This document shows, one piece after another, positions 1-64,000 of a stretch of 64,000 bases of DNA (its first letter is position 1; each line of letters begins with the position of its first letter). The stretch comes from Nitrospirota bacterium. Its GTDB lineage: Bacteria > Nitrospirota > Nitrospiria > Nitrospirales > Nitrospiraceae. Under the pieces are notes generated by a model that was not told the DNA's origin, searched no databases, and saw only the letters and a list, made by a program, of their open reading frames with translations. The position numbers were made by a program, and so were the translations under genes. The stretch covers positions 248,001-312,000 of the forward strand of contig SCVN01000016.1 of assembly GCA_004296885.1 (NCBI GenBank), in the 5' to 3' direction.

Positions 1-1
1 A

Positions 2-949
2 TTGCTGGCGTTCAGCCGCAAACAGGTGCTGGCCGCCAGAGTGCTGGACCTGAACGAACTGATGGCCGGGATGAACGGGATGCTGCGGCGCGTGATCGGC
101 GAGGACATCGATCTGGTCACGGTGTCGGGGGCGTCGCTGGGCTCGATCAAGGCCGACCCGGGGCAGATCGAGCAGGTGATCTTGAATCTCGCCGTCAATG
201 CGCGGGACGCGATGCCCCAAGGCGGCCGTTTGACCATTGAGACGGCCAATGTGGACGTCGATGCCGCGCTCCTCGGCCAATCCAGCTACGTGCAGCCGGG
301 GTCCTATGTGCTGTTGGCGGTGAGAGACACAGGCTGCGGGATGGATCCGCACACCCAGGCCAATATGTTCGAGCCGTTCTTTACCACCAAGGAACGGGGA
401 AAGGGCACGGGACTGGGGCTGGCCACCGTGTACGGAATCGTCAAACAAAGCGGCGGGCATATCCTTGTTTCCAGCGAAGTCGGGCTCGGGACGACCGTGA
501 AGGTGTACCTCCCGAGGGTGTATCAGGCCGTGGCGGCGGCGGAGTCTGTCTCGGCCGCCGACCGTCCCGTCAATGGGTCCGAAACAGTCTTGCTGGTCGA
601 GGATGAAGAGTCGATTCGCAAACTGCTCGGGCGGGAACTGCGCGACAGGGGCTACCAGGTGCTGGAGGCGGGGGAGGGCCAGGAGGCCGTGGAACTGTGC
701 CGGCGGCACGAGGGAGCCATTCATCTGCTGCTGACCGACGTCGTGATGCCGCGGATCAGCGGCCGCGAGTTGGCTGAACGGCTGGCGTCTATGCGGCCGG
801 ATATGCGCGTCCTCTACATGTCCGGCTACACCGATGACACGGTCGTCCGTCACGGCGTGCAGGAATCGGCCACGGCCTTTGTCCAGAAGCCATTTACGTC
901 CATCCAGCTGCTGCGGAAGGTGCGTGACGTGCTGGATGTCCATCGGTAG
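2..949 (+). CDS. Hybrid sensor histidine kinase, C-terminal part (5' truncated by window)
   Basis: This is the C-terminal part of a two-component hybrid kinase; the N-terminal sensor lies outside the window. The visible protein opens with the end of a dimerisation/phosphoacceptor helix (LLAFSRKQ). An HATPase_c domain follows, with an N-box (NLAVNARDAM, about residues 62-71), a G1 box (DTGCGM), an F-box (FEPFFTTK) and a G2 box (GKGTGLGLATV). A receiver domain starts near residue 195, with the acidic pair VEDEE, a likely phospho-Asp in LLTDVVMP (about 246) and the conserved Lys in QKPF. The order kinase then receiver suggests an intramolecular phosphorelay. The input signal cannot be told from this fragment. 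It ends about 100 bases before the AAA+ ATPase gene, with no sign of coupling. Confidence 0.93.
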   Translation: MLAFSRKQVLAARVLDLNELMAGMNGMLRRVIGEDIDLVTVSGASLGSIKADPGQIEQVILNLAVNARDAMPQGGRLTIETANVDVDAALLGQSSYVQPGSYVLLAVRDTGCGMDPHTQANMFEPFFTTKERGKGTGLGLATVYGIVKQSGGHILVSSEVGLGTTVKVYLPRVYQAVAAAESVSAADRPVNGSETVLLVEDEESIRKLLGRELRDRGYQVLEAGEGQEAVELCRRHEGAIHLLLTDVVMPRISGRELAERLASMRPDMRVLYMSGYTDDTVVRHGVQESATAFVQKPFTSIQLLRKVRDVLDVHR

Positions 950-1046
950 CGTCCCGCCGGTCGCGTCCGGCTTCGGCTGGCCGCGCGCGACTTGATCTTG
1001 AGCCGGTTTTCGGTTATTGGTGAACGGCAGAGGACATGAGGAATTC

Positions 1047-1880
1047 GTGAGCCGACAGGAATCACAGACGAAGGGCCAGGAGCTGGAGATCGACCGCTAT
1101 CGCGTCCAGCAGGAGCCCTTCTACGCGGAAGTTGGGGGCGAGGTCGGCCTCTTCACGATCGCCGCCCAGACCCGCATGCCGGTCATGCTCAAGGGGCCCA
1201 CCGGCTGCGGCAAGACGCGGTTCGTCCAACACATGGCCTACCGGCTGAAGCGGCCGCTGATCACCGTCGCCTGCCACGAAGACCTGACCGCGTCCGACCT
1301 GGTGGGGCGGTATCTGCTGAAAGGCGACGAGACCGTCTGGGTGGACGGGCCGCTCACGCTCGGCGTGAAACACGGGGCCATCGTCTACCTGGACGAAATC
1401 GTGGAGGCGCGCAAGGATACCACCGTCATCATCCATCCGCTGAGCGACGATCGGCGCATCCTCCCGCTCGAGAAGAAAGGGCAGATGGTCCGGGCCGTGG
1501 ACGACTTCCTGCTCGTGATCTCCTACAATCCCGGCTACCAGAGCGTCCTCAAGGATTTGAAGCAGAGCACCAAACAGCGGTTCATGGCGATCGAATTCAC
1601 GTACCCGCCGCGCGAGATCGAGGCGCGGGTGATCGAACAGGAAGCCGGTGTGACGGCGGAGCAGGCCCAGCGGCTGGTCACATTGGGCGAAAAAGTGCGC
1701 AACCTGCGCAACCATGGCCTGGAAGAAGGGGTCAGCACCAGGCTGCTGATCTATGCGGGCCAACTGATCCGGCAGGGCGTGGCCCCGGCCCGCGCCTGCG
1801 AAGCGGCCGTGACCAAGCCGATCACCGACGATCCGGACATGCAGCGGAGCATCGCCGAACTGGTCAAAGCTATTTTCTAG
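1047..1880 (+). CDS. MoxR/CbbQ/NorQ-type AAA+ ATPase
   Basis: A 277-residue AAA+ ATPase of the CbbQ/NorQ branch of the MoxR group. These ATPases work with a VWA-domain partner to remodel or activate metalloenzymes such as RuBisCO or NO reductase. The Walker A motif is GPTGCGKT (about residues 50-57) and Walker B is IVYLDEI. A sensor-like Asn lies in SYNPGY, and the C-terminal part carries the CbbQ_C-like helical region. I chose the GTG at 1047, which has a GAGGA box seven bases upstream. A TTG at 1017 would add ten residues. The likely VWA partner starts at 6640, 4.8 kb downstream, rather than next door. No RuBisCO or NO reductase gene is in view, so the target is unknown. Confidence 0.88.
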
Positions 1881-1901
1881 TTATTTGTCGAGGAGACCCC
1901 T

Positions 1902-2339
1902 ATGCACAGCATCGCCCGCGCACTCGTGATCGGAGCCCTCTTCGTGACCGTCACCGGCTGCGGCAGCCTCATGCATCCGCGCGCCGGGGAGTTTCTGGAC
2001 CAGGCGAAGGGAGCCAGCGGAATCGAGACGGAGATCAACCTGACCAACATGGTCGAAGCCAGCATCAAGGCGCTCCAGGGTAAGGCGGACTATCAGGACG
2101 GGTTGGATACCTTGCACAACCAGCTCTATGCCTTGAAGAAATCATCCTGCCAAGTGACGGAGGAGCAGGGCAAGACGGTGGCCTATGCCAAGGCGCACAC
2201 GCTGCGGCGGGAAATCGGGACGATCTTCCACCGCCTCTGGAAGAAACGCGACGATCAAGCCTTGCGCGACATGCACCTGGAGCTGCTGGCCAAGCGGGTG
2301 GGCGAACTGCGCGAGGCGCTGCAAGCAGCCAAGGGCTAA
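1902..2339 (+). CDS. Predicted small lipoprotein, unknown function
   Basis: A 145-residue protein with an N-terminal signal peptide ending in a lipobox (VTGC, with GSLM following), so it should be lipidated at Cys20 and anchored in a membrane. The mature part is strongly helical and charged (AKAHTLRREIGTIFHRLWKK, then LLAKRVGELREALQ), compatible with a helical bundle or coiled coil. There is one more Cys in SSCQ. A GAGGAG ribosome site sits nine bases before the ATG. I do not recognise a family. It follows the AAA+ ATPase gene by about 20 bases and could be cotranscribed. Confidence 0.75.
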   Translation: MHSIARALVIGALFVTVTGCGSLMHPRAGEFLDQAKGASGIETEINLTNMVEASIKALQGKADYQDGLDTLHNQLYALKKSSCQVTEEQGKTVAYAKAHTLRREIGTIFHRLWKKRDDQALRDMHLELLAKRVGELREALQAAKG

Positions 2340-2363
2340 CCTGCGCTCTGATCGTCGGGGGAC

Positions 2364-2633
2364 ATGACGAACACCGTTGCCGGGGTTGCCTGCCTCGTCT
2401 TGTCGTGCCTGTTGTATGCCGGGCTGCTCCTGGTTCCCTTCCTGCCGTTCGGATTCGGAGGGCAAGCCCTGGCCTCGGCAGGATTGGTCGTCACGGGAGA
2501 GGCGGCCTTCTGGGTCGGCTGTCTGCTCGCCGGCCGGGAGCTGATGGTCCGCTACCGGAAGCAACTCAACCCCCGTTCCTGGTTCAGGCGGTCGGCCGGT
2601 AAGCCGATCCCGCCGGAACCCCATCACCCATGA
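2364..2633 (+). CDS. Small two-helix membrane protein (transporter suffix-like)
   Basis: An 89-residue protein with two hydrophobic helices (about residues 5-30 and 36-57). A basic, proline-rich tail follows (RYRKQLNPRSWF). The pattern of helix, PFLPF turn, second helix with GEAAFWVG, then LNPRxWF matches, from memory, a family annotated as transporter suffix domain proteins. The assignment is from pattern only and the function is unknown. Its stop overlaps the start of the next gene (ATGA at 2630-2633), which indicates translational coupling to the YggU-family gene. Confidence 0.72.
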   Translation: MTNTVAGVACLVLSCLLYAGLLLVPFLPFGFGGQALASAGLVVTGEAAFWVGCLLAGRELMVRYRKQLNPRSWFRRSAGKPIPPEPHHP

Positions 2634-2932
2634 CCCCTCCCTACCGCCAAACCCGCGAAGGGATCCTGCTCACCCTGCACGTCCAACCGGGCGCGAAGAA
2701 GACGGAATATGTGGGACTCCATGGAGATGCGCTGAAGATTCGCGTGGCTGCGCCGCCGGTGGAGGGAGCCGCGAACGAGGCCCTCTGCTCCTGGCTCGCC
2801 GATTTGTTCGCAATCCCCAAGAAGGCGATCATGATCCAGGCTGGGCAGACAGGCCGGCGCAAGCTGGTACTGTTGAAGGGCGTCGCGCTTGGCTCGGTCC
2901 AAAATGTCTTTGCGCAGGGCGACGATGTGTAA
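2630..2932 (+). CDS. DUF167 / YggU family protein (UPF0235)
   Basis: A 100-residue member of the YggU (DUF167) family. The family hallmarks are visible: LHVQPGAKKTE near the start, KIRVAAPPVEGAANEAL in the middle and GRRKLVLLKG near the end. Family members are small alpha/beta proteins often encoded near YggT or PLP-homeostasis genes. Their biochemical role is not established. The start codon overlaps the end of the preceding membrane protein gene. The end overlaps the likely start of the next lipoprotein gene, so three genes form a tightly packed set. Confidence 0.9.
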   Translation: MTPPYRQTREGILLTLHVQPGAKKTEYVGLHGDALKIRVAAPPVEGAANEALCSWLADLFAIPKKAIMIQAGQTGRRKLVLLKGVALGSVQNVFAQGDDV

Positions 2933-3338
2933 CGCCATTCTCCTGATGCTCGTGATCAGTCTCGCCGGCTGCGCCGGGCCGAAGCCGGTCCTCTATCCCA
3001 ACGCCCACTACAAACAGGTCGGGGCAGAATCGGCAGAGCAGGATATCGCCGCCTGCCGGGAGATGGCGGAACAAGCCGGCGCGGAACAAGGCGAGGGGCG
3101 GGCTGCGGATGTCGCCAAGAACACGGCGGTCAGCGGTGGCATCGGCGCCGCCGCCGGCGCGGTGGGGGGTGCGATCGTCGGGGCCGCGGGGAGCGGGTCC
3201 GCCGTCGGGGCGGCCAGCGGCATCGTGTGGGGGCTGCTCGGCTCGTTGTTCAGGACGCCCGATCCGGGCGAGGCCTACAAGCACTTCGTCAACCGCTGTT
3301 TGGCCGAACGAGGCTATGAACCGATGGGCTGGAACTGA
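2925..3338 (+). CDS. Glycine-zipper lipoprotein, unknown function
   Basis: A 137-residue predicted lipoprotein. The signal peptide ends in LAGC with Cys at 16. The middle holds an Ala/Gly-rich stretch of about 50 residues with repeated GxxxG spacing (GGIGAAAGAVGGAIVGAAG), typical of glycine-zipper proteins of the outer membrane or periplasm. The C-terminal part has a conserved-looking FVNRCLAERGY segment often seen at the end of such proteins. I preferred the ATG at 2925 over the upstream start at 2889, because the signal peptide then begins at the N-terminus. The start overlaps the stop of the YggU-family gene by a few bases. Confidence 0.75.
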   Translation: MCNAILLMLVISLAGCAGPKPVLYPNAHYKQVGAESAEQDIAACREMAEQAGAEQGEGRAADVAKNTAVSGGIGAAAGAVGGAIVGAAGSGSAVGAASGIVWGLLGSLFRTPDPGEAYKHFVNRCLAERGYEPMGWN

Positions 3339-3531
3339 CGGGCTGTTGAAAAAAGCAGCCAGCTTTGTTCTCGCCTCGCTGTCTGCCTTTTTGAGCGGGC
3401 TGTCATATTAAAAAGGCTCCCGACTCCTTTGCTGCTCTCCCGACTGATGACGGAGGGCCGCCCGCGTCCGGTTCCGCGCTTCGCCATAAACGAGGTCGCG
3501 AGGTTGCTGAGCTAACTCAGAGGCCCGAAGC
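3339..3531. repeat. Intergenic stretch with a degenerate dispersed-repeat-like motif
   Basis: No gene is seen here. It begins with GGGCTGTTGAAAAAAGCAGC, and a related string (GATGTTGAAAAGTCCGCC) occurs at about 6538-6555 upstream of the ferredoxin-thioredoxin reductase gene. The shared GTTGAAAA core followed by a GC-rich block suggests two worn copies of a dispersed intergenic repeat. This is pattern recognition from two copies only. Confidence 0.35.
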
Positions 3532-4350
3532 ATGAACACCGAGGCGTTCATCAGGCTGTCCGCATTCGTGGGTATATTGGGCGTCATGGCCTCATGGGAG
3601 ATCATGAGCCCGCGCCGCCGGTTGACGACCTCCAAGGTGCGACGCTGGGCGGCGAATCTCTCGATCGTCGCGCTGAACACGTTGGTCATCCGGGTGCTGT
3701 TCGCAAGTGGGGCGGTGGGCATGGCGCTTGTGGCTGCCGAGCGGGGCTGGGGTCTGCTGAACCGCCTCGACGTGCCGGCTTGGTTTGAAGTCCTGCTGGC
3801 GGTGATGGCCCTGGATTTGGCGCTCTATCTTCAACACGTCATGTTTCATGCGGTGCCTGCGCTCTGGCGCTTCCACATGATGCACCATGCGGACCTGGAC
3901 GTGGATGTGACGACCGGGGCTCGGTTTCATCCTGTCGAGGTCTCACTCTCGATGCTGATCAAACTGGCGGCGGTGGTGGTGATTGGTGCGGCGCCGGCGG
4001 CGGTGCTGGCTTTCGAAGTGCTGCTCAATGCCACGGCGATGTTCAACCACAGCAATGTGTGGATGCCTCAGCCGGTGGATCGGTTTCTTCGATGGGTCGT
4101 GGTCACCCCTGACATGCATCGCATCCATCATTCGATCCTTCCGCGGGAGACGAATACGAACTTCGGTTTCAACCTGCCCTGGTGGGACCGGTTGCTGGGC
4201 ACGTACCGGGCGGCGCCTTCGCTTGGGCAGGAAGGTATGACGCTCGGCTTGGAGCAGTTTCGTGACCCGATGCGATTGGGGTTGGGCGGGATGCTTGCGC
4301 TCCCCTTTACGGGCGATCCGGGTCACTACCCATTGAGTCGAAGGGAGTGA
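3532..4350 (+). CDS. Sterol desaturase / fatty acid hydroxylase family protein
   Basis: A 272-residue integral membrane di-iron oxygenase. The histidine clusters of the fatty-acid hydroxylase superfamily are present in order: HVMFH (HX3H), HMMHH (HX2HH) and, after further membrane segments, HRIHH. At least four hydrophobic segments surround them. Such enzymes hydroxylate or desaturate lipid substrates in the cytoplasmic membrane using molecular oxygen. The substrate cannot be told from sequence and could be a sterol, hopanoid, carotenoid or fatty acid. The gene stands alone, between the degenerate repeat and the DsrE-like gene. Confidence 0.9.
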   Translation: MNTEAFIRLSAFVGILGVMASWEIMSPRRRLTTSKVRRWAANLSIVALNTLVIRVLFASGAVGMALVAAERGWGLLNRLDVPAWFEVLLAVMALDLALYLQHVMFHAVPALWRFHMMHHADLDVDVTTGARFHPVEVSLSMLIKLAAVVVIGAAPAAVLAFEVLLNATAMFNHSNVWMPQPVDRFLRWVVVTPDMHRIHHSILPRETNTNFGFNLPWWDRLLGTYRAAPSLGQEGMTLGLEQFRDPMRLGLGGMLALPFTGDPGHYPLSRRE

Positions 4351-4401
4351 TGCCGCCGGCTCTTGCCATCGGCCCATCAATAAAGAACAGCGAGGTCTGG
4401 C

Positions 4402-4755
4402 ATGAAAATCCTGTTCATTGTCAATGATGCGCCCTACGGATCCGAAAAACTCTATAACGCCCTTCGGCTCGCGATGAAGTTACAACAGGAGCAGGTCGAT
4501 GCCGAGGTTCGAGTCTTTCTGATGGCGGATGCCGTCACCGCTGCGTTGCCCGGTCAGACCACGCCCCAGGGGTATTACAACGTCGAGCGGATGCTCAAGG
4601 CCGTTGCGAATAAGGGCGGGCAGGTCAAAGCTTGCGGGACCTGCGTAGAGGCCCGCGGATTGGAGAGGCTCGGTCTCATCGAGGGCGTTGCCGTCAGCAC
4701 CATGAGCCAGTTGGCCCAATGGGTCGTGGATTCGGACCGGGTGCTGACCTTCTGA
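4402..4755 (+). CDS. DsrE/DsrF-like (YchN fold) small protein
   Basis: A 117-residue soluble protein with the DsrE-like fold signature: an N-terminal strand (KILFIVNDAPYGSEK), a VRVFLMADAV strand and a late CGTCVEARG segment followed by STMSQLAQWV. Proteins of this fold bind or relay sulfur through a reactive Cys, and the two Cys in ACGTC are candidates. No dsr operon or partner subunit is nearby, so it is probably a stand-alone DsrE-type protein. A GAGGTC box precedes the ATG. The gene converges with the M28 peptidase gene, leaving only four bases between their stops. Confidence 0.85.
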   Translation: MKILFIVNDAPYGSEKLYNALRLAMKLQQEQVDAEVRVFLMADAVTAALPGQTTPQGYYNVERMLKAVANKGGQVKACGTCVEARGLERLGLIEGVAVSTMSQLAQWVVDSDRVLTF

Positions 4756-4759
4756 TCGC

Positions 4760-6079
4760 TCAAAGTAGAAAACAAACAGGCAGGTCGGCCAGCAAGCACT
4801 GCATCCGGATGGAGAGCCGTTCCAGTCTGGTGATGTCCTCCGGCTTGGGCGAGCGGGGATCGAAGGTCTTCAGCCAATCTGCGTCCCGTTGCATGGCCCG
4901 GCGTGAGAGCCACGACGTGCCGGGAATGTCACGGCCCCGCTCGGCTGCCTGGACGGCGAGGGGCTGCAGGGTCGCCACCTCGTCGGCCAACTCCATTCGG
5001 TTCGCGTCGAACCGGTAGCGCTCCCGATCCTGGTCGATGATGGAGAGCAATCGCTGAAGCCAGCGAACCGTGGCCGCCATCCGTTCGTAGTGCAGCGTCT
5101 CAGGCAAGTCGGTGGGCTGGTGATAGCGCGGGGTCCGTCCGCTGGACAGGAACAGAAACGGCACTGAGGCGTTGCGGAACGCATCGTAGTCGCTGAACGG
5201 CACGTGGCCGACCAGCGGGAGTTCTTCGATCAGATGCAGACCGAGCGGGAGAACGGTGAGGGGCGACGCGGTGACATGGCGACACGGCGACCGGGCTTGC
5301 CCCGCGTCACCCCGTCTCCCCTTCTCCGCGTCGGGCACGCCTTCCACCTCGTGGCTGGAACATGAAGCGGCCTCCTTGAGGCGGCGGTAGAGCCCCTGGC
5401 TCTTCTCCGCTCCCGCCGCAAAGACCATCTCGCGCATGGGTTCCCAATAGACGCCGCCCATGAGGTCCATGATGACGACGGCCTGGATCGCGTCGAGGGA
5501 GCCGATCTCTTGCGGAAGGTGATCGGCAAAATACTGCGAGCCCATCTGGGGGGTGCGGATATAGGGCGGTTCCTCGGCATTGAAGGCGGCGAACAGGACA
5601 TGATGGTGACGGAGCGCCGGCAGGGATCGGGCCAGCTCGATCAGGATCGCCACGCCCGAGGCATTGTCGTCAGCGCCGAGATGGGCCCCGCCCAAGTGGT
5701 CATAGTGGGCGCCCACTATGATGTACGGGGCTTGTGCGGCGACTGTGGTCGCCGGCTTGAGGCCGAGCAGGTTGTCGCCCAATTGGGCCGGCAGGCCCTG
5801 TCCGTAGCCACCCAGTGACGACAAAGGGATCAGCCCTGCTTCCTGAAAGCGGGTCCTGATGTAGTCCGCCGCGGTCCGGTTGCCCTGCGTGCCCGGCTTG
5901 CGGCCCTGAAGGGAGGGATCGGCCAGGGAGCGGACGTGGCTGTGTAAGGTTTTGGCTTGGTCGCTGGTGATCGGAAGGCTGGAAGGCTCGACTGGTTGCA
6001 TGGCCCCCAGTGATGTGAGCAGGAGGGAGCCGATGCACAGACCTGCGGCTCCTCGGAGAAGCATCGCGCGATGGGTCAA
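4760..6079 (-). CDS. M28 family zinc metallopeptidase, exported
   Basis: A 439-residue exported aminopeptidase-like protein with an N-terminal signal segment (about residues 5-28). The co-catalytic zinc site of family M28 is complete: H125 in GAHYDHLG, D137 in GADDNASG, the Glu pair in NAEE (169-170), D205 in IMDLMGG and H320 in YHQPTD. Residues about 249-277 are a Gly/Arg/Ala/Pro-rich insert that does not look like peptidase sequence. It coincides with repetitive GGTGACA-type DNA at about 5250-5335 that stays in frame. The chosen TTG start overlaps the stop of the upstream ferredoxin-thioredoxin reductase gene (TTGA); an ATG five codons in is an alternative. Confidence 0.88.
   Translation of the reverse strand: MTHRAMLLRGAAGLCIGSLLLTSLGAMQPVEPSSLPITSDQAKTLHSHVRSLADPSLQGRKPGTQGNRTAADYIRTRFQEAGLIPLSSLGGYGQGLPAQLGDNLLGLKPATTVAAQAPYIIVGAHYDHLGGAHLGADDNASGVAILIELARSLPALRHHHVLFAAFNAEEPPYIRTPQMGSQYFADHLPQEIGSLDAIQAVVIMDLMGGVYWEPMREMVFAAGAEKSQGLYRRLKEAASCSSHEVEGVPDAEKGRRGDAGQARSPCRHVTASPLTVLPLGLHLIEELPLVGHVPFSDYDAFRNASVPFLFLSSGRTPRYHQPTDLPETLHYERMAATVRWLQRLLSIIDQDRERYRFDANRMELADEVATLQPLAVQAAERGRDIPGTSWLSRRAMQRDADWLKTFDPRSPKPEDITRLERLSIRMQCLLADLPVCFLL
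5250..5335. repeat. GGTGACA-type short repeat block inside the M28 gene
   Basis: On the + strand, short related units (GCGGTGACA, TGGCGACA, CGGCGACC) run one after another. They are followed by an inverted counterpart (GCGTCACC, CCGTCTCC), giving a partly palindromic block. The style resembles heptanucleotide repeats (STRRs) known from intergenic regions of several bacteria. Here the block lies within the reading frame of the M28 peptidase, between the fourth zinc ligand and the last. Confidence 0.55.
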
Positions 6080-6516
6080 GGCTTTCGTTGGTCGTCCTGG
6101 TTTGCGGGCCTGGCCGCTTCCGGTTGGGCTTGCGCCTTGTGACGCAGGGCTCGGCCCTTCTCCGGCGTCGGGTCCGTGATCACTCCGTACACTTCCCGCC
6201 CTTCATGGCCTTCCGGCAGGTATTCCGTGATCGGCATTCCGTCTTCACGCACGAAGAGCAAACAGTGGCAGTATTTGTAGATCTGCATCTCGTCGCAGGC
6301 GCAGATCCAGCGGCGGAGCTTGGCCTCTGCCTGCTTGTCCTTGTAGAAGTTGCAGGGGCAGAGGGGCCTGCCCAGTTCTTCCACGTGCATCGCCAATCCC
6401 TTCACCACGGCTTCCGTCACGGCGGGGGTGGGATGGAAGGTGGTGCCACTCTTCTCCGCGAAGCCCTTCACGAACTTCCACATTTTATCGAGACTGTCTT
6501 TGCTCGGTTCTCCCAT
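6076..6516 (-). CDS. Ferredoxin-thioredoxin reductase catalytic subunit
   Basis: A 146-residue protein with the cysteine set of the ferredoxin:thioredoxin reductase catalytic chain: CPC in RPLCPCNFY, then CAC and CHC in WICACDEMQIYKYCHC. In the known enzyme these hold a 4Fe-4S cluster beside a redox-active disulfide, and the enzyme passes electrons from ferredoxin to thioredoxin. No variable subunit gene is visible. The ATG at 6516 is preferred because the protein then starts just before the family's conserved N-terminal helix; the upstream in-frame extension is shadow sequence of the VWA gene region. The stop overlaps the M28 start, so the two are probably cotranscribed. A C-terminal tail of about 20 polar residues is extra. 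Confidence 0.9.
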   Translation of the reverse strand: MGEPSKDSLDKMWKFVKGFAEKSGTTFHPTPAVTEAVVKGLAMHVEELGRPLCPCNFYKDKQAEAKLRRWICACDEMQIYKYCHCLLFVREDGMPITEYLPEGHEGREVYGVITDPTPEKGRALRHKAQAQPEAARPANQDDQRKP

Positions 6517-6585
6517 GCTCCGTCCCTTTTGGCAGGATGTTGAAAAGTCCGCCGAGGATTGCTGCGCGGCACCGGCGCTGAGCAG

Positions 6586-6614
6586 TTTACAAGCATTCCC
6601 GCCTCCTTTACAAT
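6586..6614 (+). promoter_or_regulatory. Sigma70-type promoter for the VWA protein gene
   Basis: TTTACA at 6586-6591 and TACAAT at 6609-6614, separated by 17 bases, match the housekeeping -35/-10 pattern closely. The ATG of the VWA gene lies 26 bases downstream of the -10, leaving a short leader. Confidence 0.6.
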
Positions 6615-6639
6615 CCGCTGATTCACGGATGCGAGACGC

Positions 6640-9600
6640 ATGACGGACGCTGCGTTCCCAAATGAGATGACCGAACGTCTGCTGGCGCGCCTGGCCTGGG
6701 TCCTGGACCGGTCCGCCGCCACGGAGCTGGCCGCCAAACTGGCCCGGGCCGGTGCCGTGCCGACCGTCCTGAGCCTCTTCGACGAATTGGCCGACACTTC
6801 CGCGAAGGTGACGCAAGGGGCGATCGAGGCCTTGCCCGAATTGGACCGGCGGGGGGCCTTGGGCTCGGTGGTCCCCTGGCTGGACCTGGGCGTGGCGCTA
6901 GCCGGTTCGTCCGGCGCCGTGGCCATGAAATATTTCAAGGAAAGCCCATTGCTGCTCGGATTGATCGAAACGGAACCGGCCCGCCTGCAGGCGCTCGAAC
7001 TGGCTTTGGAGTTGGCGGACAGCGACGTCAACGTCGCGCTGGAGTTCGTCCGCAAGTCGCCGGAGTTGCTGACGGTTCTTCCGGCCGAACGACTGTCCGC
7101 CTGGGCCGAGGTCGGCATGGAGCTGGCCCGCGTGGACTTTGTCCTGGGCATCGAATTTCTCCGCCAGAGCCCGGCGCTCGCGGCGGTGATCCCGCTGGAT
7201 CAGGTGCGCGCCTGGGTCGGGTTCGGGATGAAGCTGATCGCGCAGAACAGCCTGGGCAAGACCGACTATGTGGGCACGTTGGAGTTTTTCCGCACCAGCC
7301 CGATGATCCTGGGCGATGTGCCGGAGGTGGCGGTGCGGGCCTTGGTGGTGCAGATGGGCTCGGTGCTGGCCGATCGCGCCCCGGAGACGGCGATTGCCTT
7401 TCTGGCCGAGTCCCCGGCGCTCTTGCGGCGGATGCCCGATGAGGCCTGGCGGCTCCGCTGTCTCCAGTATGGGCTGCTGGTCGGCGAACGCGATGCGGAA
7501 GCAGCCCTGGCTTACTGGCGGCGCTGTCCGGACATCCTGGCCCTGATCGGCGAGACCGAAGAAGCGCGCGACAAGTTCGAACAATGGTATCGGGGTGGGA
7601 TGGAGGTGCTGGGCTACAGCGTCGAAGGCGCGCGGGCCTACTTTGCGCTGGAGACGAAGAAGGCGCTCGCGTCGGTGACGCAGGCGATGAGCGGCGTGCC
7701 GTTGCGGCAGATCGCCCGGTCGTTGAAGTTGTTCGCCCAGGGACTCTGCGGGACCGATGTCACGATCCGCTCGCTCCCCGACACGGCCGAGGAGCCGGCC
7801 AAGGGACCGGGCCGGGCGCAGGTCAGCGCCGATGGGCGGACGATTGTCCTGCCGGCGATCCTGCGCCGCTACGACAAGCGAGAAGACAACGTCCGGCTCT
7901 ACACGGTGATGACGGCGCACGAGGCGGGGCACCTGGAGTTCGGCACCTATGCGCTCTCGCTGGAGCCCCTGGCCGACTCGATCGAGGCCCTGCGCCTGCG
8001 GTACGGGCGAACCGGCATTCCGGTCAGCCTCGCCGAGGTCTTTGCCCTCTATCCGCAGCCGGGGCTGATCCGCGACTTGTGGACCTTGCTGGAAGATGCG
8101 CGGGTCGAGTACCTGCTCCAGCTCGAGTATCCGGGGCTCAAGCGGGATCTGGCGGCGCTGGCGCGGGACGCGGCCACGACTCGGTCGCTGTTGCACGGGA
8201 TGACGGTGCGGGAGATGGTCGTGGATGCCCTGTTGCTCCTCTCCACGCAGGAGCGGGATTCCTTCCGGATTCCGGAGGCGATTGCCGACGTGGTGGATCG
8301 GGCCTGGGCTCAGTGCCGGGCCGTCCTCGATCCAGGCGCCACAGCCGAAGATGCGGTGCGGTTGGCGGATCGGGTCTACGTTCTGTTGGAGGAAGAGCTG
8401 GCAGCCAGGCAACAGCCGACTGGGGATGGGGGCGCTTCCGACTCGCAAGCGGACCTCGGACCTGGGCCGACGGCATCCGAAGAGACGGAGGGCGCCTACC
8501 GGCCGGTGACGAATTGGACCTATCGTGGCGAGATGAACCCTGAGTGGGTCACGAACCGGGACACAGGAGGGGACCGACAGGAAGAGCATCCGCAGGGCCT
8601 GACCTTCGCCTCAGCCGAGGCGCTGGTGCGCAGCGGGGCAGCGGGCGGGCAGTCGCAGGGGGCGCAGCAACGCGAGCTGACGTCCGAGGGGATGGGCCGA
8701 GGACGGGACCCTGGTTCGGTGATGGAGGAGATGCTGGCGGTCGAGGAAGGCCGGGCCGGGGCTGAGCCGGTTGAGTTGGCCCGGCATCACGCGTTTCTCT
8801 ACGACGAGTGGGACGGGCTTATCCAGGATTACCGCCAGGGCTGGTGCCGGGTGATCGAGCGGATGGGCCCGGAAGGGACCTCGGATTTTGCCGAAGCCAC
8901 GCTGGCGGCCCATGGGGCGTCGGTCCGGCTGCTCCGTCGGTACTTCGAAGCGCTCCGTCCGCCCGGGTTGCGGCGGGTGTCGGGGCAGACGGACGGAGAG
9001 GAATTGGACCTGGACGCGGTGGTCCGCCGCAAGGCCGACCTGGCCGCGGGGGCCGATCCGTCGGATCGGATGTATGTTCGGCGCGAGAAATGCGAGCGGG
9101 ATGTGGCCGCCGCCTTTCTGGTGGACCTGAGCGGGTCCACCAGCAGGCAGATCGAGTCTCACGGCGGGCAGACGCGCCGCGTCATCGACATCGAGAAGGA
9201 AGGGCTGGTGCTGCTGAGCGAGGCCCTCGAGGCGATCGGTGACCGGTATGCCGTCTATGGCTATTCCGGCCAGGGGCGGCGCCAGGTAGACTTCGTTATC
9301 CTGAAGGAGTTCGATGAGCCGGCCAGCATGCGCGTGGCCTCCCGGATCGGCACGGTCGCGCCGCTGCAGCAGAACCGGGACGGGGCGGCCATCCGCCACG
9401 CGACCCGCAAGCTGCTGGCCCAGCCGGCGAAGGTCCGGCTGCTGGTGCTGCTGAGCGACGGCAAGCCTCTTGACGAGGGCTACACGGACGAGTACTCCTT
9501 GGAGGATACGAAAGCGGCCTTGCGCGAGGCGCGCATGAAGGGCCTCGACCCCTTCTGCATCACCGTGGATCGCGCGGCCGACGATTATCTCAAGCGGATG

Positions 9601-9687
9601 TACGGCGAGGTCCGGTATTTGATCATGGACCATGCGGGGGCCCTGCCGGAGCAGTTGCCGAGGACCTATCAACGGTTGACGACATGA
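6640..9687 (+). CDS. Giant VWA-domain protein, NorD/CbbO-like, with internal HEAGH motif
   Basis: A 1,015-residue soluble protein. Residues about 1-330 are helical repeats with recurring phrases such as FLRQSPAL, FFRTSPMI and FLAESPAL, about 35 residues apart. A middle region carries HEAGH at 427-431, a zincin-like HExxH motif. A charged linker (about 590-720) follows. The C-terminal VWA domain has the MIDAS motif DLSGST (D829), with later Thr/Asp positions around DGAAIRHAT and LLSDGKP. Known NorD/CbbO proteins act with NorQ/CbbQ ATPases; the probable partner is the ATPase ending at 1880. The length is well above the roughly 600-800 residues I recall for NorD/CbbO. A clean promoter lies just upstream. 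Whether HEAGH binds zinc is open. Confidence 0.85.
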   Translation: MTDAAFPNEMTERLLARLAWVLDRSAATELAAKLARAGAVPTVLSLFDELADTSAKVTQGAIEALPELDRRGALGSVVPWLDLGVALAGSSGAVAMKYFKESPLLLGLIETEPARLQALELALELADSDVNVALEFVRKSPELLTVLPAERLSAWAEVGMELARVDFVLGIEFLRQSPALAAVIPLDQVRAWVGFGMKLIAQNSLGKTDYVGTLEFFRTSPMILGDVPEVAVRALVVQMGSVLADRAPETAIAFLAESPALLRRMPDEAWRLRCLQYGLLVGERDAEAALAYWRRCPDILALIGETEEARDKFEQWYRGGMEVLGYSVEGARAYFALETKKALASVTQAMSGVPLRQIARSLKLFAQGLCGTDVTIRSLPDTAEEPAKGPGRAQVSADGRTIVLPAILRRYDKREDNVRLYTVMTAHEAGHLEFGTYALSLEPLADSIEALRLRYGRTGIPVSLAEVFALYPQPGLIRDLWTLLEDARVEYLLQLEYPGLKRDLAALARDAATTRSLLHGMTVREMVVDALLLLSTQERDSFRIPEAIADVVDRAWAQCRAVLDPGATAEDAVRLADRVYVLLEEELAARQQPTGDGGASDSQADLGPGPTASEETEGAYRPVTNWTYRGEMNPEWVTNRDTGGDRQEEHPQGLTFASAEALVRSGAAGGQSQGAQQRELTSEGMGRGRDPGSVMEEMLAVEEGRAGAEPVELARHHAFLYDEWDGLIQDYRQGWCRVIERMGPEGTSDFAEATLAAHGASVRLLRRYFEALRPPGLRRVSGQTDGEELDLDAVVRRKADLAAGADPSDRMYVRREKCERDVAAAFLVDLSGSTSRQIESHGGQTRRVIDIEKEGLVLLSEALEAIGDRYAVYGYSGQGRRQVDFVILKEFDEPASMRVASRIGTVAPLQQNRDGAAIRHATRKLLAQPAKVRLLVLLSDGKPLDEGYTDEYSLEDTKAALREARMKGLDPFCITVDRAADDYLKRMYGEVRYLIMDHAGALPEQLPRTYQRLTT

Positions 9688-9689
9688 AA

Positions 9690-9780
9690 CGTTGGAAAGT
9701 CTAGAAAGTTGCCAAGTCATAAAGTTGGTTCGACCTTCGGACTTGACGGACTTTCAGACTTGATAGACTTGACGGACGGT
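9690..9780. repeat. Short direct repeats between the VWA gene and the next gene
   Basis: The spacer is built from variants of GACTTGAC and GACTTTC. GACTTGACGGACTTTCAGAC is followed closely by GACTTGATAGACTTGACGG, and upstream there are related TCTAGAAAGTTG and CATAAAGTTGG strings. These look like imperfect tandem units of roughly 10-18 bases. No coding potential is seen. Confidence 0.5.
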
Positions 9781-9796
9781 TCATCTTGAGAGACGT

Positions 9797-10195
9797 ATGA
9801 CGACCAAACAAACTGTGCCGCCCTGGCTCTACAAGCTCTTTACCGGCCACCAGTACCCCTACGTGCGGCGGCTGGCCAAATTCGCCAAGCCGGTGACGCC
9901 CGGCGAGGATCGGAGCGAGCCGACCAAGGAGGAGATCGACGCCAAGTTCCGGGAGGTCTTTCCCCGCTGCTGGGCGAAGATTCTGCAGGAAGTGAAAGAG
10001 GGGATGATCGTGACGTTCCACGAACTGGGGCAGTATGGGGCGGGCCAGTATCAGGAACTGATCGACCACCCGGAGGAGTTTCTGGCCAAGACCTACGGGA
10101 AGAAGAAGATCAAGGTGAACTTTTACGACGGCGAGAATTTCGTCTGCACGATCAATTTCAAAGTGGCGGGCTGGACGGAGCACGAAAATCATTGA
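9797..10195 (+). CDS. Hypothetical protein, 132 aa
   Basis: A 132-residue soluble protein with no signal peptide or membrane segment. It is rich in aromatic and charged residues (LFTGHQYPYVRRL, KFREVFPRCWAKIL, KIKVNFYDGENFVCTINFKV). The alternation near the C-terminus suggests a small beta-sheet. I do not recognise the family. It follows the VWA protein gene by 109 bases of repeat-rich spacer and precedes malate dehydrogenase; a GAGA box precedes the ATG. GC content and codon style match its neighbours, so it looks like a resident gene. Confidence 0.72.
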   Translation: MTTKQTVPPWLYKLFTGHQYPYVRRLAKFAKPVTPGEDRSEPTKEEIDAKFREVFPRCWAKILQEVKEGMIVTFHELGQYGAGQYQELIDHPEEFLAKTYGKKKIKVNFYDGENFVCTINFKVAGWTEHENH

Positions 10196-10283
10196 TGAAT
10201 GCGACGCGATGAAGGCAAAATGAGCGGGTTCGGTTCCTCCGTTCATCATGCAGCGTTCATTCTTCAGCATTAGGAGTGAGAGC

Positions 10284-11225
10284 ATGGGGCGACCCAAAGT
10301 GACGGTGGTGGGGGCGGGCAACGTCGGGGGCACGACCGCCCAGCGACTGGTTGAAAAAAACTGCTACGACGTGGTCCTGGTGGATATTGTCGAGGGAGTG
10401 CCGCAAGGCAAGGCGCTGGACCTTTCGCAGGCGGGGCCGGTCTGTGGCTACGATGCGAAGGTGGTCGGCGCCAACGATTACGCGGAGACCGAGGGGTCGT
10501 CGGTGGCCGTCATCACCTCCGGCGTGCCGCGCAAGCCGGGCATGAGCCGGGACGATCTGCTGGCCACCAACGCGAAGATCGTGCAGACCGTGGTGCGCGA
10601 ACTCGTGAGCCGGTCGCCCGAGGTGATCCTGATCATGGTGACCAATCCCCTCGACGCCATGGTCCATGTGGCGCAGCGGGTCAGCAAGCTTCCCAAGCAG
10701 CGGGTGCTGGGCATGGCGGGGGTGCTGGATTCGGCGCGGTTCCGGTCGTTCATCGCCGCGGAACTCGACGTGTCCGTTCACGATGTGCAGGCCATGGTGC
10801 TGGGCGGACATGGGGACTCGATGGTGCCGGTCATGCGCTATACGACGGTGGCGGGCCGCCCGCTGAGCGAATGGCTGCCCAAGGACCGGCTGGAGGCGCT
10901 GATCAAGCGCACGCGCGACGGAGGCGCCGAGATCGTCAACCTGCTCAAATCCGGCAGCGCCTTCTATGCCCCGTCGGCCGCGTCGGTGGAGATGGTCGAG
11001 GCGATCCTGAAAGACCAGAAACGCGTCCTGCCCTGCGCCGTGCGCTGTGAAGGCGAGTACGGGTTGAACGGCGTGGTGGTTGGCGTGCCGGTCAAGCTGG
11101 GCCGGGGCGGCGCGGAGGCGATCGTCGAGTACGATCTGGCGCAGGACGAGCGGGCGGCGCTGGCCCGGTCGGCCGAGGCCGTCACCGAGCTGTGCGGCGC
11201 GGTGGAGCGCTTGCTCGTCCTCTGA
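10284..11225 (+). CDS. mdh: Malate dehydrogenase (LDH-like type)
   Basis: A 313-residue NAD-dependent dehydrogenase of the LDH-like MDH group, interconverting malate and oxaloacetate in the TCA cycle. It has the nucleotide-binding GAGNVGG motif at the N-terminus and an acidic residue at the end of the second strand (VLVDIVEG). The substrate-loop arginines are in [13 protein letters not shown], with MVTNPLD further on. The catalytic His is in [11 protein letters not shown] chose the ATG at 10284, which has AGGAG seven bases upstream; the in-frame ATG at 10248 would add 12 residues before the Rossmann strand. It stands alone between the 132-residue hypothetical gene and the PuuD-like gene. Confidence 0.95.
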
Positions 11226-11258
11226 CCCTCCGTGCTACGTAGTCTCCTGCGAGACGCC

Positions 11259-11288
11259 TTGACATTCCGCCCCCTGCTGCTGTAGAGA
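11259..11288 (+). promoter_or_regulatory. Possible sigma70 promoter upstream of the PuuD-like gene
   Basis: A perfect TTGACA (11259-11264) is followed after 18 bases by TAGAGA (11283-11288). The -35 is strong and the -10 is weak. It would serve the gene starting at 11321, about 32 bases further on. Confidence 0.4.
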
Positions 11289-11320
11289 CTGGGCCAGCAA
11301 TCAACCTGAGGGGGTGCGCA

Positions 11321-11908
11321 ATGAAGTTTCTCGAAAATCCCTTCCAGACCATGGGAGCCGGATTCGGATTGGCCGTGCTGTTGGTGATCGTGTTTTCGGC
11401 GATGACCGGCACGGGTGCGGATACAGATTGGTTCGGGCTGGCGGTGCGCTGGGTGCATTTCCTGGCCGGCATCACCTGGATCGGGCTGCTCTACTTCTTC
11501 AACCTGATCAACGCGGCGTTCCTGAAGAGCCTCGACGGGCCCACCAAGAACATCGTGATCCCCAAGCTCATGCCGGCCGCGTTGAACTGGTTCCGCCACG
11601 GCGCGACCGTCACGGTGCTGGCCGGGCTGATCCTCTACTTCTACCTCTACTCGAAGGGCGGGACGGGCGCGATCGCCTTGGGCATCGGGGGCCTGCTCGG
11701 CATCATCATGATGGGCAACGTCCACGGGATCATCTGGCCCAACCAGAAAAAGATCATCGCGGCGGTGGAAAAGACGGCCAAGGACGGGACGCCGACTCCG
11801 CCCGAAATGGCCGCCTGGGGCCGCACCGCGCTGCTCGCCTCGCGGGTCAACTTCCTGCTCTCGATCCCCATGCTCTTCTTCATGGGGGCCGGCAGCCACT
11901 TGAAATAG
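11321..11908 (+). CDS. PuuD-like urate hydroxylase N-terminal membrane domain protein
   Basis: A 195-residue integral membrane protein with about five hydrophobic helices. Conserved-looking segments are RWVHFLAGITWIGLLYFFN and GNVHGIIWPNQKKII. These match my memory of the urate oxidase N-terminal domain of PuuD, a membrane urate hydroxylase that also carries a C-terminal cytochrome c domain. The cytochrome part is absent here and the protein ends after the fifth helix. No purine catabolism gene is nearby. The role may therefore differ from urate oxidation, for example in quinone- or heme-linked redox chemistry. His residues in WVHF, WFRHGA and NVHG are possible ligands. Confidence 0.72.
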   Translation: MKFLENPFQTMGAGFGLAVLLVIVFSAMTGTGADTDWFGLAVRWVHFLAGITWIGLLYFFNLINAAFLKSLDGPTKNIVIPKLMPAALNWFRHGATVTVLAGLILYFYLYSKGGTGAIALGIGGLLGIIMMGNVHGIIWPNQKKIIAAVEKTAKDGTPTPPEMAAWGRTALLASRVNFLLSIPMLFFMGAGSHLK

Positions 11909-11917
11909 GGTTTGCGG

Positions 11918-11947
11918 GCGGGGGCGTGTCTACTATCGCGCCCCCGC
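11918..11947 (+). terminator. GC-rich hairpin after the PuuD-like gene
   Basis: A perfect 9-bp stem (GCGGGGGCG paired with CGCCCCCGC) has a 12-base loop, beginning ten bases after the stop. There is no clear T-run behind it, so it is either a weak intrinsic terminator or an mRNA-stabilising hairpin. Confidence 0.5.
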
Positions 11948-12103
11948 CGGCTGCTTGCTTCCTGGTTTTCCTAATCCTCTCGGGCTCTCTGCCCCTGTCC
12001 ACGGATACAGGCCCAAAGCCCCTGGCCCTGTCGTTTCCCTAGGTCCTCTGTCCTAAATGCTTGAGAATCAGGCCTATTCTTCTGCTTTTCTGCTGCTTTC
12101 GGC

Positions 12104-12132
12104 TTGACGTCGTGGGTGGCGGGCCTTATAGT
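12104..12132 (+). promoter_or_regulatory. Sigma70 promoter for the nuoF-like operon
   Basis: TTGACG (12104-12109), a 17-base spacer and TATAGT (12127-12132) form a near-consensus housekeeping promoter. The ATG of the nuoF-like gene is 50 bases downstream. Confidence 0.7.
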
Positions 12133-12181
12133 ACAACCTTCCGACCATTGAGGTCGGATTCATGGCATGAAGCGAGGGTAG

Positions 12182-13486
12182 ATGGTGACGGCTTCCGAAC
12201 CGAGACTGTTGGAAAAGCTGGAAGGTTCTCCCACCGATATTGAAGCCTACATCAAGGTCGGGGGCTATGAGGCCTGGCGGAAGTGTGTCACGTCCATGCA
12301 ACCGGACGACATCGTCGGAGAACTCAAGAAGTCCGGGCTGCGCGGTCGGGGCGGCGCGGGCTTTCCCACGGGGATCAAGTGGGACAAGGTGCTGAATCAT
12401 CGGGTGAAGGAGCGCTATTTCGTCTGCAATGCGGGCGAGCACGAGCCGGGCACCTTCAAGGATCGGTACCTGCTCAAGCATTACCCGCATCAGTTGCTGG
12501 AAGGCTGCCTGATCGCGGCCTATACGGTCCGGGCCAAGGCGGCGTTCATCTATGCCAATCACGAGTACGAGGAAGAGCGGAAGAATCTGAAGCAGGCGAT
12601 CGAGCAGGCCAGGGCCAAGGGGCTGCTGGGCAAGAACGTCCTGGGCAGCGGGCGGGATTTGGAGATCGAAATCTTCGAAGGGCACGGCTCCTACGTGGCC
12701 GGCGAAGAGACGGCCATGCTGGAATCCATGCAAGGCCGCCCGGCTATGCCGCGGCAGAAGCCGCCCTTCTATCCGACGGATTTCGGGCTCTACGGCAAGC
12801 CCACGCTGGTCAACAACGTGGAGACGCTCTGCAACATTCCGCGGATTCTCAGGAAGGGCGCGGACTGGTTCACGCAAGTCGGGACCGAGAAGTGTCCCGG
12901 CACCATGCTTTTTTCGCTCAGCGGGGCCGTGAACAAGCCGGGGGTCTACGAAATGCCGCTGGGCACCCCGTTGCGCAAGCTGATCGAAGAATTCGGCGGC
13001 GGTGTCCCGGGCGGGCGGAAGGTCAAGGCCGTGTTTCCCGGCGGGCCGGCCTTCTCGATGGTGACCGCCGATCAACTCGACTTGCCGATGGACTTCGATG
13101 CGCTCAAGAAAGCCGGGACGGGGCTGGGGTCGGCGGGCGTGATCGTGGTGGACGACGCCACCTGCATGGTCGCGCAGACTCTCAAGTTCTCCAACTTTTT
13201 CAAGAACGAGAGCTGCGGGCAATGTCCCCCCTGCCGGATGGGCACGCTCAACCTGGCGGCGCTCATGACCAAGATCGAGGAGGGCGAGGGCACGCAGAAG
13301 GACATGGATACCCTCTTGCAGCTCTGCGGTTTCGTCAAGGGGACCGGATACTGTACACTGGTGACAGGAGCCGCCGTGCTCGTCCAGAGCGCGGTGCGTC
13401 TGTTCCGGCCGGAGTTCGAGGCGCATATTGCGCAGAAGCGCTGCCCGTTCCAGCCCGCGCGGACGGCGGTGGGCGCTGCTTCGTAA
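12182..13486 (+). CDS. nuoF: NADH-quinone oxidoreductase subunit F-like flavoprotein
   Basis: A 434-residue NuoF/HoxF-type subunit, the NADH-oxidising flavoprotein of complex I and related enzymes. The glycine-rich NADH/FMN-binding loop GRGGAGFPTGIKW lies near residues 55-67. FVCNAGEHEPGTFKDR is the usual FMN region. The C-terminal 4Fe-4S cluster motif ESCGQCPPCRMG has its distant fourth Cys in LCGFVKGTGYC. The gene starts with an ATG preceded by GCGAGG. No nuoE or nuoG gene is next to it. Instead a 2Fe-2S ferredoxin and an IscA-type protein follow, so the electron partner may be that ferredoxin. A scattered complex I gene is equally possible. Confidence 0.93.
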   Translation: MVTASEPRLLEKLEGSPTDIEAYIKVGGYEAWRKCVTSMQPDDIVGELKKSGLRGRGGAGFPTGIKWDKVLNHRVKERYFVCNAGEHEPGTFKDRYLLKHYPHQLLEGCLIAAYTVRAKAAFIYANHEYEEERKNLKQAIEQARAKGLLGKNVLGSGRDLEIEIFEGHGSYVAGEETAMLESMQGRPAMPRQKPPFYPTDFGLYGKPTLVNNVETLCNIPRILRKGADWFTQVGTEKCPGTMLFSLSGAVNKPGVYEMPLGTPLRKLIEEFGGGVPGGRKVKAVFPGGPAFSMVTADQLDLPMDFDALKKAGTGLGSAGVIVVDDATCMVAQTLKFSNFFKNESCGQCPPCRMGTLNLAALMTKIEEGEGTQKDMDTLLQLCGFVKGTGYCTLVTGAAVLVQSAVRLFRPEFEAHIAQKRCPFQPARTAVGAAS

Positions 13487-13508
13487 GGGCGCCGTCGGGT
13501 GTGACGCG

Positions 13509-13862
13509 ATGCCGCACGTGACCTTTCTCCATCCGGACGGGAAGAGCGGCGAGGTGCCGGCCAACCTCACGCTGCTGGAAGCGGCGGAGGCCCTCGGGTT
13601 CCCGCTGAACCATGACTGCGGCGGCAACGCCTCCTGCACGACCTGCCGCGTGGAAGTGCAGGCGGGGGGCGAGCACCTCTCGGAGATCGACTTCGAGGAG
13701 CAGGACTTGCTGGACCGCGAGGCGCTCAGCGAACCCCGGCACAGGCTGGGCTGCCAGGCGCGGGTGACGGGAAACGTGATCGTGCGGGTGCCGGAGAAGA
13801 AGTGGGAAGCGCCCTCGGCCGCCGGGCCGGCGGAGGCCAAGCAGGTCGGCCGGGCGTCCTGA
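13509..13862 (+). CDS. 2Fe-2S ferredoxin
   Basis: A 117-residue ferredoxin with the plant/adrenodoxin-type cluster loop DCGGNASCTTC and the distant fourth Cys in LGCQA. The N-terminal strand (PHVTFLHPDGKSGEV) and LLEAAEALGFPL helix fit the fold, and EEQDLLD is the usual acidic segment before the last ligand. The ATG at 13509 is 22 bases after the nuoF-like stop. The C-terminal tail (about 20 residues, Ala/Pro-rich) is extra. Placement suggests it carries electrons to or from the NuoF-like protein and is cotranscribed with it. Confidence 0.9.
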   Translation: MPHVTFLHPDGKSGEVPANLTLLEAAEALGFPLNHDCGGNASCTTCRVEVQAGGEHLSEIDFEEQDLLDREALSEPRHRLGCQARVTGNVIVRVPEKKWEAPSAAGPAEAKQVGRAS

Positions 13863-13948
13863 GTCAGGGGCAGGGGAAGTCGGAAGTAGGGCGGACAAAC
13901 GGATTGCAACCGGGTCGCGAAGACCCTGAGACCGATAAGGAGGAGAGC

Positions 13949-14269
13949 ATGGTTACCATTACACCGACGGCGGAAGCCAAGATTCGCGAGTTGATGACCG
14001 AGGAGAAGGACGTGGTCGGCCTGCGCATTTACGTGAAGGGTGGCGGCTGCCACGGCTACCAATATGGGATGGCCTTCGAGTCCAAGATGGCCGACGACGA
14101 CACGGTGATCGAGAAGGGCGACGTGAAGGTCATCATGGATTCGCAGAGCGCGCCGCTGCTCCAGGGGACGGAAGTGGATTACGTGGACAGCGTGCAGGGC
14201 TCGGGGTTTGCGATCAAGAATCCGCAGGCCAAGACCACCTGCGGCTGCGGCAGCTCGTTCAGCGCGTAA
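13949..14269 (+). CDS. IscA/ErpA-type iron-sulfur cluster assembly protein
   Basis: A 106-residue A-type carrier. The three conserved Cys are present: one in GGGCHGYQYG and two in the C-terminal CGCGSSF. The family hands assembled Fe-S clusters to target proteins, plausibly the ferredoxin and NuoF-like protein encoded just upstream. The first motif reads CHGYQY where CSGFQY is usual. An AAGGAGGAG ribosome site lies just before the ATG. A strong terminator follows, closing the three-gene unit. Confidence 0.92.
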   Translation: MVTITPTAEAKIRELMTEEKDVVGLRIYVKGGGCHGYQYGMAFESKMADDDTVIEKGDVKVIMDSQSAPLLQGTEVDYVDSVQGSGFAIKNPQAKTTCGCGSSFSA

Positions 14270-14308
14270 GAAGCTGTTAGCCATCGGCATTCAGCTGAAG
14301 CAAAGTCA

Positions 14309-14366
14309 GAGAAGGGGCTGGAGTTGCGCTTCTGTATGTGCGATCCAGCCCTTTCTCTTATTTTGT
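14309..14366 (+). terminator. Rho-independent terminator after the IscA-type gene
   Basis: A 14-bp stem (left arm 14309-14322, right arm 14344-14357, one G-T pair) with a 21-base loop is followed by TTATTTTGT. It ends the nuoF-like/ferredoxin/IscA unit before the QueD-like gene. Confidence 0.8.
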
Positions 14367-14403
14367 GGCTGAACGCTGACGGCTGAAAGCGGAGAGCTTC
14401 TTG

Positions 14404-14853
14404 ATGGACCAGACCAGCGTCACCCACCGATACCAGTTTGCGGCCCAGCACCGGCTGCACTCGGAACGCTTTTCCGAAGAGGAAAACCGGCGGGTCTTCG
14501 GCAAGTGCAACAATCCGAACGGCCACGGCCACAACTACACCCTCTTTGTCACGGTCCGCGGCCCGGTGGACCCGCAGACCGGCCGGGCGGCCGATCTCGA
14601 CGCGTTGGACCGGCTGGTGCAGGAGACCGTGGTGGCCCGGTTCGATCATCGGGACTTGAACCGGGACCCGGCTTTCGCGGAACGGACGACGACGGGTGAG
14701 AATTTGGTTCTGTTCGTGTGGGACTTGCTGGCGGCGAAGCTGCCGACCGGGCAACTGGGAAAAGTCGGGTTGATCGAGACCCGGGACAACTATTTCGAAT
14801 ATTCCGGCGAGGCGGCGGTGAATGCAGTGGCCAGTGGATCGCCGGTCTGGTAA
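14404..14853 (+). CDS. 6-pyruvoyl-tetrahydropterin synthase / QueD family enzyme
   Basis: A 149-residue enzyme of the PTPS/QueD family, which acts on dihydroneopterin triphosphate made by FolE. The zinc-binding His are in AAQHRLH and GHGHNY. The catalytic Cys lies just before, in KCNNPNGHGHNY. The Glu of LIETRDNYFEY near the C-terminus matches the substrate-binding position. It may make 6-carboxytetrahydropterin for queuosine or a tetrahydropterin cofactor; sequence alone does not decide. A TTG one codon upstream is possible but the ATG is preferred. folE follows after nine bases, supporting a joint pterin pathway. Confidence 0.92.
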   Translation: MDQTSVTHRYQFAAQHRLHSERFSEEENRRVFGKCNNPNGHGHNYTLFVTVRGPVDPQTGRAADLDALDRLVQETVVARFDHRDLNRDPAFAERTTTGENLVLFVWDLLAAKLPTGQLGKVGLIETRDNYFEYSGEAAVNAVASGSPVW

Positions 14854-14862
14854 AGGGAGCGC

Positions 14863-15489
14863 ATGGCACGGACGCGAGCGGGAAAACAAGCGCAGACGGG
14901 GAAGGGCCGGGAGCACGAAACCGAACTGCGGGAGGTGGTAAAGCGGCTCTTGACGCTGTTGGGGGAGGACCCCTCACGGCACGGGCTGGAGAAGACGCCG
15001 GAGCGGGTGGAAAAGGCGCTTCGGTTCATGACCCAGGGCTACAAGCAGAACCTCGATCATCTCCTCAACGAAGCCCTCTTCCCGCTCGAATACGACGAGA
15101 TGGTGATCGTCAAGGACATCGACTTTTTCTCGATGTGCGAACACCACATGCTGCCATTTTTCGGCCGCTGCCACGTCGGCTACCTGCCGAGGAAGAAAGT
15201 CGTCGGCCTCAGCAAGATTCCCCGGATCGTGGACATGTTCAGCCGGCGGCTCCAGGTGCAGGAGCGGCTCACCGTCCAGATCGCGGAGGCGATTCAAGAC
15301 AAACTGAAGCCGGCCGGAGTGGGCGTGGTGGTGGAAGCCCGCCATCTCTGCATGATGATGCGGGGGGTGGAAAAACAGAATACGATCGCCGTGACCAGTT
15401 CCATGCTCGGCGCGTTCCGCACCCAGCAACAGACCCGCGTGGAATTTCTCAAGCTCATCCGCCGCGGCGGCGCCGGCGACCCGGACTGA
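14863..15489 (+). CDS. folE: GTP cyclohydrolase I
   Basis: A 208-residue type I GTP cyclohydrolase, which converts GTP to 7,8-dihydroneopterin triphosphate, the first step of folate, pterin and queuosine synthesis. The zinc ligands are in [14 protein letters not shown] and [32 protein letters not shown] is the usual active-site helix. The first 20 or so residues are a basic, poorly conserved extension. The gene forms a pair with the QueD-like gene and ends at an inverted repeat shared with the convergent hydrolase. Confidence 0.95.
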
Positions 15490-15504
15490 TTGTAGAAAGG
15501 TTGA

Positions 15505-15580
15505 GGTCGAGGCTAAGGTTGAGCGTTCTCTGAGGAAGAAGTTTGGACCGCTTGCGCCATTCTCAACCTTAACCTCAGCC
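15505..15580. repeat. Inverted repeat between convergent folE and hydrolase genes
   Basis: GGTCGAGGCTAAGGTTGAG (15505-15523) is the near-perfect reverse complement of CTCAACCTTAACCTCAGCC (15562-15580), with two mismatches in 19. The 38-base loop is unrelated. The right arm reaches into the end of the hydrolase gene. It could act as a two-way terminator and may also be a dispersed intergenic element. Confidence 0.55.
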
Positions 15581-16366
15581 TAGCGCTTCGAGAAATGATC
15601 GAAGCGCATTGTTGAAGGCCTCCGGCTGCTCCAGGTTGCTGATATGGCCGGCTGAGGGGATGATCGAGAACTTGGCGCCTGTGATCCGTTCCGCGATCCG
15701 CCGATTCTCCTCCGGCGTCGTGAGCCGGTCCCCGTCGCCGACGAGGACCAGCGTGGGGCAGGAAATCCGGGCCAGGTCCGGACTCGAGTCAGGCCGTTCC
15801 GCAATGGCCATCAGGTCGCCGATGGCGCCGCTCATTTGCGTGCTCAAGCTGATCGCCTCGACCTGGCGGACAAGATCGGGCTTGGTCTGGTAGGCGGCAA
15901 CCGAAAGCAGCTTGGGGCCCATCTCGGCCACCACGGCTTTCGTCCCTTCCTTATAGATCTTCTGAGCCAGGGCAAACCGCCAGGCCGCCAGTTCCTGCGT
16001 GTCCGCTTCCGCCCTCGTGTCGCAGAAGACCAGGCCCTTGATCCGCTCCCGATACTTCCGGTGGAAGGAAAACAGCAGGTATCCGCCCATCGAGAGCCCG
16101 ACCAGGACCGCCTGCCGAATGTCGAGATGATCCAGCAGCCCTTTCACGTCATCCGCAAAGAGATCCATGCTGTAGCGCCAGAAGGGGGCGTCCGATTCCC
16201 CATGGCCCCGCAAGTCCACGGTGATGATGCGATAACGGTCCGAGAGGCAAGCCAGTTGCGGGTCCCACATGGTCCGGTTGAAGGGAAAGGCGTGCAGAAA
16301 GACGACCGGCAGGCCTGAGCCCTGGTCGCTGTAGGCGAGCGTGATGCCGTTGATCTGAGCTTTCAT
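15575..16366 (-). CDS. Alpha/beta hydrolase
   Basis: A 263-residue alpha/beta-hydrolase. The oxyanion-hole region HAFPFNRTMW, nucleophile elbow GLSMGGY, acid in GDGDRLT and catalytic His in AGHISNLEQP are all in place. The overall style (VVFLHAFPFNRTMWDPQLACL, then ITVDLRGHGESD) is that of 3-oxoadipate enol-lactonase or BioH-like esterases. No matching pathway genes are nearby, so the substrate is unknown. The ATG at 16366 starts the protein at the first strand (MKAQINGITLAY) and is preceded by GAGAGAAG. Confidence 0.88.
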   Translation of the reverse strand: MKAQINGITLAYSDQGSGLPVVFLHAFPFNRTMWDPQLACLSDRYRIITVDLRGHGESDAPFWRYSMDLFADDVKGLLDHLDIRQAVLVGLSMGGYLLFSFHRKYRERIKGLVFCDTRAEADTQELAAWRFALAQKIYKEGTKAVVAEMGPKLLSVAAYQTKPDLVRQVEAISLSTQMSGAIGDLMAIAERPDSSPDLARISCPTLVLVGDGDRLTTPEENRRIAERITGAKFSIIPSAGHISNLEQPEAFNNALRSFLEALG

Positions 16367-16425
16367 CTTCTCTCTCCCGCTTTTTGCCGGCTGACTTGCC
16401 GGCGATTGTAGCACGACAAGGTTAT

Positions 16426-16455
16426 TTGCGGCCTCAGCGACTCTCCGGCTACAAT
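16426..16455 (+). promoter_or_regulatory. Likely sigma70 promoter for rarA
   Basis: TTGCGG (16426-16431), an 18-base spacer and TACAAT (16450-16455). The -10 is good and the -35 moderate. The rarA ATG is 39 bases downstream of the -10. Confidence 0.5.
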
Positions 16456-16493
16456 GGACCGTCCGACACAGCTCCGAATAGGACGTGCCTCGC

Positions 16494-17786
16494 ATGACGC
16501 AACTGCCTGACGATCAGTCGGCTCTTTTCCCACAGGACGATGACGAGGTGGACGCCTCGGCCCCCCTGGCCGAACGGATGAGGCCGAGGGACTTTGCCGA
16601 GTTCGTCGGGCAGGAAGAGATCATCGCCCAGGACCGGCCCCTCCGCCGGGCCATCGAGTCCGATTCCCTCACCTCGGTCATCCTCTGGGGGCCGCCCGGC
16701 TCAGGCAAGACGACCCTGGCCCGATTGATCGCACGGCGCACCAAGGCAGCCTTCGTGTTCTTCTCCGCGGTCACCGGCGGCATTCCCGAACTGCGGCGTC
16801 TCATCAAAGAGGCAGAAGAACGAAGGACGCGGCGCAAGCAGCGGACGATCCTGTTCGTGGACGAAATTCACCGGTTCAACAAGGCCCAGCAGGATGCCTT
16901 TCTGCCCCACGTGGAGAAGGGAACGGTGATTCTGTTGGGGGCCACGACGGAGAACCCTTCCTTCGAAGTGATCTCTCCGTTATTGTCACGCTCCATGGTC
17001 GTGGTGCTGCAATCCCTCTCCGACGAGGCCATGGGGCAGATACTGGATCGGGCCCTAGCCGACCCAGAGCGGGGCCTGGGCCAATTCAAGGCGGCCCTGT
17101 CCCAGGAAGCGCGCCGGCGCTTGGTCGGATTCGGCAACGGGGATGCGCGGGCCGCCCTGACCGCGCTCGAATTCGTGGTGACCCAGACGAAGCCAGGACC
17201 GGATGGCCGTGTGCTGGTGGATGAAGCGGTTCTGGATGTGGCGCTGCTCAAGAAAGCGCTCCGGTACGATCGGGCCGGGGAAGAACATTACAACCTGATC
17301 TCGGCCTACATCAAAAGCATGAGGGACTCAGACCCGGACGGGGCGCTCTACTGGCTGGCGCGGATGTTGGAAGGAGGGGAGGACCCAAAGTTCATCGCGA
17401 GGCGGATGGTGATCTTTGCGTCGGAAGACGTCGGCAACGCCGATCCCCAGGCCCTACTGATCGCTACGGCCGTCTTTCACGCAGTGGAGTTCGTCGGCCT
17501 GCCCGAAGCGCAGATCAATCTGGCGCAAGGGACGACGTACCTCGCCACCAGGCCGAAGGACAATGCCTCCTATGCAGGCTTGCTGGAAGCGGTGCAGGAT
17601 GCGAGGGAGTGGGGGAATTTGCCCGTGCCGCTGCACCTGCGCAACGCGGTCACGTCGCTGATGAAGGATTTGGGCTACGGGAAGGGCTACCGATACGTCC
17701 ACGAGGACCCGGCAGCCAAGAAGGAGCAGGGCCACCTGCCGGAACAACTGAAGGGGAAGCACTACTACAAGCCGAAGAAACAGTAG
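16494..17786 (+). CDS. rarA: Replication-associated recombination protein A (RarA/MgsA)
   Basis: A 430-residue AAA+ ATPase of the RarA (MgsA/WRNIP1) family, which acts at stalled replication forks with SSB and RecA. Walker A is GPPGSGKTT and Walker B is ILFVDEIHRFNKAQQD, the latter almost diagnostic of the family. ATTENPSFEV is the sensor 1 region. The C-terminal half holds the tetramerisation domain (HYNLISAYIKSMRDSDPDGALYWLARMLEGGED). The ATG at 16494 with AGGA about ten bases upstream is preferred to the GTG at 16485. The integron cassette array starts about 100 bases after its stop. Confidence 0.95.
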   Translation: MTQLPDDQSALFPQDDDEVDASAPLAERMRPRDFAEFVGQEEIIAQDRPLRRAIESDSLTSVILWGPPGSGKTTLARLIARRTKAAFVFFSAVTGGIPELRRLIKEAEERRTRRKQRTILFVDEIHRFNKAQQDAFLPHVEKGTVILLGATTENPSFEVISPLLSRSMVVVLQSLSDEAMGQILDRALADPERGLGQFKAALSQEARRRLVGFGNGDARAALTALEFVVTQTKPGPDGRVLVDEAVLDVALLKKALRYDRAGEEHYNLISAYIKSMRDSDPDGALYWLARMLEGGEDPKFIARRMVIFASEDVGNADPQALLIATAVFHAVEFVGLPEAQINLAQGTTYLATRPKDNASYAGLLEAVQDAREWGNLPVPLHLRNAVTSLMKDLGYGKGYRYVHEDPAAKKEQGHLPEQLKGKHYYKPKKQ

Positions 17787-17909
17787 CGTGCGACAACTTG
17801 ATAATGGCCGGATTTCCTCCTAGACTCACCTTTCGGTAGGCTGCGTAGGTCCCTGGCTATGCTGGATAGCTTGCAGCACAGTTAATGGTTATGCATCAGA
17901 GGACATCGC

Positions 17910-18539
17910 GTGACGCAAGCGGATACTACGGTTGACTATTACCACATTAACCGCCGTGCGGCATGGGCGCCGTATCAGTTTCTACAAGCGGGTTCCATCT
18001 TAGACGTCGGTGGAACCACCAATCCCTATTTTGCATTCTTCGAGAACCACAAGAAAACCTATCCGGTGACCCAACGGGATGGTTCAACCATCAACGTTTC
18101 GGGCGTTAGGTTTCTCGGCGCAGTGGCAAATGACGAAGTGAATTCCACAGCCCTACCGGGAATCGCGCATGATCTCGCCAAGCATCTCGTTGCGTTTCTC
18201 AGAGAGCTTATATGGGAGGACGTGAGGCGCAAGGAGTTTCCTCATCTGCCGTCACGCCAGCGATGCATCTGGTTAATACCTTCACTTGCGGGCGTACGGT
18301 ATTGGCTGAAGAGGATGGAAGTGGCGGCAGATTTCCAAGTGTTACGTCTTCATGTACAAGGCCGAATCCACACTGCCAGCGAAACTCATCTCCTCGGCGA
18401 TAGTGAGTCGTTGAATACCGCAATCCAAATGGCGCGCCAATATTGGTTGGGTATCGTCGAGAGCATCGAGACGCAGGAAACCATCTTCGAAGGGCGCGTG
18501 CACGTTTTAGAAGTAGTCAAAGAAGCGGAGTATGCATAA
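17910..18539 (+). CDS. Cassette 1: hypothetical protein, 209 aa
   Basis: A 209-residue soluble protein of unknown function. The N-terminus (VDYYHINRRAAWAPYQFLQAGSILDVGG) and the middle (SRQRCIWLIP, then FQVLRLHVQGRIHTAS) recall, from memory only, the DUF2441 family, whose members begin with a YHV-type motif and have a later SR..S(I/L)W(L/F) strand. That link is tentative. The GTG start at 17910 has AGAGGA seven bases upstream. The TAA stop at 18537 lies inside the GCATAAC that opens attC1. GC content is clearly lower than in rarA. Function cannot be assigned; cassette genes are often involved in defence or environmental adaptation. Confidence 0.75.
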   Translation: MTQADTTVDYYHINRRAAWAPYQFLQAGSILDVGGTTNPYFAFFENHKKTYPVTQRDGSTINVSGVRFLGAVANDEVNSTALPGIAHDLAKHLVAFLRELIWEDVRRKEFPHLPSRQRCIWLIPSLAGVRYWLKRMEVAADFQVLRLHVQGRIHTASETHLLGDSESLNTAIQMARQYWLGIVESIETQETIFEGRVHVLEVVKEAEYA

Positions 18540-18591
18540 CCAGCTGCTTGCCCCGACGCGGTTCCCGCGCGGGCTGGCGGGGCGTTTAGTC
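18534..18591 (+). other. attC site 1
   Basis: It runs from GCATAAC to the core GTTTAGTC. Inside, GCCCCG pairs with CGGGGC and CGCGG pairs with CCGCG around a TTC loop, so the single strand folds into an imperfect hairpin. The first seven bases are the exact reverse complement of GTTATGC at 17888. The core carries one extra T compared with the usual GTTRRRY. Confidence 0.75.
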
Positions 18592-18594
18592 GGC

Positions 18595-19407
18595 ATGATG
18601 CCAAGTCCAGAGGGAGATCAAGAGCGGCTCTTCTTCCAGCCTGTGAAAGAGGACAGGGGCTGGTACTTTGTCGAATATCGCCCACCGATTTCTGGCTACC
18701 AGTTTGCAACTCTCCAGCTTGTGATCCTCGAAAAGGCGAAAAGGCTGGAGGAGATTGCCGCTTCAATGGAAGCAGAGTTGGTGATTTGGTTGGAGCGCTA
18801 TCCCATTCCGATCATGGCCTCGGCCTTTGATGACAGCGGAGACCTCGTAAGACTGGAGAAGAACCAAGGATGCAATCACGTAATCGGATACATCGATGAG
18901 CAGAAACACAAGGTCGTTCATGAATGGCGCTTACTTACGAACGAAGAACTGCCCAGGGATGCGCTTGACACGTCTTACCTGCGCAAAATCTACTCCCAGA
19001 TTCCCTTTAAAACCAAGCAGCAACTTCGGGAAGAGGCCCAACAGAAAGCAAAGCACCTGCGGCTTGGATGGTGGATCGTATTCGTTTGGGCCGTGGTTGT
19101 TCCCGCGGGCGTCGCGATTCTGGAGTGGTGGAGTGACTGGCTAGGCGTGGTGGTATTGCTATACAGCCTTTACAAGGCCATAGAAAAGGCACTGCGACTT
19201 ACGGGCAAATGGCCAAAGTCGAAGGCAGAAATAGAAAAAGAAGCGGAAGAAGCCAGAATGCGCCACCATCACTACCATTGTGAGTGCAATCCCGCGGGCT
19301 TCGAACGCTTAAAAGTGGAGAATTTCGAACGCTGGGCGCGCGAAGACATCCGCCAAGAAGCTCTATCGCTAAAGCGATCGTCGAAGCATGATGCAAATGA
19401 CGACTAA
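18595..19407 (+). CDS. Cassette 2: two-helix membrane protein, 270 aa
   Basis: A 270-residue protein of unknown function. The first 160 residues are soluble and mixed in structure (DRGWYFVEYRPPISGYQFATLQL in the N-terminal part, a long helix after it). Two membrane helices lie at about 165-184 and 188-206 (WWIVFVWAVVVPAGVAIL, then WLGVVVLLYSLYKAI). A charged C-terminal segment includes HHHYHCEC. I start it at the ATG at 18595, directly after attC1; an ATG follows at 18598. An upstream in-frame ATG at 18532 would place the attC hairpin in the coding region and is unlikely. No clear ribosome site is present, which is common for cassette genes. The TAA stop lies in attC2. Confidence 0.72.
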   Translation: MMPSPEGDQERLFFQPVKEDRGWYFVEYRPPISGYQFATLQLVILEKAKRLEEIAASMEAELVIWLERYPIPIMASAFDDSGDLVRLEKNQGCNHVIGYIDEQKHKVVHEWRLLTNEELPRDALDTSYLRKIYSQIPFKTKQQLREEAQQKAKHLRLGWWIVFVWAVVVPAGVAILEWWSDWLGVVVLLYSLYKAIEKALRLTGKWPKSKAEIEKEAEEARMRHHHYHCECNPAGFERLKVENFERWAREDIRQEALSLKRSSKHDANDD

Positions 19408-19463
19408 CCCCTTAATGCAACCGATTGGCCGCAAGTGGTTGGCGGTTGTCAAGAACGTTAGAG
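19402..19463 (+). other. attC site 2
   Basis: It runs from GACTAAC to core GTTAGAG, 62 bases. CAACCG pairs with CGGTTG, flanking an inner TTGGCC/GGTTGG region, giving the typical imperfect hairpin. Its first bases (GACTAA) mirror the TTAGTC that opens cassette 2. Confidence 0.82.
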
Positions 19464-19469
19464 CGTACT

Positions 19470-20240
19470 ATGGCCTACACAGTAAGTGATGAGTTCGGCG
19501 CAAATGCCTGTAAGCACTGCGCCCCTATGTTCATCATCAGGCAGCACATCGAAATGACGCCTACGGCGGACGATCCGAGCGCCACCCTTACTTTCATCAA
19601 AGTCCATGGCCGCACATACGGCATTACCTGCAAGCATGTTGTTGCTGCCTTGCGCGATCGAATAGAGAAGTCAGGCAGCGAGTTCTCGCACACGTTTTTC
19701 ATTGCCTTAAAACGGCACCATGTGGTTCAAGATCGTTTTGTGATTCCGCCCGGAGACTGGGTCACGCCTGAACCAGACATCGCCATCCGGGAACTCAGTC
19801 CGGAATTCCCGGCGTATGTCGGGAAGTTGGCAATCGACATTGAGGCAGCCCCTATTCGCCCCCTTTCAGAAGTTGCGTTTGCAATCGCAGTTGGCTTCCC
19901 AGACCGACTAAAAACACAAAGTCCCACACCGCTCGGTTATCAGTTGGCCATGCCCTGCGTTCACGCTGCCGCAGACAACCATTCAGGCTTCGGTCCGTCC
20001 TTTACACTCTATAGCGAACTGCAAGAAACGCCGGCTATTCGAAATCTGAGCGGCATGAGCGGAGGTCCCATTTATTGGAGCAACGACACCAGCTACGGAT
20101 TGCTTGGAATCACCTATGAATCATCACCGCTGGACGGATCGCTTGCGGGTACAGCCGCGGTGCATATCAAGGGCCACCTCGCTGATCGTGCCACTATTGA
20201 GCGTTGGGTGTCTCACGTGCCGCACCTATATGCGCTCTAA
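19470..20240 (+). CDS. Cassette 3: trypsin-like serine protease, 256 aa
   Basis: A 256-residue protein with a complete chymotrypsin-fold catalytic triad: His56 in YGITCKHVVAA, Asp103 in PDIAIREL and Ser197 in LSGMSGGPIYW. The spacing (47 and 94 residues) fits trypsin-like peptidases. The GxSGGP motif and the following GLLGITYESS strand, which mirrors the GIVS-type strand, support it. No signal peptide is seen, so it should act in the cytoplasm, unlike HtrA proteases. There is no PDZ domain. The ATG at 19470 follows the core site by six bases, and the TAA lies in attC3. Cytoplasmic proteases of this kind occur in some phage-defence modules; a defence role here is speculation. Confidence 0.8.
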   Translation: MAYTVSDEFGANACKHCAPMFIIRQHIEMTPTADDPSATLTFIKVHGRTYGITCKHVVAALRDRIEKSGSEFSHTFFIALKRHHVVQDRFVIPPGDWVTPEPDIAIRELSPEFPAYVGKLAIDIEAAPIRPLSEVAFAIAVGFPDRLKTQSPTPLGYQLAMPCVHAAADNHSGFGPSFTLYSELQETPAIRNLSGMSGGPIYWSNDTSYGLLGITYESSPLDGSLAGTAAVHIKGHLADRATIERWVSHVPHLYAL

Positions 20241-20312
20241 CAACAGGTTCCAGCCGACGGGCTTGCCGGAGCAAAGCGGAGGCGAGACCGTGGCTAAGCC
20301 TGAGCGTTAGGC
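20234..20312 (+). other. attC site 3
   Basis: It runs from GCTCTAAC to core GTTAGGC, 79 bases. AGCC pairs with GGCT, and AGGTT with AAGCCT around it; the sequence CCAGCCGACG and the ending TGAGCGTTAG are very close to those of classical aadA-type attC sites. The first eight bases are the exact reverse complement of GTTAGAGC at the start of cassette 3. Confidence 0.9.
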
Positions 20313-20323
20313 ACAACAAACAT

Positions 20324-20917
20324 ATGCCGCACAAAGAGCGCATCCTGACCAAAGGAAACATTGATGACCTCCTCCGGGAGTATGTCGCTTCCGTTGAAGA
20401 GGTCGGTGCATCTGTTCAGGGTATCAAAGGGCGGGCTCTGCTCGAATCTTTGAAGCGCGAGAAGGTTAACGTCGGCCCATATCCAGATGTAACGTTGTTT
20501 GAGGCCGCGAACCGAATAATGACGGATCTAGTCATTTATAACGGCGTCAAATGGCTTCTGGATAATGATGTCTTTCCGTTTAAGTCATACCACGTCGAGT
20601 TCGGAAATGAAGATTCGAATGGTTTCGACCTTAGGGCGAAAAGTGATAGCGCCAGTCTCATAGGAGAGGCATTTAACGTTGCGCGGTCATTCTTCCAAGG
20701 TAAGAAATCGTCAATGTTAAAGAAACTTCGAAAAAATGGAGAGAAGGCCGATTACCGAATAATCATGGTAAACCATGATGCCGTGGCAGATGGGTATTCG
20801 CCAAACGTAGAACCTGGCGTGTACTACGTTTTCGTCAATGTAGGCACAGCGTCAGCGGCAGTTGTGCCTAACAACGGGTTCCAGGGGACGTCGTCGCTGA
20901 CGCGCCGCTGCCCCTAA
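20324..20917 (+). CDS. Cassette 4: hypothetical protein, 197 aa
   Basis: A 197-residue soluble protein that I do not recognise. It is helical at the start (NIDDLLREYVASVEEV). The middle has YHVEFGNEDSNGFDLRA then SLIGEAFNVARSF. A strand-rich end follows (YRIIMVNHDAV, VEPGVYYVFVNVG). The acidic pattern E, FDL, GEAF could hint at a restriction-endonuclease-like fold, but the catalytic Lys is not where expected, so this is only a thought. The ATG at 20324 lies 12 bases after the core of attC3. The reading frame runs through most of attC4 and stops at 20917, so the last 15 or so residues are encoded by the recombination site. Confidence 0.72.
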   Translation: MPHKERILTKGNIDDLLREYVASVEEVGASVQGIKGRALLESLKREKVNVGPYPDVTLFEAANRIMTDLVIYNGVKWLLDNDVFPFKSYHVEFGNEDSNGFDLRAKSDSASLIGEAFNVARSFFQGKKSSMLKKLRKNGEKADYRIIMVNHDAVADGYSPNVEPGVYYVFVNVGTASAAVVPNNGFQGTSSLTRRCP

Positions 20918-20931
20918 CCCGAGCGTTCGGC
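20866..20931 (+). other. attC site 4
   Basis: It runs from GCCTAAC to core GTTCGGC, 66 bases. GGGTT pairs with AACCC and AGGGG with CCCCT, giving a strong imperfect hairpin with GAGCGTT at the end. GTGCCTAAC (20864-20872) is the exact reverse complement of GTTAGGCAC at the start of cassette 4. The core has C where a purine is usual. It is the last clear attC of the array. Confidence 0.85.
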
Positions 20932-21014
20932 GGGTTTCGGTCATGCCGCCAAGAGCTTAGCGTTACCCCAAGGGCCAACGCTGCTTACAGGTGGGTCGCT
21001 TGATGGTGAGTGTA

Positions 21015-21470
21015 ATGACAAACAGATCTGACTTTGAACAGATGCTTGAGATTGCTCTTGAGGAGGCGCGGAGCGGCCTCTCGGAAGGCGGCATTCCCAT
21101 CGGGGCCGCCCTGTTTCGACGCGACGGGACGCTGCTCGGGCGTGGGCACAATCGGCGAGTCCAGGAGAACGATCCCTCCGTGCACGCCGAGACGGACGCC
21201 TTTCGCAAGGCCGGGCGTCAGCGGAGCTACAAAGACACTATCATGGTGACGACTCTGGCTCCCTGCTGGTATTGCAGCGGCCTCGTCGTTCAGTTCGGCA
21301 TTGGCGCAGTGGTCGTCGGAGAATCCCGCACCTTTGCCGGTGGGATAGACTGGCTGCGGGAACGGGGTATCGAAGTGTTTGACCTCAACTCGGACGCCTG
21401 CCGGCTGATGCTGGCGGAATTCATCACGGCGCATCCTGAGCTGTGGCACGAAGATATTGGGCAGCCTTGA
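21015..21470 (+). CDS. Cytosine/nucleoside deaminase family protein
   Basis: A 151-residue zinc deaminase. The motif HAE in PSVHAETDAF and the PCWYC pair give the three zinc ligands and the catalytic Glu. GGIPIGAALFRRDG is the usual strand before them. The end (FITAHPELWHEDIG) closely recalls yeast-type cytosine deaminase, so cytosine or a related base is a likely substrate. The start is uncertain: ATGs at 21003 and 21015 are both possible. GC content is back to the chromosomal level. It directly follows the cassette array, and I found no proper attC after it, so I do not count it as a cassette. Confidence 0.9.
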   Translation: MTNRSDFEQMLEIALEEARSGLSEGGIPIGAALFRRDGTLLGRGHNRRVQENDPSVHAETDAFRKAGRQRSYKDTIMVTTLAPCWYCSGLVVQFGIGAVVVGESRTFAGGIDWLRERGIEVFDLNSDACRLMLAEFITAHPELWHEDIGQP

Positions 21471-21487
21471 GCGGTTCCGCTCTTTAT
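21469..21487 (+). terminator. Small hairpin terminator after the deaminase gene
   Basis: GAGCG and CGCTC form a 5-bp stem (six if GG/CC closes) over a short GTTC loop, followed by TTTAT. It overlaps the deaminase stop codon and lies between convergent genes. Confidence 0.5.
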
Positions 21488-21517
21488 GACAAGCCGAAAC
21501 AGTCTTCTGCGTGACCG

Positions 21518-23359
21518 TTAGACCGACGCCAGCTTCTTCTTCACGTCTTCCAATTCGTCAGACAGGCTCGACCATTTGGCGGTGAGCCGTTCCAGGTCCT
21601 TTTTCCACCGGTCCTGTTCCTGGTGCAGGTCGTTCCAGCGGGCGATTTCCTTGTACAGCGCCGGGTCGGCCAGCTCCTGTTCCCGGCTCTTGAGGCGGAC
21701 TTCCAGTTCAGCCACTTCCGCCTCGGCCCTGGCCACTTGCTTCTCCAGCCTGGCCTGACTCTTGGTCAGCTCACGACGTTCGCCCGACTTGCTCTTCTCC
21801 GCGACGGGAGGCGGCGCGGGGAGGGCCTTGTTACTCGCCTTGGCCTGTTTCTGCGTCGGCGAGAGGTCGGCCGTGGATTCCTTGATGGACTCCAGCTCCT
21901 GGGCCCGTTTCCACAAGTAGTACTCGTAGTCTCCATAGTAGTCCCGCGCCTTGCCCTCTTCGATCTCCACCACGCGGGTGGCGATGCGCGAGAGGAAGGT
22001 GGGGTCGTGCGAGATGAAGACGATCGTACCGGGAAAGTCGGTCATGGCGTCGGTCAGCACGTCCACCGAGGCCGGGTCGAGGTGGTTGGTCGGTTCGTCC
22101 AGCAGCAGCGTGTTGGCCGGCTCCACCAGCATCCGCGCGAGGGCCACGCGATTCCGCTCCCCGCCGCTCAGGGACTTGATCGGCTTTTTCTGGTCCTGCC
22201 CGGAAAACAGAAAGGCGCCGGCCAGGCCGCGCAGGAAGTTCGTCTCCGCCTGGGTGGAGACTTCGCTCAAGGATTCCAGGATCGTGTGTTCCGGGTTCAG
22301 GGTCTCGGCCTGATGCTGCGCGAAGTAATGGACGGTGGCGCCGTGGCCCACGGTCCTGGTGCCCTTGTCGGGCGGCAGGACTCCAGCCAGCATCTTGAGG
22401 AGCGTGCTTTTCCCCGCCCCGTTTTCCCCCACCAGCGCCACCCGCTGGCCTCGCTCCACCGAAAAATCCAGTGCGCCGTAGACGACGGTGGCGCCATAGC
22501 TCTTGGCCACCCCGCGCAAGTCGAAGACGTGCCGCCCGCTGGCGGGGGGCAGGGGGAACTTGAACCGGACCCGCTTGGCGTCCCGGCCCAGCTCGATGCG
22601 CTTGACCTTTTCCAGTTGCTTGATGCGGGACTGGACCTGGCTGGCCTTGTTGGCCTGGTAGCGGAACCGGTCCACGAACTTCTGGACCCGGGCGATTTCC
22701 TTGGACTGCCGGTTGGCCGCCGCCTCCAACTGCTCGTCGCGCGCGGCCCGCTGCTCCAGAAAACGTGTGTAATTACCCCGGTATTCCTGAATGACGTGGT
22801 CGCGCAAGTCCCAGATGTGCGTGGCGATGCGATCCAGAAAGGCCGTGTCGTGGCTGATGACAAGCAGGGTCATGCCGGAGTTCAGCAGGAACTGCTCGAA
22901 CCAGCGCTGCGTCGGCTTGTCCAGGTGGTTGGTCGGCTCGTCGAGCATCAGCACGTCCGGGTTGGCCAGCAGCAGGTGGGCGAGGGCGACTCGCATGCGA
23001 TAGCCGCCGGAGAGGGCTTCGACCGGCCGGCTGAAATCCGCTTCGCCGAAGCCTAATCCGGACAGGATGCGCTTGGCTTCATGCTCGGGGTACTGGCCCC
23101 GATGGGCCGCGTCCAGCACGGTCTTGCCGGTCAAGGTTTCCAGCTCTTGCGCCAGGTAGCCCACGCGCAGGTGCGGGCGTTTGCGGATCCGGCCCTTGTC
23201 CGGCGAATCCTCCCCGAGGATCATCCGCATGAGCGTGGTCTTGCCGGCCCCGTTGGGACCGACCAAGCCGACTCGCGAGCCCTGGCGCAGGTGCGCGGAG
23301 GCGTCGGTCAGAAGCACCCGGGTGGAAAATTGTTTACTGACGCCTTCGATTTGCAGCAT
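21518..23359 (-). CDS. ABC-F family ATP-binding protein (Uup/YdiF-like)
   Basis: A 613-residue soluble protein with two ABC domains and no membrane segment, the ABC-F arrangement. The first domain has Walker A GPNGAGKTT and signature LSGGYRMRVALA. The second has GENGAGKST and LSGGERNRVALA, with DEPTNHLD after each signature. The linker between them is long and charged. After the second domain comes a Lys/Pro/Ala-rich stretch, then a C-terminal coiled coil (RLEKQVARAEAEVAELEVRL) as in Uup. ABC-F proteins bind ribosomes or protect them; Uup-like members also affect DNA transactions. It converges with the deaminase gene. Confidence 0.93.
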   Translation of the reverse strand: MLQIEGVSKQFSTRVLLTDASAHLRQGSRVGLVGPNGAGKTTLMRMILGEDSPDKGRIRKRPHLRVGYLAQELETLTGKTVLDAAHRGQYPEHEAKRILSGLGFGEADFSRPVEALSGGYRMRVALAHLLLANPDVLMLDEPTNHLDKPTQRWFEQFLLNSGMTLLVISHDTAFLDRIATHIWDLRDHVIQEYRGNYTRFLEQRAARDEQLEAAANRQSKEIARVQKFVDRFRYQANKASQVQSRIKQLEKVKRIELGRDAKRVRFKFPLPPASGRHVFDLRGVAKSYGATVVYGALDFSVERGQRVALVGENGAGKSTLLKMLAGVLPPDKGTRTVGHGATVHYFAQHQAETLNPEHTILESLSEVSTQAETNFLRGLAGAFLFSGQDQKKPIKSLSGGERNRVALARMLVEPANTLLLDEPTNHLDPASVDVLTDAMTDFPGTIVFISHDPTFLSRIATRVVEIEEGKARDYYGDYEYYLWKRAQELESIKESTADLSPTQKQAKASNKALPAPPPVAEKSKSGERRELTKSQARLEKQVARAEAEVAELEVRLKSREQELADPALYKEIARWNDLHQEQDRWKKDLERLTAKWSSLSDELEDVKKKLASV

Positions 23360-23464
23360 GGCAATACTAATCCGTTGGGTGTGTGATCAGCGCGTGAAAC
23401 AGGACAGAAGGGGACGTCAGTCAGAGGAGGAGGACAAAAAATTGATTGGAGGCAGTATAGCGAG

Positions 23465-23704
23465 TCACGAATGATCCTTGCACAAAAGACGCTGAAGGTT
23501 TTTCTCCGCGCGCATCAATCTCGATACAACGATACTAAGCGCGCGGTTCACACGAAGATATCTACAACTGCCACAACACTTGAGGTGTTTCTCCGCCGCC
23601 TCAATTACTAAAAACCCTGAATAGGCGACGGCACGCGCAAGCGAAGAATTGTAGCCACCGATGGAAAAATAACTATCCGCCGCGATGTGATCGAACGCGG
23701 CGGC
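23465..23704 (-). pseudogene. Possible gene remnant: 79-codon open frame without a start codon, next to tRNA-Ala
   Basis: On the minus strand, directly downstream of the tRNA-Ala, a frame stays open for 79 codons between two TGA stops. It reads like a protein: DSYFSIGGYNSSLARAVAYS, then AEKHLKCCGSCRYL with three close Cys, and a helical Arg/Leu-rich end. There is no ATG, GTG or TTG early in the frame. The complementary strand holds a 46-codon ORF (23471-23611) that begins with ATG and contains TLKVFLR and TLEVFLR. Only one of the two can be meaningful. It could be the relic of an element that once used the tRNA as its target, or chance. Confidence 0.25.
23665..23703 (-). terminator. Terminator downstream of tRNA-Ala
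   Basis: Read on the minus strand, CCGCCGCG and CGCGGCGG form a perfect 8-bp stem with an 11-base loop, followed by ATAGTTATTTTTCC. It lies 17 bases past the tRNA 3' end. Confidence 0.6.
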
Positions 23705-23719
23705 TCAGCAAGCTTGGTT

Positions 23720-23795
23720 TGGTGGAGCTGGCCGGGATTGAACCGGCGACCTCGTGAATGCCATTCACGCGCGCTCCCAACTGCGCTACAGCCCC
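23720..23795 (-). tRNA. tRNA-Ala (GGC)
   Basis: The minus strand gives a 76-base cloverleaf. The acceptor stem is GGGGCTG/CAGCTCC with one wobble. The D-arm contains AGCGCAGTTGGGAGCGC. The anticodon arm is GTGAATGGCATTCAC with anticodon GGC, and the T-arm is CCGGTTCAATCCCGG. The 3' CCA is encoded. It stands alone upstream of a hairpin terminator. Confidence 0.95.
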
Positions 23796-23967
23796 ACCCT
23801 CAGCTGGTTATGATGGCGATGATCAACTCCGCAGCAAAACAGGCGCATGCTACCATGCAGTCCGCAGCCAAGGCAAGGGGCAGAGAGGGTTGAATCGTGC
23901 GGTGTGTCGGGCGTGAAACGTGAGCTCGCCTGACGCCTCACCCCTTGCCGTACGCGGGCGGGTTGGC

Positions 23968-23996
23968 TTGACAAAGGAGGGGGGGCATCTTACTAT
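23968..23996 (+). promoter_or_regulatory. Consensus sigma70 promoter for purA
   Basis: TTGACA (23968-23973), exactly 17 bases, then TACTAT (23991-23996). This is one of the best promoter matches in the window. Transcription should start near 24003, just before a terminator hairpin in the purA leader. Confidence 0.75.
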
Positions 23997-24007
23997 TGGC
24001 TGCCAAC

Positions 24008-24042
24008 GGCTCTGACTTCTTCCAGGTCAGGGCTCTTTTTTT
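24008..24042 (+). terminator. Intrinsic-terminator hairpin in the purA leader (possible attenuator)
   Basis: A 9-bp stem (24008-24016 with 24026-24034, two G-T pairs) has a 9-base loop TTCTTCCAG and is followed by C and seven T. It lies between the strong promoter and the purA ATG, about 20 bases before the start codon. It should stop many transcripts early unless controlled. An alternative is that promoter and terminator together make a very short RNA. Confidence 0.65.
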
Positions 24043-24050
24043 GGAATTAG

Positions 24051-25391
<1,341 letters not shown>

Positions 25392-25397
25392 CCAGAC

Positions 25398-25790
25398 CTA
25401 GTACTGGCTGGCGATGAGGGTGGTCCCTTTCTTGATCACCTCCCGCCATTCTTCTTCCAGTTTTTTGTCGCATTGGGGGTCGCATTCCTTGACCGCTTTG
25501 ATCAGGCTTTCGACCCAGTGGGGATAGAGCGCCGGGTCAATCTTCATGCCCTTCCGGCTATGGCTCTGGCCGATACGGCCCAGGCCCTGCGTGCCGACCT
25601 GGTTGCCTTCTCCGTGCATCAGCACCATCGTCAGTCCTGTCCGAAGCAATTGTTTCTGTCTCGCAAAGTCGGTGTTGCGGAACATCGGCGCGATGGTCGG
25701 GTGGCTTGCCAGGAAGATTTCGTAAAACCGATCCAGAAACTTCGAGTGGACGCAGCACCGGCTGAAGCTGTCTTTTACTACGGATGCCAT
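25398..25790 (-). CDS. Single-domain globin
   Basis: A 130-residue haem protein of the globin family. The CD-corner region is FYEIFLASHPTIAPMF. A likely proximal His is in RIGQSHSRKGMKI, and the C-terminal H helix is EEEWREVIKKGTTLIA. The family binds oxygen or nitric oxide. NO detoxification or oxygen sensing is plausible but not shown; there is no attached reductase or signalling domain. Two Cys in SRCCVH and two in CDPQCDKK are unusual additions. A GAGGAGGAG ribosome site precedes the ATG. It converges with purA, with six bases between stops. Confidence 0.85.
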   Translation of the reverse strand: MASVVKDSFSRCCVHSKFLDRFYEIFLASHPTIAPMFRNTDFARQKQLLRTGLTMVLMHGEGNQVGTQGLGRIGQSHSRKGMKIDPALYPHWVESLIKAVKECDPQCDKKLEEEWREVIKKGTTLIASQY

Positions 25791-26100
25791 GGACTCTCCT
25801 CCTCATGATAATAGGTGAAGAAATGCCGGCCCCTTGTATGGGGCTGCCTGTTCTGTATCGGTCGGGGAAGGAGATTCTTAATACGTGGCATTATGCCCTC
25901 TGGCTGTCCAATTGCCTGGACAGATGGCGGGCGGACGGCAAGGAGACAGGAAAACACGTAGGAGCTCTACATGAAGAGATTGCATGACAATAACGTCGCT
26001 GGGCCTGGCAGCCTTGATAAACTATGGCGAGGCAGGGTGGGGGACGAGGCGCTTGACGGCTCACCAGCCGCGTGATAGGAAAAGAGCCCCATGATGCAGT
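25791..26100. other. Intergenic region between globin and tRNA-Lys
   Basis: About 310 bases with no gene I trust. A small hairpin (GGCCCC/GGGGCT, 25828-25845) lies near the globin end. The weak open frames here do not resemble proteins, and the reverse frame runs into the tRNA. No clear promoter for the tRNA could be picked. Confidence 0.5.
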
Positions 26101-26176
26101 GAGCCGGTAGCTCAGTCGGTAGAGCATCGCCCTTTTAAGGCGAGGGCCCTGGGTTCGAGTCCCAGCCGGCTCACCA
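26101..26176 (+). tRNA. tRNA-Lys (TTT)
   Basis: A 76-base cloverleaf. The acceptor stem is GAGCCGG/CCGGCTC, and the D-arm contains GCTCAGTCGGTAGAGC. The anticodon arm is CGCCCTTTTAAGGCG with anticodon TTT. The T-arm is CTGGGTTCGAGTCCCAG, and the 3' CCA is encoded. Confidence 0.96.
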
Positions 26177-26248
26177 TACCAAGCTTCGCTTGAACCGCCC
26201 GCTTCGATCACATGTGTGCGGAAAGGCACCTTACCTCCAGTAGGTTCA

Positions 26249-26288
26249 GATACTTCGCTTGCGCATACCGCAAGCGAAGTATCGTTTT
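26249..26288 (+). terminator. Strong terminator after tRNA-Lys
   Basis: A perfect 15-bp stem (26249-26263 with 26269-26283) has a 5-base loop CATAC and is followed by GTTTTATC. It ends about 70 bases past the tRNA. Confidence 0.85.
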
Positions 26289-26434
26289 ATCGAATTGATG
26301 TGCGCGGGGCCCGCCCGCAAGTGTTTCTTGTTTGAGGCGGTCAGGCGAAGCTCCAGCTGTGCGGGGCTGCAAGATCCAGCCGGCTCGTGGGACTCTTGGG
26401 GGCGGCCGAGCAGGAGGGCGGGAGATTGAATGCC

Positions 26435-26974
26435 ATGTCCGGAAAAGAGATCGCCACACTGGCCGGCGGCTGTTTCTGGTGCCTCGAAGCCGTCTATGAC
26501 GAGTTGAAGGGGGTCAAGTCCGTCGAGTCAGGCTACCTCGGCGGGCACGGGGCCAATCCCTCCTACGAAGCGGTCTGCACGGGGAGGACCGGCCATGCGG
26601 AGGCGGTGCAGATCACGTTCGATCCCAAGGTCGTAACCTATCAGGAGTTGCTCGAAGTGTTCTTTGCCATCCACGATCCGACGACGCTTGATCGGCAGGG
26701 TAACGATGAAGGCACGCAATACCGGTCGGAGATTTTCTATCACTCGCCTGAACAAAAACGGATCGCCGAGGAAGTGATTGCGACGCTCACCAAGGCGAAG
26801 CTCTTCGACAAGCCCATTGTCACCGAAGTCTCGCCGGCCGCACCCTTTTATGAGGCCGAGGGCTATCATCAGGAATATGCCGCCCGCAATCCGGCCCAGC
26901 CCTACTGCGCCTACGTCGTCAATCCCAAGCTCGCCAAGTTCCGCAAGCAGTTCTCGGCCAAGCTCAAGCCGTAA
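26435..26974 (+). CDS. msrA: Peptide methionine sulfoxide reductase MsrA
   Basis: A 179-residue reductase that repairs methionine-S-sulfoxide in proteins. The catalytic Cys is in GGCFWCLEAVYDELKGV at the N-terminus. SGYLGGHGANPSYEAVCTGRTGHAEAV and FFAIHDPTTLDRQGNDEGTQYRS are the core family blocks, and EGYHQEYAARNP lies near the end. The resolving Cys may be the one in YCAYV. The ATG at 26435 puts the family start in place; an upstream in-frame start at 26387 would add a Gly/Glu-rich stretch unlike the family. Confidence 0.95.
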   Translation: MSGKEIATLAGGCFWCLEAVYDELKGVKSVESGYLGGHGANPSYEAVCTGRTGHAEAVQITFDPKVVTYQELLEVFFAIHDPTTLDRQGNDEGTQYRSEIFYHSPEQKRIAEEVIATLTKAKLFDKPIVTEVSPAAPFYEAEGYHQEYAARNPAQPYCAYVVNPKLAKFRKQFSAKLKP

Positions 26975-26983
26975 GTACGCCCG

Positions 26984-27421
26984 CTAGGGGGCAAACAATC
27001 GGGCCAGCCGAGCCTTGATCTCTTGCCAAGGGCTTTCTTTCTGCACGACTTGCTGAGGCCGTATGAAGACGGTCGCCTGCGACGGGCAGAAGGGTATCTC
27101 GGCTGGCTCGGTCCGTTCGACGCGTGCGAGCAGCGATCCGTCAGGCCGTTGCGGTGGCTGCACGATGGTCAATTGATCCCGTGGTTCGAGGACGCAATAG
27201 TCCTGATAGCCGGCCCCTTCGTACCGGCCTGGGTCGGCCAGATAGGCCCGCTGGCGACCATCGGAAAAAATCGTGACGCTCTCCTTGAGCGGCTCATCCG
27301 GCGCGATGGAGTAAAACAAGACCATCGGAATGAGCAACACCAGGGCGACGATCACGCCGATGGCGCCCAGAGGTGTCCGCCCTTGAGAGGGGCCGGTTGT
27401 GTCCGCGTTGGAGTCCATCAT
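26984..27421 (-). CDS. Hypothetical protein with one N-terminal membrane helix, 145 aa
   Basis: A 145-residue protein. After a short polar N-terminus comes one membrane helix (about residues 19-41, GAIGVIVALVLLIPMVLFYS). A periplasmic or cytoplasmic domain of about 100 residues follows, with two Cys (DYCVLEP and PFCPSQ) that could form a disulfide. The order suggests a signal anchor with the domain outside the cytoplasm. I do not recognise a family. The start may be either of two adjacent ATGs. It converges with msrA, with nine bases between stops. Confidence 0.72.
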   Translation of the reverse strand: MMDSNADTTGPSQGRTPLGAIGVIVALVLLIPMVLFYSIAPDEPLKESVTIFSDGRQRAYLADPGRYEGAGYQDYCVLEPRDQLTIVQPPQRPDGSLLARVERTEPAEIPFCPSQATVFIRPQQVVQKESPWQEIKARLARLFAP

Positions 27422-27533
27422 GTCAGAGGGGATAGCGGTAAGCCTTACTCAAGCCGGAAAGGCCATGTGGGAGTCAACCGAATTCCTCCGGCGAGAATAG
27501 CCACGGCTACGCAGGTGGTTCTTGCAAGAGGCG

Positions 27534-27562
27534 TTGATTAGGACGTGAAAATCTGTTACAAG
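27534..27562 (+). promoter_or_regulatory. Possible promoter for tRNA-Glu
   Basis: TTGATT (27534-27539), 17 bases, TACAAG (27557-27562). Both hexamers are moderate matches. The tRNA begins about 63 bases after the -10. Confidence 0.35.
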
Positions 27563-27625
27563 AAATGGGCTTCAAGGGGACTCTGTCCCGGTGGGAAGCC
27601 TGTTCTTGATCATCTCGTGCGCAAC

Positions 27626-27703
27626 GTCCCCATCGTCTAGCCTGGCCTAGGACGCTGGCCTTTCAAGCCAGCAACACGGGTTCAAATCCCGTTGGGGACG
27701 CCA
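27626..27703 (+). tRNA. tRNA-Glu (TTC)
   Basis: A 78-base cloverleaf. The acceptor stem is GTCCCCA/TGGGGAC, and the D-arm has the Glu-typical GTCTAGCCTGGCCTAGGAC. The anticodon arm is GCTGGCCTTTCAAGCCAGC with anticodon TTC. The T-arm is ACGGGTTCAAATCCCGT, and the 3' GCCA is encoded. Confidence 0.95.
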
Positions 27704-27874
27704 AATATCTCTTCAGGGCTGCGCCGGTTCATTCTTCGAGTGTATGTATCTCTGCAGTCGTGTCTCATGTGTAGTCTGCTCGGCGGATGGTCTGCTGCGG
27801 GCGGACGTATTATGTTGTGTGCGCCACACCGGAATCCTGACAGGAAAGTCCGAGGTTGGCAGGAGGAGCAGGGA

Positions 27875-28702
27875 ATGGGCCTGACGCGAACCTTGGGTCT
27901 GGTCGGCGGAGTCATGTTGGCCGGACTCATGACCTTGGGGGCCGGCGAGGCTTCACCCGGGTTGCTCGGGAAAGACGGGGCGCCGATGGTGGTGATTTCC
28001 GAAGGCGAATTTCTCATGGGCAGCAATGATGGGGCCTCGAATGAGCGTCCCGAGCATAGGGTCTGGTTGAAGAGCTATGCGATCGATCAATACGAGGTGA
28101 CGATCAGCCTCTATGCGAAGTTTCTCGAATCCGCGAAGCACGGGCCCCCTCCAACGTGGGATGATGAAGCGGTGACGGCCGCCGGTAATAGGCCGGCGGT
28201 CGGCCTGACCTGGTCCGATGCGGAGGCCTACTGCAAGTGGGCGGGCAAGCGGTTGCCGACCGAAGCCGAGTGGGAGAAGGCAGCCAGGGGAACGGACGGT
28301 CGCCGGTATCCCTGGGGCCACATGCAGCCCTTCGTGGACATCGCGAATTACAATCGCGGGGTCTGGGTCAGCGATGCGATCACGTTGGTTCCGGTGACCA
28401 GCGGCCTTGAGGGGATGAGTGTGCGTCACGGCACCAAGGAAGGGGGGAAGAGCCCTTATGGCCTCTTCCACATGGCCGGGAACGCAGCGGAATGGGTGGC
28501 CGACTGGTATGACCGCGAGTACTATCAGAAAAGCCCGGCCCGGAATCCGACGGGCCCGGCTGCCGGTGAGAAACGGGTGATTCGCGGCGGATCCTGGGCG
28601 GACGTGCCGATGGGGATCCGGACGACCATGCGGATTTCCGCCGAACCGGAGTTTCAGGATCGCACGATCGGAGTACGCTGTGCGATGGATCTTCCCACGT
28701 AG
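27875..28702 (+). CDS. Formylglycine-generating-enzyme (SUMF1) family protein, exported
   Basis: A 275-residue exported protein. A signal peptide (about residues 1-27, ending GAGEAS) precedes a full FGE-sulfatase/SUMF1 domain. Its landmarks are VVISEGEFLMGSN, RPEHRVWLKSYAIDQYEVT, LTWSDAEAYCKWAGKRLPTEAEWEKAAR, YPWG, MAGNAAEWVADWYD and RVIRGGSW. The true enzyme's active-site Cys pair near the C-terminus is not evident; only one late Cys (RCAMD) is seen. It is thus likely a structural or binding relative rather than a sulfatase activator. The ATG at 27875 has AGGAGG eight bases upstream. The longer upstream frame runs back over tRNA-Glu and is not real. Confidence 0.9.
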   Translation: MGLTRTLGLVGGVMLAGLMTLGAGEASPGLLGKDGAPMVVISEGEFLMGSNDGASNERPEHRVWLKSYAIDQYEVTISLYAKFLESAKHGPPPTWDDEAVTAAGNRPAVGLTWSDAEAYCKWAGKRLPTEAEWEKAARGTDGRRYPWGHMQPFVDIANYNRGVWVSDAITLVPVTSGLEGMSVRHGTKEGGKSPYGLFHMAGNAAEWVADWYDREYYQKSPARNPTGPAAGEKRVIRGGSWADVPMGIRTTMRISAEPEFQDRTIGVRCAMDLPT

Positions 28703-28729
28703 GTCTGTCTCGGTCTCGGCGGTCTGACC

Positions 28730-29266
28730 ATGCCGTTGCGTCAACTCGGTGATCCGGCCCCGGAGTTCTCCTTGCCGGGTGTGGATGGGACGACCTCTAG
28801 CCTGGATGGGTTTGCCGGGAAGCCCGTGTTGGTGGTGATCTTCTCCTGCAACCATTGTCCCTATGTTCAGGCCTATGAGGATCGTTTGATAGGGATTCAG
28901 CGCGACTATGGCAACCGGGGCGTCCAGTTGGTGGCCATCAACTCCAACGACGACGTGCACTATCCGGAGGACGACCTGGATTCCATGATGGCCCGCGCGA
29001 AGGCTAAGGGCTTCAATTTTCCCTACCTGTGCGATAGATCCCAGCGGGTGGCACGGGCCTATGGGGCGCCCCATACGCCTCAGATTTTCGTGTTCGACCG
29101 GGACCGCCGGCTCCGCTACACGGGCAAGATCGATGATAACTGGCAACGGCCCGAGGCGGTGACGCGACACTACCTCCGGGATGCCCTGGAGGCGCTGCTT
29201 GTGCAACGAGAGCCGGCTGAACCGATCACGCACGCGATTGGCTGTACGATTAAGTGGGCCACGTGA
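28730..29266 (+). CDS. Thioredoxin-fold peroxiredoxin-like protein
   Basis: A 178-residue protein of the AhpC/TSA-thioredoxin-like group. The N-terminus (LGDPAPEFSLPGVDGTTSSL) is the usual peroxiredoxin opening, and the active-site-like motif is CNHCPYVQ, which has a CxxC pair. VAINSNDD and GAPHTPQIFVFDRD, with the cis-Pro, complete the fold. Cytoplasmic, since no signal peptide is seen. The CNHC motif is shared with a group of uncharacterised thiol-disulfide or resistance-associated proteins. A late Cys lies in AIGCTIKW. It starts 27 bases after the SUMF1-like gene and may be cotranscribed. Confidence 0.87.
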   Translation: MPLRQLGDPAPEFSLPGVDGTTSSLDGFAGKPVLVVIFSCNHCPYVQAYEDRLIGIQRDYGNRGVQLVAINSNDDVHYPEDDLDSMMARAKAKGFNFPYLCDRSQRVARAYGAPHTPQIFVFDRDRRLRYTGKIDDNWQRPEAVTRHYLRDALEALLVQREPAEPITHAIGCTIKWAT

Positions 29267-29360
29267 TATGCTGGTGCATGCCTCATGGGTAGGCATGGGC
29301 CGATGCGAAGATCGTGCGGGAAGATGAACTTTGTGCACGATGGAACAGTGAGGAGGAGCC

Positions 29361-29549
29361 GTGCCAACCAATCCTAAAGTCACAGCCGCAAAACGCCAGC
29401 GCGAGCGCGACAAGGCTGAAAAGCGGAAAGAAAAAGAGCTCCGACGGGTTGAACGCAAGAAGTCCAAGGACGTCGTGGAACGGAGCCCGGACGATCCTGA
29501 TCCGGACCTGGCCGGCATGAGGCCAGGCCCCCAGGCGCCTCTCTACTAG
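29361..29549 (+). CDS. Small highly charged protein, 62 aa
   Basis: A 62-residue protein made almost wholly of Lys, Arg and Glu in its first two thirds (KRQRERDKAEKRKEKELRR), which should form one long helix. A short acidic, proline-rich end follows. The GTG start at 29361 is preceded by GAGGAGGAG, a strong ribosome site, which supports it as real. The function is unknown; nucleic-acid or ribosome binding is conceivable from composition. The next gene starts two bases after the stop. Confidence 0.62.
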   Translation: MPTNPKVTAAKRQRERDKAEKRKEKELRRVERKKSKDVVERSPDDPDPDLAGMRPGPQAPLY

Positions 29550-29551
29550 TC

Positions 29552-30070
29552 TTGCCAGGGGCCTCCTTGCCTGATCGCGAACGCGAACGACTTGCCCGGA
29601 GGTTTTTTGGGGTCGGCCTCGGCTTGCTGGCGTTGACCCTGATTGTGTATTGGATGGGCCCGAGCGGCCCTGCCAAGCAAGTGGCCGTTCCTATCCCGCA
29701 CATCTCCCCGACCATGGTGCCGCTTGTGACGGGGGAAGAGCCGATCCCTCAACTCTTTGCGAGGGCGGGCTGTCCGGTCTGCCATACGATCCCGGGCATT
29801 CCCGGGGCGGAAGGGCGGGTGGGGCCGAAGCTGGTTCTCGGAACAACCGGGCCGACCAGACTGGCCGACCCACGCTACCGGGGCCAGGCCAAGTCGGTCC
29901 ACGAATACGTGATCGAATCCATTCTCAAGCCCGGCGTCTATGTGGTGCCGGGCTATCCGGACCGGACGATGCCGCCCTGGTATGGCCAGAAGCTCAGCGC
30001 TGCGGCGCTGGACAAGATCGCGATCTATCTCGAGTCTCTCGGCGGCGAATCCCCCCCTGCACGTCCGTAA
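29552..30070 (+). CDS. Membrane-anchored class I cytochrome c
   Basis: A 172-residue protein. A membrane helix (about residues 21-36) anchors it, with a periplasmic c-type haem domain after it. The haem is bound at CPVCH. A distal Met is likely in RTMPPWYG, and the end (AALDKIAIYLESLG) is the usual C-terminal helix. It should carry electrons at the outside of the cytoplasmic membrane. The start is uncertain: TTG at 29552 fits, immediately after the small charged protein's stop. It converges with the pilU gene. Confidence 0.88.
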   Translation: MPGASLPDRERERLARRFFGVGLGLLALTLIVYWMGPSGPAKQVAVPIPHISPTMVPLVTGEEPIPQLFARAGCPVCHTIPGIPGAEGRVGPKLVLGTTGPTRLADPRYRGQAKSVHEYVIESILKPGVYVVPGYPDRTMPPWYGQKLSAAALDKIAIYLESLGGESPPARP

Positions 30071-30083
30071 CTCCTTCGCAGCC

Positions 30084-31250
30084 TTACGGCTTCCTCAGGG
30101 GGACGCCGACTCCCTGGATCTGGAACCCCTTTGGTTTTTCCGCTTCAGGCTTGTCGCTCGCGGCGGCAGGGGCATCGTCCACTTTCAATCCGGCCAGCTT
30201 GATGCGCAGCCGCAGGTTGTTGGCACTGTCGGCGTTGGCCAGCGCCTGGTCGAGGGAAATTTTGCCGTCCTTGTACAAGTTGAACAGGACGTAATCGAAC
30301 GTCTGGCAGCCTTCCTGGACGCCTTGCTCCATCGCTTCCTTGATGTTGTCGGTTTCACCCTTCTTGATCAGTTCCTTGACCCTCGGCGTGTCCATGAGGA
30401 TCTCCAGGGCCGCCACGCGTTTCCCGTCCACGCCGCGGATCAGCCGCTGGGAGATGATGGCGCGCAGGTTCATCGAGAGCTGCAAATAGATCTGTTCATG
30501 CTGCTCGTGGGGGAAGAAGTTCATGATGCGCTCGAGCGCCTGGTTGGCGCTGTTGGCGTGGAGTGTGCCCATGCACAGGTGGCCGGTCTCGGCAAATTCG
30601 ATGCCGGCTTTCATTGTCTCGGTGTCGCGGATCTCCCCGATCAGAATGACGTCCGGCGCCTGGCGCAGGGTGTTCTTCAACGCGGCCTGGAAGGAGAGGG
30701 TGTCGAAGCCTACTTCGCGTTGGGTGATGACCGATTTTTTGTGCCGGTGCACGAACTCGACCGGGTCCTCCACCGTGATGATGTGGCCGGGCGAGGTCGA
30801 GTTCCGATGGTCGATCATGGCGGCCAGACTGGTGGATTTTCCGGAGCCGGTGGCCCCGACAAAGAGGACCAGCCCGCGCTTGGTCAGCGCGATGTCCTTG
30901 GTGATGGGCGGGAGGCCCAGCTTGTCGATCGGGACGATCTCGACCTTGATCTGCCGGATGACGAAGCCCGTGTTGCCGCGCTGGCGAAAAATATTGACGC
31001 GAAAGCGTCCCAGGTCTGGGAAATACAGGGCCAGATTCATCTCCATTTTCTCGGCGAACTCGACCCGCTGCTTCTCCTTCATCACGTCGTTGGCCAGGGT
31101 CTCCAATTCTTCGTTGGTGAACGGCTTGTCGCCAATCGGCTGGGTGATGCCCTGGATGCGGTACATGGGAGGAAGGTCCACCGTCAGGTAGACGTCGGCT
31201 GCGTCCTTCTCCACCATCACCTTGAGAATGTCGTGAATGCTGAGGGCCAT
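30084..31250 (-). CDS. pilU: Type IV pilus retraction ATPase, PilU-like
   Basis: A 388-residue AAA-type secretion ATPase of the PilT/PilU family. Walker A is GATGSGKST, the Asp box is IITVEDPVEFVH, Walker B is VILIGEIRD, and the His box is GHLCMGTLHAN. The N-terminal domain begins IHDILKVMVEKDAADVYLTV. Sequence details (GATGSGKST, KKSVITQREVG) are PilU-like rather than PilT-like. A Pro/Lys-rich tail of about 30 residues is extra. The ATG at 31250 has GGAG eight bases upstream. It lies downstream of pilT in the same direction, with a 65-base gap, so the two retraction motors are likely cotranscribed. Confidence 0.93.
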   Translation of the reverse strand: MALSIHDILKVMVEKDAADVYLTVDLPPMYRIQGITQPIGDKPFTNEELETLANDVMKEKQRVEFAEKMEMNLALYFPDLGRFRVNIFRQRGNTGFVIRQIKVEIVPIDKLGLPPITKDIALTKRGLVLFVGATGSGKSTSLAAMIDHRNSTSPGHIITVEDPVEFVHRHKKSVITQREVGFDTLSFQAALKNTLRQAPDVILIGEIRDTETMKAGIEFAETGHLCMGTLHANSANQALERIMNFFPHEQHEQIYLQLSMNLRAIISQRLIRGVDGKRVAALEILMDTPRVKELIKKGETDNIKEAMEQGVQEGCQTFDYVLFNLYKDGKISLDQALANADSANNLRLRIKLAGLKVDDAPAAASDKPEAEKPKGFQIQGVGVPLRKP

Positions 31251-31315
31251 GGTCGTCTCCTCTGCGACGTGGTCCGAAGGCCCAGGGTCGGCTTGTGCCC
31301 GGGCCTGACGATGAA

Positions 31316-32380
31316 CTAGGCCGCGCCGGCGGCCGAACCGGCCGGCCCGAAGAGGTTCGGGTTCATGCTGCGAGCCTGGGCCTCGGCTTTGGTCACCAGG
31401 CCCTTGTTGACCAGGTCCATGAGCGCGTTGTCCATGGTCTGCATCCCGTCTTTCTTGCTGGCTTGCATGATGCCGGGAATCTGGTGGAGCTTGGCCTCGC
31501 GGATGAGGTTCCGGACGGCGGTGGTGCCGGTCATGATTTCCAGCGCGGCGACGCGCCCGCCGCCTTTCTTCTTGAGCAGGGTCTGGGTGACGACGCCTTC
31601 GATGGACTCCGCAAACTGGGCGCGGATCTGGGCCTGCTGGTTCGGCGGGAAGACGTCGATGATGCGGTCCACGGTCTTCGGCGCGCTGGAGGTGTGCAAG
31701 GTGCCGAAGACCAGGTGCCCTGTCTCCGCGGCCGACAGAGCGAGCTGGATGGTTTCCAGGTCCCGCATTTCGCCCACCAGAATGATGTCCGGGTCTTCGC
31801 GCAGGGCGGACTTGAGGGCGTTGGCAAACGAATGCGTGTGGGGGCCCAACTCGCGCTGGTTTACCAGGCATTTTTTGGACTTGTGGACGAACTCGATCGG
31901 GTCCTCGATGGTCAGGATGTGGCCTTCAAAGGTGTCGTTGAGAAAGTCGATCATGGCGGCCAGCGTGGTGGACTTGCCCGAGCCGGTCGGGCCGGTGACG
32001 AGCACGAGCCCTTTTTCCTTTTCGCACAGCTGCCGGAGGATGGGCGGCATGCCCAACTGCTCCAGCGCCAGGATTTTGGTCGGGATGGTCCGGAAGACCG
32101 CGCCTTCACCCCGCCGCTGTACGAATACGTTGACCCGGAAGCGGGCCACTTCGCCCATTTCAAAGGAGAAGTCGCACTCATGCTTCTCCTGGAACACCTT
32201 GCGCTGTGAGTCGTTCATCATGTCAAAGACGAGGTCGTGGACTTCCTCCTTGGAGAGGGCCGGTGAGTCCAGTTTCTTCAACTCCCCGTGGATGCGCAGC
32301 ATGGGAGGTTCGCCTGCGCTCAGGTGGAAGTCCGAGGCGCCCTGCTCCACGCCAAACGTCAGCAACTGGGTAATGTCCAT
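31316..32380 (-). CDS. pilT: Type IV pilus retraction ATPase PilT
   Basis: A 354-residue motor that disassembles the pilus to power twitching and DNA uptake. It starts MDITQLLTFGVEQGASDFHL, the standard PilT opening. Walker A is GPTGSGKST, the Asp box is ILTIEDPIEFVH, Walker B is IILVGEMRD, the His box is GHLVFGTLHTSSA, and AIRNLIRE-like TAVRNLIREAK is the family's C-terminal motif. The ATG at 32380 is preceded by GAGGAGG. The C-terminal tail (FGPAGSAAGAA) is short. Pilins are encoded 12 kb away at 44,113-45,427. Confidence 0.95.
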   Translation of the reverse strand: MDITQLLTFGVEQGASDFHLSAGEPPMLRIHGELKKLDSPALSKEEVHDLVFDMMNDSQRKVFQEKHECDFSFEMGEVARFRVNVFVQRRGEGAVFRTIPTKILALEQLGMPPILRQLCEKEKGLVLVTGPTGSGKSTTLAAMIDFLNDTFEGHILTIEDPIEFVHKSKKCLVNQRELGPHTHSFANALKSALREDPDIILVGEMRDLETIQLALSAAETGHLVFGTLHTSSAPKTVDRIIDVFPPNQQAQIRAQFAESIEGVVTQTLLKKKGGGRVAALEIMTGTTAVRNLIREAKLHQIPGIMQASKKDGMQTMDNALMDLVNKGLVTKAEAQARSMNPNLFGPAGSAAGAA

Positions 32381-32456
32381 CGGGATGCCTCCTCGCGTTG
32401 ATCGAGCCCGGTTCTTGAGTATACCCAAATCCGCTCGGATGGGCCAGATGAAGGGG

Positions 32457-33617
32457 CTAAATCAGTCGCAATTCCTGCCCGGCCTGGCGAAATGCCGCGA
32501 GCGCATGGTCCAGGTGTTCGGGCCGGTGTTCCGAGGACAGCGTCGTTCTGATCCGGCTTGTGCCTTCGGGCACGGTGGGAGGGCGGATCGCGGGGGCAAA
32601 GACGCCTAATTGCAGGAGGCGTTCGGCCAATTGGAGGGCTTGGTCGGCCTGCCCGATCAGCACCGGCACGATCGGGCTGGCCGTGTCGGCAATTCGGTAG
32701 CCCAGGCCGACCAGCCCTTCGACCCACCGTTGCCGGTTTGCCCAGAGACGCGTACGACGTTCCGGTTCGTTGCGGATGACGTCCAGCGCCGCAAGCGCGG
32801 CGGCGGCGGCGGCCGGCGGCGGGGCGGTGGTATAGATGAAGGACCGGGCATGATTGACGAGGTATTGGATCAGGGTGGTGGGGCCGGCCACATAGGCGCC
32901 GCTGCCGCCGAGTGCCTTGCTGAGCGTCCCCATATGGAACGGGAGGCGGGCCTCCACGCCGAAATGTTCCAGCGTGCCGCGGCCGGTCTTGCCCATGACG
33001 CCGGTCCCGTGCGCGTCGTCCACCAGCAGTCGGGCGTCGTAGCGCTCCGCCAAGGCGATCAAATCGGGAAGCGGGGCGAGATCCCCGTCCATGCTGAAGA
33101 CTCCGTCGGTGACGATCAGCGTGGTTCGGCGGACCTTGCATTTAGCGAGGAGCTGCTCGAGATGGGCGAGGTCCCGGTGTCGAAAGACGCGGAAGCTCGC
33201 CCCGCTGAGGCGGCATCCGTCGATGAGGCTGGCATGGCAGAGACGATCGGCCAGGATAAGGTCGCCGGTTTCAGCCAGGGCGGGGATCAGTCCGATGTTG
33301 GCCAGGTAGCCGGAACCGAAGAGCAACGAAGCCTCTGTGCCCTTGAAGCGGGCCAGCGCGGTTTCCAAGTCTGCATGAGGGGGCAACGTCCCGGAAATCA
33401 GGCGTGAGGCTCCCGACCCGACGCCGAATCGACCGACGGCGTCGAGGGCCGCTTGTTTGAGGGTCGGATGGGTGGCCAATCCCAGGTAGTCGTTGGCAGC
33501 CATGAGGATGAGGGGGCGGCCTGCAAAGGTGACCACTGGCCCTGGCGCCGATTCCGCCAGTCTGAGTCGGCGGAGCAAGTGCCGGGCGTCGAGTTGGGCG
33601 AGGTTCTCTTCAAACAT
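32457..33617 (-). CDS. bioF: 8-amino-7-oxononanoate synthase (BioF)
   Basis: A 386-residue PLP enzyme of the alpha-oxoamine synthase family, which joins pimeloyl thioester and alanine in biotin synthesis. The PLP Lys is in GTLSKALGGSG. LLVDDAHGTGVMG, DGVFSMDGDLAPLPDL and NDYLGLATHP are typical blocks. SFIYTTAPPPA lies further on. KBL-type relatives (glycine C-acetyltransferase) look similar, so BioF rests on overall style. No other bio gene is in view. It is upstream of pilT on the same strand, with 76 bases between. Confidence 0.88.
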   Translation of the reverse strand: MFEENLAQLDARHLLRRLRLAESAPGPVVTFAGRPLILMAANDYLGLATHPTLKQAALDAVGRFGVGSGASRLISGTLPPHADLETALARFKGTEASLLFGSGYLANIGLIPALAETGDLILADRLCHASLIDGCRLSGASFRVFRHRDLAHLEQLLAKCKVRRTTLIVTDGVFSMDGDLAPLPDLIALAERYDARLLVDDAHGTGVMGKTGRGTLEHFGVEARLPFHMGTLSKALGGSGAYVAGPTTLIQYLVNHARSFIYTTAPPPAAAAAALAALDVIRNEPERRTRLWANRQRWVEGLVGLGYRIADTASPIVPVLIGQADQALQLAERLLQLGVFAPAIRPPTVPEGTSRIRTTLSSEHRPEHLDHALAAFRQAGQELRLI

Positions 33618-33711
33618 GGGCTGTGGCTCGCAGGACAGGTGGCGGCGGTACGCTATACCGTGCTGACGGGCGCTGTCAACGAACCCACTGCCTCAAAGGA
33701 AGGGACGAGAA

Positions 33712-33741
33712 TTGACAAGCGTTTCTCGAACCTTGTATAAC
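33712..33741 (+). promoter_or_regulatory. Sigma70 promoter for the TPR gene
   Basis: TTGACA (33712-33717), an 18-base spacer and TATAAC (33736-33741) are near consensus. They lie in the divergent gap and point to the gene starting at 33795. Confidence 0.7.
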
Positions 33742-33794
33742 GGCGCACGGTTTACACAGATCGATCAACCCTCACATGGCCTTCGTCTAGACAC

Positions 33795-34571
33795 ATGTCG
33801 TATCGCATCAAGCTGGACCAGAAGAGCGGTCCCCCCGGCGAAGCACAACTCCTGAGCGGAATGGATCGATTTCTGTTCATGGTTCAGGAGCATCGTGCGA
33901 AGGTGCTGGCTGGGCTGGTGGCCCTGCTGGCGGTGGCGGTGGCCATCGGCGGCGCGGTCTGGTACAGCCACCGCCAGGCGGATGAAGCGTTCGAAATCAA
34001 CCGGCAGGCCATGCAGCTCTATATCGATCGACCTGCGGACAAGCAGGCGCAGGCGGATGAGAATCTCAAGAAAGCCATCAGTCTGTTCCAGCAGGTGGTC
34101 GAGCAGCACCCCCGATCCCCGGTGACGCCCATGGCCTTGTATCATTTGGGCAATGCGCTCGTACAAGCCAATAACTTAGCCGGTGCGATTGAGGCTTATA
34201 AACAATACATCGCCGACCATGGCTCGAACAAAGTCCTGCTGGGCCTCGTCTATCAGCGGTTGGGTTTTGTCCATTTGTTGAACGGGGACCGGGAGCAGGC
34301 GGTCAAAGCTTTTTCAGCCATCTTGGACGTGCCGGGGGCGCTCAACAAGGATCAGGCGATTTTTGAGTTGGGCAAGTTGGAGGAAAGCCAGTCCCGTCCC
34401 GAAGGAGCCTTGGCCCGGTATCAAGACTTGGCCAAGAGCTATCCCACATCTCCGTTCGCCAGCGAAGCGGCCGTGCGGATCAAAGCCCTGGAAGTGAAGA
34501 AGGCTCCCGACGCCGGCGCCCAAGGAAGCGTGCCTCTGCCAGTGCCTCCCCAAACGGAACCAGCGAAGTAG
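33795..34571 (+). CDS. Membrane-anchored TPR protein
   Basis: A 258-residue protein. A short cytoplasmic part precedes one membrane helix (about residues 37-56, VLAGLVALLAVAVAIGGAVWY). After that come three to four TPR-like repeats (MALYHLGNALVQANNLAGAI, LVYQRLGFVHLLNGDREQAV, AIFELGKLEESQSRPEGALA) and a Pro-rich end. The layout matches YfgM-like periplasmic TPR proteins that work with chaperones or the Sec machinery. It has its own promoter, unlike yfgM of E. coli, which is paired with bamB. Partner unknown. Confidence 0.85.
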   Translation: MSYRIKLDQKSGPPGEAQLLSGMDRFLFMVQEHRAKVLAGLVALLAVAVAIGGAVWYSHRQADEAFEINRQAMQLYIDRPADKQAQADENLKKAISLFQQVVEQHPRSPVTPMALYHLGNALVQANNLAGAIEAYKQYIADHGSNKVLLGLVYQRLGFVHLLNGDREQAVKAFSAILDVPGALNKDQAIFELGKLEESQSRPEGALARYQDLAKSYPTSPFASEAAVRIKALEVKKAPDAGAQGSVPLPVPPQTEPAK

Positions 34572-34603
34572 CCTCGTCTCCGAAGAAATAGATTCAGGTA
34601 TGG

Positions 34604-34619
34604 AGCCGGCGCTCCGGCT
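34604..34619. terminator. Short hairpin between convergent TPR and transglycosylase genes
   Basis: AGCCGG and CCGGCT form a 6-bp stem with a CGCT loop between the two stops. No T-run is present, so its role as a terminator is weak. Confidence 0.3.
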
Positions 34620-34634
34620 TGAGGATGGCTGTTC

Positions 34635-36113
34635 CTAGCGGCTGACGGCGAGCAGTTCGCCGGGTCTGAGGCGGCGGCTGGCCAGGTTGTTTCTGGCCTT
34701 GAGATCCTGCACGGAGAGGTGAAAACGCTTGGCGATCGTCCAGAGACTGTCGCCGACCCGCACGCGGTACCAGCCACGGGACTCGCCGGTCGGCTCGACG
34801 TGATGTTTGACGAATTTGGGCAGCCGTACAGGCGGCTTCCACGTCGGAAGCTGATCCAGGGCCTGCTCTACCCGTTCCTTCGTGCCCACCGGAACCTTCA
34901 GATGGTAGTGCGTGTCGTCCGGGGGCGTGACGTCCCGGCGCAATTCCGGATTGAGGCGTTGCAGTTCGCTGAAGGGGATGCTCACGGCCTTTTCGAGGTC
35001 GCGGAAGTGGACGGCATGCGGGACCACGACTTCCTCGAACGCATGCAACTCCGTTTGCACGGGAGCAAACCCGAACTGGTCCGGGTTTCTCGCGATGATC
35101 GTGGCCGCCATGAAACGGGGGACATACTCTTTCGTCTCCCGCCGGATATGCTTGGTTGCGGCAATGTCCCAGAAGGTATCTGCTTGGGCCTTGTGCAAGG
35201 CACGCATCACCTTCCCTTCTCCGGCATTGTAGGCGGCCATCGCCAGGGGCCACGTTCCGAAGAGGTCATAGAGGTCGCGCAGATAGCGGGCGGCGGCGAC
35301 CGTTGATTTGATGGGGTCTCTCCGCTCGTCCACGTATTGGTCCACCCGCAGTCCATAGACCTGGGCCGTCCCCTTCATGAATTGCCAGGGCCCCGTTGCT
35401 TTGGCGCGGGAATAGGCGTGGGGATTGAAGCCGCTTTCCACCAGCGAGAGGAACACCAGGTCGCTGGGCAGGTCGAATTCCGAGAAGATCCGTTCGACCA
35501 GAGGCCTGTAGTGGCTCAACCTGCTCAACCAATGCTCGAACCGGTCGCGGATCGCCGTGTGGAAGAAGCGCATGTGGCCTTCCACTTTCTCGTTGCGCAC
35601 GATCGCAATGTTGTCGAGTGATTCTTCGCGAAGCGTCGGAACCGGGCGCGGGGTCTCACTCGTCGCGGTTGCCAGGCCGGATGGGGCCTGGGATGCGGCA
35701 GGTTCCGCAACGATCGTGGGGGCCTCTTGAGCTTGGGCGGTCGGCATGGCTGTTTCCTGATTCGGCTGGGGCACCGCCGTTTGGCCTAAGCCAGATGGTG
35801 CAAGCAACGGCGGGGATTCCGCAACCGGGCTCGGCAGTGGCGGCTCCGTCGCCGACGGATTTAGAGGGAGGGCTGTCCGGTTGATCGCCGGGGGCAATTC
35901 AGATGTGGGCTGTGGCGCCTGGCTCGCCTGGTCCGCAACGGACGAGTCCTGGGTTGCAGTTTCAGTCGATGGGAAAACGGAGCCTTCCAAGGGGGTGCCA
36001 ATTGAGGTAGCGACACCTGCCCAAACAACATGGGAAGCTGAAACGGACAGGCTACCCAACAGAAGGGTTACGAAAAGGGTTCTGGTCAAGCCCTGTGGAT
36101 GCAAGCGCACCAT
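34635..36113 (-). CDS. Membrane-bound lytic murein transglycosylase, MltD-like with LysM
   Basis: A 492-residue exported peptidoglycan lyase. A signal peptide is followed by about 130 residues of Pro/Ala/Thr/Glu-rich low-complexity linker. The SLT domain has the catalytic Glu in SLVESGFNPHAYS, then ATGPWQFM and AMAAYNAGEGKV. Near the end is one LysM peptidoglycan-binding module (YRVRVGDSLWTIAKRFHL). It cuts glycan strands to 1,6-anhydromuropeptides. The start is uncertain: ATG at 36113 begins the signal peptide cleanly, while an in-frame ATG at 36194 adds 27 residues. MltD of E. coli has a lipobox; no lipobox is clear here. Confidence 0.9.
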   Translation of the reverse strand: MVRLHPQGLTRTLFVTLLLGSLSVSASHVVWAGVATSIGTPLEGSVFPSTETATQDSSVADQASQAPQPTSELPPAINRTALPLNPSATEPPLPSPVAESPPLLAPSGLGQTAVPQPNQETAMPTAQAQEAPTIVAEPAASQAPSGLATATSETPRPVPTLREESLDNIAIVRNEKVEGHMRFFHTAIRDRFEHWLSRLSHYRPLVERIFSEFDLPSDLVFLSLVESGFNPHAYSRAKATGPWQFMKGTAQVYGLRVDQYVDERRDPIKSTVAAARYLRDLYDLFGTWPLAMAAYNAGEGKVMRALHKAQADTFWDIAATKHIRRETKEYVPRFMAATIIARNPDQFGFAPVQTELHAFEEVVVPHAVHFRDLEKAVSIPFSELQRLNPELRRDVTPPDDTHYHLKVPVGTKERVEQALDQLPTWKPPVRLPKFVKHHVEPTGESRGWYRVRVGDSLWTIAKRFHLSVQDLKARNNLASRRLRPGELLAVSR

Positions 36114-36433
36114 CCTAACGATTCCAATGGGTTCCGTTCCTAGCGAGCCGATCACAACCGGTATAGGGTAGCGGTGAATAGGGGACGATGTCAAGGCTGA
36201 TGCCCATTATGAGACTGGAAGTTCCGTGCTGCTTGTTGGTTGGGTTCTGGTGTGCGATCTGATATTTTCTCATGCGGGCGGCATCGTTGCGGCCGTTTGA
36301 ACCTTTGATTTCAGGCTGAAAATCGGCTCTCTGACACCGGTTCCTTACCTTGACAGTTTGGGGGTTGGAGTGATAGCGTACCCCCCTTCTTGCCCAAGAA
36401 AATGACTCATCGTTTTGTGAGGAGAATGGCACC

Positions 36434-37576
36434 ATGCTGAAACGGTATTTGCTGGCTCCAGGGCCGACGCCGGTTCCGCCCGAGGTCTTGTTGGCCATGG
36501 CCAGACCCATGATTCACCACCGTGCCCCGGAGTTCGATCCGATTTTTCAGGAAGTTCGGGAAGGTCTGAAATGGCTGTTCCAGACCAGGAACGACGTGCT
36601 GATCCTGGCGTCTTCCGGCACGGGTGGGATGGAAGGGGCCGTGTCCAACTTCCTGTCGCCCGGCGACAAGGCGTTGGTGATCAACGGCGGAAAGTTCGGC
36701 GAGCGTTGGGGCAAGCTCTGCAAGACGTTCGGCGCCCAGGTCACGGAAATCAAGGTGGAATGGGGCCATTCCGTGGACCCCAAGCAGGTGGCGGATGCGC
36801 TGAAGAAGGATCCGGCGATCAAGGCGGTCTACGTCCAGGCGAGTGAGACTTCCACCGCTGTGACCCATGACGTCAAGGCGCTTGGGCAGATCGTGAAGGG
36901 CTGTCCGGAGACCATCCTTGTCGTGGACGCCATCACCGCGCTCGGTGTGTTCGACCTCAAGACCGATGAGTGGGGATTGGACGTTGTGATCACCGGTTCG
37001 CAAAAGGCCCTCATGCTGCCGCCGGGGCTGGCTTTTGTGAGCGTCAGCGAGAAAGCCTGGCAGCTTGCAGAGAAGGCCAAAAACACTTCCTTCTATTTCA
37101 ATTTCAAGCGTGAGAAGGACAATCAGCAAAAGAACCAGACGGCTTTTACTCCGGCGGTCTCCATGATTCTGGGGTTACAGGAAGTGCTGAAGATGTTAAA
37201 GGCTGAGGGCCTGGAAAGCGTGTTTGCCCGGCAGTCTCAGATGGCCCATGCGCTGCGCGAGGGCGTCAAGGCCGCGGGGATGGAAATCTTCGCCAAAGGC
37301 ACGCCCAGTGACGCGGTGACCGCCATCAATGCGCCGGCGGGGGTGGATGGCCAGGCCATCTATAAGAACCTTCGCGTGCAATATGGCATTACCGCTGCGG
37401 GAGGACAGGACCACCTCAAAGGCAAGATCTTTCGAATCTCCCACATGGGGTATTTGGATCGGTTCGACGTGATCCTCGCCTTGGCTGCGACGGAGATGGT
37501 GCTCAAGGGGCTGGGGCATCCGGTTACGCTCGGCAAGGGTGTGGCAAAGGCGCAGGAATTGTTGATGGCCAAGTAA
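36434..37576 (+). CDS. Class V aminotransferase (probable phosphoserine or serine/alanine-glyoxylate aminotransferase)
   Basis: A 380-residue PLP enzyme of class V. The N-terminus (RYLLAPGPTPVPPEVLLAM) and the PLP Lys in GSQKALMLPPGLAFV are the alanine/serine-glyoxylate aminotransferase pattern. ASSGTGGMEGAVSNF and VVDAITALGVFDL are the cofactor-binding parts. The next gene is serA, 28 bases downstream. In several bacteria and archaea lacking a classical SerC, an enzyme of this group makes phosphoserine, so that is the likely role. GAGGAGAAT precedes the ATG. The weak promoter candidate at about 36350 was not firm enough to list. Confidence 0.88.
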   Translation: MLKRYLLAPGPTPVPPEVLLAMARPMIHHRAPEFDPIFQEVREGLKWLFQTRNDVLILASSGTGGMEGAVSNFLSPGDKALVINGGKFGERWGKLCKTFGAQVTEIKVEWGHSVDPKQVADALKKDPAIKAVYVQASETSTAVTHDVKALGQIVKGCPETILVVDAITALGVFDLKTDEWGLDVVITGSQKALMLPPGLAFVSVSEKAWQLAEKAKNTSFYFNFKREKDNQQKNQTAFTPAVSMILGLQEVLKMLKAEGLESVFARQSQMAHALREGVKAAGMEIFAKGTPSDAVTAINAPAGVDGQAIYKNLRVQYGITAAGGQDHLKGKIFRISHMGYLDRFDVILALAATEMVLKGLGHPVTLGKGVAKAQELLMAK

Positions 37577-37604
37577 GGCCGGAGATGAGGGGATAACACG
37601 ATCC

Positions 37605-39209
37605 ATGGGAGACCCGATCAAGATTCTCGTCAGCGACAGCCTGTCGAAGCACGGCGTGGAGATACTCCAAAAGGCCGGCTTTCAGGTGGACGTCAAGACC
37701 AAGCTCTCGAAAGAGGAGCTGCTCAAAGAGATCAAGCAGTATGACGGCCTGATCATCCGATCTGCGACAAAAGTGACCGCCGAAGTGGTCGCGGCGGCCG
37801 ACCGGCTGAAGGTGGTGGGGCGAGCCGGGTCAGGGCTCGACAACGTGGATCAGGCCGCCGCCACCAAGCGCGGCATCGTCGTGATGAACACGCCCGGCGG
37901 GAACACCGTCACGACCGCCGAGCACACCATGTCCATGATCTGTTCCATGTCTCGCCGCATTCCGCAGGCCACCGGGTCCATGAAAGCCGGCAAATGGGAA
38001 AAAGAAAAGTTCATGGGCGTGGAGCTGTATGGAAAGACGCTGGGCATCGTGGGTTTCGGCCAGATCGGCGGGTACTTGTCCAAGCTGGCTCAGGGCTTCT
38101 CGATGACCGTCATCGCTTACGATCCGTATCTGGCGCCTGAAAAGGCGCAGAAGATGGGGATCGAAGTCGTGGCGCTCACCGACATCTTCCGGCGCGCGGA
38201 CCTCATCAGCGTGCACACGCCGCTCACGGCCGAGACCAAGTCCCTGATCAACGCCGCCACCATCGCGCAGATGAAACCCGGTGTCATGCTGGTGAATTGC
38301 GCCCGCGGCGGGATCATCAACGAACCGGATCTCGTCGAGGCCCTCAAGGCCAAGCGGGTGGCTGCAGCGGCCTTCGATGTGTTCGAAGAGGAACCGGTCA
38401 AGCCCGACAATGCCCTGCTGGCGTTGGATAATTTCATCTGCACCCCACACATCGGCGCATCGACGGCTGAGGCCCAGGAAAACGTGGCGATCGGGATCGC
38501 CGAGCAGATCGTGGATTACTTCACGAAGGGGGTGGCGCGCGGGGCGGTGAATGTGCCGTCGGTGCCGCCGGAGTTGCTGCCGCAGCTCCAGCCCTACCTC
38601 ACGCTGGCGGAGAAAATCGGGTCGCTCCAATCGCAGCTCTGCGAGGGCGGCATTGAACGGGTGACCGTGGAGTACAATGGCGAGGTGGCGTCGCTGTTGG
38701 TGGCGCCGCTGACGATTGCGGTTTTGAAAGGTCTGTTGACGCCGATTCTGGAAGATGCGGTCAACTATGTGAATGCGCCGGTGATCGCCAAGGATCGGGG
38801 CATCGAGGTCAAAGAAGTGAAGGGGGGCGACACGGGCGACTTCGCCAGCATGATCCGGGTCCGCGTGGAGGCGGGGAAAAAGACGCACCGGATGGCGGGG
38901 ACGCTCTATAGCCGTAAAGATCCGCGCATCGTCGAGATTGACAACTTCCAGGTCGAGGTCGTGCCCGAGGGACACATGCTGTTGCTTCAGAACATTGATC
39001 GGCCCGGTGTCATCGGCACGGTTACCTCGACCCTCGGCCAGCACAATGTGAACATCGCCCGTATGCAGTGCTCTCGCGAGGCGCGCGGCGGCAACGCCCT
39101 GTTGATCATCGGATTGGACGCGCCGCTGCCGAGCGGTATGTTGCAGACCATCAAGCAAGGTCCGAATATCCTGTCCGTCAAGCTCGTCGACCTTTCAAAG
39201 GGGCTCTAG
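37605..39209 (+). CDS. serA: D-3-phosphoglycerate dehydrogenase
   Basis: A 534-residue enzyme that oxidises 3-phosphoglycerate, the entry to serine synthesis. The first 310 residues form the D-isomer-specific 2-hydroxyacid dehydrogenase core: GLIIRSATKVTAEV, GRAGSGLDNVD, the NAD motif GFGQIGGYLS, NCARGGIINEPDL, and the catalytic His in TPHIGASTAEAQ. Residues about 320-450 form the ASB intervening domain. The ACT domain lies at the end (MLLLQNIDRPGVIGTVTSTL), where serine feedback is expected. This long form matches the Mycobacterium/Bacillus type. It is cotranscribed with the aminotransferase. Confidence 0.97.
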   Translation: MGDPIKILVSDSLSKHGVEILQKAGFQVDVKTKLSKEELLKEIKQYDGLIIRSATKVTAEVVAAADRLKVVGRAGSGLDNVDQAAATKRGIVVMNTPGGNTVTTAEHTMSMICSMSRRIPQATGSMKAGKWEKEKFMGVELYGKTLGIVGFGQIGGYLSKLAQGFSMTVIAYDPYLAPEKAQKMGIEVVALTDIFRRADLISVHTPLTAETKSLINAATIAQMKPGVMLVNCARGGIINEPDLVEALKAKRVAAAAFDVFEEEPVKPDNALLALDNFICTPHIGASTAEAQENVAIGIAEQIVDYFTKGVARGAVNVPSVPPELLPQLQPYLTLAEKIGSLQSQLCEGGIERVTVEYNGEVASLLVAPLTIAVLKGLLTPILEDAVNYVNAPVIAKDRGIEVKEVKGGDTGDFASMIRVRVEAGKKTHRMAGTLYSRKDPRIVEIDNFQVEVVPEGHMLLLQNIDRPGVIGTVTSTLGQHNVNIARMQCSREARGGNALLIIGLDAPLPSGMLQTIKQGPNILSVKLVDLSKGL

Positions 39210-39225
39210 CAGTCCCGGCGCAGGT

Positions 39226-40605
39226 ATGTCCCGCCGTCGACCATCTCCACGCATCCTCGGCCCTGCCCTGGCGCAGGCTGTTGTGCCGAACCGGCACGAC
39301 CGTTCGTTGATCCCGGTCGGGATGTCCACGATCCTGCCGGAAGCCGTGACGCAGGTGCGCCACCTGGAAGAGGTCCTGCTGACGACTCTCGGCGGGTGGG
39401 GATACCAGGAGATCATTCCGCCCACCTTCGAATATCTCGATGTGCTGGCGCCGGGTCTTGAGCCGGAGGTCATCGAAGCCTGCTACAAATTCGCCGATCG
39501 GACGACCGGGCGCATTCTGCTGCTGAGGCCGGATGTGACCGCGCAGATCGCCCGCATTGTCGCCATGGGGATGGTGGAAGCGCGGCTGCCGCTCCGGCTG
39601 TCGTACCGCACGACGGTGTTCCGGTATGAGCCGGAACATGCGGGGCGCGACCGGGAAATTTTTCAGGTGGGCGCCGAGTTGATCGGGGTCGACGACGTGG
39701 CGATGGACGGGGAGATCGTGGCGTTGATGGGGGATTGCCTCGGGAAGCTGGGGCTCTCGGACTTTACCATCTCGCTGGGCCATGTAGGATTTTTCAAGGC
39801 GTTGGTCGCCAGAGCCGGGCTGTCCCAGGAAGGCCGGAAACGGGCCGAGCAGGCGGCGGCCAAGAAGGATCTGCCGCGGCTCGAAGAAATCCTCGCCCGC
39901 GAACGGATTTCGGCCAAGGCGGCACGAGGTATCCTGGAGGCGCCGCGCCTGTATGGGCGGGAAGAGGTGCTCGATCGGGGTCGCGCATTGGCCGGCCGGG
40001 ATCCACAATCGCGTGCGGCCCTGGATCGCTTGACGCAGGCCTACCGACTCCTGGCCGATGCCGGCCTCAAGGATCGACTCGTGCTGGATTTGGGAGAGTT
40101 CCGGGGGTTTGACTATTATGACGGGGTGGTGTTCGATGTCTTTGCCGAAGGGGTGGGGTGCGAACTGGGGGGCGGGGGGCGTTACAATAATTTGATCGGG
40201 CGATTCGGCCGGGATCTCCCTTCCACCGGGTTCGCCTTTGATGTGGATCGCCTCTTTCAGGCGCTGGAGCGGCGGGGCAACGGTTCTCCGCGTACCCGTG
40301 GGACGGTGCTGGTGTCGGCGCCGACCAACCAGGCGCGCCGTTTATTCCAGGTCTCCGGCCGGCTGAGAGATGCGGGCCTGATCGTCGTGCAAGGCCCCTT
40401 CCGCGCGAGCTCCCAGAACCACCCACGGTCGGTGCTGGCGGAAGGACGCCGACTCGGAGTTGCGGCGGCGGTCCTCATCGGACTGCCTGGCCGGCCGCCG
40501 GATGAAGCCCTGGTACTGACTGGCCTCACCGGCGCTCGTGCAGCCCAACGTCGGCGAGTCGCGCTCAAAGAGTTGGCCGGGCTTCTTGCCAAGACTGTTC
40601 GCTAG
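39226..40605 (+). CDS. hisZ: ATP phosphoribosyltransferase regulatory subunit HisZ
   Basis: A 459-residue paralogue of histidyl-tRNA synthetase that is needed by short-form HisG in histidine synthesis. Motif 2 is present as FRYEPEHAGRDREIFQVGAELIG, and GGGGRYNNLIGRFG corresponds to motif 3. LRPDVTAQIARI is the substrate region. It lacks the usual HisRS insertion and tRNA features. Beyond about residue 365 it keeps an anticodon-binding-like domain (RGTVLVSAPTNQARRLFQV), making it longer than the roughly 390 residues I recall for many HisZ. No hisG is adjacent. It follows serA by 16 bases and precedes dnaB. Confidence 0.88.
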   Translation: MSRRRPSPRILGPALAQAVVPNRHDRSLIPVGMSTILPEAVTQVRHLEEVLLTTLGGWGYQEIIPPTFEYLDVLAPGLEPEVIEACYKFADRTTGRILLLRPDVTAQIARIVAMGMVEARLPLRLSYRTTVFRYEPEHAGRDREIFQVGAELIGVDDVAMDGEIVALMGDCLGKLGLSDFTISLGHVGFFKALVARAGLSQEGRKRAEQAAAKKDLPRLEEILARERISAKAARGILEAPRLYGREEVLDRGRALAGRDPQSRAALDRLTQAYRLLADAGLKDRLVLDLGEFRGFDYYDGVVFDVFAEGVGCELGGGGRYNNLIGRFGRDLPSTGFAFDVDRLFQALERRGNGSPRTRGTVLVSAPTNQARRLFQVSGRLRDAGLIVVQGPFRASSQNHPRSVLAEGRRLGVAAAVLIGLPGRPPDEALVLTGLTGARAAQRRRVALKELAGLLAKTVR

Positions 40606-40650
40606 CGGTCCGTCATGAAACATCCCAGCCGTGCCACGAGTTGATCAACC

Positions 40651-42000
40651 ATGACTCCTTCCGATCTCTCTGAGCCCAGGCTCCCCCCGCAGAACCTCGA
40701 AGCCGAGCAATGTGTGTTGGGGGCGGTCCTGCTTGAGAAAGCGGCGATGGCAAAGGCCGAGGAGCTGATCGCCGAGGAAGCGTTCTACCGCACGGCCCAT
40801 CAGAAAATCTATCGCGCGATGTTGGAGCTCTCGGAGCGGGGCGAGGAGATCGACCAGATCACGCTTTCCGAACACCTGAAGACCAAGGGCGAGCTGGAGT
40901 CCGTCGGCGGGTCGGCGTACCTGGCCGAGCTGGTCCAGGTGGTTCCCACCGCGGCCAACATCAAATATCATTGCAAGATCGTGCAGGAGAAAGCCCTTGC
41001 TAGAGGGCTGATCGGCGCCGCCACCGAAGTCATTGCCCGTGGTTATGACGGGATGACTCCGGTGGACAAGCTGCTGGACTATGCGGAAGAATCCGTCTTC
41101 CGCCTGTCGGAAGGGAAGCTGGGCCGGTCCTTCACCGAGATCAAGCATGTCATCAAGGAGAGCCTGGACCTCGTCGAGCAACTCTCCAAGCGCAAGGAAA
41201 AAGTCACGGGCGTCCCGACCGGCTTCTATGATCTGGACGATCTGCTGGCCGGACTGCAAGCTTCCGACCTCATCGTGATCGCGGGGCGGCCCAGCATGGG
41301 GAAAACCAGCTTGGCGTTGGGGATGGCGCAGCATGCCGCCGTCCACCACGGCAAGGTAGTCGGGGTCTTCAGCCTGGAAATGTCCAAGGCGCAGCTGGTC
41401 CTGCGCATGCTGAGTTCCGAGGCCCACGTGGATTCGCATGCGCTGCGGACCGGCCGGTTGCAAAAAGAAGATTGGTGGCGGTTGGCCGAGGCGACGGGCC
41501 GGCTCGAGCAGGCGCCGATCTTCATCGATGACACGGGGGCACTGACCGTGCAGCAGATGCGCGGCAAGGCCCGCCGGTTGAAAATGGAGAACAAGAACAA
41601 ACTGGATTTGCTGATCGTGGACTATCTGCAGCTCATGCAAGGTCGCGACTCCGAATCCCGCCAGCAGGAGATTTCCGACATCTCGCGGTCGCTCAAAGCC
41701 TTGGCCAAGGAGTTGAATGTGCCGGTGCTGGCCCTGTCCCAGCTGAGCCGGGCCGTGGAAGCCAGGAAGCCTCCCATCCCGATGCTGGCGGACTTGCGTG
41801 AGAGCGGGGCGATTGAGCAGGATGCGGACGTGGTGATCTTCATCTACCGGGAGGATGTCTACGACCAGGCGTCCGAAAAAAAAGGGATTGCGGAAATTCT
41901 GGTTCGGAAGCACCGCAATGGACCGATCGGAGACGTGAAACTGTTTTTTCACGACAAATTTGCCAAATTCGAGAGCCTGGAGAGCCGGGAGAGCGTTTGA
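40651..42000 (+). CDS. dnaB: Replicative DNA helicase DnaB
   Basis: A 449-residue hexameric helicase that unwinds the replication fork. The N-terminal domain opens with PPQNLEAEQCVLGAVLL. The RecA-like domain has Walker A GRPSMGKTSLAL, VFSLEMSKAQLVLRML and Walker B LLIVDYLQLM. LSQLSRAVEARKPPIPMLADLRESGAIEQDADVV is the standard H3/H4 region. An intein is absent and the length is normal. The next gene's promoter begins in the last codons of this one. Confidence 0.97.
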   Translation: MTPSDLSEPRLPPQNLEAEQCVLGAVLLEKAAMAKAEELIAEEAFYRTAHQKIYRAMLELSERGEEIDQITLSEHLKTKGELESVGGSAYLAELVQVVPTAANIKYHCKIVQEKALARGLIGAATEVIARGYDGMTPVDKLLDYAEESVFRLSEGKLGRSFTEIKHVIKESLDLVEQLSKRKEKVTGVPTGFYDLDDLLAGLQASDLIVIAGRPSMGKTSLALGMAQHAAVHHGKVVGVFSLEMSKAQLVLRMLSSEAHVDSHALRTGRLQKEDWWRLAEATGRLEQAPIFIDDTGALTVQQMRGKARRLKMENKNKLDLLIVDYLQLMQGRDSESRQQEISDISRSLKALAKELNVPVLALSQLSRAVEARKPPIPMLADLRESGAIEQDADVVIFIYREDVYDQASEKKGIAEILVRKHRNGPIGDVKLFFHDKFAKFESLESRESV

Positions 42001-42026
42001 CACCCTCTCGATCGACTCCGTATAAT
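41997..42026 (+). promoter_or_regulatory. Full-consensus sigma70 promoter at the end of dnaB
   Basis: TTGACA (41997-42002), 18 bases, TATAAT (42021-42026). Both hexamers are perfect. The -35 overlaps the dnaB stop codon. It drives the TPR lipoprotein gene about 70 bases downstream. Confidence 0.8.
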
Positions 42027-42094
42027 CTGCCGAAGGTGTGTCGGCTTATCCGCTGCCTCGTGTACCGCCCCCATCTCCAAGCGAGGACTCGATC

Positions 42095-43966
42095 GTGACG
42101 CAGTGCATCCACGAGTCGGCCTCCGCGCCTGCGCGACCCGGTTTTGGCCTGTCTGCCCGGACGGCTCTACGCTTGTCTGGATTGCTACTGTTCGTCGCCT
42201 CTTGCAGCGCCGTTCCCCAGGGAAGGCCCGGCATCGTTGCCTTGCCGGATAGGTCCCCCGGGCTTCCTTCCACCCCGGCGCATCTTGTGCATGTCACTGA
42301 CCCGAGGGCCTATTACCATTTCATCCTGGGCTACCAGGCTGAGCTCGAGAAGGATGCGGAGCGGGCTATCCAAGAATATTCGACAGCCTTGCGCGGAGAT
42401 CCGGGCTCAACCGTGCTCAAAGCGCGGCTGGCCTCCCTCTATTTTTCAATCGGCGAAGTGGTGAAGGCCGTCAGATTTGCCGATCGGGTTGCCGAATCCG
42501 AGGTACAGGATGCGGCCACGTTGGTGCAAATGGCCGGGATCTATGCGGGGGCCGGGCAGACCGACAAGGCTCTCTTGTTGTATGACCGGGCCATCGACCA
42601 GCAACCGACAGGCACCGACGCTTATTTCTCGAAGGGCTTGCTTCTGGTGAACCTCAAGCGGCTGGACGAAGCGGAAGCGTCGTTCCAGAAGGGCATCGAG
42701 CAAGCCAAGGACTCTCCGCTGGGCTACTATTATTTGGGTCGCGTGGCGGTCGAAGCCAAGCATTACGAACAGGCGATCAGCAGCTTCGAGCGGGCCATAG
42801 CGATCAGCCAGTCGTTCGAGCCGGCTTACATTGCGTTGGCGGCAGTGTATGAAGTGCAGCAGCAGCACGGCAAGGCCGTTGGGGTCTATCGCAAGTACCT
42901 CAGCGTCGTGAGCCCGAACAACCGAGATGTGCGGCAGCATTTGATCCGACTCTATATCACGGACAAGGCCTATGCGGAGGCCCTGGCGGAATTGGATGTC
43001 GCGCTCGCCCAAGACCCGGACGACCTGGATGCCCAGTTGCGGGTCGGTTTGATCTATGGGGAACTCAAGGATTATCCCAGGGCGATCGCCCAGCTGAACA
43101 AGATTCTGGCGGTGCGTCCAGGCGAACTTCGGGTACGGGACTATCTGGGGTTGATGTACGAAGAGACCAAGGACTACCCGCGGGCCCTTGCGGCCTATGA
43201 GCACAACCTGACCTTGCAGCCAGCCTATATCGATGGCCACATGCACATGGGCTTCTTACAGTACCGGCTCAAGCGCTATCCGGAAGCCGTCGCCCATTTC
43301 TCGGAAGCCGTGAAGCTCAATCCCCGGCAGCCGGATGTGCACCTCCTTCTGGGGTTGACGTACCTGCAGACCGAGCAATACGTGAAAGCCTCACAGGTCT
43401 TCGAGGAAGGTATCCGCTATAACCCTGGCAATCCGGACCTGCACTTTAACCTGGGCACGGCCTACGACAAATTGGATCGCTTCGACGAGGTCGTGAAAGC
43501 GATGGAGTCGACGCTGCGTCTCGATCCGCACCATGCCGATGCGCTGAACTATTTGGGGTACAGCTACACGGAGCGCGGCATGAAGATCGAAGAGGCCCTG
43601 TCGCTCATCAAGCGGGCGGTGTCGCTGAAGCCCAATAACGGCTACTACGTGGACAGCCTCGGCTGGGCGTTTTTCAAGCTTGGCCAGTTCGACCATGCGT
43701 TGGCGGAGATGAAGCGGGCGGTGTCGCTCGTACACGACGATCCGGTCATTTACGAACACCTGGGAGAGATATACCTCAAGCAGAATCTGATCGCGGAGGC
43801 CCGCGAGGCCTGGCTGCATTCGCTCGAGTTGGATCCTGCCAATCTTAAGCTGATCGAGCGGTTCCGTGCGCAGGGGATGGGCGATGCCACGACCGAAGAA
43901 CGCGTTCGGCAGGCTAAGCGGCGCGTGTCGGCGGAACGCATGGAAACGCCCAAGGCGATGCCCTAA
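42095..43966 (+). CDS. TPR-repeat lipoprotein, 623 aa
   Basis: A 623-residue predicted lipoprotein: a signal peptide ends in a VASC lipobox, so it should sit in a membrane facing the periplasm. The rest is about 13-14 TPR units of 34 residues. They begin at DPRAYYHFILGYQAELEKDAERAIQEY and end at DPVIYEHLGEIYLKQNLIAEAREAW. Such solenoids bind partner proteins; this type is often seen with pilus or outer-membrane assembly, and type IV pilins are encoded next. I prefer the GTG at 42095, with GCGAGGA seven bases upstream, to the GTG at 42038. A perfect promoter precedes it. Confidence 0.85.
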   Translation: MTQCIHESASAPARPGFGLSARTALRLSGLLLFVASCSAVPQGRPGIVALPDRSPGLPSTPAHLVHVTDPRAYYHFILGYQAELEKDAERAIQEYSTALRGDPGSTVLKARLASLYFSIGEVVKAVRFADRVAESEVQDAATLVQMAGIYAGAGQTDKALLLYDRAIDQQPTGTDAYFSKGLLLVNLKRLDEAEASFQKGIEQAKDSPLGYYYLGRVAVEAKHYEQAISSFERAIAISQSFEPAYIALAAVYEVQQQHGKAVGVYRKYLSVVSPNNRDVRQHLIRLYITDKAYAEALAELDVALAQDPDDLDAQLRVGLIYGELKDYPRAIAQLNKILAVRPGELRVRDYLGLMYEETKDYPRALAAYEHNLTLQPAYIDGHMHMGFLQYRLKRYPEAVAHFSEAVKLNPRQPDVHLLLGLTYLQTEQYVKASQVFEEGIRYNPGNPDLHFNLGTAYDKLDRFDEVVKAMESTLRLDPHHADALNYLGYSYTERGMKIEEALSLIKRAVSLKPNNGYYVDSLGWAFFKLGQFDHALAEMKRAVSLVHDDPVIYEHLGEIYLKQNLIAEAREAWLHSLELDPANLKLIERFRAQGMGDATTEERVRQAKRRVSAERMETPKAMP

Positions 43967-44112
43967 AAACCAGGCCCCGAGACGTTCGTAGGTCCCTTCT
44001 GTCAAGACTCATGCCTTGTGGCATGAAATCTGCCTGTAAACACGGAAATATATTCGGCAGGGGCAGCCAGCACCGGGCGGTCATCCCATCCTCATCGAAA
44101 AGCGGGGTTCTT

Positions 44113-44601
44113 TTGAAGAACCTAGAAAAGCAGCAGGGATACACCCTCATTGAACTCATGGTCGCAATGGCAATCCTCGGTGTGCTGGCCGGTATTGCCA
44201 TCCCCACATATATGCGCTACCAGGCCAAAGCGCGACAGGCCGAGGCAGCGACAAACCTTGGGGCCATTTTCGTGACCGAAACGGCCTTCTTCGGAGAGTC
44301 CTCCCGCTATAGCAATTTTACCGAAGCAGGTTTCAGTCTCGCGGCTGCAAGCAATCGGTTCACGTATCGCGCCGAACAGACGGACTCGGCTGGTTTGGCC
44401 ACCGGGACTGTTCAGATGATCAGCGCCGCCATCGGTCCCGTAACGCCTGAAAATACGATCGTTCCGGCCCGTTCCAACCTGCTCGAGTTTTCCGCCACCG
44501 CCACTGCCAATCTCGACGAGGACACCACGATCGACCAGTGGCATGTTGACGATCTGAAGCGGGGGCTGACCACGCCGGACAAAAACGACGTCACCTCTTA
44601 G
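44113..44601 (+). CDS. Type IV pilin-like protein 1
   Basis: A 162-residue prepilin. The short leader ends in Gly before YTLIELMVAMAILGVLAGIAIP, the class III signal with Glu at +5; PilD should cut after QQG. After the helix (YMRYQAKARQAEAATNLGAIF) the globular head contains RYSNFTEAGFSL and DQWHVDDLKRG. The most likely start is the TTG at 44113, which gives an eight-residue leader with AGCGGGG upstream. The ATG at 44011 would make an unusual leader of over 40 residues. It is paralogous to pilin 2 at 44882 but lacks its Thr/Gly-rich insert, so it may be a minor pilin. Confidence 0.85.
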   Translation: MKNLEKQQGYTLIELMVAMAILGVLAGIAIPTYMRYQAKARQAEAATNLGAIFVTETAFFGESSRYSNFTEAGFSLAAASNRFTYRAEQTDSAGLATGTVQMISAAIGPVTPENTIVPARSNLLEFSATATANLDEDTTIDQWHVDDLKRGLTTPDKNDVTS

Positions 44602-44881
44602 CCCTCTAGCGCGGCCGCCCTCGGGAACAATTTTTTGCGCCCAGAGCCGAAAAACGGACAATTTTTAGGCGACCACCCAATATATTGCATGTGATTGGTA
44701 TGCAACGCATTGGAAGCATTAGAGTTAAGGGTGGTCTTGTAGAGGGAATGTGTCGGCATGGAAGGTGCATATTTGCATCAAGCACTCGGAATCTTTTGGT
44801 GATTAGGATCGAATTATCGAGGATTTAAGTCGGCTGCCAAACACACAATTCGGTAACCGTGGACAACAAGGAGGGTTTCGC
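44602..44881 (+). promoter_or_regulatory. Long leader region of pilin 2 with a weak sigma54-like element
   Basis: About 280 bases without a gene, more AT-rich than its surroundings. CGGCATGGAAGGTGCA (44754-44769) has GG and GC ten bases apart, the -24/-12 spacing of sigma54 promoters, with two mismatches to the core. Several pilin genes in other bacteria use sigma54 with PilR. AAGGAGGG lies just before the ATG. Confidence 0.3.
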
Positions 44882-45427
44882 ATGCTAAAGACAATCCGAG
44901 ATCAAAAGGGTTTCACGCTCATCGAGTTGATGATCGTGGTGGCTATCATCGGCATCCTGGCCGCCATCGCGATCCCCAACTTCCTGCAGTACCAAGCCAA
45001 GGCCCGTCAGTCCGAGGCCAAAACAAATTTGGGCGGTGTGTTCGTCTCGGAGACTTCGTACCTCGGCGAAAACTCCAAGTACGGCACCTTCGCCGAAGTT
45101 GGATTCCAGTTGGCCGGTATGACCAACCGGTACACGTACCGAAGCCCATTGACGGCGAGTGCGACTGCGGGTACGGCGGTGGGAGAAGGTACGACGGCGG
45201 GGACGGATATGTATTGCACCGGCTCGGGGAGCACCACCGGTAACACCAATTGCTTGGCACCAACTGGAACGTATACCGCAGCGGCAGGCACCACGCCGGG
45301 CTCTGGCGTAGCGGCCATGTTTACGGCCAGTGCGGTGGGGAATATCGACGGGGATGCTCAGACCGACAATTGGCACGTGAACGATATCAAGCAGAATCTG
45401 CAAGTTCCGGACGCGAACGATGTCTAA
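44882..45427 (+). CDS. pilA: Major type IV pilin
   Basis: A 181-residue prepilin with a ten-residue leader ([10 protein letters not shown]) cut before [22 protein letters not shown], Glu at +5 present. The helix continues as [22 protein letters not shown]. The head has [12 protein letters not shown] and [11 protein letters not shown], as in pilin 1. Residues about 95-150 form a Thr/Gly/Ala/Ser-rich insert with a Cys pair ([15 protein letters not shown]), likely a disulfide loop. Its Ser/Thr content makes it a candidate for glycosylation by the OTase-like protein encoded next. A strong ribosome site precedes the ATG and a strong terminator follows, as expected for a highly expressed gene. Confidence 0.93.
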
Positions 45428-45442
45428 CGTTTAGCGGACGTT

Positions 45443-45484
45443 GCTTTGGGGCGGAGGGGATGCATGTCCTCTCCGCCCCAAAGC
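45443..45484 (+). terminator. Strong terminator after the major pilin gene
   Basis: An 18-bp stem (45443-45460 with 45467-45484, one G-T pair) with a 6-base loop TGCATG lies 15 bases after the stop. It is followed by GTTTGC rather than a pure T-run. Confidence 0.75.
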
Positions 45485-45529
45485 GTTTGCTGTGCTGCCT
45501 GACCTTGCTCCTTCTTACCGAATGGCCCA

Positions 45530-47620
45530 TTGACGGATGTGAGCATCAGAAATCTTTTTTCTTGTGCATGGACCCATCAGGCAATAGCTCCTTTTAGGAC
45601 CTCTGATCCTCCACTCGCTCGTCTCTCCTTTTCGTCGATAACCGGAATAGTCACGCTCATCGGGTTGCTCGTGTTCTCGCCACTCCTTGATGGCGGCACG
45701 ACCCACCTGGCGACGATGATCATCCGGCTCATGTTGCTTCTTTTGTTGGGTGTCTATGCGGCACGAGGGATATGGACCGGAGGCCTGGCCTGCCCGACGT
45801 TCCGCATCGGTCCGATTGTGCTGGCATACCTGGGACTGGCCGCCGTCTCGACGGCGGCCTCGTCCTATGCCAACCAGAGCCTGCAGTGGCTGTCGGTATT
45901 GGCCGGCTACGCGGGGCTGCTCTATTTGCTCCTGTGTTTTATCACGGCTTGGTCCCATGTTGCGATGTTGCTGGTGGTGCTCTCCGGCATGGGACTGCTC
46001 GAAGCCGGGGGGGGGCTGATTCAGGCCTGGTGGTTCGGTGCACCAAGGCCGAGCGGAACCTTTTTTAATCCGAATTTCTTGGCCGGTTATTTGGCGGCAA
46101 TCTGGACCATTGCGCTGGGCTGTCTTTGTTATGGTCGGTATAGATCCGGAGGGCGTCGAGAAGGGAATGGGCAACATCCAATCGTTCCTGGTGCCATGGC
46201 GGCAGGCCTGGCCTTCTTATTGCTTGCTATTATCTGGACCGGGTCACGAGGTGGGATGTTGGCCCTGGTGGCTGGAGCGGCGGTAGTGACTGGCTTGCGG
46301 TTTGGTCGAAAGGGTATCGCGATGCTGTTGGCGGGGGCGGTGCTTTGCTTGGTCACGCCGAACCCTCTGCGTGAGCGTCTCCAGGCGCAGCATGCGGAGG
46401 ACTCTTCCATCAGCTATGCCCGCTGGCAGATGTGGCAAAGCGCGGGGCGCGAGATGATCGAGCATCCATTCGGGATCGGGCTGGGGCTGTACCAGTACCT
46501 CTATCCGCGGTACGCCTTTCCGCTGGAAGGACAGATTGCTCGGTATGGCAAGGTCGCCCAGACGCCGCACAGCGAATATCTGCAAATGGGGGTTGAACTG
46601 GGAGGGGCCGGGCTCTTCGTTTTTCTCTGTGGCGTGGCGGTCGTGGCGAGGGAAGCCGGGGGCGTGTTGAAGCAACGGCTCAAACGGTGGCAGCGCGGGG
46701 CGCTTGTGGGGGTGATGGGGGCGATCGCGGGGATGCTTGTCCATGCCGGAGTGGATTCCAATCTGCACGAACCGGCTATCGCGATTCTCTTGACGCTCTG
46801 CGTGGGAATAGTCCTGGCCGCGCGGCTGCTCGCCATGCGTCGGTCGGGGCCGATGCGCGTGCTCCCCGTCGCGCCTCGGTGGCTCTGGAGCGGCATCGCC
46901 ATCCTGCTGGTGGGAGGCCTGACGGTCCATGTGGTCCGGCTCGGAGCGGCCTGGACATTCTACGAATCCGGTTCGCAAGCACTGGCGCAACGGAAACTTG
47001 CCCAGGCGATGGCCGATTTCCGGACCGCGACGAGCTTGGATGCGGGAAAGACTCTGTACCATAGTTCGAAGGCTGCCGTGCACTTTCAAGCGTTCGAGCG
47101 GACCGGCGATGCCATGGCGGCGCAGGCCGCCGTAAACGAGCTGCAAGTCGCCATTGCCCTGAATCCGTTGGACGGCCGGCTGCAAGGGCTGCTTGGCCAT
47201 GTCTATGCCTCGTTGGCCAGGTCTCCGGCCACGCTGCAGGCATCCCCGGCACAGCGGATCGCCTGGATGCGCGCGGCTGTGGCAGCCTATGAGCATGCGG
47301 CAGAATTGGAACCGTTCGTGCCTTTCCATAACTTGGAGCTCGGGCAGCTGTATCTGGCGCTGGGCGAACGCGAACGAGCCGAGGTTTGGGTCCGCAAGGC
47401 CGTGGAGCTGGAGCCGAATTTTCTTCCCGGACGCGAGTGGCTGGCGCGGCGTGCGATGGAATCGGAGCGTCGGGACGAGGCAGAGCGTGAATATCGGGAG
47501 ATCGTCGATCGGCGAGAGCGGTATGCCGGAGTTCCCAAGGACGAACTCGAACAGCGGTATCTCACGGCCGATGTCCAAGGGTTGACGGTCGCACTCGATC
47601 GTCTCAGGTCGCGGGAATGA
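45530..47620 (+). CDS. O-antigen ligase / pilin O-oligosaccharyltransferase-like membrane protein with C-terminal TPRs
   Basis: A 696-residue polytopic protein with about 11-12 membrane helices. The large periplasmic loop typical of the Wzy_C (O-antigen ligase) superfamily is included (GSRGGMLALV, then MIEHPFGIGLGLYQYLYPRY and TPHSEYLQMGVELGGAGL, whose His is usually essential). After the last helix, about residues 480-690 are TPR repeats (FHNLELGQLYLALGERERAEV). WaaL, Wzy and PglL/TfpO-type enzymes share this core. Its place right after the pilin gene favours a pilin-glycosylating enzyme, but O-antigen ligation is also possible. The start codon is uncertain (TTG at 45530). The stop overlaps the next start (ATGA). 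Confidence 0.85.
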   Translation: MTDVSIRNLFSCAWTHQAIAPFRTSDPPLARLSFSSITGIVTLIGLLVFSPLLDGGTTHLATMIIRLMLLLLLGVYAARGIWTGGLACPTFRIGPIVLAYLGLAAVSTAASSYANQSLQWLSVLAGYAGLLYLLLCFITAWSHVAMLLVVLSGMGLLEAGGGLIQAWWFGAPRPSGTFFNPNFLAGYLAAIWTIALGCLCYGRYRSGGRREGNGQHPIVPGAMAAGLAFLLLAIIWTGSRGGMLALVAGAAVVTGLRFGRKGIAMLLAGAVLCLVTPNPLRERLQAQHAEDSSISYARWQMWQSAGREMIEHPFGIGLGLYQYLYPRYAFPLEGQIARYGKVAQTPHSEYLQMGVELGGAGLFVFLCGVAVVAREAGGVLKQRLKRWQRGALVGVMGAIAGMLVHAGVDSNLHEPAIAILLTLCVGIVLAARLLAMRRSGPMRVLPVAPRWLWSGIAILLVGGLTVHVVRLGAAWTFYESGSQALAQRKLAQAMADFRTATSLDAGKTLYHSSKAAVHFQAFERTGDAMAAQAAVNELQVAIALNPLDGRLQGLLGHVYASLARSPATLQASPAQRIAWMRAAVAAYEHAAELEPFVPFHNLELGQLYLALGERERAEVWVRKAVELEPNFLPGREWLARRAMESERRDEAEREYREIVDRRERYAGVPKDELEQRYLTADVQGLTVALDRLRSRE

Positions 47621-48507
47621 CCATATCTGCTGGTACAGGGCTATTGAGAGAGCGCCTGCGCGTCGGCGGCCTGATGGTGCTTCTGGGCGTCGCGGCCGTC
47701 GGCGCGCTGATTGCGCTGGAGCGGCAACGTCCTCCGGAAGTCAGGGCGGCGGAGCTGTCGTATTTGCCGAAGGGCGAGTACATCAGAGTCGCGGCGCTGG
47801 GCTATCACCAGATAGCCGCGGACCTGATCTGGCTCAAGGCCGTGCAGCACCTCGGCGAGTTGCAGCAGACCGGACCCGGCTATCGCTGGGCCTACCATGC
47901 GGTGGATGTGGTGACCGACGTGGACCCGGCCTTCGTCTTCGCGTACCAGGCCGCCGGGACGATTCTGGGGGTGTGGGCCGGGTTGCCGCACGAGAGCATC
48001 GCGATCTTGACCAAGGGGATGCGCGTTCACCCGGATATCTGGCAGCTGCCGCTGGTGGTCGGCTACGACTATTTTTACGAACTCCATGATGTCCGCGCCG
48101 CGGCCCGCTATTTTCGCATGGCGGCGGTGTTGCCCGGTGCGCCCGAGTATCTGGGGAAGCTGGCCGCCAGGATGACCGTCGAAGCGGGCGATCCGGAGGC
48201 GGCGCTGGAGTTTCTGCAACGGCTGTCCATGCAGACGCAGGACGAGCGCATTCGGGCGGGCTTGCTGAAGCGCATGAAGGAGGTCGTGGTCGAGCGGGAC
48301 CTTCGGTTTTTGGAGGAGGGGGTGCGCCGCTACCGGGCGCGTTACGGCGCATCGCCGAGGGCTCTCGAGGACTTGGCGGCTGGCGGGATCGTCAATCATA
48401 TCCCCCCGGAGCCGTTCGGCGGTTCGTATCGGCTGAACCAAGCTGACGGCACCGTCAGCAGCACCAGCCTGTCCGAGCGGTTGCTGGTGCATCGGCCCTC
48501 CCGTTGA
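47617..48507 (+). CDS. Membrane-anchored TPR-like protein, unknown function
   Basis: A 296-residue protein. One N-terminal helix (about residues 17-34, VGGLMVLLGVAAVGALIAL) anchors it. The rest is helical repeats (YHQIAADLIWLKAVQHLGEL, ILTKGMRVHPDIWQLPLVVGY, ARYFRMAAVLPGAPEYLGKLAARM). It ends with a small domain (YRARYGASPRALEDLAAGGIVNHIPPEPFGGSYRLN) that recalls the C-terminal part of pseudopilins. It is translationally coupled to the oligosaccharyltransferase-like gene by an ATGA overlap, so the two proteins probably act together. Confidence 0.78.
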   Translation: MTISAGTGLLRERLRVGGLMVLLGVAAVGALIALERQRPPEVRAAELSYLPKGEYIRVAALGYHQIAADLIWLKAVQHLGELQQTGPGYRWAYHAVDVVTDVDPAFVFAYQAAGTILGVWAGLPHESIAILTKGMRVHPDIWQLPLVVGYDYFYELHDVRAAARYFRMAAVLPGAPEYLGKLAARMTVEAGDPEAALEFLQRLSMQTQDERIRAGLLKRMKEVVVERDLRFLEEGVRRYRARYGASPRALEDLAAGGIVNHIPPEPFGGSYRLNQADGTVSSTSLSERLLVHRPSR

Positions 48508-48600
48508 TGAACGGTTCGTTCTCAGGAGGAGCTTGCATTCTCGCTGGTTCCGCTTCATCATTCGGGAATTGCCGCAAGGCTTCAGGAGGGGCCGCGCCGG

Positions 48601-49575
48601 GTGAACGCCATCGTCATTGACCGTCTGACGAAAGTGTACCGATCCACCTGGTTCGGTCGGGCTCCGATGCCGGCCTTGGACGGCCTGTCGCTTTCCGTCC
48701 AACAGGGTGAAATCTATGGCTTTCTTGGCCCAAATGGCTCCGGAAAAACCACGACGCTGAAAATTCTGATGGGGCTGATGCAGGCCACGAGCGGGGGGGC
48801 CGAGATCCTGGGTAAACCGCTCGGTGATGTGCAGGTCCGACACCGGATCGGGTTTCTCCCGGAATCCCCGTATTTTTATGAATATTTGACCGCGGAAGAG
48901 TTTTTGGCTTTCTACGGCCACTTGGCCGGGCTCGACCGGTCTGTACTTGGCCGGAAGATTGCCCAGTTGCTGGATTTGGTGGGGTTGGCGGAAGCGAGGA
49001 CCCGGCAGCTCCGGAAATTTTCCAAAGGCATGCTGCAGCGTATCGGCCTGGCCCAGGCGTTGATCCACGATCCGGAGTTGATCGTCTTGGATGAGCCGAT
49101 GTCCGGGTTGGACCCGGTCGGGCGCAAACAGGTGCGCGACCTGATCTTGAGCCTGAGGGACCAGGGCAAGACGGTCTTCTTCAGCACGCATATCATTCCC
49201 GATGTGGAGATGATCTGCGATCGGGTCGCGATCGTGGTCAAAGGGAAATTGCTGGCGGAAGGCCGTGTGGACGAGTTGGTCAATCCCGGCCATGCGCAAT
49301 CCGTTGAAGTCGTCTGTGAGGGCATCAAGGCCGGTGAGGTGGCGGCCATCGCGGCGGCCGCCACCCGTGTCCTGCAACGGGGGGATCATTCGCTGGTGGT
49401 TTTGCCCGGTCCGGAGCAAGTGGAGCCGGTGCTCTCGGCGATCAGGACCCAGGGTGGAAAACTGGTCTCGGTCACGCCGCAGAAGGGGTCACTGGAGGAA
49501 CTGTTCATGAAGCAAACGGGCGCGACGCCCACCGGCGCGGCACGACCGGCGGCCGTCGGCGGGTCGTCGGAGTAA
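48601..49575 (+). CDS. ABC transporter ATP-binding protein
   Basis: A 324-residue ATPase of the ABC-2 export type. Walker A is GPNGSGKTT. The Q-loop region reads GFLPESPYFYEYLTAEE, the signature-like segment is RKFSKGMLQRIGLAQAL, and Walker B is LIVLDEPMSGLDPVG, with the H-loop in FFSTHII. The C-terminal 90 residues form a regulatory extension. The GTG at 48601 has GGAGGGG about 15 bases upstream. The permease gene follows after two bases. It lies downstream of the pilin-linked genes but its substrate is unknown; gliding-type and antibiotic-export ATPases look similar. Confidence 0.92.
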   Translation: MNAIVIDRLTKVYRSTWFGRAPMPALDGLSLSVQQGEIYGFLGPNGSGKTTTLKILMGLMQATSGGAEILGKPLGDVQVRHRIGFLPESPYFYEYLTAEEFLAFYGHLAGLDRSVLGRKIAQLLDLVGLAEARTRQLRKFSKGMLQRIGLAQALIHDPELIVLDEPMSGLDPVGRKQVRDLILSLRDQGKTVFFSTHIIPDVEMICDRVAIVVKGKLLAEGRVDELVNPGHAQSVEVVCEGIKAGEVAAIAAAATRVLQRGDHSLVVLPGPEQVEPVLSAIRTQGGKLVSVTPQKGSLEELFMKQTGATPTGAARPAAVGGSSE

Positions 49576-49577
49576 CC

Positions 49578-50342
49578 ATGCGGCGCATTGCCGTCATTGC
49601 CTTGAACACGTTCCGGGAGAATCTCAGGGACAAGATTCTCTACAATCTTCTCTTCTTTGCCTTGCTGCTGATGGGCGGTTCCGTCTTATTGGCGGATCTC
49701 ACGATCATGGAGCATCGGCGGATCGTGACGGATATGGGGCTGGCCACCATGAATCTCGCGGGGGTGATCATTGCCGCCTTCGTGGGAATCGGCCTGGTCG
49801 GCAAAGAGATCGAGCGGCGGACCGTCTACACGATTTTGGCCAGGCCGATCAGCCGGACGCAATTCATCATCGGCAAGTACCTTGGGTTGGTGCTGACCCT
49901 GCTCGTCAATGTGACGGTGATGCTGGCCGTCTTCCTCATGACGCTCTGGATGTATAAGACCCCCCTCCATGCGGCGCTGTTCCAGGCCGTGGGGCTGATC
50001 TTCGTCGAGTTGCTGCTGGTGACCGCGCTCGCCCTGTTTTTCTCGACGTTCAGCACAACCACGTTGAGCGCCATCATGACCTTGGGGGTCTATGTCATCG
50101 GGCATCTGACCACCGACCTCAAGGGACTGGCGGAGAACAGCCAGAACGCCGCCGTGCAGGTCGTGGTCGCGTGGCTGTATTACCTGTGCCCTAATCTAGA
50201 CGTGCTGAACGTGAAGGGACAGGCCTCCACCAATGGGATCGTTGACATGTCGTATGTGGCGGTGGCATCGATGTATGGGCTGCTGTACGCCGCGCTGCTG
50301 CTGACGGCCGCCTGCGCGGTCTTTCGCAATCGGGATTTTTAG
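49578..50342 (+). CDS. ABC-2 type transporter permease
   Basis: A 254-residue membrane protein with six predicted helices. The N-terminal RRIAVIALNTFRENLRDKIL is the usual amphipathic start of ABC-2 permeases. VGKEIERRTVYTILARPISRTQFIIGKYLG is the coupling-helix region that contacts the ATPase. The last helix ends in FRNRDF, a common ABC-2 tail. It forms an exporter with the ATPase encoded two bases upstream. There is no extracytoplasmic domain that would hint at a substrate. Confidence 0.9.
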   Translation: MRRIAVIALNTFRENLRDKILYNLLFFALLLMGGSVLLADLTIMEHRRIVTDMGLATMNLAGVIIAAFVGIGLVGKEIERRTVYTILARPISRTQFIIGKYLGLVLTLLVNVTVMLAVFLMTLWMYKTPLHAALFQAVGLIFVELLLVTALALFFSTFSTTTLSAIMTLGVYVIGHLTTDLKGLAENSQNAAVQVVVAWLYYLCPNLDVLNVKGQASTNGIVDMSYVAVASMYGLLYAALLLTAACAVFRNRDF

Positions 50343-50361
50343 TAACTTAGGGGGGCGTCTG

Positions 50362-51663
50362 ATGAGTTTGCTGGACAAGATCAAGAATCGCTCGGCCGTG
50401 ATCGGCGTTGTGGGGCTGGGGTATGTCGGATTGCCCCTGGCGGTGTTGCAGGCCAAGACCGGCTATCGCGTCATCGGGGTGGATGAAGTCGCTGAGAAGG
50501 TGGACCGGGTGTCCCGCGGTGAAAACTATATCTCGGACGTGGACAGCGCCGAGCTGAAAGAGGCGGTGAAGACCGGGAAGCTTTCGGCTACCAGCGACTT
50601 TTCGGCCTTGCGCGGCTGCGATATCGTCATGATCTGCGTCCCGACCCCGTTGACCAAGAACAAGGAGCCGGATATCAGCGCCGTCGTGTCGGTCACCAAG
50701 CAACTGGCCAAGCACGTGCATCCCGACATGCTCGTGGTGCTGGAGAGCACGACCTATCCGGGGACGACCGAAGAGGTCATGTTGCCGATCTTGACCGCGG
50801 GCGGGTTGAAAGTCGGCCAGGACATCTTCGTTGCCTTCTCGCCCGAGCGCGTGGACCCGGGCAACCGGTCGTTCAAGACGCACAACACCTTCAAGCTGGT
50901 CGGAGGGGTGACGCCGGCCTGCCTGACCGCCGCGCGGGCCTTCTACGAACAGTCCATCGTCAAGATTTTCCCCGTCTCGTCCCCCCGGGTGGCCGAGATG
51001 ACGAAGGTGTTCGAGAACGTCTTCCGGTCCGTCAATATCGCCCTGGTCAATGAGCTCGCCATCCTCTGCGACCGCATGGGCCTCAACGTGTACGAAGTGA
51101 TCGACGCGGCCGCCACCAAGAACTTCGGGTTTATGCCCTTCTACCCGGGGCCTGGCGTAGGCGGCCACTGCATTCCCCTGGATCCCTATTATCTCGCCTG
51201 GAAATCCAAGGAATACGACGTCCATGCCCGGTTCATCGAGCTGGCCGGCGAAATCAACGAGGGGATGCCCTACTACGTGCTGGCCAAGATCCAGCGGCTG
51301 CTCAATCAGCACGGCCATTGCATCAACGGATCGGAGGTCTTGATCCTGGGCGTGACGTACAAGGCGGATGTGGCCGACTGGCGTGAAACTCCGGCCATCA
51401 AGGTCATGGAACTCTTGCAACGGGAGAAGGCGAAACTGGTCTATGCGGATCCCTTTACCCCGTCGGTGGAGATTGAAGGACGGTCATATTCGGCCGTGGA
51501 GGTCACGGATGCACAGCTTCGCCGTTGCGCCTGCGCCGTCATCCTGACGGCCCATTCGGCCTTTGATTACGAGCGCATCGTGAAACTGGCCCCGGTGGTG
51601 TTCGACACCAGAAACGGCACGAAGCACGTCACGGGCAAGAAGGACAACGTGGTGTTGCTCTAG
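50362..51663 (+). CDS. Nucleotide-sugar dehydrogenase (UDP-GlcNAc/ManNAc 6-dehydrogenase type)
   Basis: A 433-residue NAD-dependent UDP-sugar 6-dehydrogenase that oxidises a sugar C6 to a carboxylate in two steps. The NAD motif is GVVGLGYVGLPLA. CVPTPL and STTYPGTTEE are typical blocks. The catalytic Cys lies in GPGVGGHCIPLDPYYL. The C-terminal domain has LGVTYKADVADWRETPA. The sequence is closest in style to WbpA/WecC/TviB enzymes acting on N-acetyl sugars. It opens the polysaccharide cluster and should supply a uronic acid building block. A GGGGGCG stretch precedes the ATG. Confidence 0.93.
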   Translation: MSLLDKIKNRSAVIGVVGLGYVGLPLAVLQAKTGYRVIGVDEVAEKVDRVSRGENYISDVDSAELKEAVKTGKLSATSDFSALRGCDIVMICVPTPLTKNKEPDISAVVSVTKQLAKHVHPDMLVVLESTTYPGTTEEVMLPILTAGGLKVGQDIFVAFSPERVDPGNRSFKTHNTFKLVGGVTPACLTAARAFYEQSIVKIFPVSSPRVAEMTKVFENVFRSVNIALVNELAILCDRMGLNVYEVIDAAATKNFGFMPFYPGPGVGGHCIPLDPYYLAWKSKEYDVHARFIELAGEINEGMPYYVLAKIQRLLNQHGHCINGSEVLILGVTYKADVADWRETPAIKVMELLQREKAKLVYADPFTPSVEIEGRSYSAVEVTDAQLRRCACAVILTAHSAFDYERIVKLAPVVFDTRNGTKHVTGKKDNVVLL

Positions 51664-51757
51664 GCTGCCACCTAATCCGCGCGATCCGCGCGCGGCTGAA
51701 GCTTCGGTCCACCCGTTTCATTCCGATTGATGGCTCGACGATGATGGGAGGGAGCCG

Positions 51758-53851
51758 GTGGCATTAACCGGGACACAGAAGCGAGAGCTTGCGCTCATCG
51801 TGGGCCTCTCTCTCTTCACGATGGTTGCGCTGGTCGCCGGAGGCTGCTTCGATTTCACCCTCTCCACACGACCGGTGGTGTTTTTCGACGGAAGTTGTGG
51901 CCCGCGGCTTTGGGCAAATGGACTTCAGTGTCAGCGTGACGGAAAGTGGGACGATCGTCAGAGTGGATGGGCAATCGACGCCGGAGGGCAGGGCCATATT
52001 CTCGCCAAGGTGGAACTCGACCCAGAGTCGAGACTGACCCGTTTCTTGGCCGGAGGCCGGGCGGATAGAAACGCTCGGTTTTCCGTCTTGGCGTTTGGAA
52101 CGGCAGACCCTCGTCTGCGCATTCGGGTCGCGGTTTCTTCTGATGGGCATACGTTTACCCCCCTGGCCAATACCCTCGCGGTCGACGGGAAAAAAGTCTA
52201 TCTCACCTCACTCAAAGATCGCGAAGACACGCTGTGGGTGAAGCTCGACATTCCTGGCGAGGGGCTATCGGCCGCGACGTCGCCGGTCATCCTGTCGCGC
52301 ATCCAATTCATGGCGGCGAAGGCGCCCCTCGCGCTGCCAAATCTGGCGATAGCGGCACTGCTCATTCTGACGCCGATATTGGCGTATTATCTTCGAATCG
52401 GCACCGAAGGGAAGTGGGCGCTGGCGTATGCGTTGGCCATCCTCTGTGGATTGGCCGTATTGGTTGAGGCGATCACCAAGACGTGGACGCAGGCGGACAA
52501 CCCGATTCGCTGGTGGGAATTGATCACCGACGGGGAAGAGCGGGATCTCTACCTCTTCATTCCATACCTGGTTTTATTGGGACTGCTTGGTTGGCAACAA
52601 TGGGCGGGCGCTCGGCCCGTGGAAGCCTCTGTGTCATGGGGCCGGTTCGCCCTGGCCGGCTTGTTCGTCTGGGGTCTGGGCCGTCGGATCGTCGCCTTCG
52701 CTCATGTACTTGATCAGAAGCTGGAAACGGACGTGGTGGCGTACCAAGACATGGCCAGGACGCTGACGGCTCCGTACGAAACCGCTTTCCGGGAGCCGCT
52801 CTGGATCTGGATCACCAAAGGATGGCTCACCGTCGTCGGCTGGGAGGCGCCGCAGATCCGTGCCCTGTCCCTTTTCTTCTCTTTGGTGGTGATCGGCCTC
52901 GCCTACAAAGTGTTTCGCGATTATACCGGACGCCCAATCATCGGAGGGCTGGTGGCGATCCTTCTCTTCATGAATCCCTATCTGATCCGTCTGAGTGTGC
53001 GTGGGTTCAGGGAGGAAGTCTACACAGCGGCCCTCCTGGCCGTCGTCTATTTTGCCCTTGTGCCGACGCCGAAGATGTCTCTGTGGTCCCAGGCCATCGG
53101 GTTGGCTCTGGCCGGGGCGGCGGTACAGTTGCTGCGTTTCAATAGTTACGTGTTTCTCCTCCTGCTGCTGTTGGTGTGGGTGTGGAAGAAGGCGAATGGC
53201 CGATGGGGATACGTGGCCGTGCCGGTGCTGTTCATTCTTGCGGTCTCGCTTCCTCACGTGATCCATAACTACAAGGTGTATGGAGATCCTTTGTATAGCA
53301 TCAATTTCCACTTTACATGGTTTCGGAACTACGAATTCGTCGTCAAGAAGGGACTGTTCTGCGAGGGTTGCCCGACTCGCGATCAATATTTTATGACGCC
53401 GTATGCCGGTCCGCCCATTAGTGGGTTCCAGTATATCTTCGGCCTGCATAATTTCCGGGAGATCCTGAGCATCATGCTGGAAGGTTATTGGAAGATGTTC
53501 TTGACCCCATCCGATTGGTTGGAGGTCCAAATAGGCACGAGATCTCTCAGCGGATATACGCTGTACGTGCTTGGCCTGGGGCTTGTCCTGGCCAGCCGCT
53601 ATCGCGAAATCGTCCTGCTCATCGTGTGCACGGCCAGTTTTCTTCCCTTCCTGGTGACGAACAATATCGAGGTGCGGGTAGGGGCCTACCTCGTACCGTT
53701 CACGACCTTTCTGTTGGCCTATGGGATATGGTGGACGTGCGGGCAGGTCTTGCGTCTGGGAACGGTGCTTGCCGAGGCCTGCGATCGGCGGGACGTCTCC
53801 GGGAAACTGGATATGATGGCAGTGGAGCGGAGAGCCCCAAAAGCAGATTGA
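51758..53851 (+). CDS. Large polytopic membrane protein, probable glycosyltransferase of GT-C type
   Basis: A 697-residue protein. After one N-terminal helix comes a periplasmic beta-rich stretch of about 170 residues. Then about 10 membrane helices follow, with the first after them carrying an Asp-rich loop (LDQKLETDVVAYQDMARTL) like the ArnT/PMT GT-C family. GFREEVYTAALLAVVYFAL is another conserved-looking part. GT-C enzymes move sugars from polyprenyl carriers on the outer face of the membrane. The exact donor and acceptor are unknown. The GTG start has GGGAGGGAG upstream. The stop abuts the next start, so the two genes are coupled. Confidence 0.78.
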   Translation: MALTGTQKRELALIVGLSLFTMVALVAGGCFDFTLSTRPVVFFDGSCGPRLWANGLQCQRDGKWDDRQSGWAIDAGGQGHILAKVELDPESRLTRFLAGGRADRNARFSVLAFGTADPRLRIRVAVSSDGHTFTPLANTLAVDGKKVYLTSLKDREDTLWVKLDIPGEGLSAATSPVILSRIQFMAAKAPLALPNLAIAALLILTPILAYYLRIGTEGKWALAYALAILCGLAVLVEAITKTWTQADNPIRWWELITDGEERDLYLFIPYLVLLGLLGWQQWAGARPVEASVSWGRFALAGLFVWGLGRRIVAFAHVLDQKLETDVVAYQDMARTLTAPYETAFREPLWIWITKGWLTVVGWEAPQIRALSLFFSLVVIGLAYKVFRDYTGRPIIGGLVAILLFMNPYLIRLSVRGFREEVYTAALLAVVYFALVPTPKMSLWSQAIGLALAGAAVQLLRFNSYVFLLLLLLVWVWKKANGRWGYVAVPVLFILAVSLPHVIHNYKVYGDPLYSINFHFTWFRNYEFVVKKGLFCEGCPTRDQYFMTPYAGPPISGFQYIFGLHNFREILSIMLEGYWKMFLTPSDWLEVQIGTRSLSGYTLYVLGLGLVLASRYREIVLLIVCTASFLPFLVTNNIEVRVGAYLVPFTTFLLAYGIWWTCGQVLRLGTVLAEACDRRDVSGKLDMMAVERRAPKAD

Positions 53852-55351
53852 GTGCCTGAGTCAATGTTTCGGCAAGCCCACGGAGCGTTTGTTGCCGGGC
53901 AGGCACTGGGACGGTCGGTTATGCACGGAAGAGCATTGCAGAATGAAGGCGACGCCGCTACGGCCCCGCGACCGCTGCGGATATGCTTTGTCTCGTCGCA
54001 GGTCTATGGGCTGTTTCGTCCGAGCTCCGGGCTGCCTATCGGCGGCGCTGAAGTCCAGATTGCCTCTCTGGCGAAGGAGTTGGCGCATCATCCGAAGTGT
54101 GAGGTCGTGATCTTAACCGGGGACGGCGCACGCACGGACAGAGAACGTGAGGGGGATATCGCGATTGTTTTGAGCCCTCTGTATGCGGTTTCGCCGGCGT
54201 ATCTGGAAAGCTCCGGAGCCGCGCCATCCGCGGCAGATGACCTCCCGATCGGCTGGGGAAGCATCAAAGAGAAAGGGCACCGGTATGTGGGACAATGTCC
54301 AGGGTGGCTTGCCTTCGTCATTCGTTCGGTCGTGCGCGGAGGATATACGTGCAAGAGATGGCTGCTGTCCATTCCCGCTCTCCATTGGTTTGCCGGGAAG
54401 ATTCGCGAGGGACAGCGAACGCTGCAATGGCTGTGGCTATTCCGATCGATCCGGGCCGACGTCTACGTCACGCGCTGCGCGTCGGCGCAAGTGGGGTACA
54501 TGCAGACCGTGTGCTCGCTCCTGCGCCGCCCGTTTGTGTACATGGTCGCCCATGAGATGGATGTGTCAGGGGAATATGTCCGGGCCAATCCAAGCGCGGG
54601 GAGGCTGTTTGAACGAGGGTTGCGGCGCGCCGATGCCATTGTGTGCCAGCATGGGGGGCAGGCCGATCTGGTTCGGACGCGATACGCTCGCGATGCGTAT
54701 GTGGTGCGATCGGTGTGTCCATCGCCGATCCGGTCGAGCGCCGTCGAGTCGAAGAAAACAATCCTCTGGATTGCGAGGACGGACTCGTGGAAACAGCCGG
54801 AGCTCTTTCTGGATTTGGTCGCCCGCCTGCCGACGGAGTCGTTTGTGATGGTGGCGCCGCCCAGCCAAATTGAGCCTGATATCCTGCGCAGGATTAAGGA
54901 CCGGGTCAAGCTGCTGGCGAATCTGCGTTTCCTCGAACGGGTTCCGTTTGAAGCGACCGCTACGTTGTTCGAAGAAGCCAAGGTCTTCGTGAACACATCG
55001 AAGTGGGAGGGATTTCCAAATACATTCTTGCAGGCCGCGGCGTGCGGAACGCCTATTGTGTCCTGGTCGGTCAACCCGGATGGGGTGTTGGACCGCCATC
55101 AATTCGGGCTGTGTGCGAATGGCGATACGGCTCGATTTGAACAGCTTGTCCGTCTGTTGTGCGCGGATGATGCGTTACGCACAGTCCTGGGGGAACAAGG
55201 CCGGCGGTATGTGCGTGAACATCACGATCCGGCCGTAGTGGCCGGGCAATTTGCGGAAATGTGCCGGGTGCTTTCCCGTGGGCATGAGGCGGGCGACGGA
55301 CAGGTCTGCCGCCCTGTTCATGGAGATCGCCGTTCAATCATGGCTCCATAG
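53852..55351 (+). CDS. Glycosyltransferase family 4 (copy A)
   Basis: A 499-residue GT-B enzyme. The N-terminal half begins after about 45 residues with CFVSSQVYGLFRPSSGLPIG and GGAEVQIASLAKELA. The C-terminal donor-binding half has ILWIARTDSWKQPELFLDL and the GT4 signature EGFPNTFLQAAACGTPIVSW. It is clearly paralogous to the gene at 61110. The middle carries a long insertion rich in aromatic residues. It should add one sugar in the cytoplasm during chain assembly. The GTG at 53852 directly follows the previous stop; later ATGs would shorten a poorly conserved N-terminus. Confidence 0.9.
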   Translation: MPESMFRQAHGAFVAGQALGRSVMHGRALQNEGDAATAPRPLRICFVSSQVYGLFRPSSGLPIGGAEVQIASLAKELAHHPKCEVVILTGDGARTDREREGDIAIVLSPLYAVSPAYLESSGAAPSAADDLPIGWGSIKEKGHRYVGQCPGWLAFVIRSVVRGGYTCKRWLLSIPALHWFAGKIREGQRTLQWLWLFRSIRADVYVTRCASAQVGYMQTVCSLLRRPFVYMVAHEMDVSGEYVRANPSAGRLFERGLRRADAIVCQHGGQADLVRTRYARDAYVVRSVCPSPIRSSAVESKKTILWIARTDSWKQPELFLDLVARLPTESFVMVAPPSQIEPDILRRIKDRVKLLANLRFLERVPFEATATLFEEAKVFVNTSKWEGFPNTFLQAAACGTPIVSWSVNPDGVLDRHQFGLCANGDTARFEQLVRLLCADDALRTVLGEQGRRYVREHHDPAVVAGQFAEMCRVLSRGHEAGDGQVCRPVHGDRRSIMAP

Positions 55352-55482
55352 GTGGCGAAGACGGCCCAGCGCGTCGATCGTTGGACCGAGTCCGTGGAGC
55401 GGCGCGAGTTCCCAAGAGCGGGCGTCCGCCACGCTCCAGCTGGGTTGTGCGGACCTCGGAGCAATTGTGTAGGGTGGATATC

Positions 55483-56268
55483 GTGATCGCCAAGGAAATT
55501 ATTCGTCTCGCCCGCCTGACGTGGAACTTGGCGCGCATCGAGCTCGACTCTCAACGGAAGGAAACGGTATCGGGCTTAATATGGGTGGTGCTGTGGCCGC
55601 TTTTACAAGTTGGCGGCTTCCTGTTGGTGTTCCACTTCGTGCGGGGGGGAGATCGCCATACGGATTCGGCGGCGATTCTTGCGACGTATCTCGGCGTCTT
55701 GGTTTGGAGTACGGCGGTGACAGTGCTGATGAGCAATCTGCGCATCCTGAACACGAATCGAGACTTGATCATGCACATCCGGTTCCCCATCACCATTCTG
55801 TCGATCGTGGATGTGACCGTGAAGTATGTCTTGTTCCTCGTGCAACTGTTTGTCGCGTTGGGGATCTGGCTGGCAGTGGTACCCAACGACCAGTGGTATC
55901 TGGCGCTGGTCTATCTGCCGCTGTACCTCGTCGCCTTTTATTGCGCCCTTGTGGTGATGGCGTGGCTGGCCTCACTGGTCGGTGCGGCCGTCCCGGAAGT
56001 GTCCGCTATCATTCCGCCGATGCTCGTGGTGCTTCTGGCTCTGTCGCCGGTGTTCCAGTCCGACCTTGAGGCCTTGCCGTGGATGATTCAGCGCATCAAT
56101 GACGTCAATCCGTTCTCGATCTGGGTATCGGTCTTTTATGCGACGATCGGCGTCTCGCCCGCAGGTCCGAGCGCCCCCATTATGCTTTTGGTGAGCTCAT
56201 TGATCGCGGTGATCTGTGCGCGTGTTCTGGTGGACGTCTTTTATCGAAACGTTGCCAGGGTGATCTAG
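55483..56268 (+). CDS. wzm: Polysaccharide ABC exporter permease (Wzm/TagG-like)
   Basis: A 261-residue permease with six helices of the ABC-2 polysaccharide export type. It opens with an amphipathic stretch (LARLTWNLARIELDSQRKETVSGLIW), then VVLWPLLQVGGFLLVFHFV and MSNLRILNTNRDLIMHIRFP, typical of Wzm/KpsM proteins. It exports finished lipid-linked polysaccharide across the inner membrane with the ATPase encoded next. The start is uncertain: GTG at 55483 has AGGGTGG five bases upstream, while GTG at 55474 or further up would lengthen the N-terminus. The stop overlaps the ATPase start (TAGTG). Confidence 0.85.
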   Translation: MIAKEIIRLARLTWNLARIELDSQRKETVSGLIWVVLWPLLQVGGFLLVFHFVRGGDRHTDSAAILATYLGVLVWSTAVTVLMSNLRILNTNRDLIMHIRFPITILSIVDVTVKYVLFLVQLFVALGIWLAVVPNDQWYLALVYLPLYLVAFYCALVVMAWLASLVGAAVPEVSAIIPPMLVVLLALSPVFQSDLEALPWMIQRINDVNPFSIWVSVFYATIGVSPAGPSAPIMLLVSSLIAVICARVLVDVFYRNVARVI

Positions 56269-57587
56269 TGGCTATGGCGAGAACGGATCAGGCTCCGGCA
56301 CTCCCGGCTGGGGCCCTGGAAGTCCGCAATCTGGTCTTCGAGTACCCGCTGTACCAGAATTTTGCCATCGATCGGCTTCGCGCGGTGATTGGATTGGCAG
56401 TGCCCCGCCTGCAACCCAACGTCCGTCGGGTCTTGAATGAGGTATCGTTTGCCGTCAAGCCGGGCGAGATCGTGAGCATCGTCGGGGGCAACGGGGCGGG
56501 GAAGACCTCCCTGTTGCGAGTCGTGTCCGGAGTGGTCGGACCGTCGGCTGGCACGGTGCGCGTGGGGGGGCGGGTTATGGCGTTGCTGGCCATGGGGGCG
56601 GGATTCAGGCCGATGCTTACGGGACGAGAGAATTTGATCTATAGCGGGCTGCTCTGGGGCCTGGAGAAGCGCGAAATTGAAGCGCTGGTCCCTGAAATCG
56701 GCGAATTCTCGGAACTGAATGACGCCCTGGACCAGCCCTATTTTACCTATTCGTCCGGCATGCAGGCTCGCCTGGCGTTTTCCTTGGCGTCCCGCATGCC
56801 TGCCGACATTGTCATTCTCGACGAGACATTGGCCGCCGGCGATGCCAGGTTTGTTTCGAAGTGCCACGGCTACCTCAAGCGGATGCATGCGTCCGGGAAG
56901 ACGATTCTGTTCGTGTCGCATAATTTGGGCGAGGTGGCGCGCCTCAGCTCGCGCGTGATCGTGTTGGAGAAGGGCGGCGTGACATTCGACGGCGATGTCG
57001 TGGAAGGACTCAAGTGTTACGAGCACTCGCTTGCCAAATCGTGGGCTGACGTCGAGGGGATGTCAACGGAGGGTGAAGGCTTGGCTCATGTGTCCGTATC
57101 GGTGGCCGTCAAGGACGCAGGCGGCCGTGCGCTTGATGTGGTGGAGATCGGTCAACGCGTCGTGGTCGAAATGACGATTGCCTCGCCGCATGAACTCGGT
57201 GAATCATTTGTCTTTCTCCGCCTGAACAACAGAGAGGGGCGGCAATTCTGCGCCTACCTGATGCCGAGTCGCTGGGAAGTGTTGCGCGAACGTTCACAAG
57301 ACCGGTACTGCTACTGTGTCGACATCGGGGCGGGCAAGACCGTCGTCGCCTGGACGCTTCCCCATTGGATCTACGGCGAAGGACGGTATTTTTGGGATGC
57401 GTATGTCGGACCGCCCTGCGAATCCGACTCTCCGGATGTCTCGCAAGGGCGTTTTTGGCGGCACGTCGGGTGTCTTGCCACCGTGTACGGCAACGCGTAT
57501 CTCAAAGGTGCCAATAGCGTTGCTGAAATGCCCGTGGAAAGCGTCAGCGTGAGACGGCCGACGCCGCCGATCACGTGTGATGCATGA
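56268..57587 (+). CDS. wzt: Polysaccharide ABC exporter ATPase with C-terminal domain (Wzt-like)
   Basis: A 439-residue ATPase. The ABC domain has Walker A GGNGAGKTS, a family-typical MALLAMGAGFRPMLTGRENL, the signature-like YSSGMQARLAFSLAS, and Walker B VILDETLAAGD. After about residue 260 comes a separate domain of about 170 residues with beta-strand style (VSVSVAVKDAGGRALDVVEIG). This is the place of the Wzt C-terminal carbohydrate-binding domain, which in known systems recognises a methylated or otherwise capped chain end. The two methyltransferase genes just downstream fit such a cap. The GTG start overlaps the permease stop. Confidence 0.9.
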   Translation: MAMARTDQAPALPAGALEVRNLVFEYPLYQNFAIDRLRAVIGLAVPRLQPNVRRVLNEVSFAVKPGEIVSIVGGNGAGKTSLLRVVSGVVGPSAGTVRVGGRVMALLAMGAGFRPMLTGRENLIYSGLLWGLEKREIEALVPEIGEFSELNDALDQPYFTYSSGMQARLAFSLASRMPADIVILDETLAAGDARFVSKCHGYLKRMHASGKTILFVSHNLGEVARLSSRVIVLEKGGVTFDGDVVEGLKCYEHSLAKSWADVEGMSTEGEGLAHVSVSVAVKDAGGRALDVVEIGQRVVVEMTIASPHELGESFVFLRLNNREGRQFCAYLMPSRWEVLRERSQDRYCYCVDIGAGKTVVAWTLPHWIYGEGRYFWDAYVGPPCESDSPDVSQGRFWRHVGCLATVYGNAYLKGANSVAEMPVESVSVRRPTPPITCDA

Positions 57588-58419
57588 CACGCTTGCAATG
57601 GAACCTATGTCTGGCCATGAGCGTGTAATGGTACACCGCATCCAGTGGTCGCCCGAGTTGGTACAGCGATTTTGGACGGGCATTGCTCAAACGAGACTGT
57701 CCGAACTGAACTTCTCGCGGCACAATGCGGAGTATCTGATCGAGGTGGTCGCGCCCTATTTGAAGCCGCAAGGACGACATCTCGATTTCGGCGCGGGCGG
57801 GGGAGATCTTGTCAAGGCCCTGATTCAACGAGGGTACCCGACAGCGGCCTATGAACCGGTTCCGGCCCGCGCGTCCCGGATGGTTGAGGACATGGCAGCT
57901 CACGCCGGTTATTTAGGTGCGATTGGTGACGACGATACGGCGCAGTGTGACGTGGTGTTCATGGTCGAAGTGGTAGAGCACATTCTGGAGGCGGATCTCT
58001 CAGGCGTGTTTACACGAGTCAAGTCGTTGTTAGCTAGGCATGGTCGCGTGATCGTTACCGTGCCGTTTTTGGAGGATCTCGAGTTGGCGCAGGCGCTGTG
58101 CCCCCAGTGCGAGAGCCTCTTCCACCGATGGCAACACCAACGGGCTTTTACGTCCGAGAGCCTGCAGACGTTCATGCATCGTTTCGGATTCGAATGCATC
58201 GATCTGCGGCGCGAAGACTTTTCATGTAACCGGCTTATGGTCGAAGACTTGCGATACTTACACGGGGAGTTGGAGAAAATCCGGACCAATCGGGAGCGGT
58301 CCTGGCTCACGCGCATCAAACGTCGCGTGTTTCGGTCGAAGCTGGAACCGCCGATCCCCTTGCGATCGTCGCTTGCCGGTGCGCCGACGCACCTTCTTTA
58401 TATCGGACGGCCGATGTAG
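57577..58419 (+). CDS. SAM-dependent methyltransferase 1
   Basis: A 280-residue class I methyltransferase. The SAM motif I is HLDFGAGGGDLVKAL, motif II acidic residue lies in AAYEPVPAR, and DVVFMVEVVEHILEADL is motif IV. Two Cys (LCPQCESLFHRW) form a zinc-like or structural pair. The C-terminal part is basic. It may methylate the polysaccharide end, in line with the Wzt C-terminal domain encoded just upstream. Its start overlaps the wzt end by 11 bases. The next gene, also a methyltransferase, follows after two bases. Confidence 0.85.
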   Translation: MMHDTLAMEPMSGHERVMVHRIQWSPELVQRFWTGIAQTRLSELNFSRHNAEYLIEVVAPYLKPQGRHLDFGAGGGDLVKALIQRGYPTAAYEPVPARASRMVEDMAAHAGYLGAIGDDDTAQCDVVFMVEVVEHILEADLSGVFTRVKSLLARHGRVIVTVPFLEDLELAQALCPQCESLFHRWQHQRAFTSESLQTFMHRFGFECIDLRREDFSCNRLMVEDLRYLHGELEKIRTNRERSWLTRIKRRVFRSKLEPPIPLRSSLAGAPTHLLYIGRPM

Positions 58420-58421
58420 GG

Positions 58422-59195
58422 TTGTGGCCACACATGTTTTCCATCGAATTTTTGCACGCGATTCGGCAGTACGAGATTCGGAAGATCGTTCGCCATATTT
58501 CGCCGGGCGCCCACGTTCTCGAGATCGGCGGCGGCACGGGATTTCAAGCCAAACTACTCGCCGAGCACGGGTTTCAGGTGGCATCCATCGATGTCGCAGA
58601 CTCCAATTACAAGGAGAGCCGGGTGTTCCCCGTCACCGTCTATGATGGACAAACATTTCCCTTCGAGGATCGCACCTTCGACGTCGTGTTTTCTTCGAAT
58701 GCGCTCGAGCATATTCCTGACTTGGAACAGATCCATCGCGAAAGTCGGCGCGTGTTGAAGCCGGGCGGCTATTGCGTGCATGTGATGCCGACCGCCATGT
58801 GGCGGTTTTGGTCGAGCGTGACCCATTATGTTGAATTGGTTCAAGAGTGGACGGCGCTGTGCCCCGGGCTTGTGCCGAAACATTTGAACAGGTCCGGCCT
58901 CACGGATACTCTGAGCGTGCTTGCTCGAATGTGGAGGCTGGTCAAAGGGTATGCGATTCCTCCTCGGCATGGAGAGACCGGCACGGTCATGACGGAGCTG
59001 TGGACCTTCCGCCGGCGCCATTGGGAGAATCATTTTCGGCGCGCGCACTTTGCGCTGACCTGCGTCGAGCCCATGGGATTGTTCTATACCGGGCAAATGG
59101 TGCTCGGGCCGCGCTGGCGGATGGCGTCGCGTGAGCGCACGGCGTCGTTTCTGGGAAGCGCCTGTGTGCTCTACAGGGTTCGGCCGGTGGCGTAG
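58422..59195 (+). CDS. SAM-dependent methyltransferase 2
   Basis: A 257-residue class I (Methyltransf_11-type) enzyme. Motif I is HVLEIGGGTGFQAKLLAEHG, the acidic residue of motif II is in VASIDVADS, and FDVVFSSNALEHIPDL is motif IV. RVLKPGGYCVHVMP is the usual post-motif strand. The C-terminal half differs from simple members, with aromatic and basic residues (FRRRHWENHFRRAHFAL). It is probably another chain modifier. It starts two bases after methyltransferase 1, so both are made from one message. Confidence 0.87.
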   Translation: MWPHMFSIEFLHAIRQYEIRKIVRHISPGAHVLEIGGGTGFQAKLLAEHGFQVASIDVADSNYKESRVFPVTVYDGQTFPFEDRTFDVVFSSNALEHIPDLEQIHRESRRVLKPGGYCVHVMPTAMWRFWSSVTHYVELVQEWTALCPGLVPKHLNRSGLTDTLSVLARMWRLVKGYAIPPRHGETGTVMTELWTFRRRHWENHFRRAHFALTCVEPMGLFYTGQMVLGPRWRMASRERTASFLGSACVLYRVRPVA

Positions 59196-59229
59196 GGGCT
59201 GATGCCGGCAGCTCCGGAAACTCTCGTCT

Positions 59230-61113
59230 ATGTGTGGAATAGCTGGACAGATCGCCGCAGCCCGTCAGCCGGTGGACCCGCGTGAGATCGCGGCGATGGG
59301 GGCCAGTCTCCGGCATCGTGGGCCGGACGACCAGGGCCTGTATGTCAACGGCCATGTGGGGCTGGCGCACCGACGATTGAGCATCCTGGACCTCAGTCCG
59401 GCCGGCCGCCAACCGATGTCCAATGATGCGGGGACGATGTGGATTGCGTTCAACGGGGAGATCTACAACTACGAGGAGTTGCGCGGCAGACTCCGGTCTC
59501 CTCGCGCCTTCCGGTCCCGGACCGATACGGAGGTCCTGCTGGCCCTCTATGAGGATTATGGGATCGAGGCGCTCCCGCTTCTGCGCGGGATGTTCGCGTT
59601 CGCCATTTGGGACGAGCCGCGGCAACGGCTCGTGCTGGCGCGGGACCGGCTGGGGAAGAAGCCGCTCTTCTACACGGTGGATCAGCGGGGGCTTCGGTTT
59701 GCCTCGGAGTTAAAAGCCCTGGTGGCGGAGGGGCCCATGCCCGCCGTCGATCCGATCGCCGTCCATCATTATCTGACCTTCCAGTACATCCCGACTCCGC
59801 TCACGATCTTTCAAGGCATTCGGAAGCTCCCGCCGGGTCATATGTTGGTGTACGAGCAGGGGAAGGTCTCCGAGAGCGCCTACTGGTCGTTGTCCTATGA
59901 CGAGAAGCGGGTCGGGCGATCCGAATCCGAATACAAGGAAGAGTTTCTCTCGCTGCTGACCGAGTCGGTGAAGCTGCGACTGGCCAGCGATGTGCCCCTG
60001 GGGGCCTTCCTGAGCGGCGGCGTGGATTCCAGCAGCGTGGTGGCGATCATGAGCCGGCTGATGGATCGGCCGGTCAAGACCTTTTCCATCGGGTTCAAAG
60101 AAAAAGAGTTCAATGAACTGTCCTATGCGCGGGACGTGGCCGTGCGCTTCGGCACCGAGCACCACGAGTTCATCGTCGAGCCGTCGGCCGTTGACCTGCT
60201 GCCCACGCTCGTGCGCGTCTACGATGAGCCCTTCGCGGACGCCTCGGCGATCCCGACCTACTATGTCTCGCAACTGAGCCGGCAGTTCGTGACCGTGGTG
60301 CTGAATGGAGACGGCGGCGACGAACTGTTGGCCGGCTATCCCCGGTACCATGTCACGCCGTACGACCGCCTCGGCGCCAGATGGTTGTCGGGCCCTGCCA
60401 GGGACCGGATCGGCCGTCTGCTCGCGCTGGTTCCCGCCGACGTCCCAGGATTGAGAAGAGCCCACAATCGCTTGGAACGGTTGCTCGTGCCGTTCAGCCG
60501 GACCTATCTCAACCGAATCTGCTACTTTTCGCCCAAGGAAAAGGAGCGGCTCTATGCCTCCGATTTCAACGACACCGTCAAAGGGGCGGACTCCTTCGCC
60601 CTCTTGGCCGAGTGGTTTGAACAGGCGCAGGCCTCGGAGTTGCTCGACCGATTGTTGGCCGTGGACACGCGGTCGTATCTGCCCGATGACCTCCTCGTTA
60701 AAGTGGACCGCGCCACCATGGCGCAGGGACTCGAGGCCCGCTCGCCGTTTCTGGACCATCGGCTGGTGGAATTCTGCGCGTCACTCCCGCCACATCTGAA
60801 GGTCCGGGCCGGCCAGAGCAAGTATCTGCTGAAAGCGGCGATGCGCGGGACGTTGCCCGACCAAGTCTTGGATCGCGACAAGATGGGGTTTGGCGTGCCG
60901 ACCGACCAGTGGTTTCGCGGCGCCTGTTCCGATTTCGTACACGACACCCTCCTGTCCACGCGCTCGTTGCAGCGGGGGTATTTCAAGCCCGAGGCGCTGC
61001 GAGAGATGATCGAACAACGGCAGAGCGGCGCGTGCAGTTACGGTTCACGGATCTATGCGCTGTTGATGCTGGAGCTCTGGCACCAGGAGTATGCGGATCG
61101 GAGGGCGGCATGA
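59230..61113 (+). CDS. asnB: Asparagine synthase-type glutamine amidotransferase 1
   Basis: A 627-residue AsnB family protein. The N-terminal glutaminase domain begins MCGIAG with Cys2 as nucleophile, and has RGPDDQG and FNGEIYNYEEL. The C-terminal synthetase domain has the ATP loop in FLSGGVDSSSVVAIM, the later GDGGDELLAGYPRY, and LPDDLLVKVDRATMAQGLEARSPFLD. Full length with no lost motif. In polysaccharide clusters such proteins amidate uronic acids rather than make asparagine. The UDP-sugar dehydrogenase of this cluster would supply such an acid. The next gene overlaps by four bases (ATGA). Confidence 0.93.
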   Translation: MCGIAGQIAAARQPVDPREIAAMGASLRHRGPDDQGLYVNGHVGLAHRRLSILDLSPAGRQPMSNDAGTMWIAFNGEIYNYEELRGRLRSPRAFRSRTDTEVLLALYEDYGIEALPLLRGMFAFAIWDEPRQRLVLARDRLGKKPLFYTVDQRGLRFASELKALVAEGPMPAVDPIAVHHYLTFQYIPTPLTIFQGIRKLPPGHMLVYEQGKVSESAYWSLSYDEKRVGRSESEYKEEFLSLLTESVKLRLASDVPLGAFLSGGVDSSSVVAIMSRLMDRPVKTFSIGFKEKEFNELSYARDVAVRFGTEHHEFIVEPSAVDLLPTLVRVYDEPFADASAIPTYYVSQLSRQFVTVVLNGDGGDELLAGYPRYHVTPYDRLGARWLSGPARDRIGRLLALVPADVPGLRRAHNRLERLLVPFSRTYLNRICYFSPKEKERLYASDFNDTVKGADSFALLAEWFEQAQASELLDRLLAVDTRSYLPDDLLVKVDRATMAQGLEARSPFLDHRLVEFCASLPPHLKVRAGQSKYLLKAAMRGTLPDQVLDRDKMGFGVPTDQWFRGACSDFVHDTLLSTRSLQRGYFKPEALREMIEQRQSGACSYGSRIYALLMLELWHQEYADRRAA

Positions 61114-62363
61114 ATGCCCACGCCGCAGGTCGGACGGTCGGCGCACCGGCTTCCCCAGACCCATTCCAGACTCAAGGCCTCGCCCTGGCGGCGCAGGTGG
61201 TGACGGAGCCGCTGCTGCGCGTCGGGTTCATTTCCCCTCTCGGCTATGGCCTGTACCGGCCGGAGAGCGGAGTGCCGTTCGGCGGAGCCGAGGTCCAATT
61301 CTTCCTGCTGGCGAAGGAGATGGCCAAGGGCGATCGGCGACAGGTGCAGGTGCTGACGACGGTGGCCCACGCGCCTGGCGCGGAAGAACAGGGGCCGGTC
61401 ACGGTGATCCGGCGGCAGGGCTTGCGTCGGCTGGAATCGTCGCTCGGGCCTGTCCGGCGATACCGGGGCTATGTCGAAGCCTTTCGGGACATGTACCGGC
61501 AATTACGGGCCATGGGGGCGGACGTGTATCTCCATTCCGGCTCCGGCGTGGAGGTCGGCGCCTATGCGGTGATCTGTCGCCTCCTGCGCAAGCGGTTCGT
61601 GTATGTGGTGGCCTCTTCGGCCGACCTGGACGAGCCCTATGGCAAGGTCCAGGGCCCGCTGCGATGGCTCTATCCTGTCGGCCTCCGCCTGGCCGACGCC
61701 ATCGTGTGCCGGACCGATGAGCAACGAGCGCGATTGCGCGAACGGTACGGGCGAAGCGCCGTGCTGATCCGCACCGGCCATTCGATCCCTGAGACTCCTC
61801 CCGATCCGGCCGGGTCCGGTTCGATTTTATGGGTGGGCCGTGCGCATCCGCTCAAGCAGCCGGACCTGTTCCTGGACCTGGCCGAGCGGTTGCCGGGCGA
61901 GCGTTTCGTCATGGTCGCGATGCAGGATCCGGCTCATCCCGACTTGCTCCATACGTTGCGTCGACGGGCCGCCACACTGCCGCAGGTGACGTTCTACGAA
62001 GGGGTTCCCTGGGGAGAAATCGATGGCTTGTTCTCGCAAGCCAAGCTCTTCGTCAACACCTCCACCTACGAAGGGTTTCCCAATACCTTCGTCCAGGCGG
62101 CGATGCATCGCGTCCCGATTCTCTCCTGGAGAGTCAATCCGGATTCCGTGTTGACGACCCACCGCATCGGCGCCTGCGCGGACAGTTCCTTCGAGCGGCT
62201 GGTCGCGGAGACGGGACGTTTTGCCGGCGATGACGAGTTGCGCCGTGAGACCGGGACTCGCGCCCGCCGGTATGCTGAGGCGCATCATGACGTCGCGCGC
62301 GCGGCCGAGGCCCTTGCCGAGCTCCTCCTGCAGGTGGTCGGGCGCCAGGAGGTGACATCATGA
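61110..62363 (+). CDS. Glycosyltransferase family 4 (copy B)
   Basis: A 417-residue GT-B enzyme. The N-terminal half has VGFISPLGYGLYRPESGVPFGGAEVQFFLLAKEMA and an EAFRDMYRQLRAMGADVYLH region. The donor half has SILWVGRAHPLKQPDLFLDL and EGFPNTFVQAAMHRVPILSW. It is a close relative of the gene at 53852, especially in the PxGGAEVQ and EGFPNTF motifs. The ATG at 61110 overlaps the asnB stop; an upstream frame from 60909 runs inside asnB and is not real. It ends with an ATGA overlap to the next gene. Confidence 0.92.
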   Translation: MNAHAAGRTVGAPASPDPFQTQGLALAAQVVTEPLLRVGFISPLGYGLYRPESGVPFGGAEVQFFLLAKEMAKGDRRQVQVLTTVAHAPGAEEQGPVTVIRRQGLRRLESSLGPVRRYRGYVEAFRDMYRQLRAMGADVYLHSGSGVEVGAYAVICRLLRKRFVYVVASSADLDEPYGKVQGPLRWLYPVGLRLADAIVCRTDEQRARLRERYGRSAVLIRTGHSIPETPPDPAGSGSILWVGRAHPLKQPDLFLDLAERLPGERFVMVAMQDPAHPDLLHTLRRRAATLPQVTFYEGVPWGEIDGLFSQAKLFVNTSTYEGFPNTFVQAAMHRVPILSWRVNPDSVLTTHRIGACADSSFERLVAETGRFAGDDELRRETGTRARRYAEAHHDVARAAEALAELLLQVVGRQEVTS

Positions 62364-63559
62364 GGCCGTTGCGCCTGGCCTATATCGGTCCCGCCCATTC
62401 CGTGACCACCCGACGCTGGGCCGAGTGGTTCGTGCGGCGTGGCCACGAGGTCACGATCCTGACGGTCGAACCGACGGACGAAGCGCTGCCCGATGGGTTT
62501 CGGCAGATCGATCTCAGCTCGGCTTGCGGCCCGCGTAAGCTGGGCCGGCTCCTCTCCGTCGCAAAGCTGGCCCTCCATCTGCGACGGCTGCGGCCGGATG
62601 TGGTCCATATCCATTACGCCAGGGGGCTGGCTTGGGGGCGGCTGATCGCCGGGGGCGCTCCCTTCGTCGTGACGGTATGGGGCAGCGATGTGCTGGAAGA
62701 GCAGGGGGCATTCAAGGAATGGTACGGCCGGTTCCTGACCGGCGCGCTGCTCAGGAAGGCCGATCTGGTGACCGTCCACTCGGCCTACATGGCCTCCCGC
62801 GTCCAGCCTCTGCTGACGCAGGGCTCGGTGACGGCTCGAATCGGCTGGGGCGTGGACGTGACCCGGTTCAGACCAGGACTGGATACGAGCGCCATCCGGG
62901 ATCGGTGGCAGATTCCGACGGACCGGCTGGTCATCTTCAGCCCGAGAATTGCGCAGCCCTTCTATAATCTGGACCGGATCATCCGGGCCTTTGCGCTGGT
63001 GCGTGAACGAGTGCCCCAAGCCTTGCTGGTCCTGGCCGAGTTGTTGCCGGACCGGGCCTATGTGGACCGGCTCCGCCGGCTTGCGGCCGACGTAGGGGGC
63101 GGCGAGCAGGTCCGCTTTGCGGGAGCCATCCCGTACCGGGACATGCCGCTCTGGCTGAATCTGGCCGAGGTGTCCGTCATGGTCCCTCGGTCGGACGGGA
63201 TGCCCAATTCCCTCTGGGAGGCGATGGCCTGCGGGACGATTCCGGTATTGAACCGCCTGCCTCAATATGCCGAGCTGATTCGAGACGGCGAGAACGGGTT
63301 TCTCACCAGTTCGGATCCGGAGCCGCTGGCCGATACGTTGGTGCGGGCTCTGGCCGATCCTGCGGAGCGGCAGCGGATCGCTCGGCACAACCGAGAGATC
63401 GTGCTGGAGTCGGGCAATCAGGATCGCGAGATGGAGAAGATGGAGCATTGGTACGCAACGCTGGCCGCGGGGCGGGTCGCAGGACCAGTGACGCCCACGA
63501 ACGGCAGGGAGAAGGACCCTCGAATACCATGTGCGGGATCGCCGGAATCGTCCAGCTAA
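62360..63559 (+). CDS. Glycosyltransferase family 4 (third)
   Basis: A 399-residue GT-B enzyme of the GT4 type. Landmarks are RRWAEWFVRRGHEVTILT, VVHIHYARGLAWG, VTVWGSDVLEE in the N-terminal half, and FSPRIAQPFYNLDRIIRAFALV with SDGMPNSLWEAMACGTIPVL in the donor half, which holds the catalytic Glu. It is more distant from copies A and B. Both of its ends overlap neighbours: ATGA at its start, and 31 bases with the next asnB-type gene at its end. It is thus part of the same operon. Confidence 0.92.
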   Translation: MRPLRLAYIGPAHSVTTRRWAEWFVRRGHEVTILTVEPTDEALPDGFRQIDLSSACGPRKLGRLLSVAKLALHLRRLRPDVVHIHYARGLAWGRLIAGGAPFVVTVWGSDVLEEQGAFKEWYGRFLTGALLRKADLVTVHSAYMASRVQPLLTQGSVTARIGWGVDVTRFRPGLDTSAIRDRWQIPTDRLVIFSPRIAQPFYNLDRIIRAFALVRERVPQALLVLAELLPDRAYVDRLRRLAADVGGGEQVRFAGAIPYRDMPLWLNLAEVSVMVPRSDGMPNSLWEAMACGTIPVLNRLPQYAELIRDGENGFLTSSDPEPLADTLVRALADPAERQRIARHNREIVLESGNQDREMEKMEHWYATLAAGRVAGPVTPTNGREKDPRIPCAGSPESSS

Positions 63560-64000
63560 ACCGGCAGCCGCTGGACAGCGGCTTGCTGGAAAGCATGACC
63601 CGCTCGCTGGCCCACCGGGGGCCGGACGGTGAAGGCTATGTGCTCCTGGCCCAGGAGGGGCCAGGCAAGCCGATCGCGGTCACGGGCCGGCTCTCGGACT
63701 CCCTCCGGTCCGTCCCGCGCGAATATTCCGTCGGGTTCGGCCACCGGCGCCTGGCCATCCTGGATCGCTCGCCGCTCGGCCATCAGCCCATGTCCTGCGA
63801 GCGGGGAGACCTGTGGCTCACCTACAACGGAGAGATCTACAACTATCTGGAGATCAGGCAGACGTTGCAGCAACGGGGCTGGACCTTCCGGTCCATGAGC
63901 GACGCCGAGGTGCTTCTCTACGCCTATCGGGAATGGGGCGAGGATTGCCTGCACCGCTTCAACGGCATGTTCGCCTTCGCCCTGTGGGATGCGCGTGCAC
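63529..64000 (+). CDS. Asparagine synthase-type glutamine amidotransferase 2 (3' truncated by window)
   Basis: The first 157 residues of a second AsnB-family protein. It begins MCGIAGIVQLN with Cys2 in place, followed by LAHRGPDGEGY, FGHRRLAILDRSPLGHQPM, LTYNGEIYNYLEI and SDAEVLLYAYREWGEDC, then FNGMFAFALWD. Only the glutaminase domain is inside the window; the synthetase half lies beyond. The region around GPGKPIAVTGRLSD is an insertion not seen in copy 1. It starts within the end of the third GT gene. It may amidate a different sugar than copy 1. Confidence 0.9.
   Translation, partial: MCGIAGIVQLNRQPLDSGLLESMTRSLAHRGPDGEGYVLLAQEGPGKPIAVTGRLSDSLRSVPREYSVGFGHRRLAILDRSPLGHQPMSCERGDLWLTYNGEIYNYLEIRQTLQQRGWTFRSMSDAEVLLYAYREWGEDCLHRFNGMFAFALWDARA

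Follow-up and report, generated by a model that had tools for sequence, protein, structure and literature searches.

Chromosomal integrons without an integrase are a kind already known, and the locus that we describe here, beside the rarA gene of a Nitrospirota bacterium, joins them. An early survey found that nearly one third of intI genes are pseudogenes (PMC2426708). The closest match is the remnant in Treponema phagedenis, where intI is gone while attC sites and cassettes stay at a syntenic locus at which relatives hold an integron; the Treponema intI is oriented as its cassettes are (PMC3607928). At nearly all the loci read in our bacterium's family, intI has this same orientation. However, T. 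phagedenis belongs to another phylum, and in the present case an attI site and a predicted promoter were identified and relatives keep intI stubs at the locus.

In Xanthomonas, an ancestral platform at ilvD has repeatedly lost intI (PMC12444791). The two cases share a fixed chromosomal anchor, an integrase that is often truncated or lost, and arrays that vary between species, whereas here the anchor is rarA, the 3′ end of intI faces the array, and no intact intI is seen at the anchor. Closer in taxonomy, IntegronFinder 2.0 reported two CALINs in Candidatus Nitrospira inopinata, which likewise lie in a Nitrospira and consist of attC sites with no intI beside them; the passage on them gives neither their locus nor an attI (PMC9024848). 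The preliminary description of our locus had judged a CALIN with unrecognised cassette genes in a Nitrospira-like chromosome to be worth describing; an integrase-less array in such a chromosome is not new, given these reported CALINs and the commonness of integrons throughout the family.

The rarA locus is very probably what remains of a resident chromosomal integron after the loss of intI. It offers a sequence-level case of how an integrase-less cassette cluster arises: across four related genomes, intI is wholly lost in two, with one junction, and survives in the others as two different degraded stubs, and the comparison reveals one common array end with different cassettes. Integrons with a reversed integrase, thinly reported in the literature that we searched, abound in the family around Nitrospira, and the locus opens to experiment the question of whether the old cassette promoter continues to drive expression of frozen arrays.

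Four cassettes lie head to tail beside rarA

The window is the whole stretch of 64,000 nucleotides that we analysed (Nitrospirota bacterium, GCA_004296885.1, contig SCVN01000016.1, 248,001-312,000). All coordinates are window positions, and the genome carries our code G000. Four integron cassettes, each with an attC site, occupy 17889-20925, within the interval between rarA and a deaminase gene where the preliminary description had placed them. Their G|TT crossovers fall at 17888, 18584, 19457, 20306 and 20925, and every cassette contains one open reading frame that starts about 10-21 bp past the core.

17889..18584, + strand: cassette 1, 696 bp; core GTTATGC, inverse core GCATAAC, 9-bp match
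18585..19457, + strand: cassette 2, 873 bp; core GTTTAGTC (one extra T), inverse core GACTAAC
19458..20306, + strand: cassette 3, 849 bp; core GTTAGAGC, 9-bp match
20307..20925, + strand: cassette 4, 619 bp; core GTTAGGCACAAC, 12-bp match

Insertion of circular cassettes at attI by IntI would leave each attC matching the core that opens its own cassette, and this pattern shows such insertion here. The 5′ end of each attC is indeed the reverse complement of its own cassette's core, as first described, and the matches sum to 9 + 6 + 9 + 12 = 36 for the four links (the best chain of the scan, 43, includes a chance link of 7). Across 300 shuffled sequences, chains averaged 21, with a 95th percentile of 31 and a maximum of 39. 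By itself, the chain score is good but not overwhelming evidence for an array. With the cassettes drawn as circles, pairing of the outer (R) stem covers 7/7 positions in cassettes 1, 3 and 4; in cassette 2 it covers 4/7 positions as it stands and 7/7 when the extra T of GTTTAGTC is skipped. Counting the extrahelical base, the inner (L) stems of attC 1-4 pair at 6, 7, 6 and 6 of 7 positions.

The array has a GC content of 52.8% compared to 61.9% in its flank, and the AT-richness noted earlier is thus relative to the flank only.

Independent models detect attC sites

We built two covariance models. The first, R1, used 11 attC sites, all from intI-associated arrays in other genera; one of them (L197) adjoins a broken intI, and we trimmed the variable central loops manually. 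The second and broader model, R2, was built from 35 attC sites.

18534..18590, + strand: attC 1; R2 17.9 bits, E 0.025
19402..19463, + strand: attC 2; stem pairing only, inner 7/7, outer 7/7 with one T skipped
20234..20312, + strand: attC 3; R1 E 1.8e-5, R2 E 7.5e-7
20866..20931, + strand: attC 4; R1 E 5.6e-5, R2 E 2e-7

Within the window, R1 matched attC 3 and attC 4, its next match having an E-value of 4.5, and the top three matches of R2 were attC 4, attC 3 and attC 1, followed by one at 1.5. R1 thus recovers two sites strongly and R2 adds a third weakly; attC 2 has the fold of such a site but was not detected: in its linear form, this site had no match with R2. As a control, R2 was run on 40 unrelated genomes; it matched in 12, several of these matches resembling real arrays, and in none of the other 28. 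This independent covariance test is stronger support for the attC sites than the core chain. A regular-expression scan with exact stem rules missed some of the sites, since an attC in linear form pairs with the core of the following cassette. Covariance searches without filters missed long sites and returned chance matches, probably owing to the maximum hit length. An Rfam search returned only tRNAs, and a search of plasmids for attC 3 gave no match.

With at least two attC sites according to our own covariance model and no intI nearby, the locus falls within the IntegronFinder definition of a CALIN. We also considered that the region contains no integron, and that its genes form an ordinary cluster in which the inverted repeats separating them arose by chance. 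The core chain is only moderately unlikely under this reading, since the best shuffle reached 39 compared to 36 for the four links. Yet the matches to an independent attC model, the attI homology described below, the lower GC content and the complete replacement of the genes in relatives all speak against it, leaving it exceedingly improbable; the R1 attC matches and the attI homology together refute it.

The cassette genes are almost private to this genome

17910..18539, + strand: cassette 1 gene, DUF2441 protein, 209 aa; PF10386, E 3e-14
18595..19407, + strand: cassette 2 gene, protein with hydrophobic stretches, 270 aa; no family match
19470..20240, + strand: cassette 3 gene, probable trypsin-like serine protease, 256 aa; motifs, LmuA
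20324..20917, + strand: cassette 4 gene, 197 aa; no family match

The cassette genes are almost confined to this genome. The cassette 1 protein is related to a solved hypothetical protein (2aua), and relatives of its gene occur on a few plasmids. Among 172 genomes of the family, gene 1 has one relative, 69% identical and located on another contig of G001, where an attC-like end is weakly supported; no relative of gene 3 or gene 4 turned up in these 172 genomes. The longer reading frame of cassette 2 and the cassette 4 protein had no match in Pfam, NCBIfam or PADLOC, and no homologue of gene 2 was found on plasmids. By its motifs, TCKHVV and GMSGGP, recognized by eye, the cassette 3 protein looks like a serine protease, with a weak likeness to a defence effector (Lamassu model LmuA, E 2e-6), and its gene could be a defence gene; relatives on Pseudomonas plasmids are annotated as hypothetical. 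Single-sequence structure models of the cassette 3 and 4 proteins were poor, and a fold search with them gave no significant match.

No integron integrase is found in the genome

We searched the whole 3.26-Mb genome with the integron integrase model TIGR02249 and found nothing over its cut-off and nothing at an E-value of 1e-30, which bears out the absence of an integrase first reported for the array. Other kinds of tyrosine recombinase account for the weak matches: two resemble XerC and XerD by their sequence, and two others score lower still. A search of the window for similarity to intI was likewise negative. Assembly of the locus inside a single contig, together with a completeness rating of 100% for the genome, shows that the local absence of intI is real.

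An attI site with a predicted cassette promoter precedes cassette 1

17790..17888, + strand: attI site, by homology to attI downstream of intI in other genomes
17798..17826, + strand: predicted cassette promoter Pc, TTGATA, 17 nt, TAGACT; inside attI

We found that the interval of about 100 bp between rarA and cassette 1 is an attI site. It resembles sequences in G139:C35 (77%, E 2e-13) and G005:C8 (73%, E 5e-9), which are each preceded, at a distance of about 100 bp, by an intI 3′ fragment, and part of the site is matched in G003 (80%, E 4e-12) at the equivalent place after rarA. In another genus of the same family, G151:C2 (L187) has a complete intI, its own cassettes and a different chromosomal stretch, and yet its attI aligns with ours over about 100 bp, with TTGATA-17-TAGACT kept. 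The alignment diverges at G|TT, where the first cassette of each integron starts, which is the behaviour expected of attI. Pc is the sole sigma-70-like site called in 17600-21600; since shuffled sequences are expected to yield 2.3 such sites, its real support is its conservation across the aligned attI sites.

The attI and predicted promoter, overlooked in the preliminary description, are a key part of the locus. Reading it as a CALIN was correct in that the array lacks an integrase, but it is more than an attC cluster: of the components of a complete integron, it has an attI and cassettes bounded by attC sites in the same direction, carries a conserved predicted Pc, and lacks an intI next to attI. 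In other genera, the sites homologous to attI and Pc come directly after a full or partial intI gene, which supports the loss of an integrase from a resident integron.

The same evidence bears on whether an integrase encoded elsewhere placed the cassettes into a chance, attG-like site, at a locus that never had a platform. Experiments have demonstrated insertion of this kind (discussed in PMC12444791), and it would suit the absence of an integrase from both locus and genome. It does not account for an attI with a predicted promoter upstream of cassette 1, where none should be present, or for the remains of intI that G001 and G010 have in this position, and we consider it very unlikely. The presence of attI and the predicted Pc indicates an integron minus its intI, rather than cassettes at chance sites.

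Related genomes carry other remnants between rarA and an ABC-F gene

16485..17786, + strand: rarA (mgsA), left flank; Pfam MgsA_C, 6e-61
20925..20975, + strand: conserved distal array end; 85-90% identity to G010, G003 and G001
20991..21470, + strand: deaminase gene, just beyond the array; PF00383, E 6e-20
21518..23359, - strand: ABC-F ATPase gene, right flank; Pfam ABC_tran, 2e-56

Both flanks of the array are conserved chromosomal genes. The rarA flank was matched in 59 of the 60 family genomes tested, and rarA and the ABC-F gene are convergent neighbours throughout the family. As the preliminary description predicted, relatives have a different or empty locus, with other cassettes, a short gap or unrelated genes. 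Three relatives carry different cassettes in the interval, two of them with broken intI 3′ stubs: G001 has a frameshifted stub a few bases past the rarA stop codon, followed by one cassette and an attC, and G010 has a longer frameshifted stub directly after rarA, with two cassettes and an attC downstream. The third, G003, lacks intI; it carries a portion of this attI, a degenerate attC and different genes, among them an acetyltransferase-like gene and a toxin-antitoxin-like pair. Only about 40 bp separate rarA from the ABC-F gene in G014, and in several genera about 500 bp hold one unrelated gene. The 730-bp gap of G002 contains a toxin-antitoxin-like pair and gave no match in an attC search. 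No intact intI was seen at the rarA locus in the genomes compared. G001 also has a second intI, cut by a contig end (G001:C31, L196, 3-386).

Among 172 genomes, the conserved distal end occurs only at the rarA-locus array ends of G010, G003 and G001, apart from an extra 20-base match in G187. The deaminase gene, which here lies beyond that end, is preceded by an attC-like core in G003, G028 and G061 and may be a former cassette.

These comparisons suggest a sequence of events. The ancestor of this genus and a neighbouring genus would have carried an integron, with intI, attI and cassettes, between rarA and the ABC-F gene, its intI transcribed in the direction of the cassettes and with its 3′ end towards them. 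In the G000 lineage, the comparison of sequences shows that the stretch between the rarA stop codon and the attI edge was deleted, intI with it, while the promoter, attI and array stayed. From then on, there would have been no local enzyme to shuffle the cassettes, and the four are probably co-transcribed, both from the Pc within attI and by transcription that continues out of rarA.

The junction between rarA and attI is common to G000 and G003, so the loss of intI probably predates their split. Despite this common junction, their cassettes differ, indicating that the content of the array changed after intI was lost; unequal loss from a longer array, an integrase then acting in trans, or import could each explain the difference.

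By eye, G000 and G003 have a different attI type at the rarA locus from that of G001 and G010; simple inheritance may therefore be the wrong account of the platform, which could have been exchanged or gained on more than one occasion. The same difference, between related genomes at one place, would also fit an attI-array block that already lacked intI and was imported or swapped through homologous recombination in the flanks, the loss having occurred in another lineage. Flank recombination is further suggested by a degenerate second rarA 3′ end in G010 and by repeated ABC-F 3′ ends in G061. Nevertheless, G003 shares both the attI and the rarA-attI junction, and the distal end is common to two genera, which makes import of such a block rather unlikely, though distinctly less so than insertion at a chance site. 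Loss of intI in place from a resident integron remains our preferred explanation.

The second rarA 3′ end (LKGQRYYKPKPPSA*) lies between the array end and the ABC-F gene of G010 (L139, ~5040-5085). We considered it as a target duplication; it is significant only in G010 and is not claimed for G000. In G061 (L138, ~3500-4420), the ABC-F 3′ end fragments are repeated between rarA and the deaminase gene, and are signs of repeated recombination.

Integrons are common across the family

This locus is ordinary for its family, which is rich in integrons. Across 175 family genomes, intI is matched over the cut-off in 18 and at an E-value of 1e-30 in 34, many of the matches being broken, and R2 matched attC sites in 124 of 172 genomes. 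At nearly all loci read, attC lies on the intI strand, downstream of the intI 3′ end. Leaving aside those at contig ends, about 25 intI fragments retain the 3′ end and attI side without the 5′ part (loci L193, L195, L207-L229, L233, L133 and L139) compared to none with the 5′ end only, a count in which detection may favour the catalytic domain.

The genome itself has a second integrase-less integron, on contig C11 (L202, ~7740-8469), with an attI, one cassette and an attC of 40.1 bits. By eye, its attI is of another type, resembling L180 and L191, and a toxin-antitoxin-like pair follows the attC.

Based on the imbalance among intI fragments and the two integrase-less attI-cassette loci of G000, we tentatively raise a reading that we hold to be somewhat doubtful: that the family's integrons have repeatedly been frozen in one way, by deletion of all or the 5′ part of intI, sparing its 3′ end, attI and promoter, as if expression from Pc were selected and recombination discarded.

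In G018:C48 (L228), three equal copies of an intI 3′ end lie at 639-818, 2468-2647 and 4298-4477, spaced by 1.83 kb, and represent either a tandem repeat or an assembly artefact.
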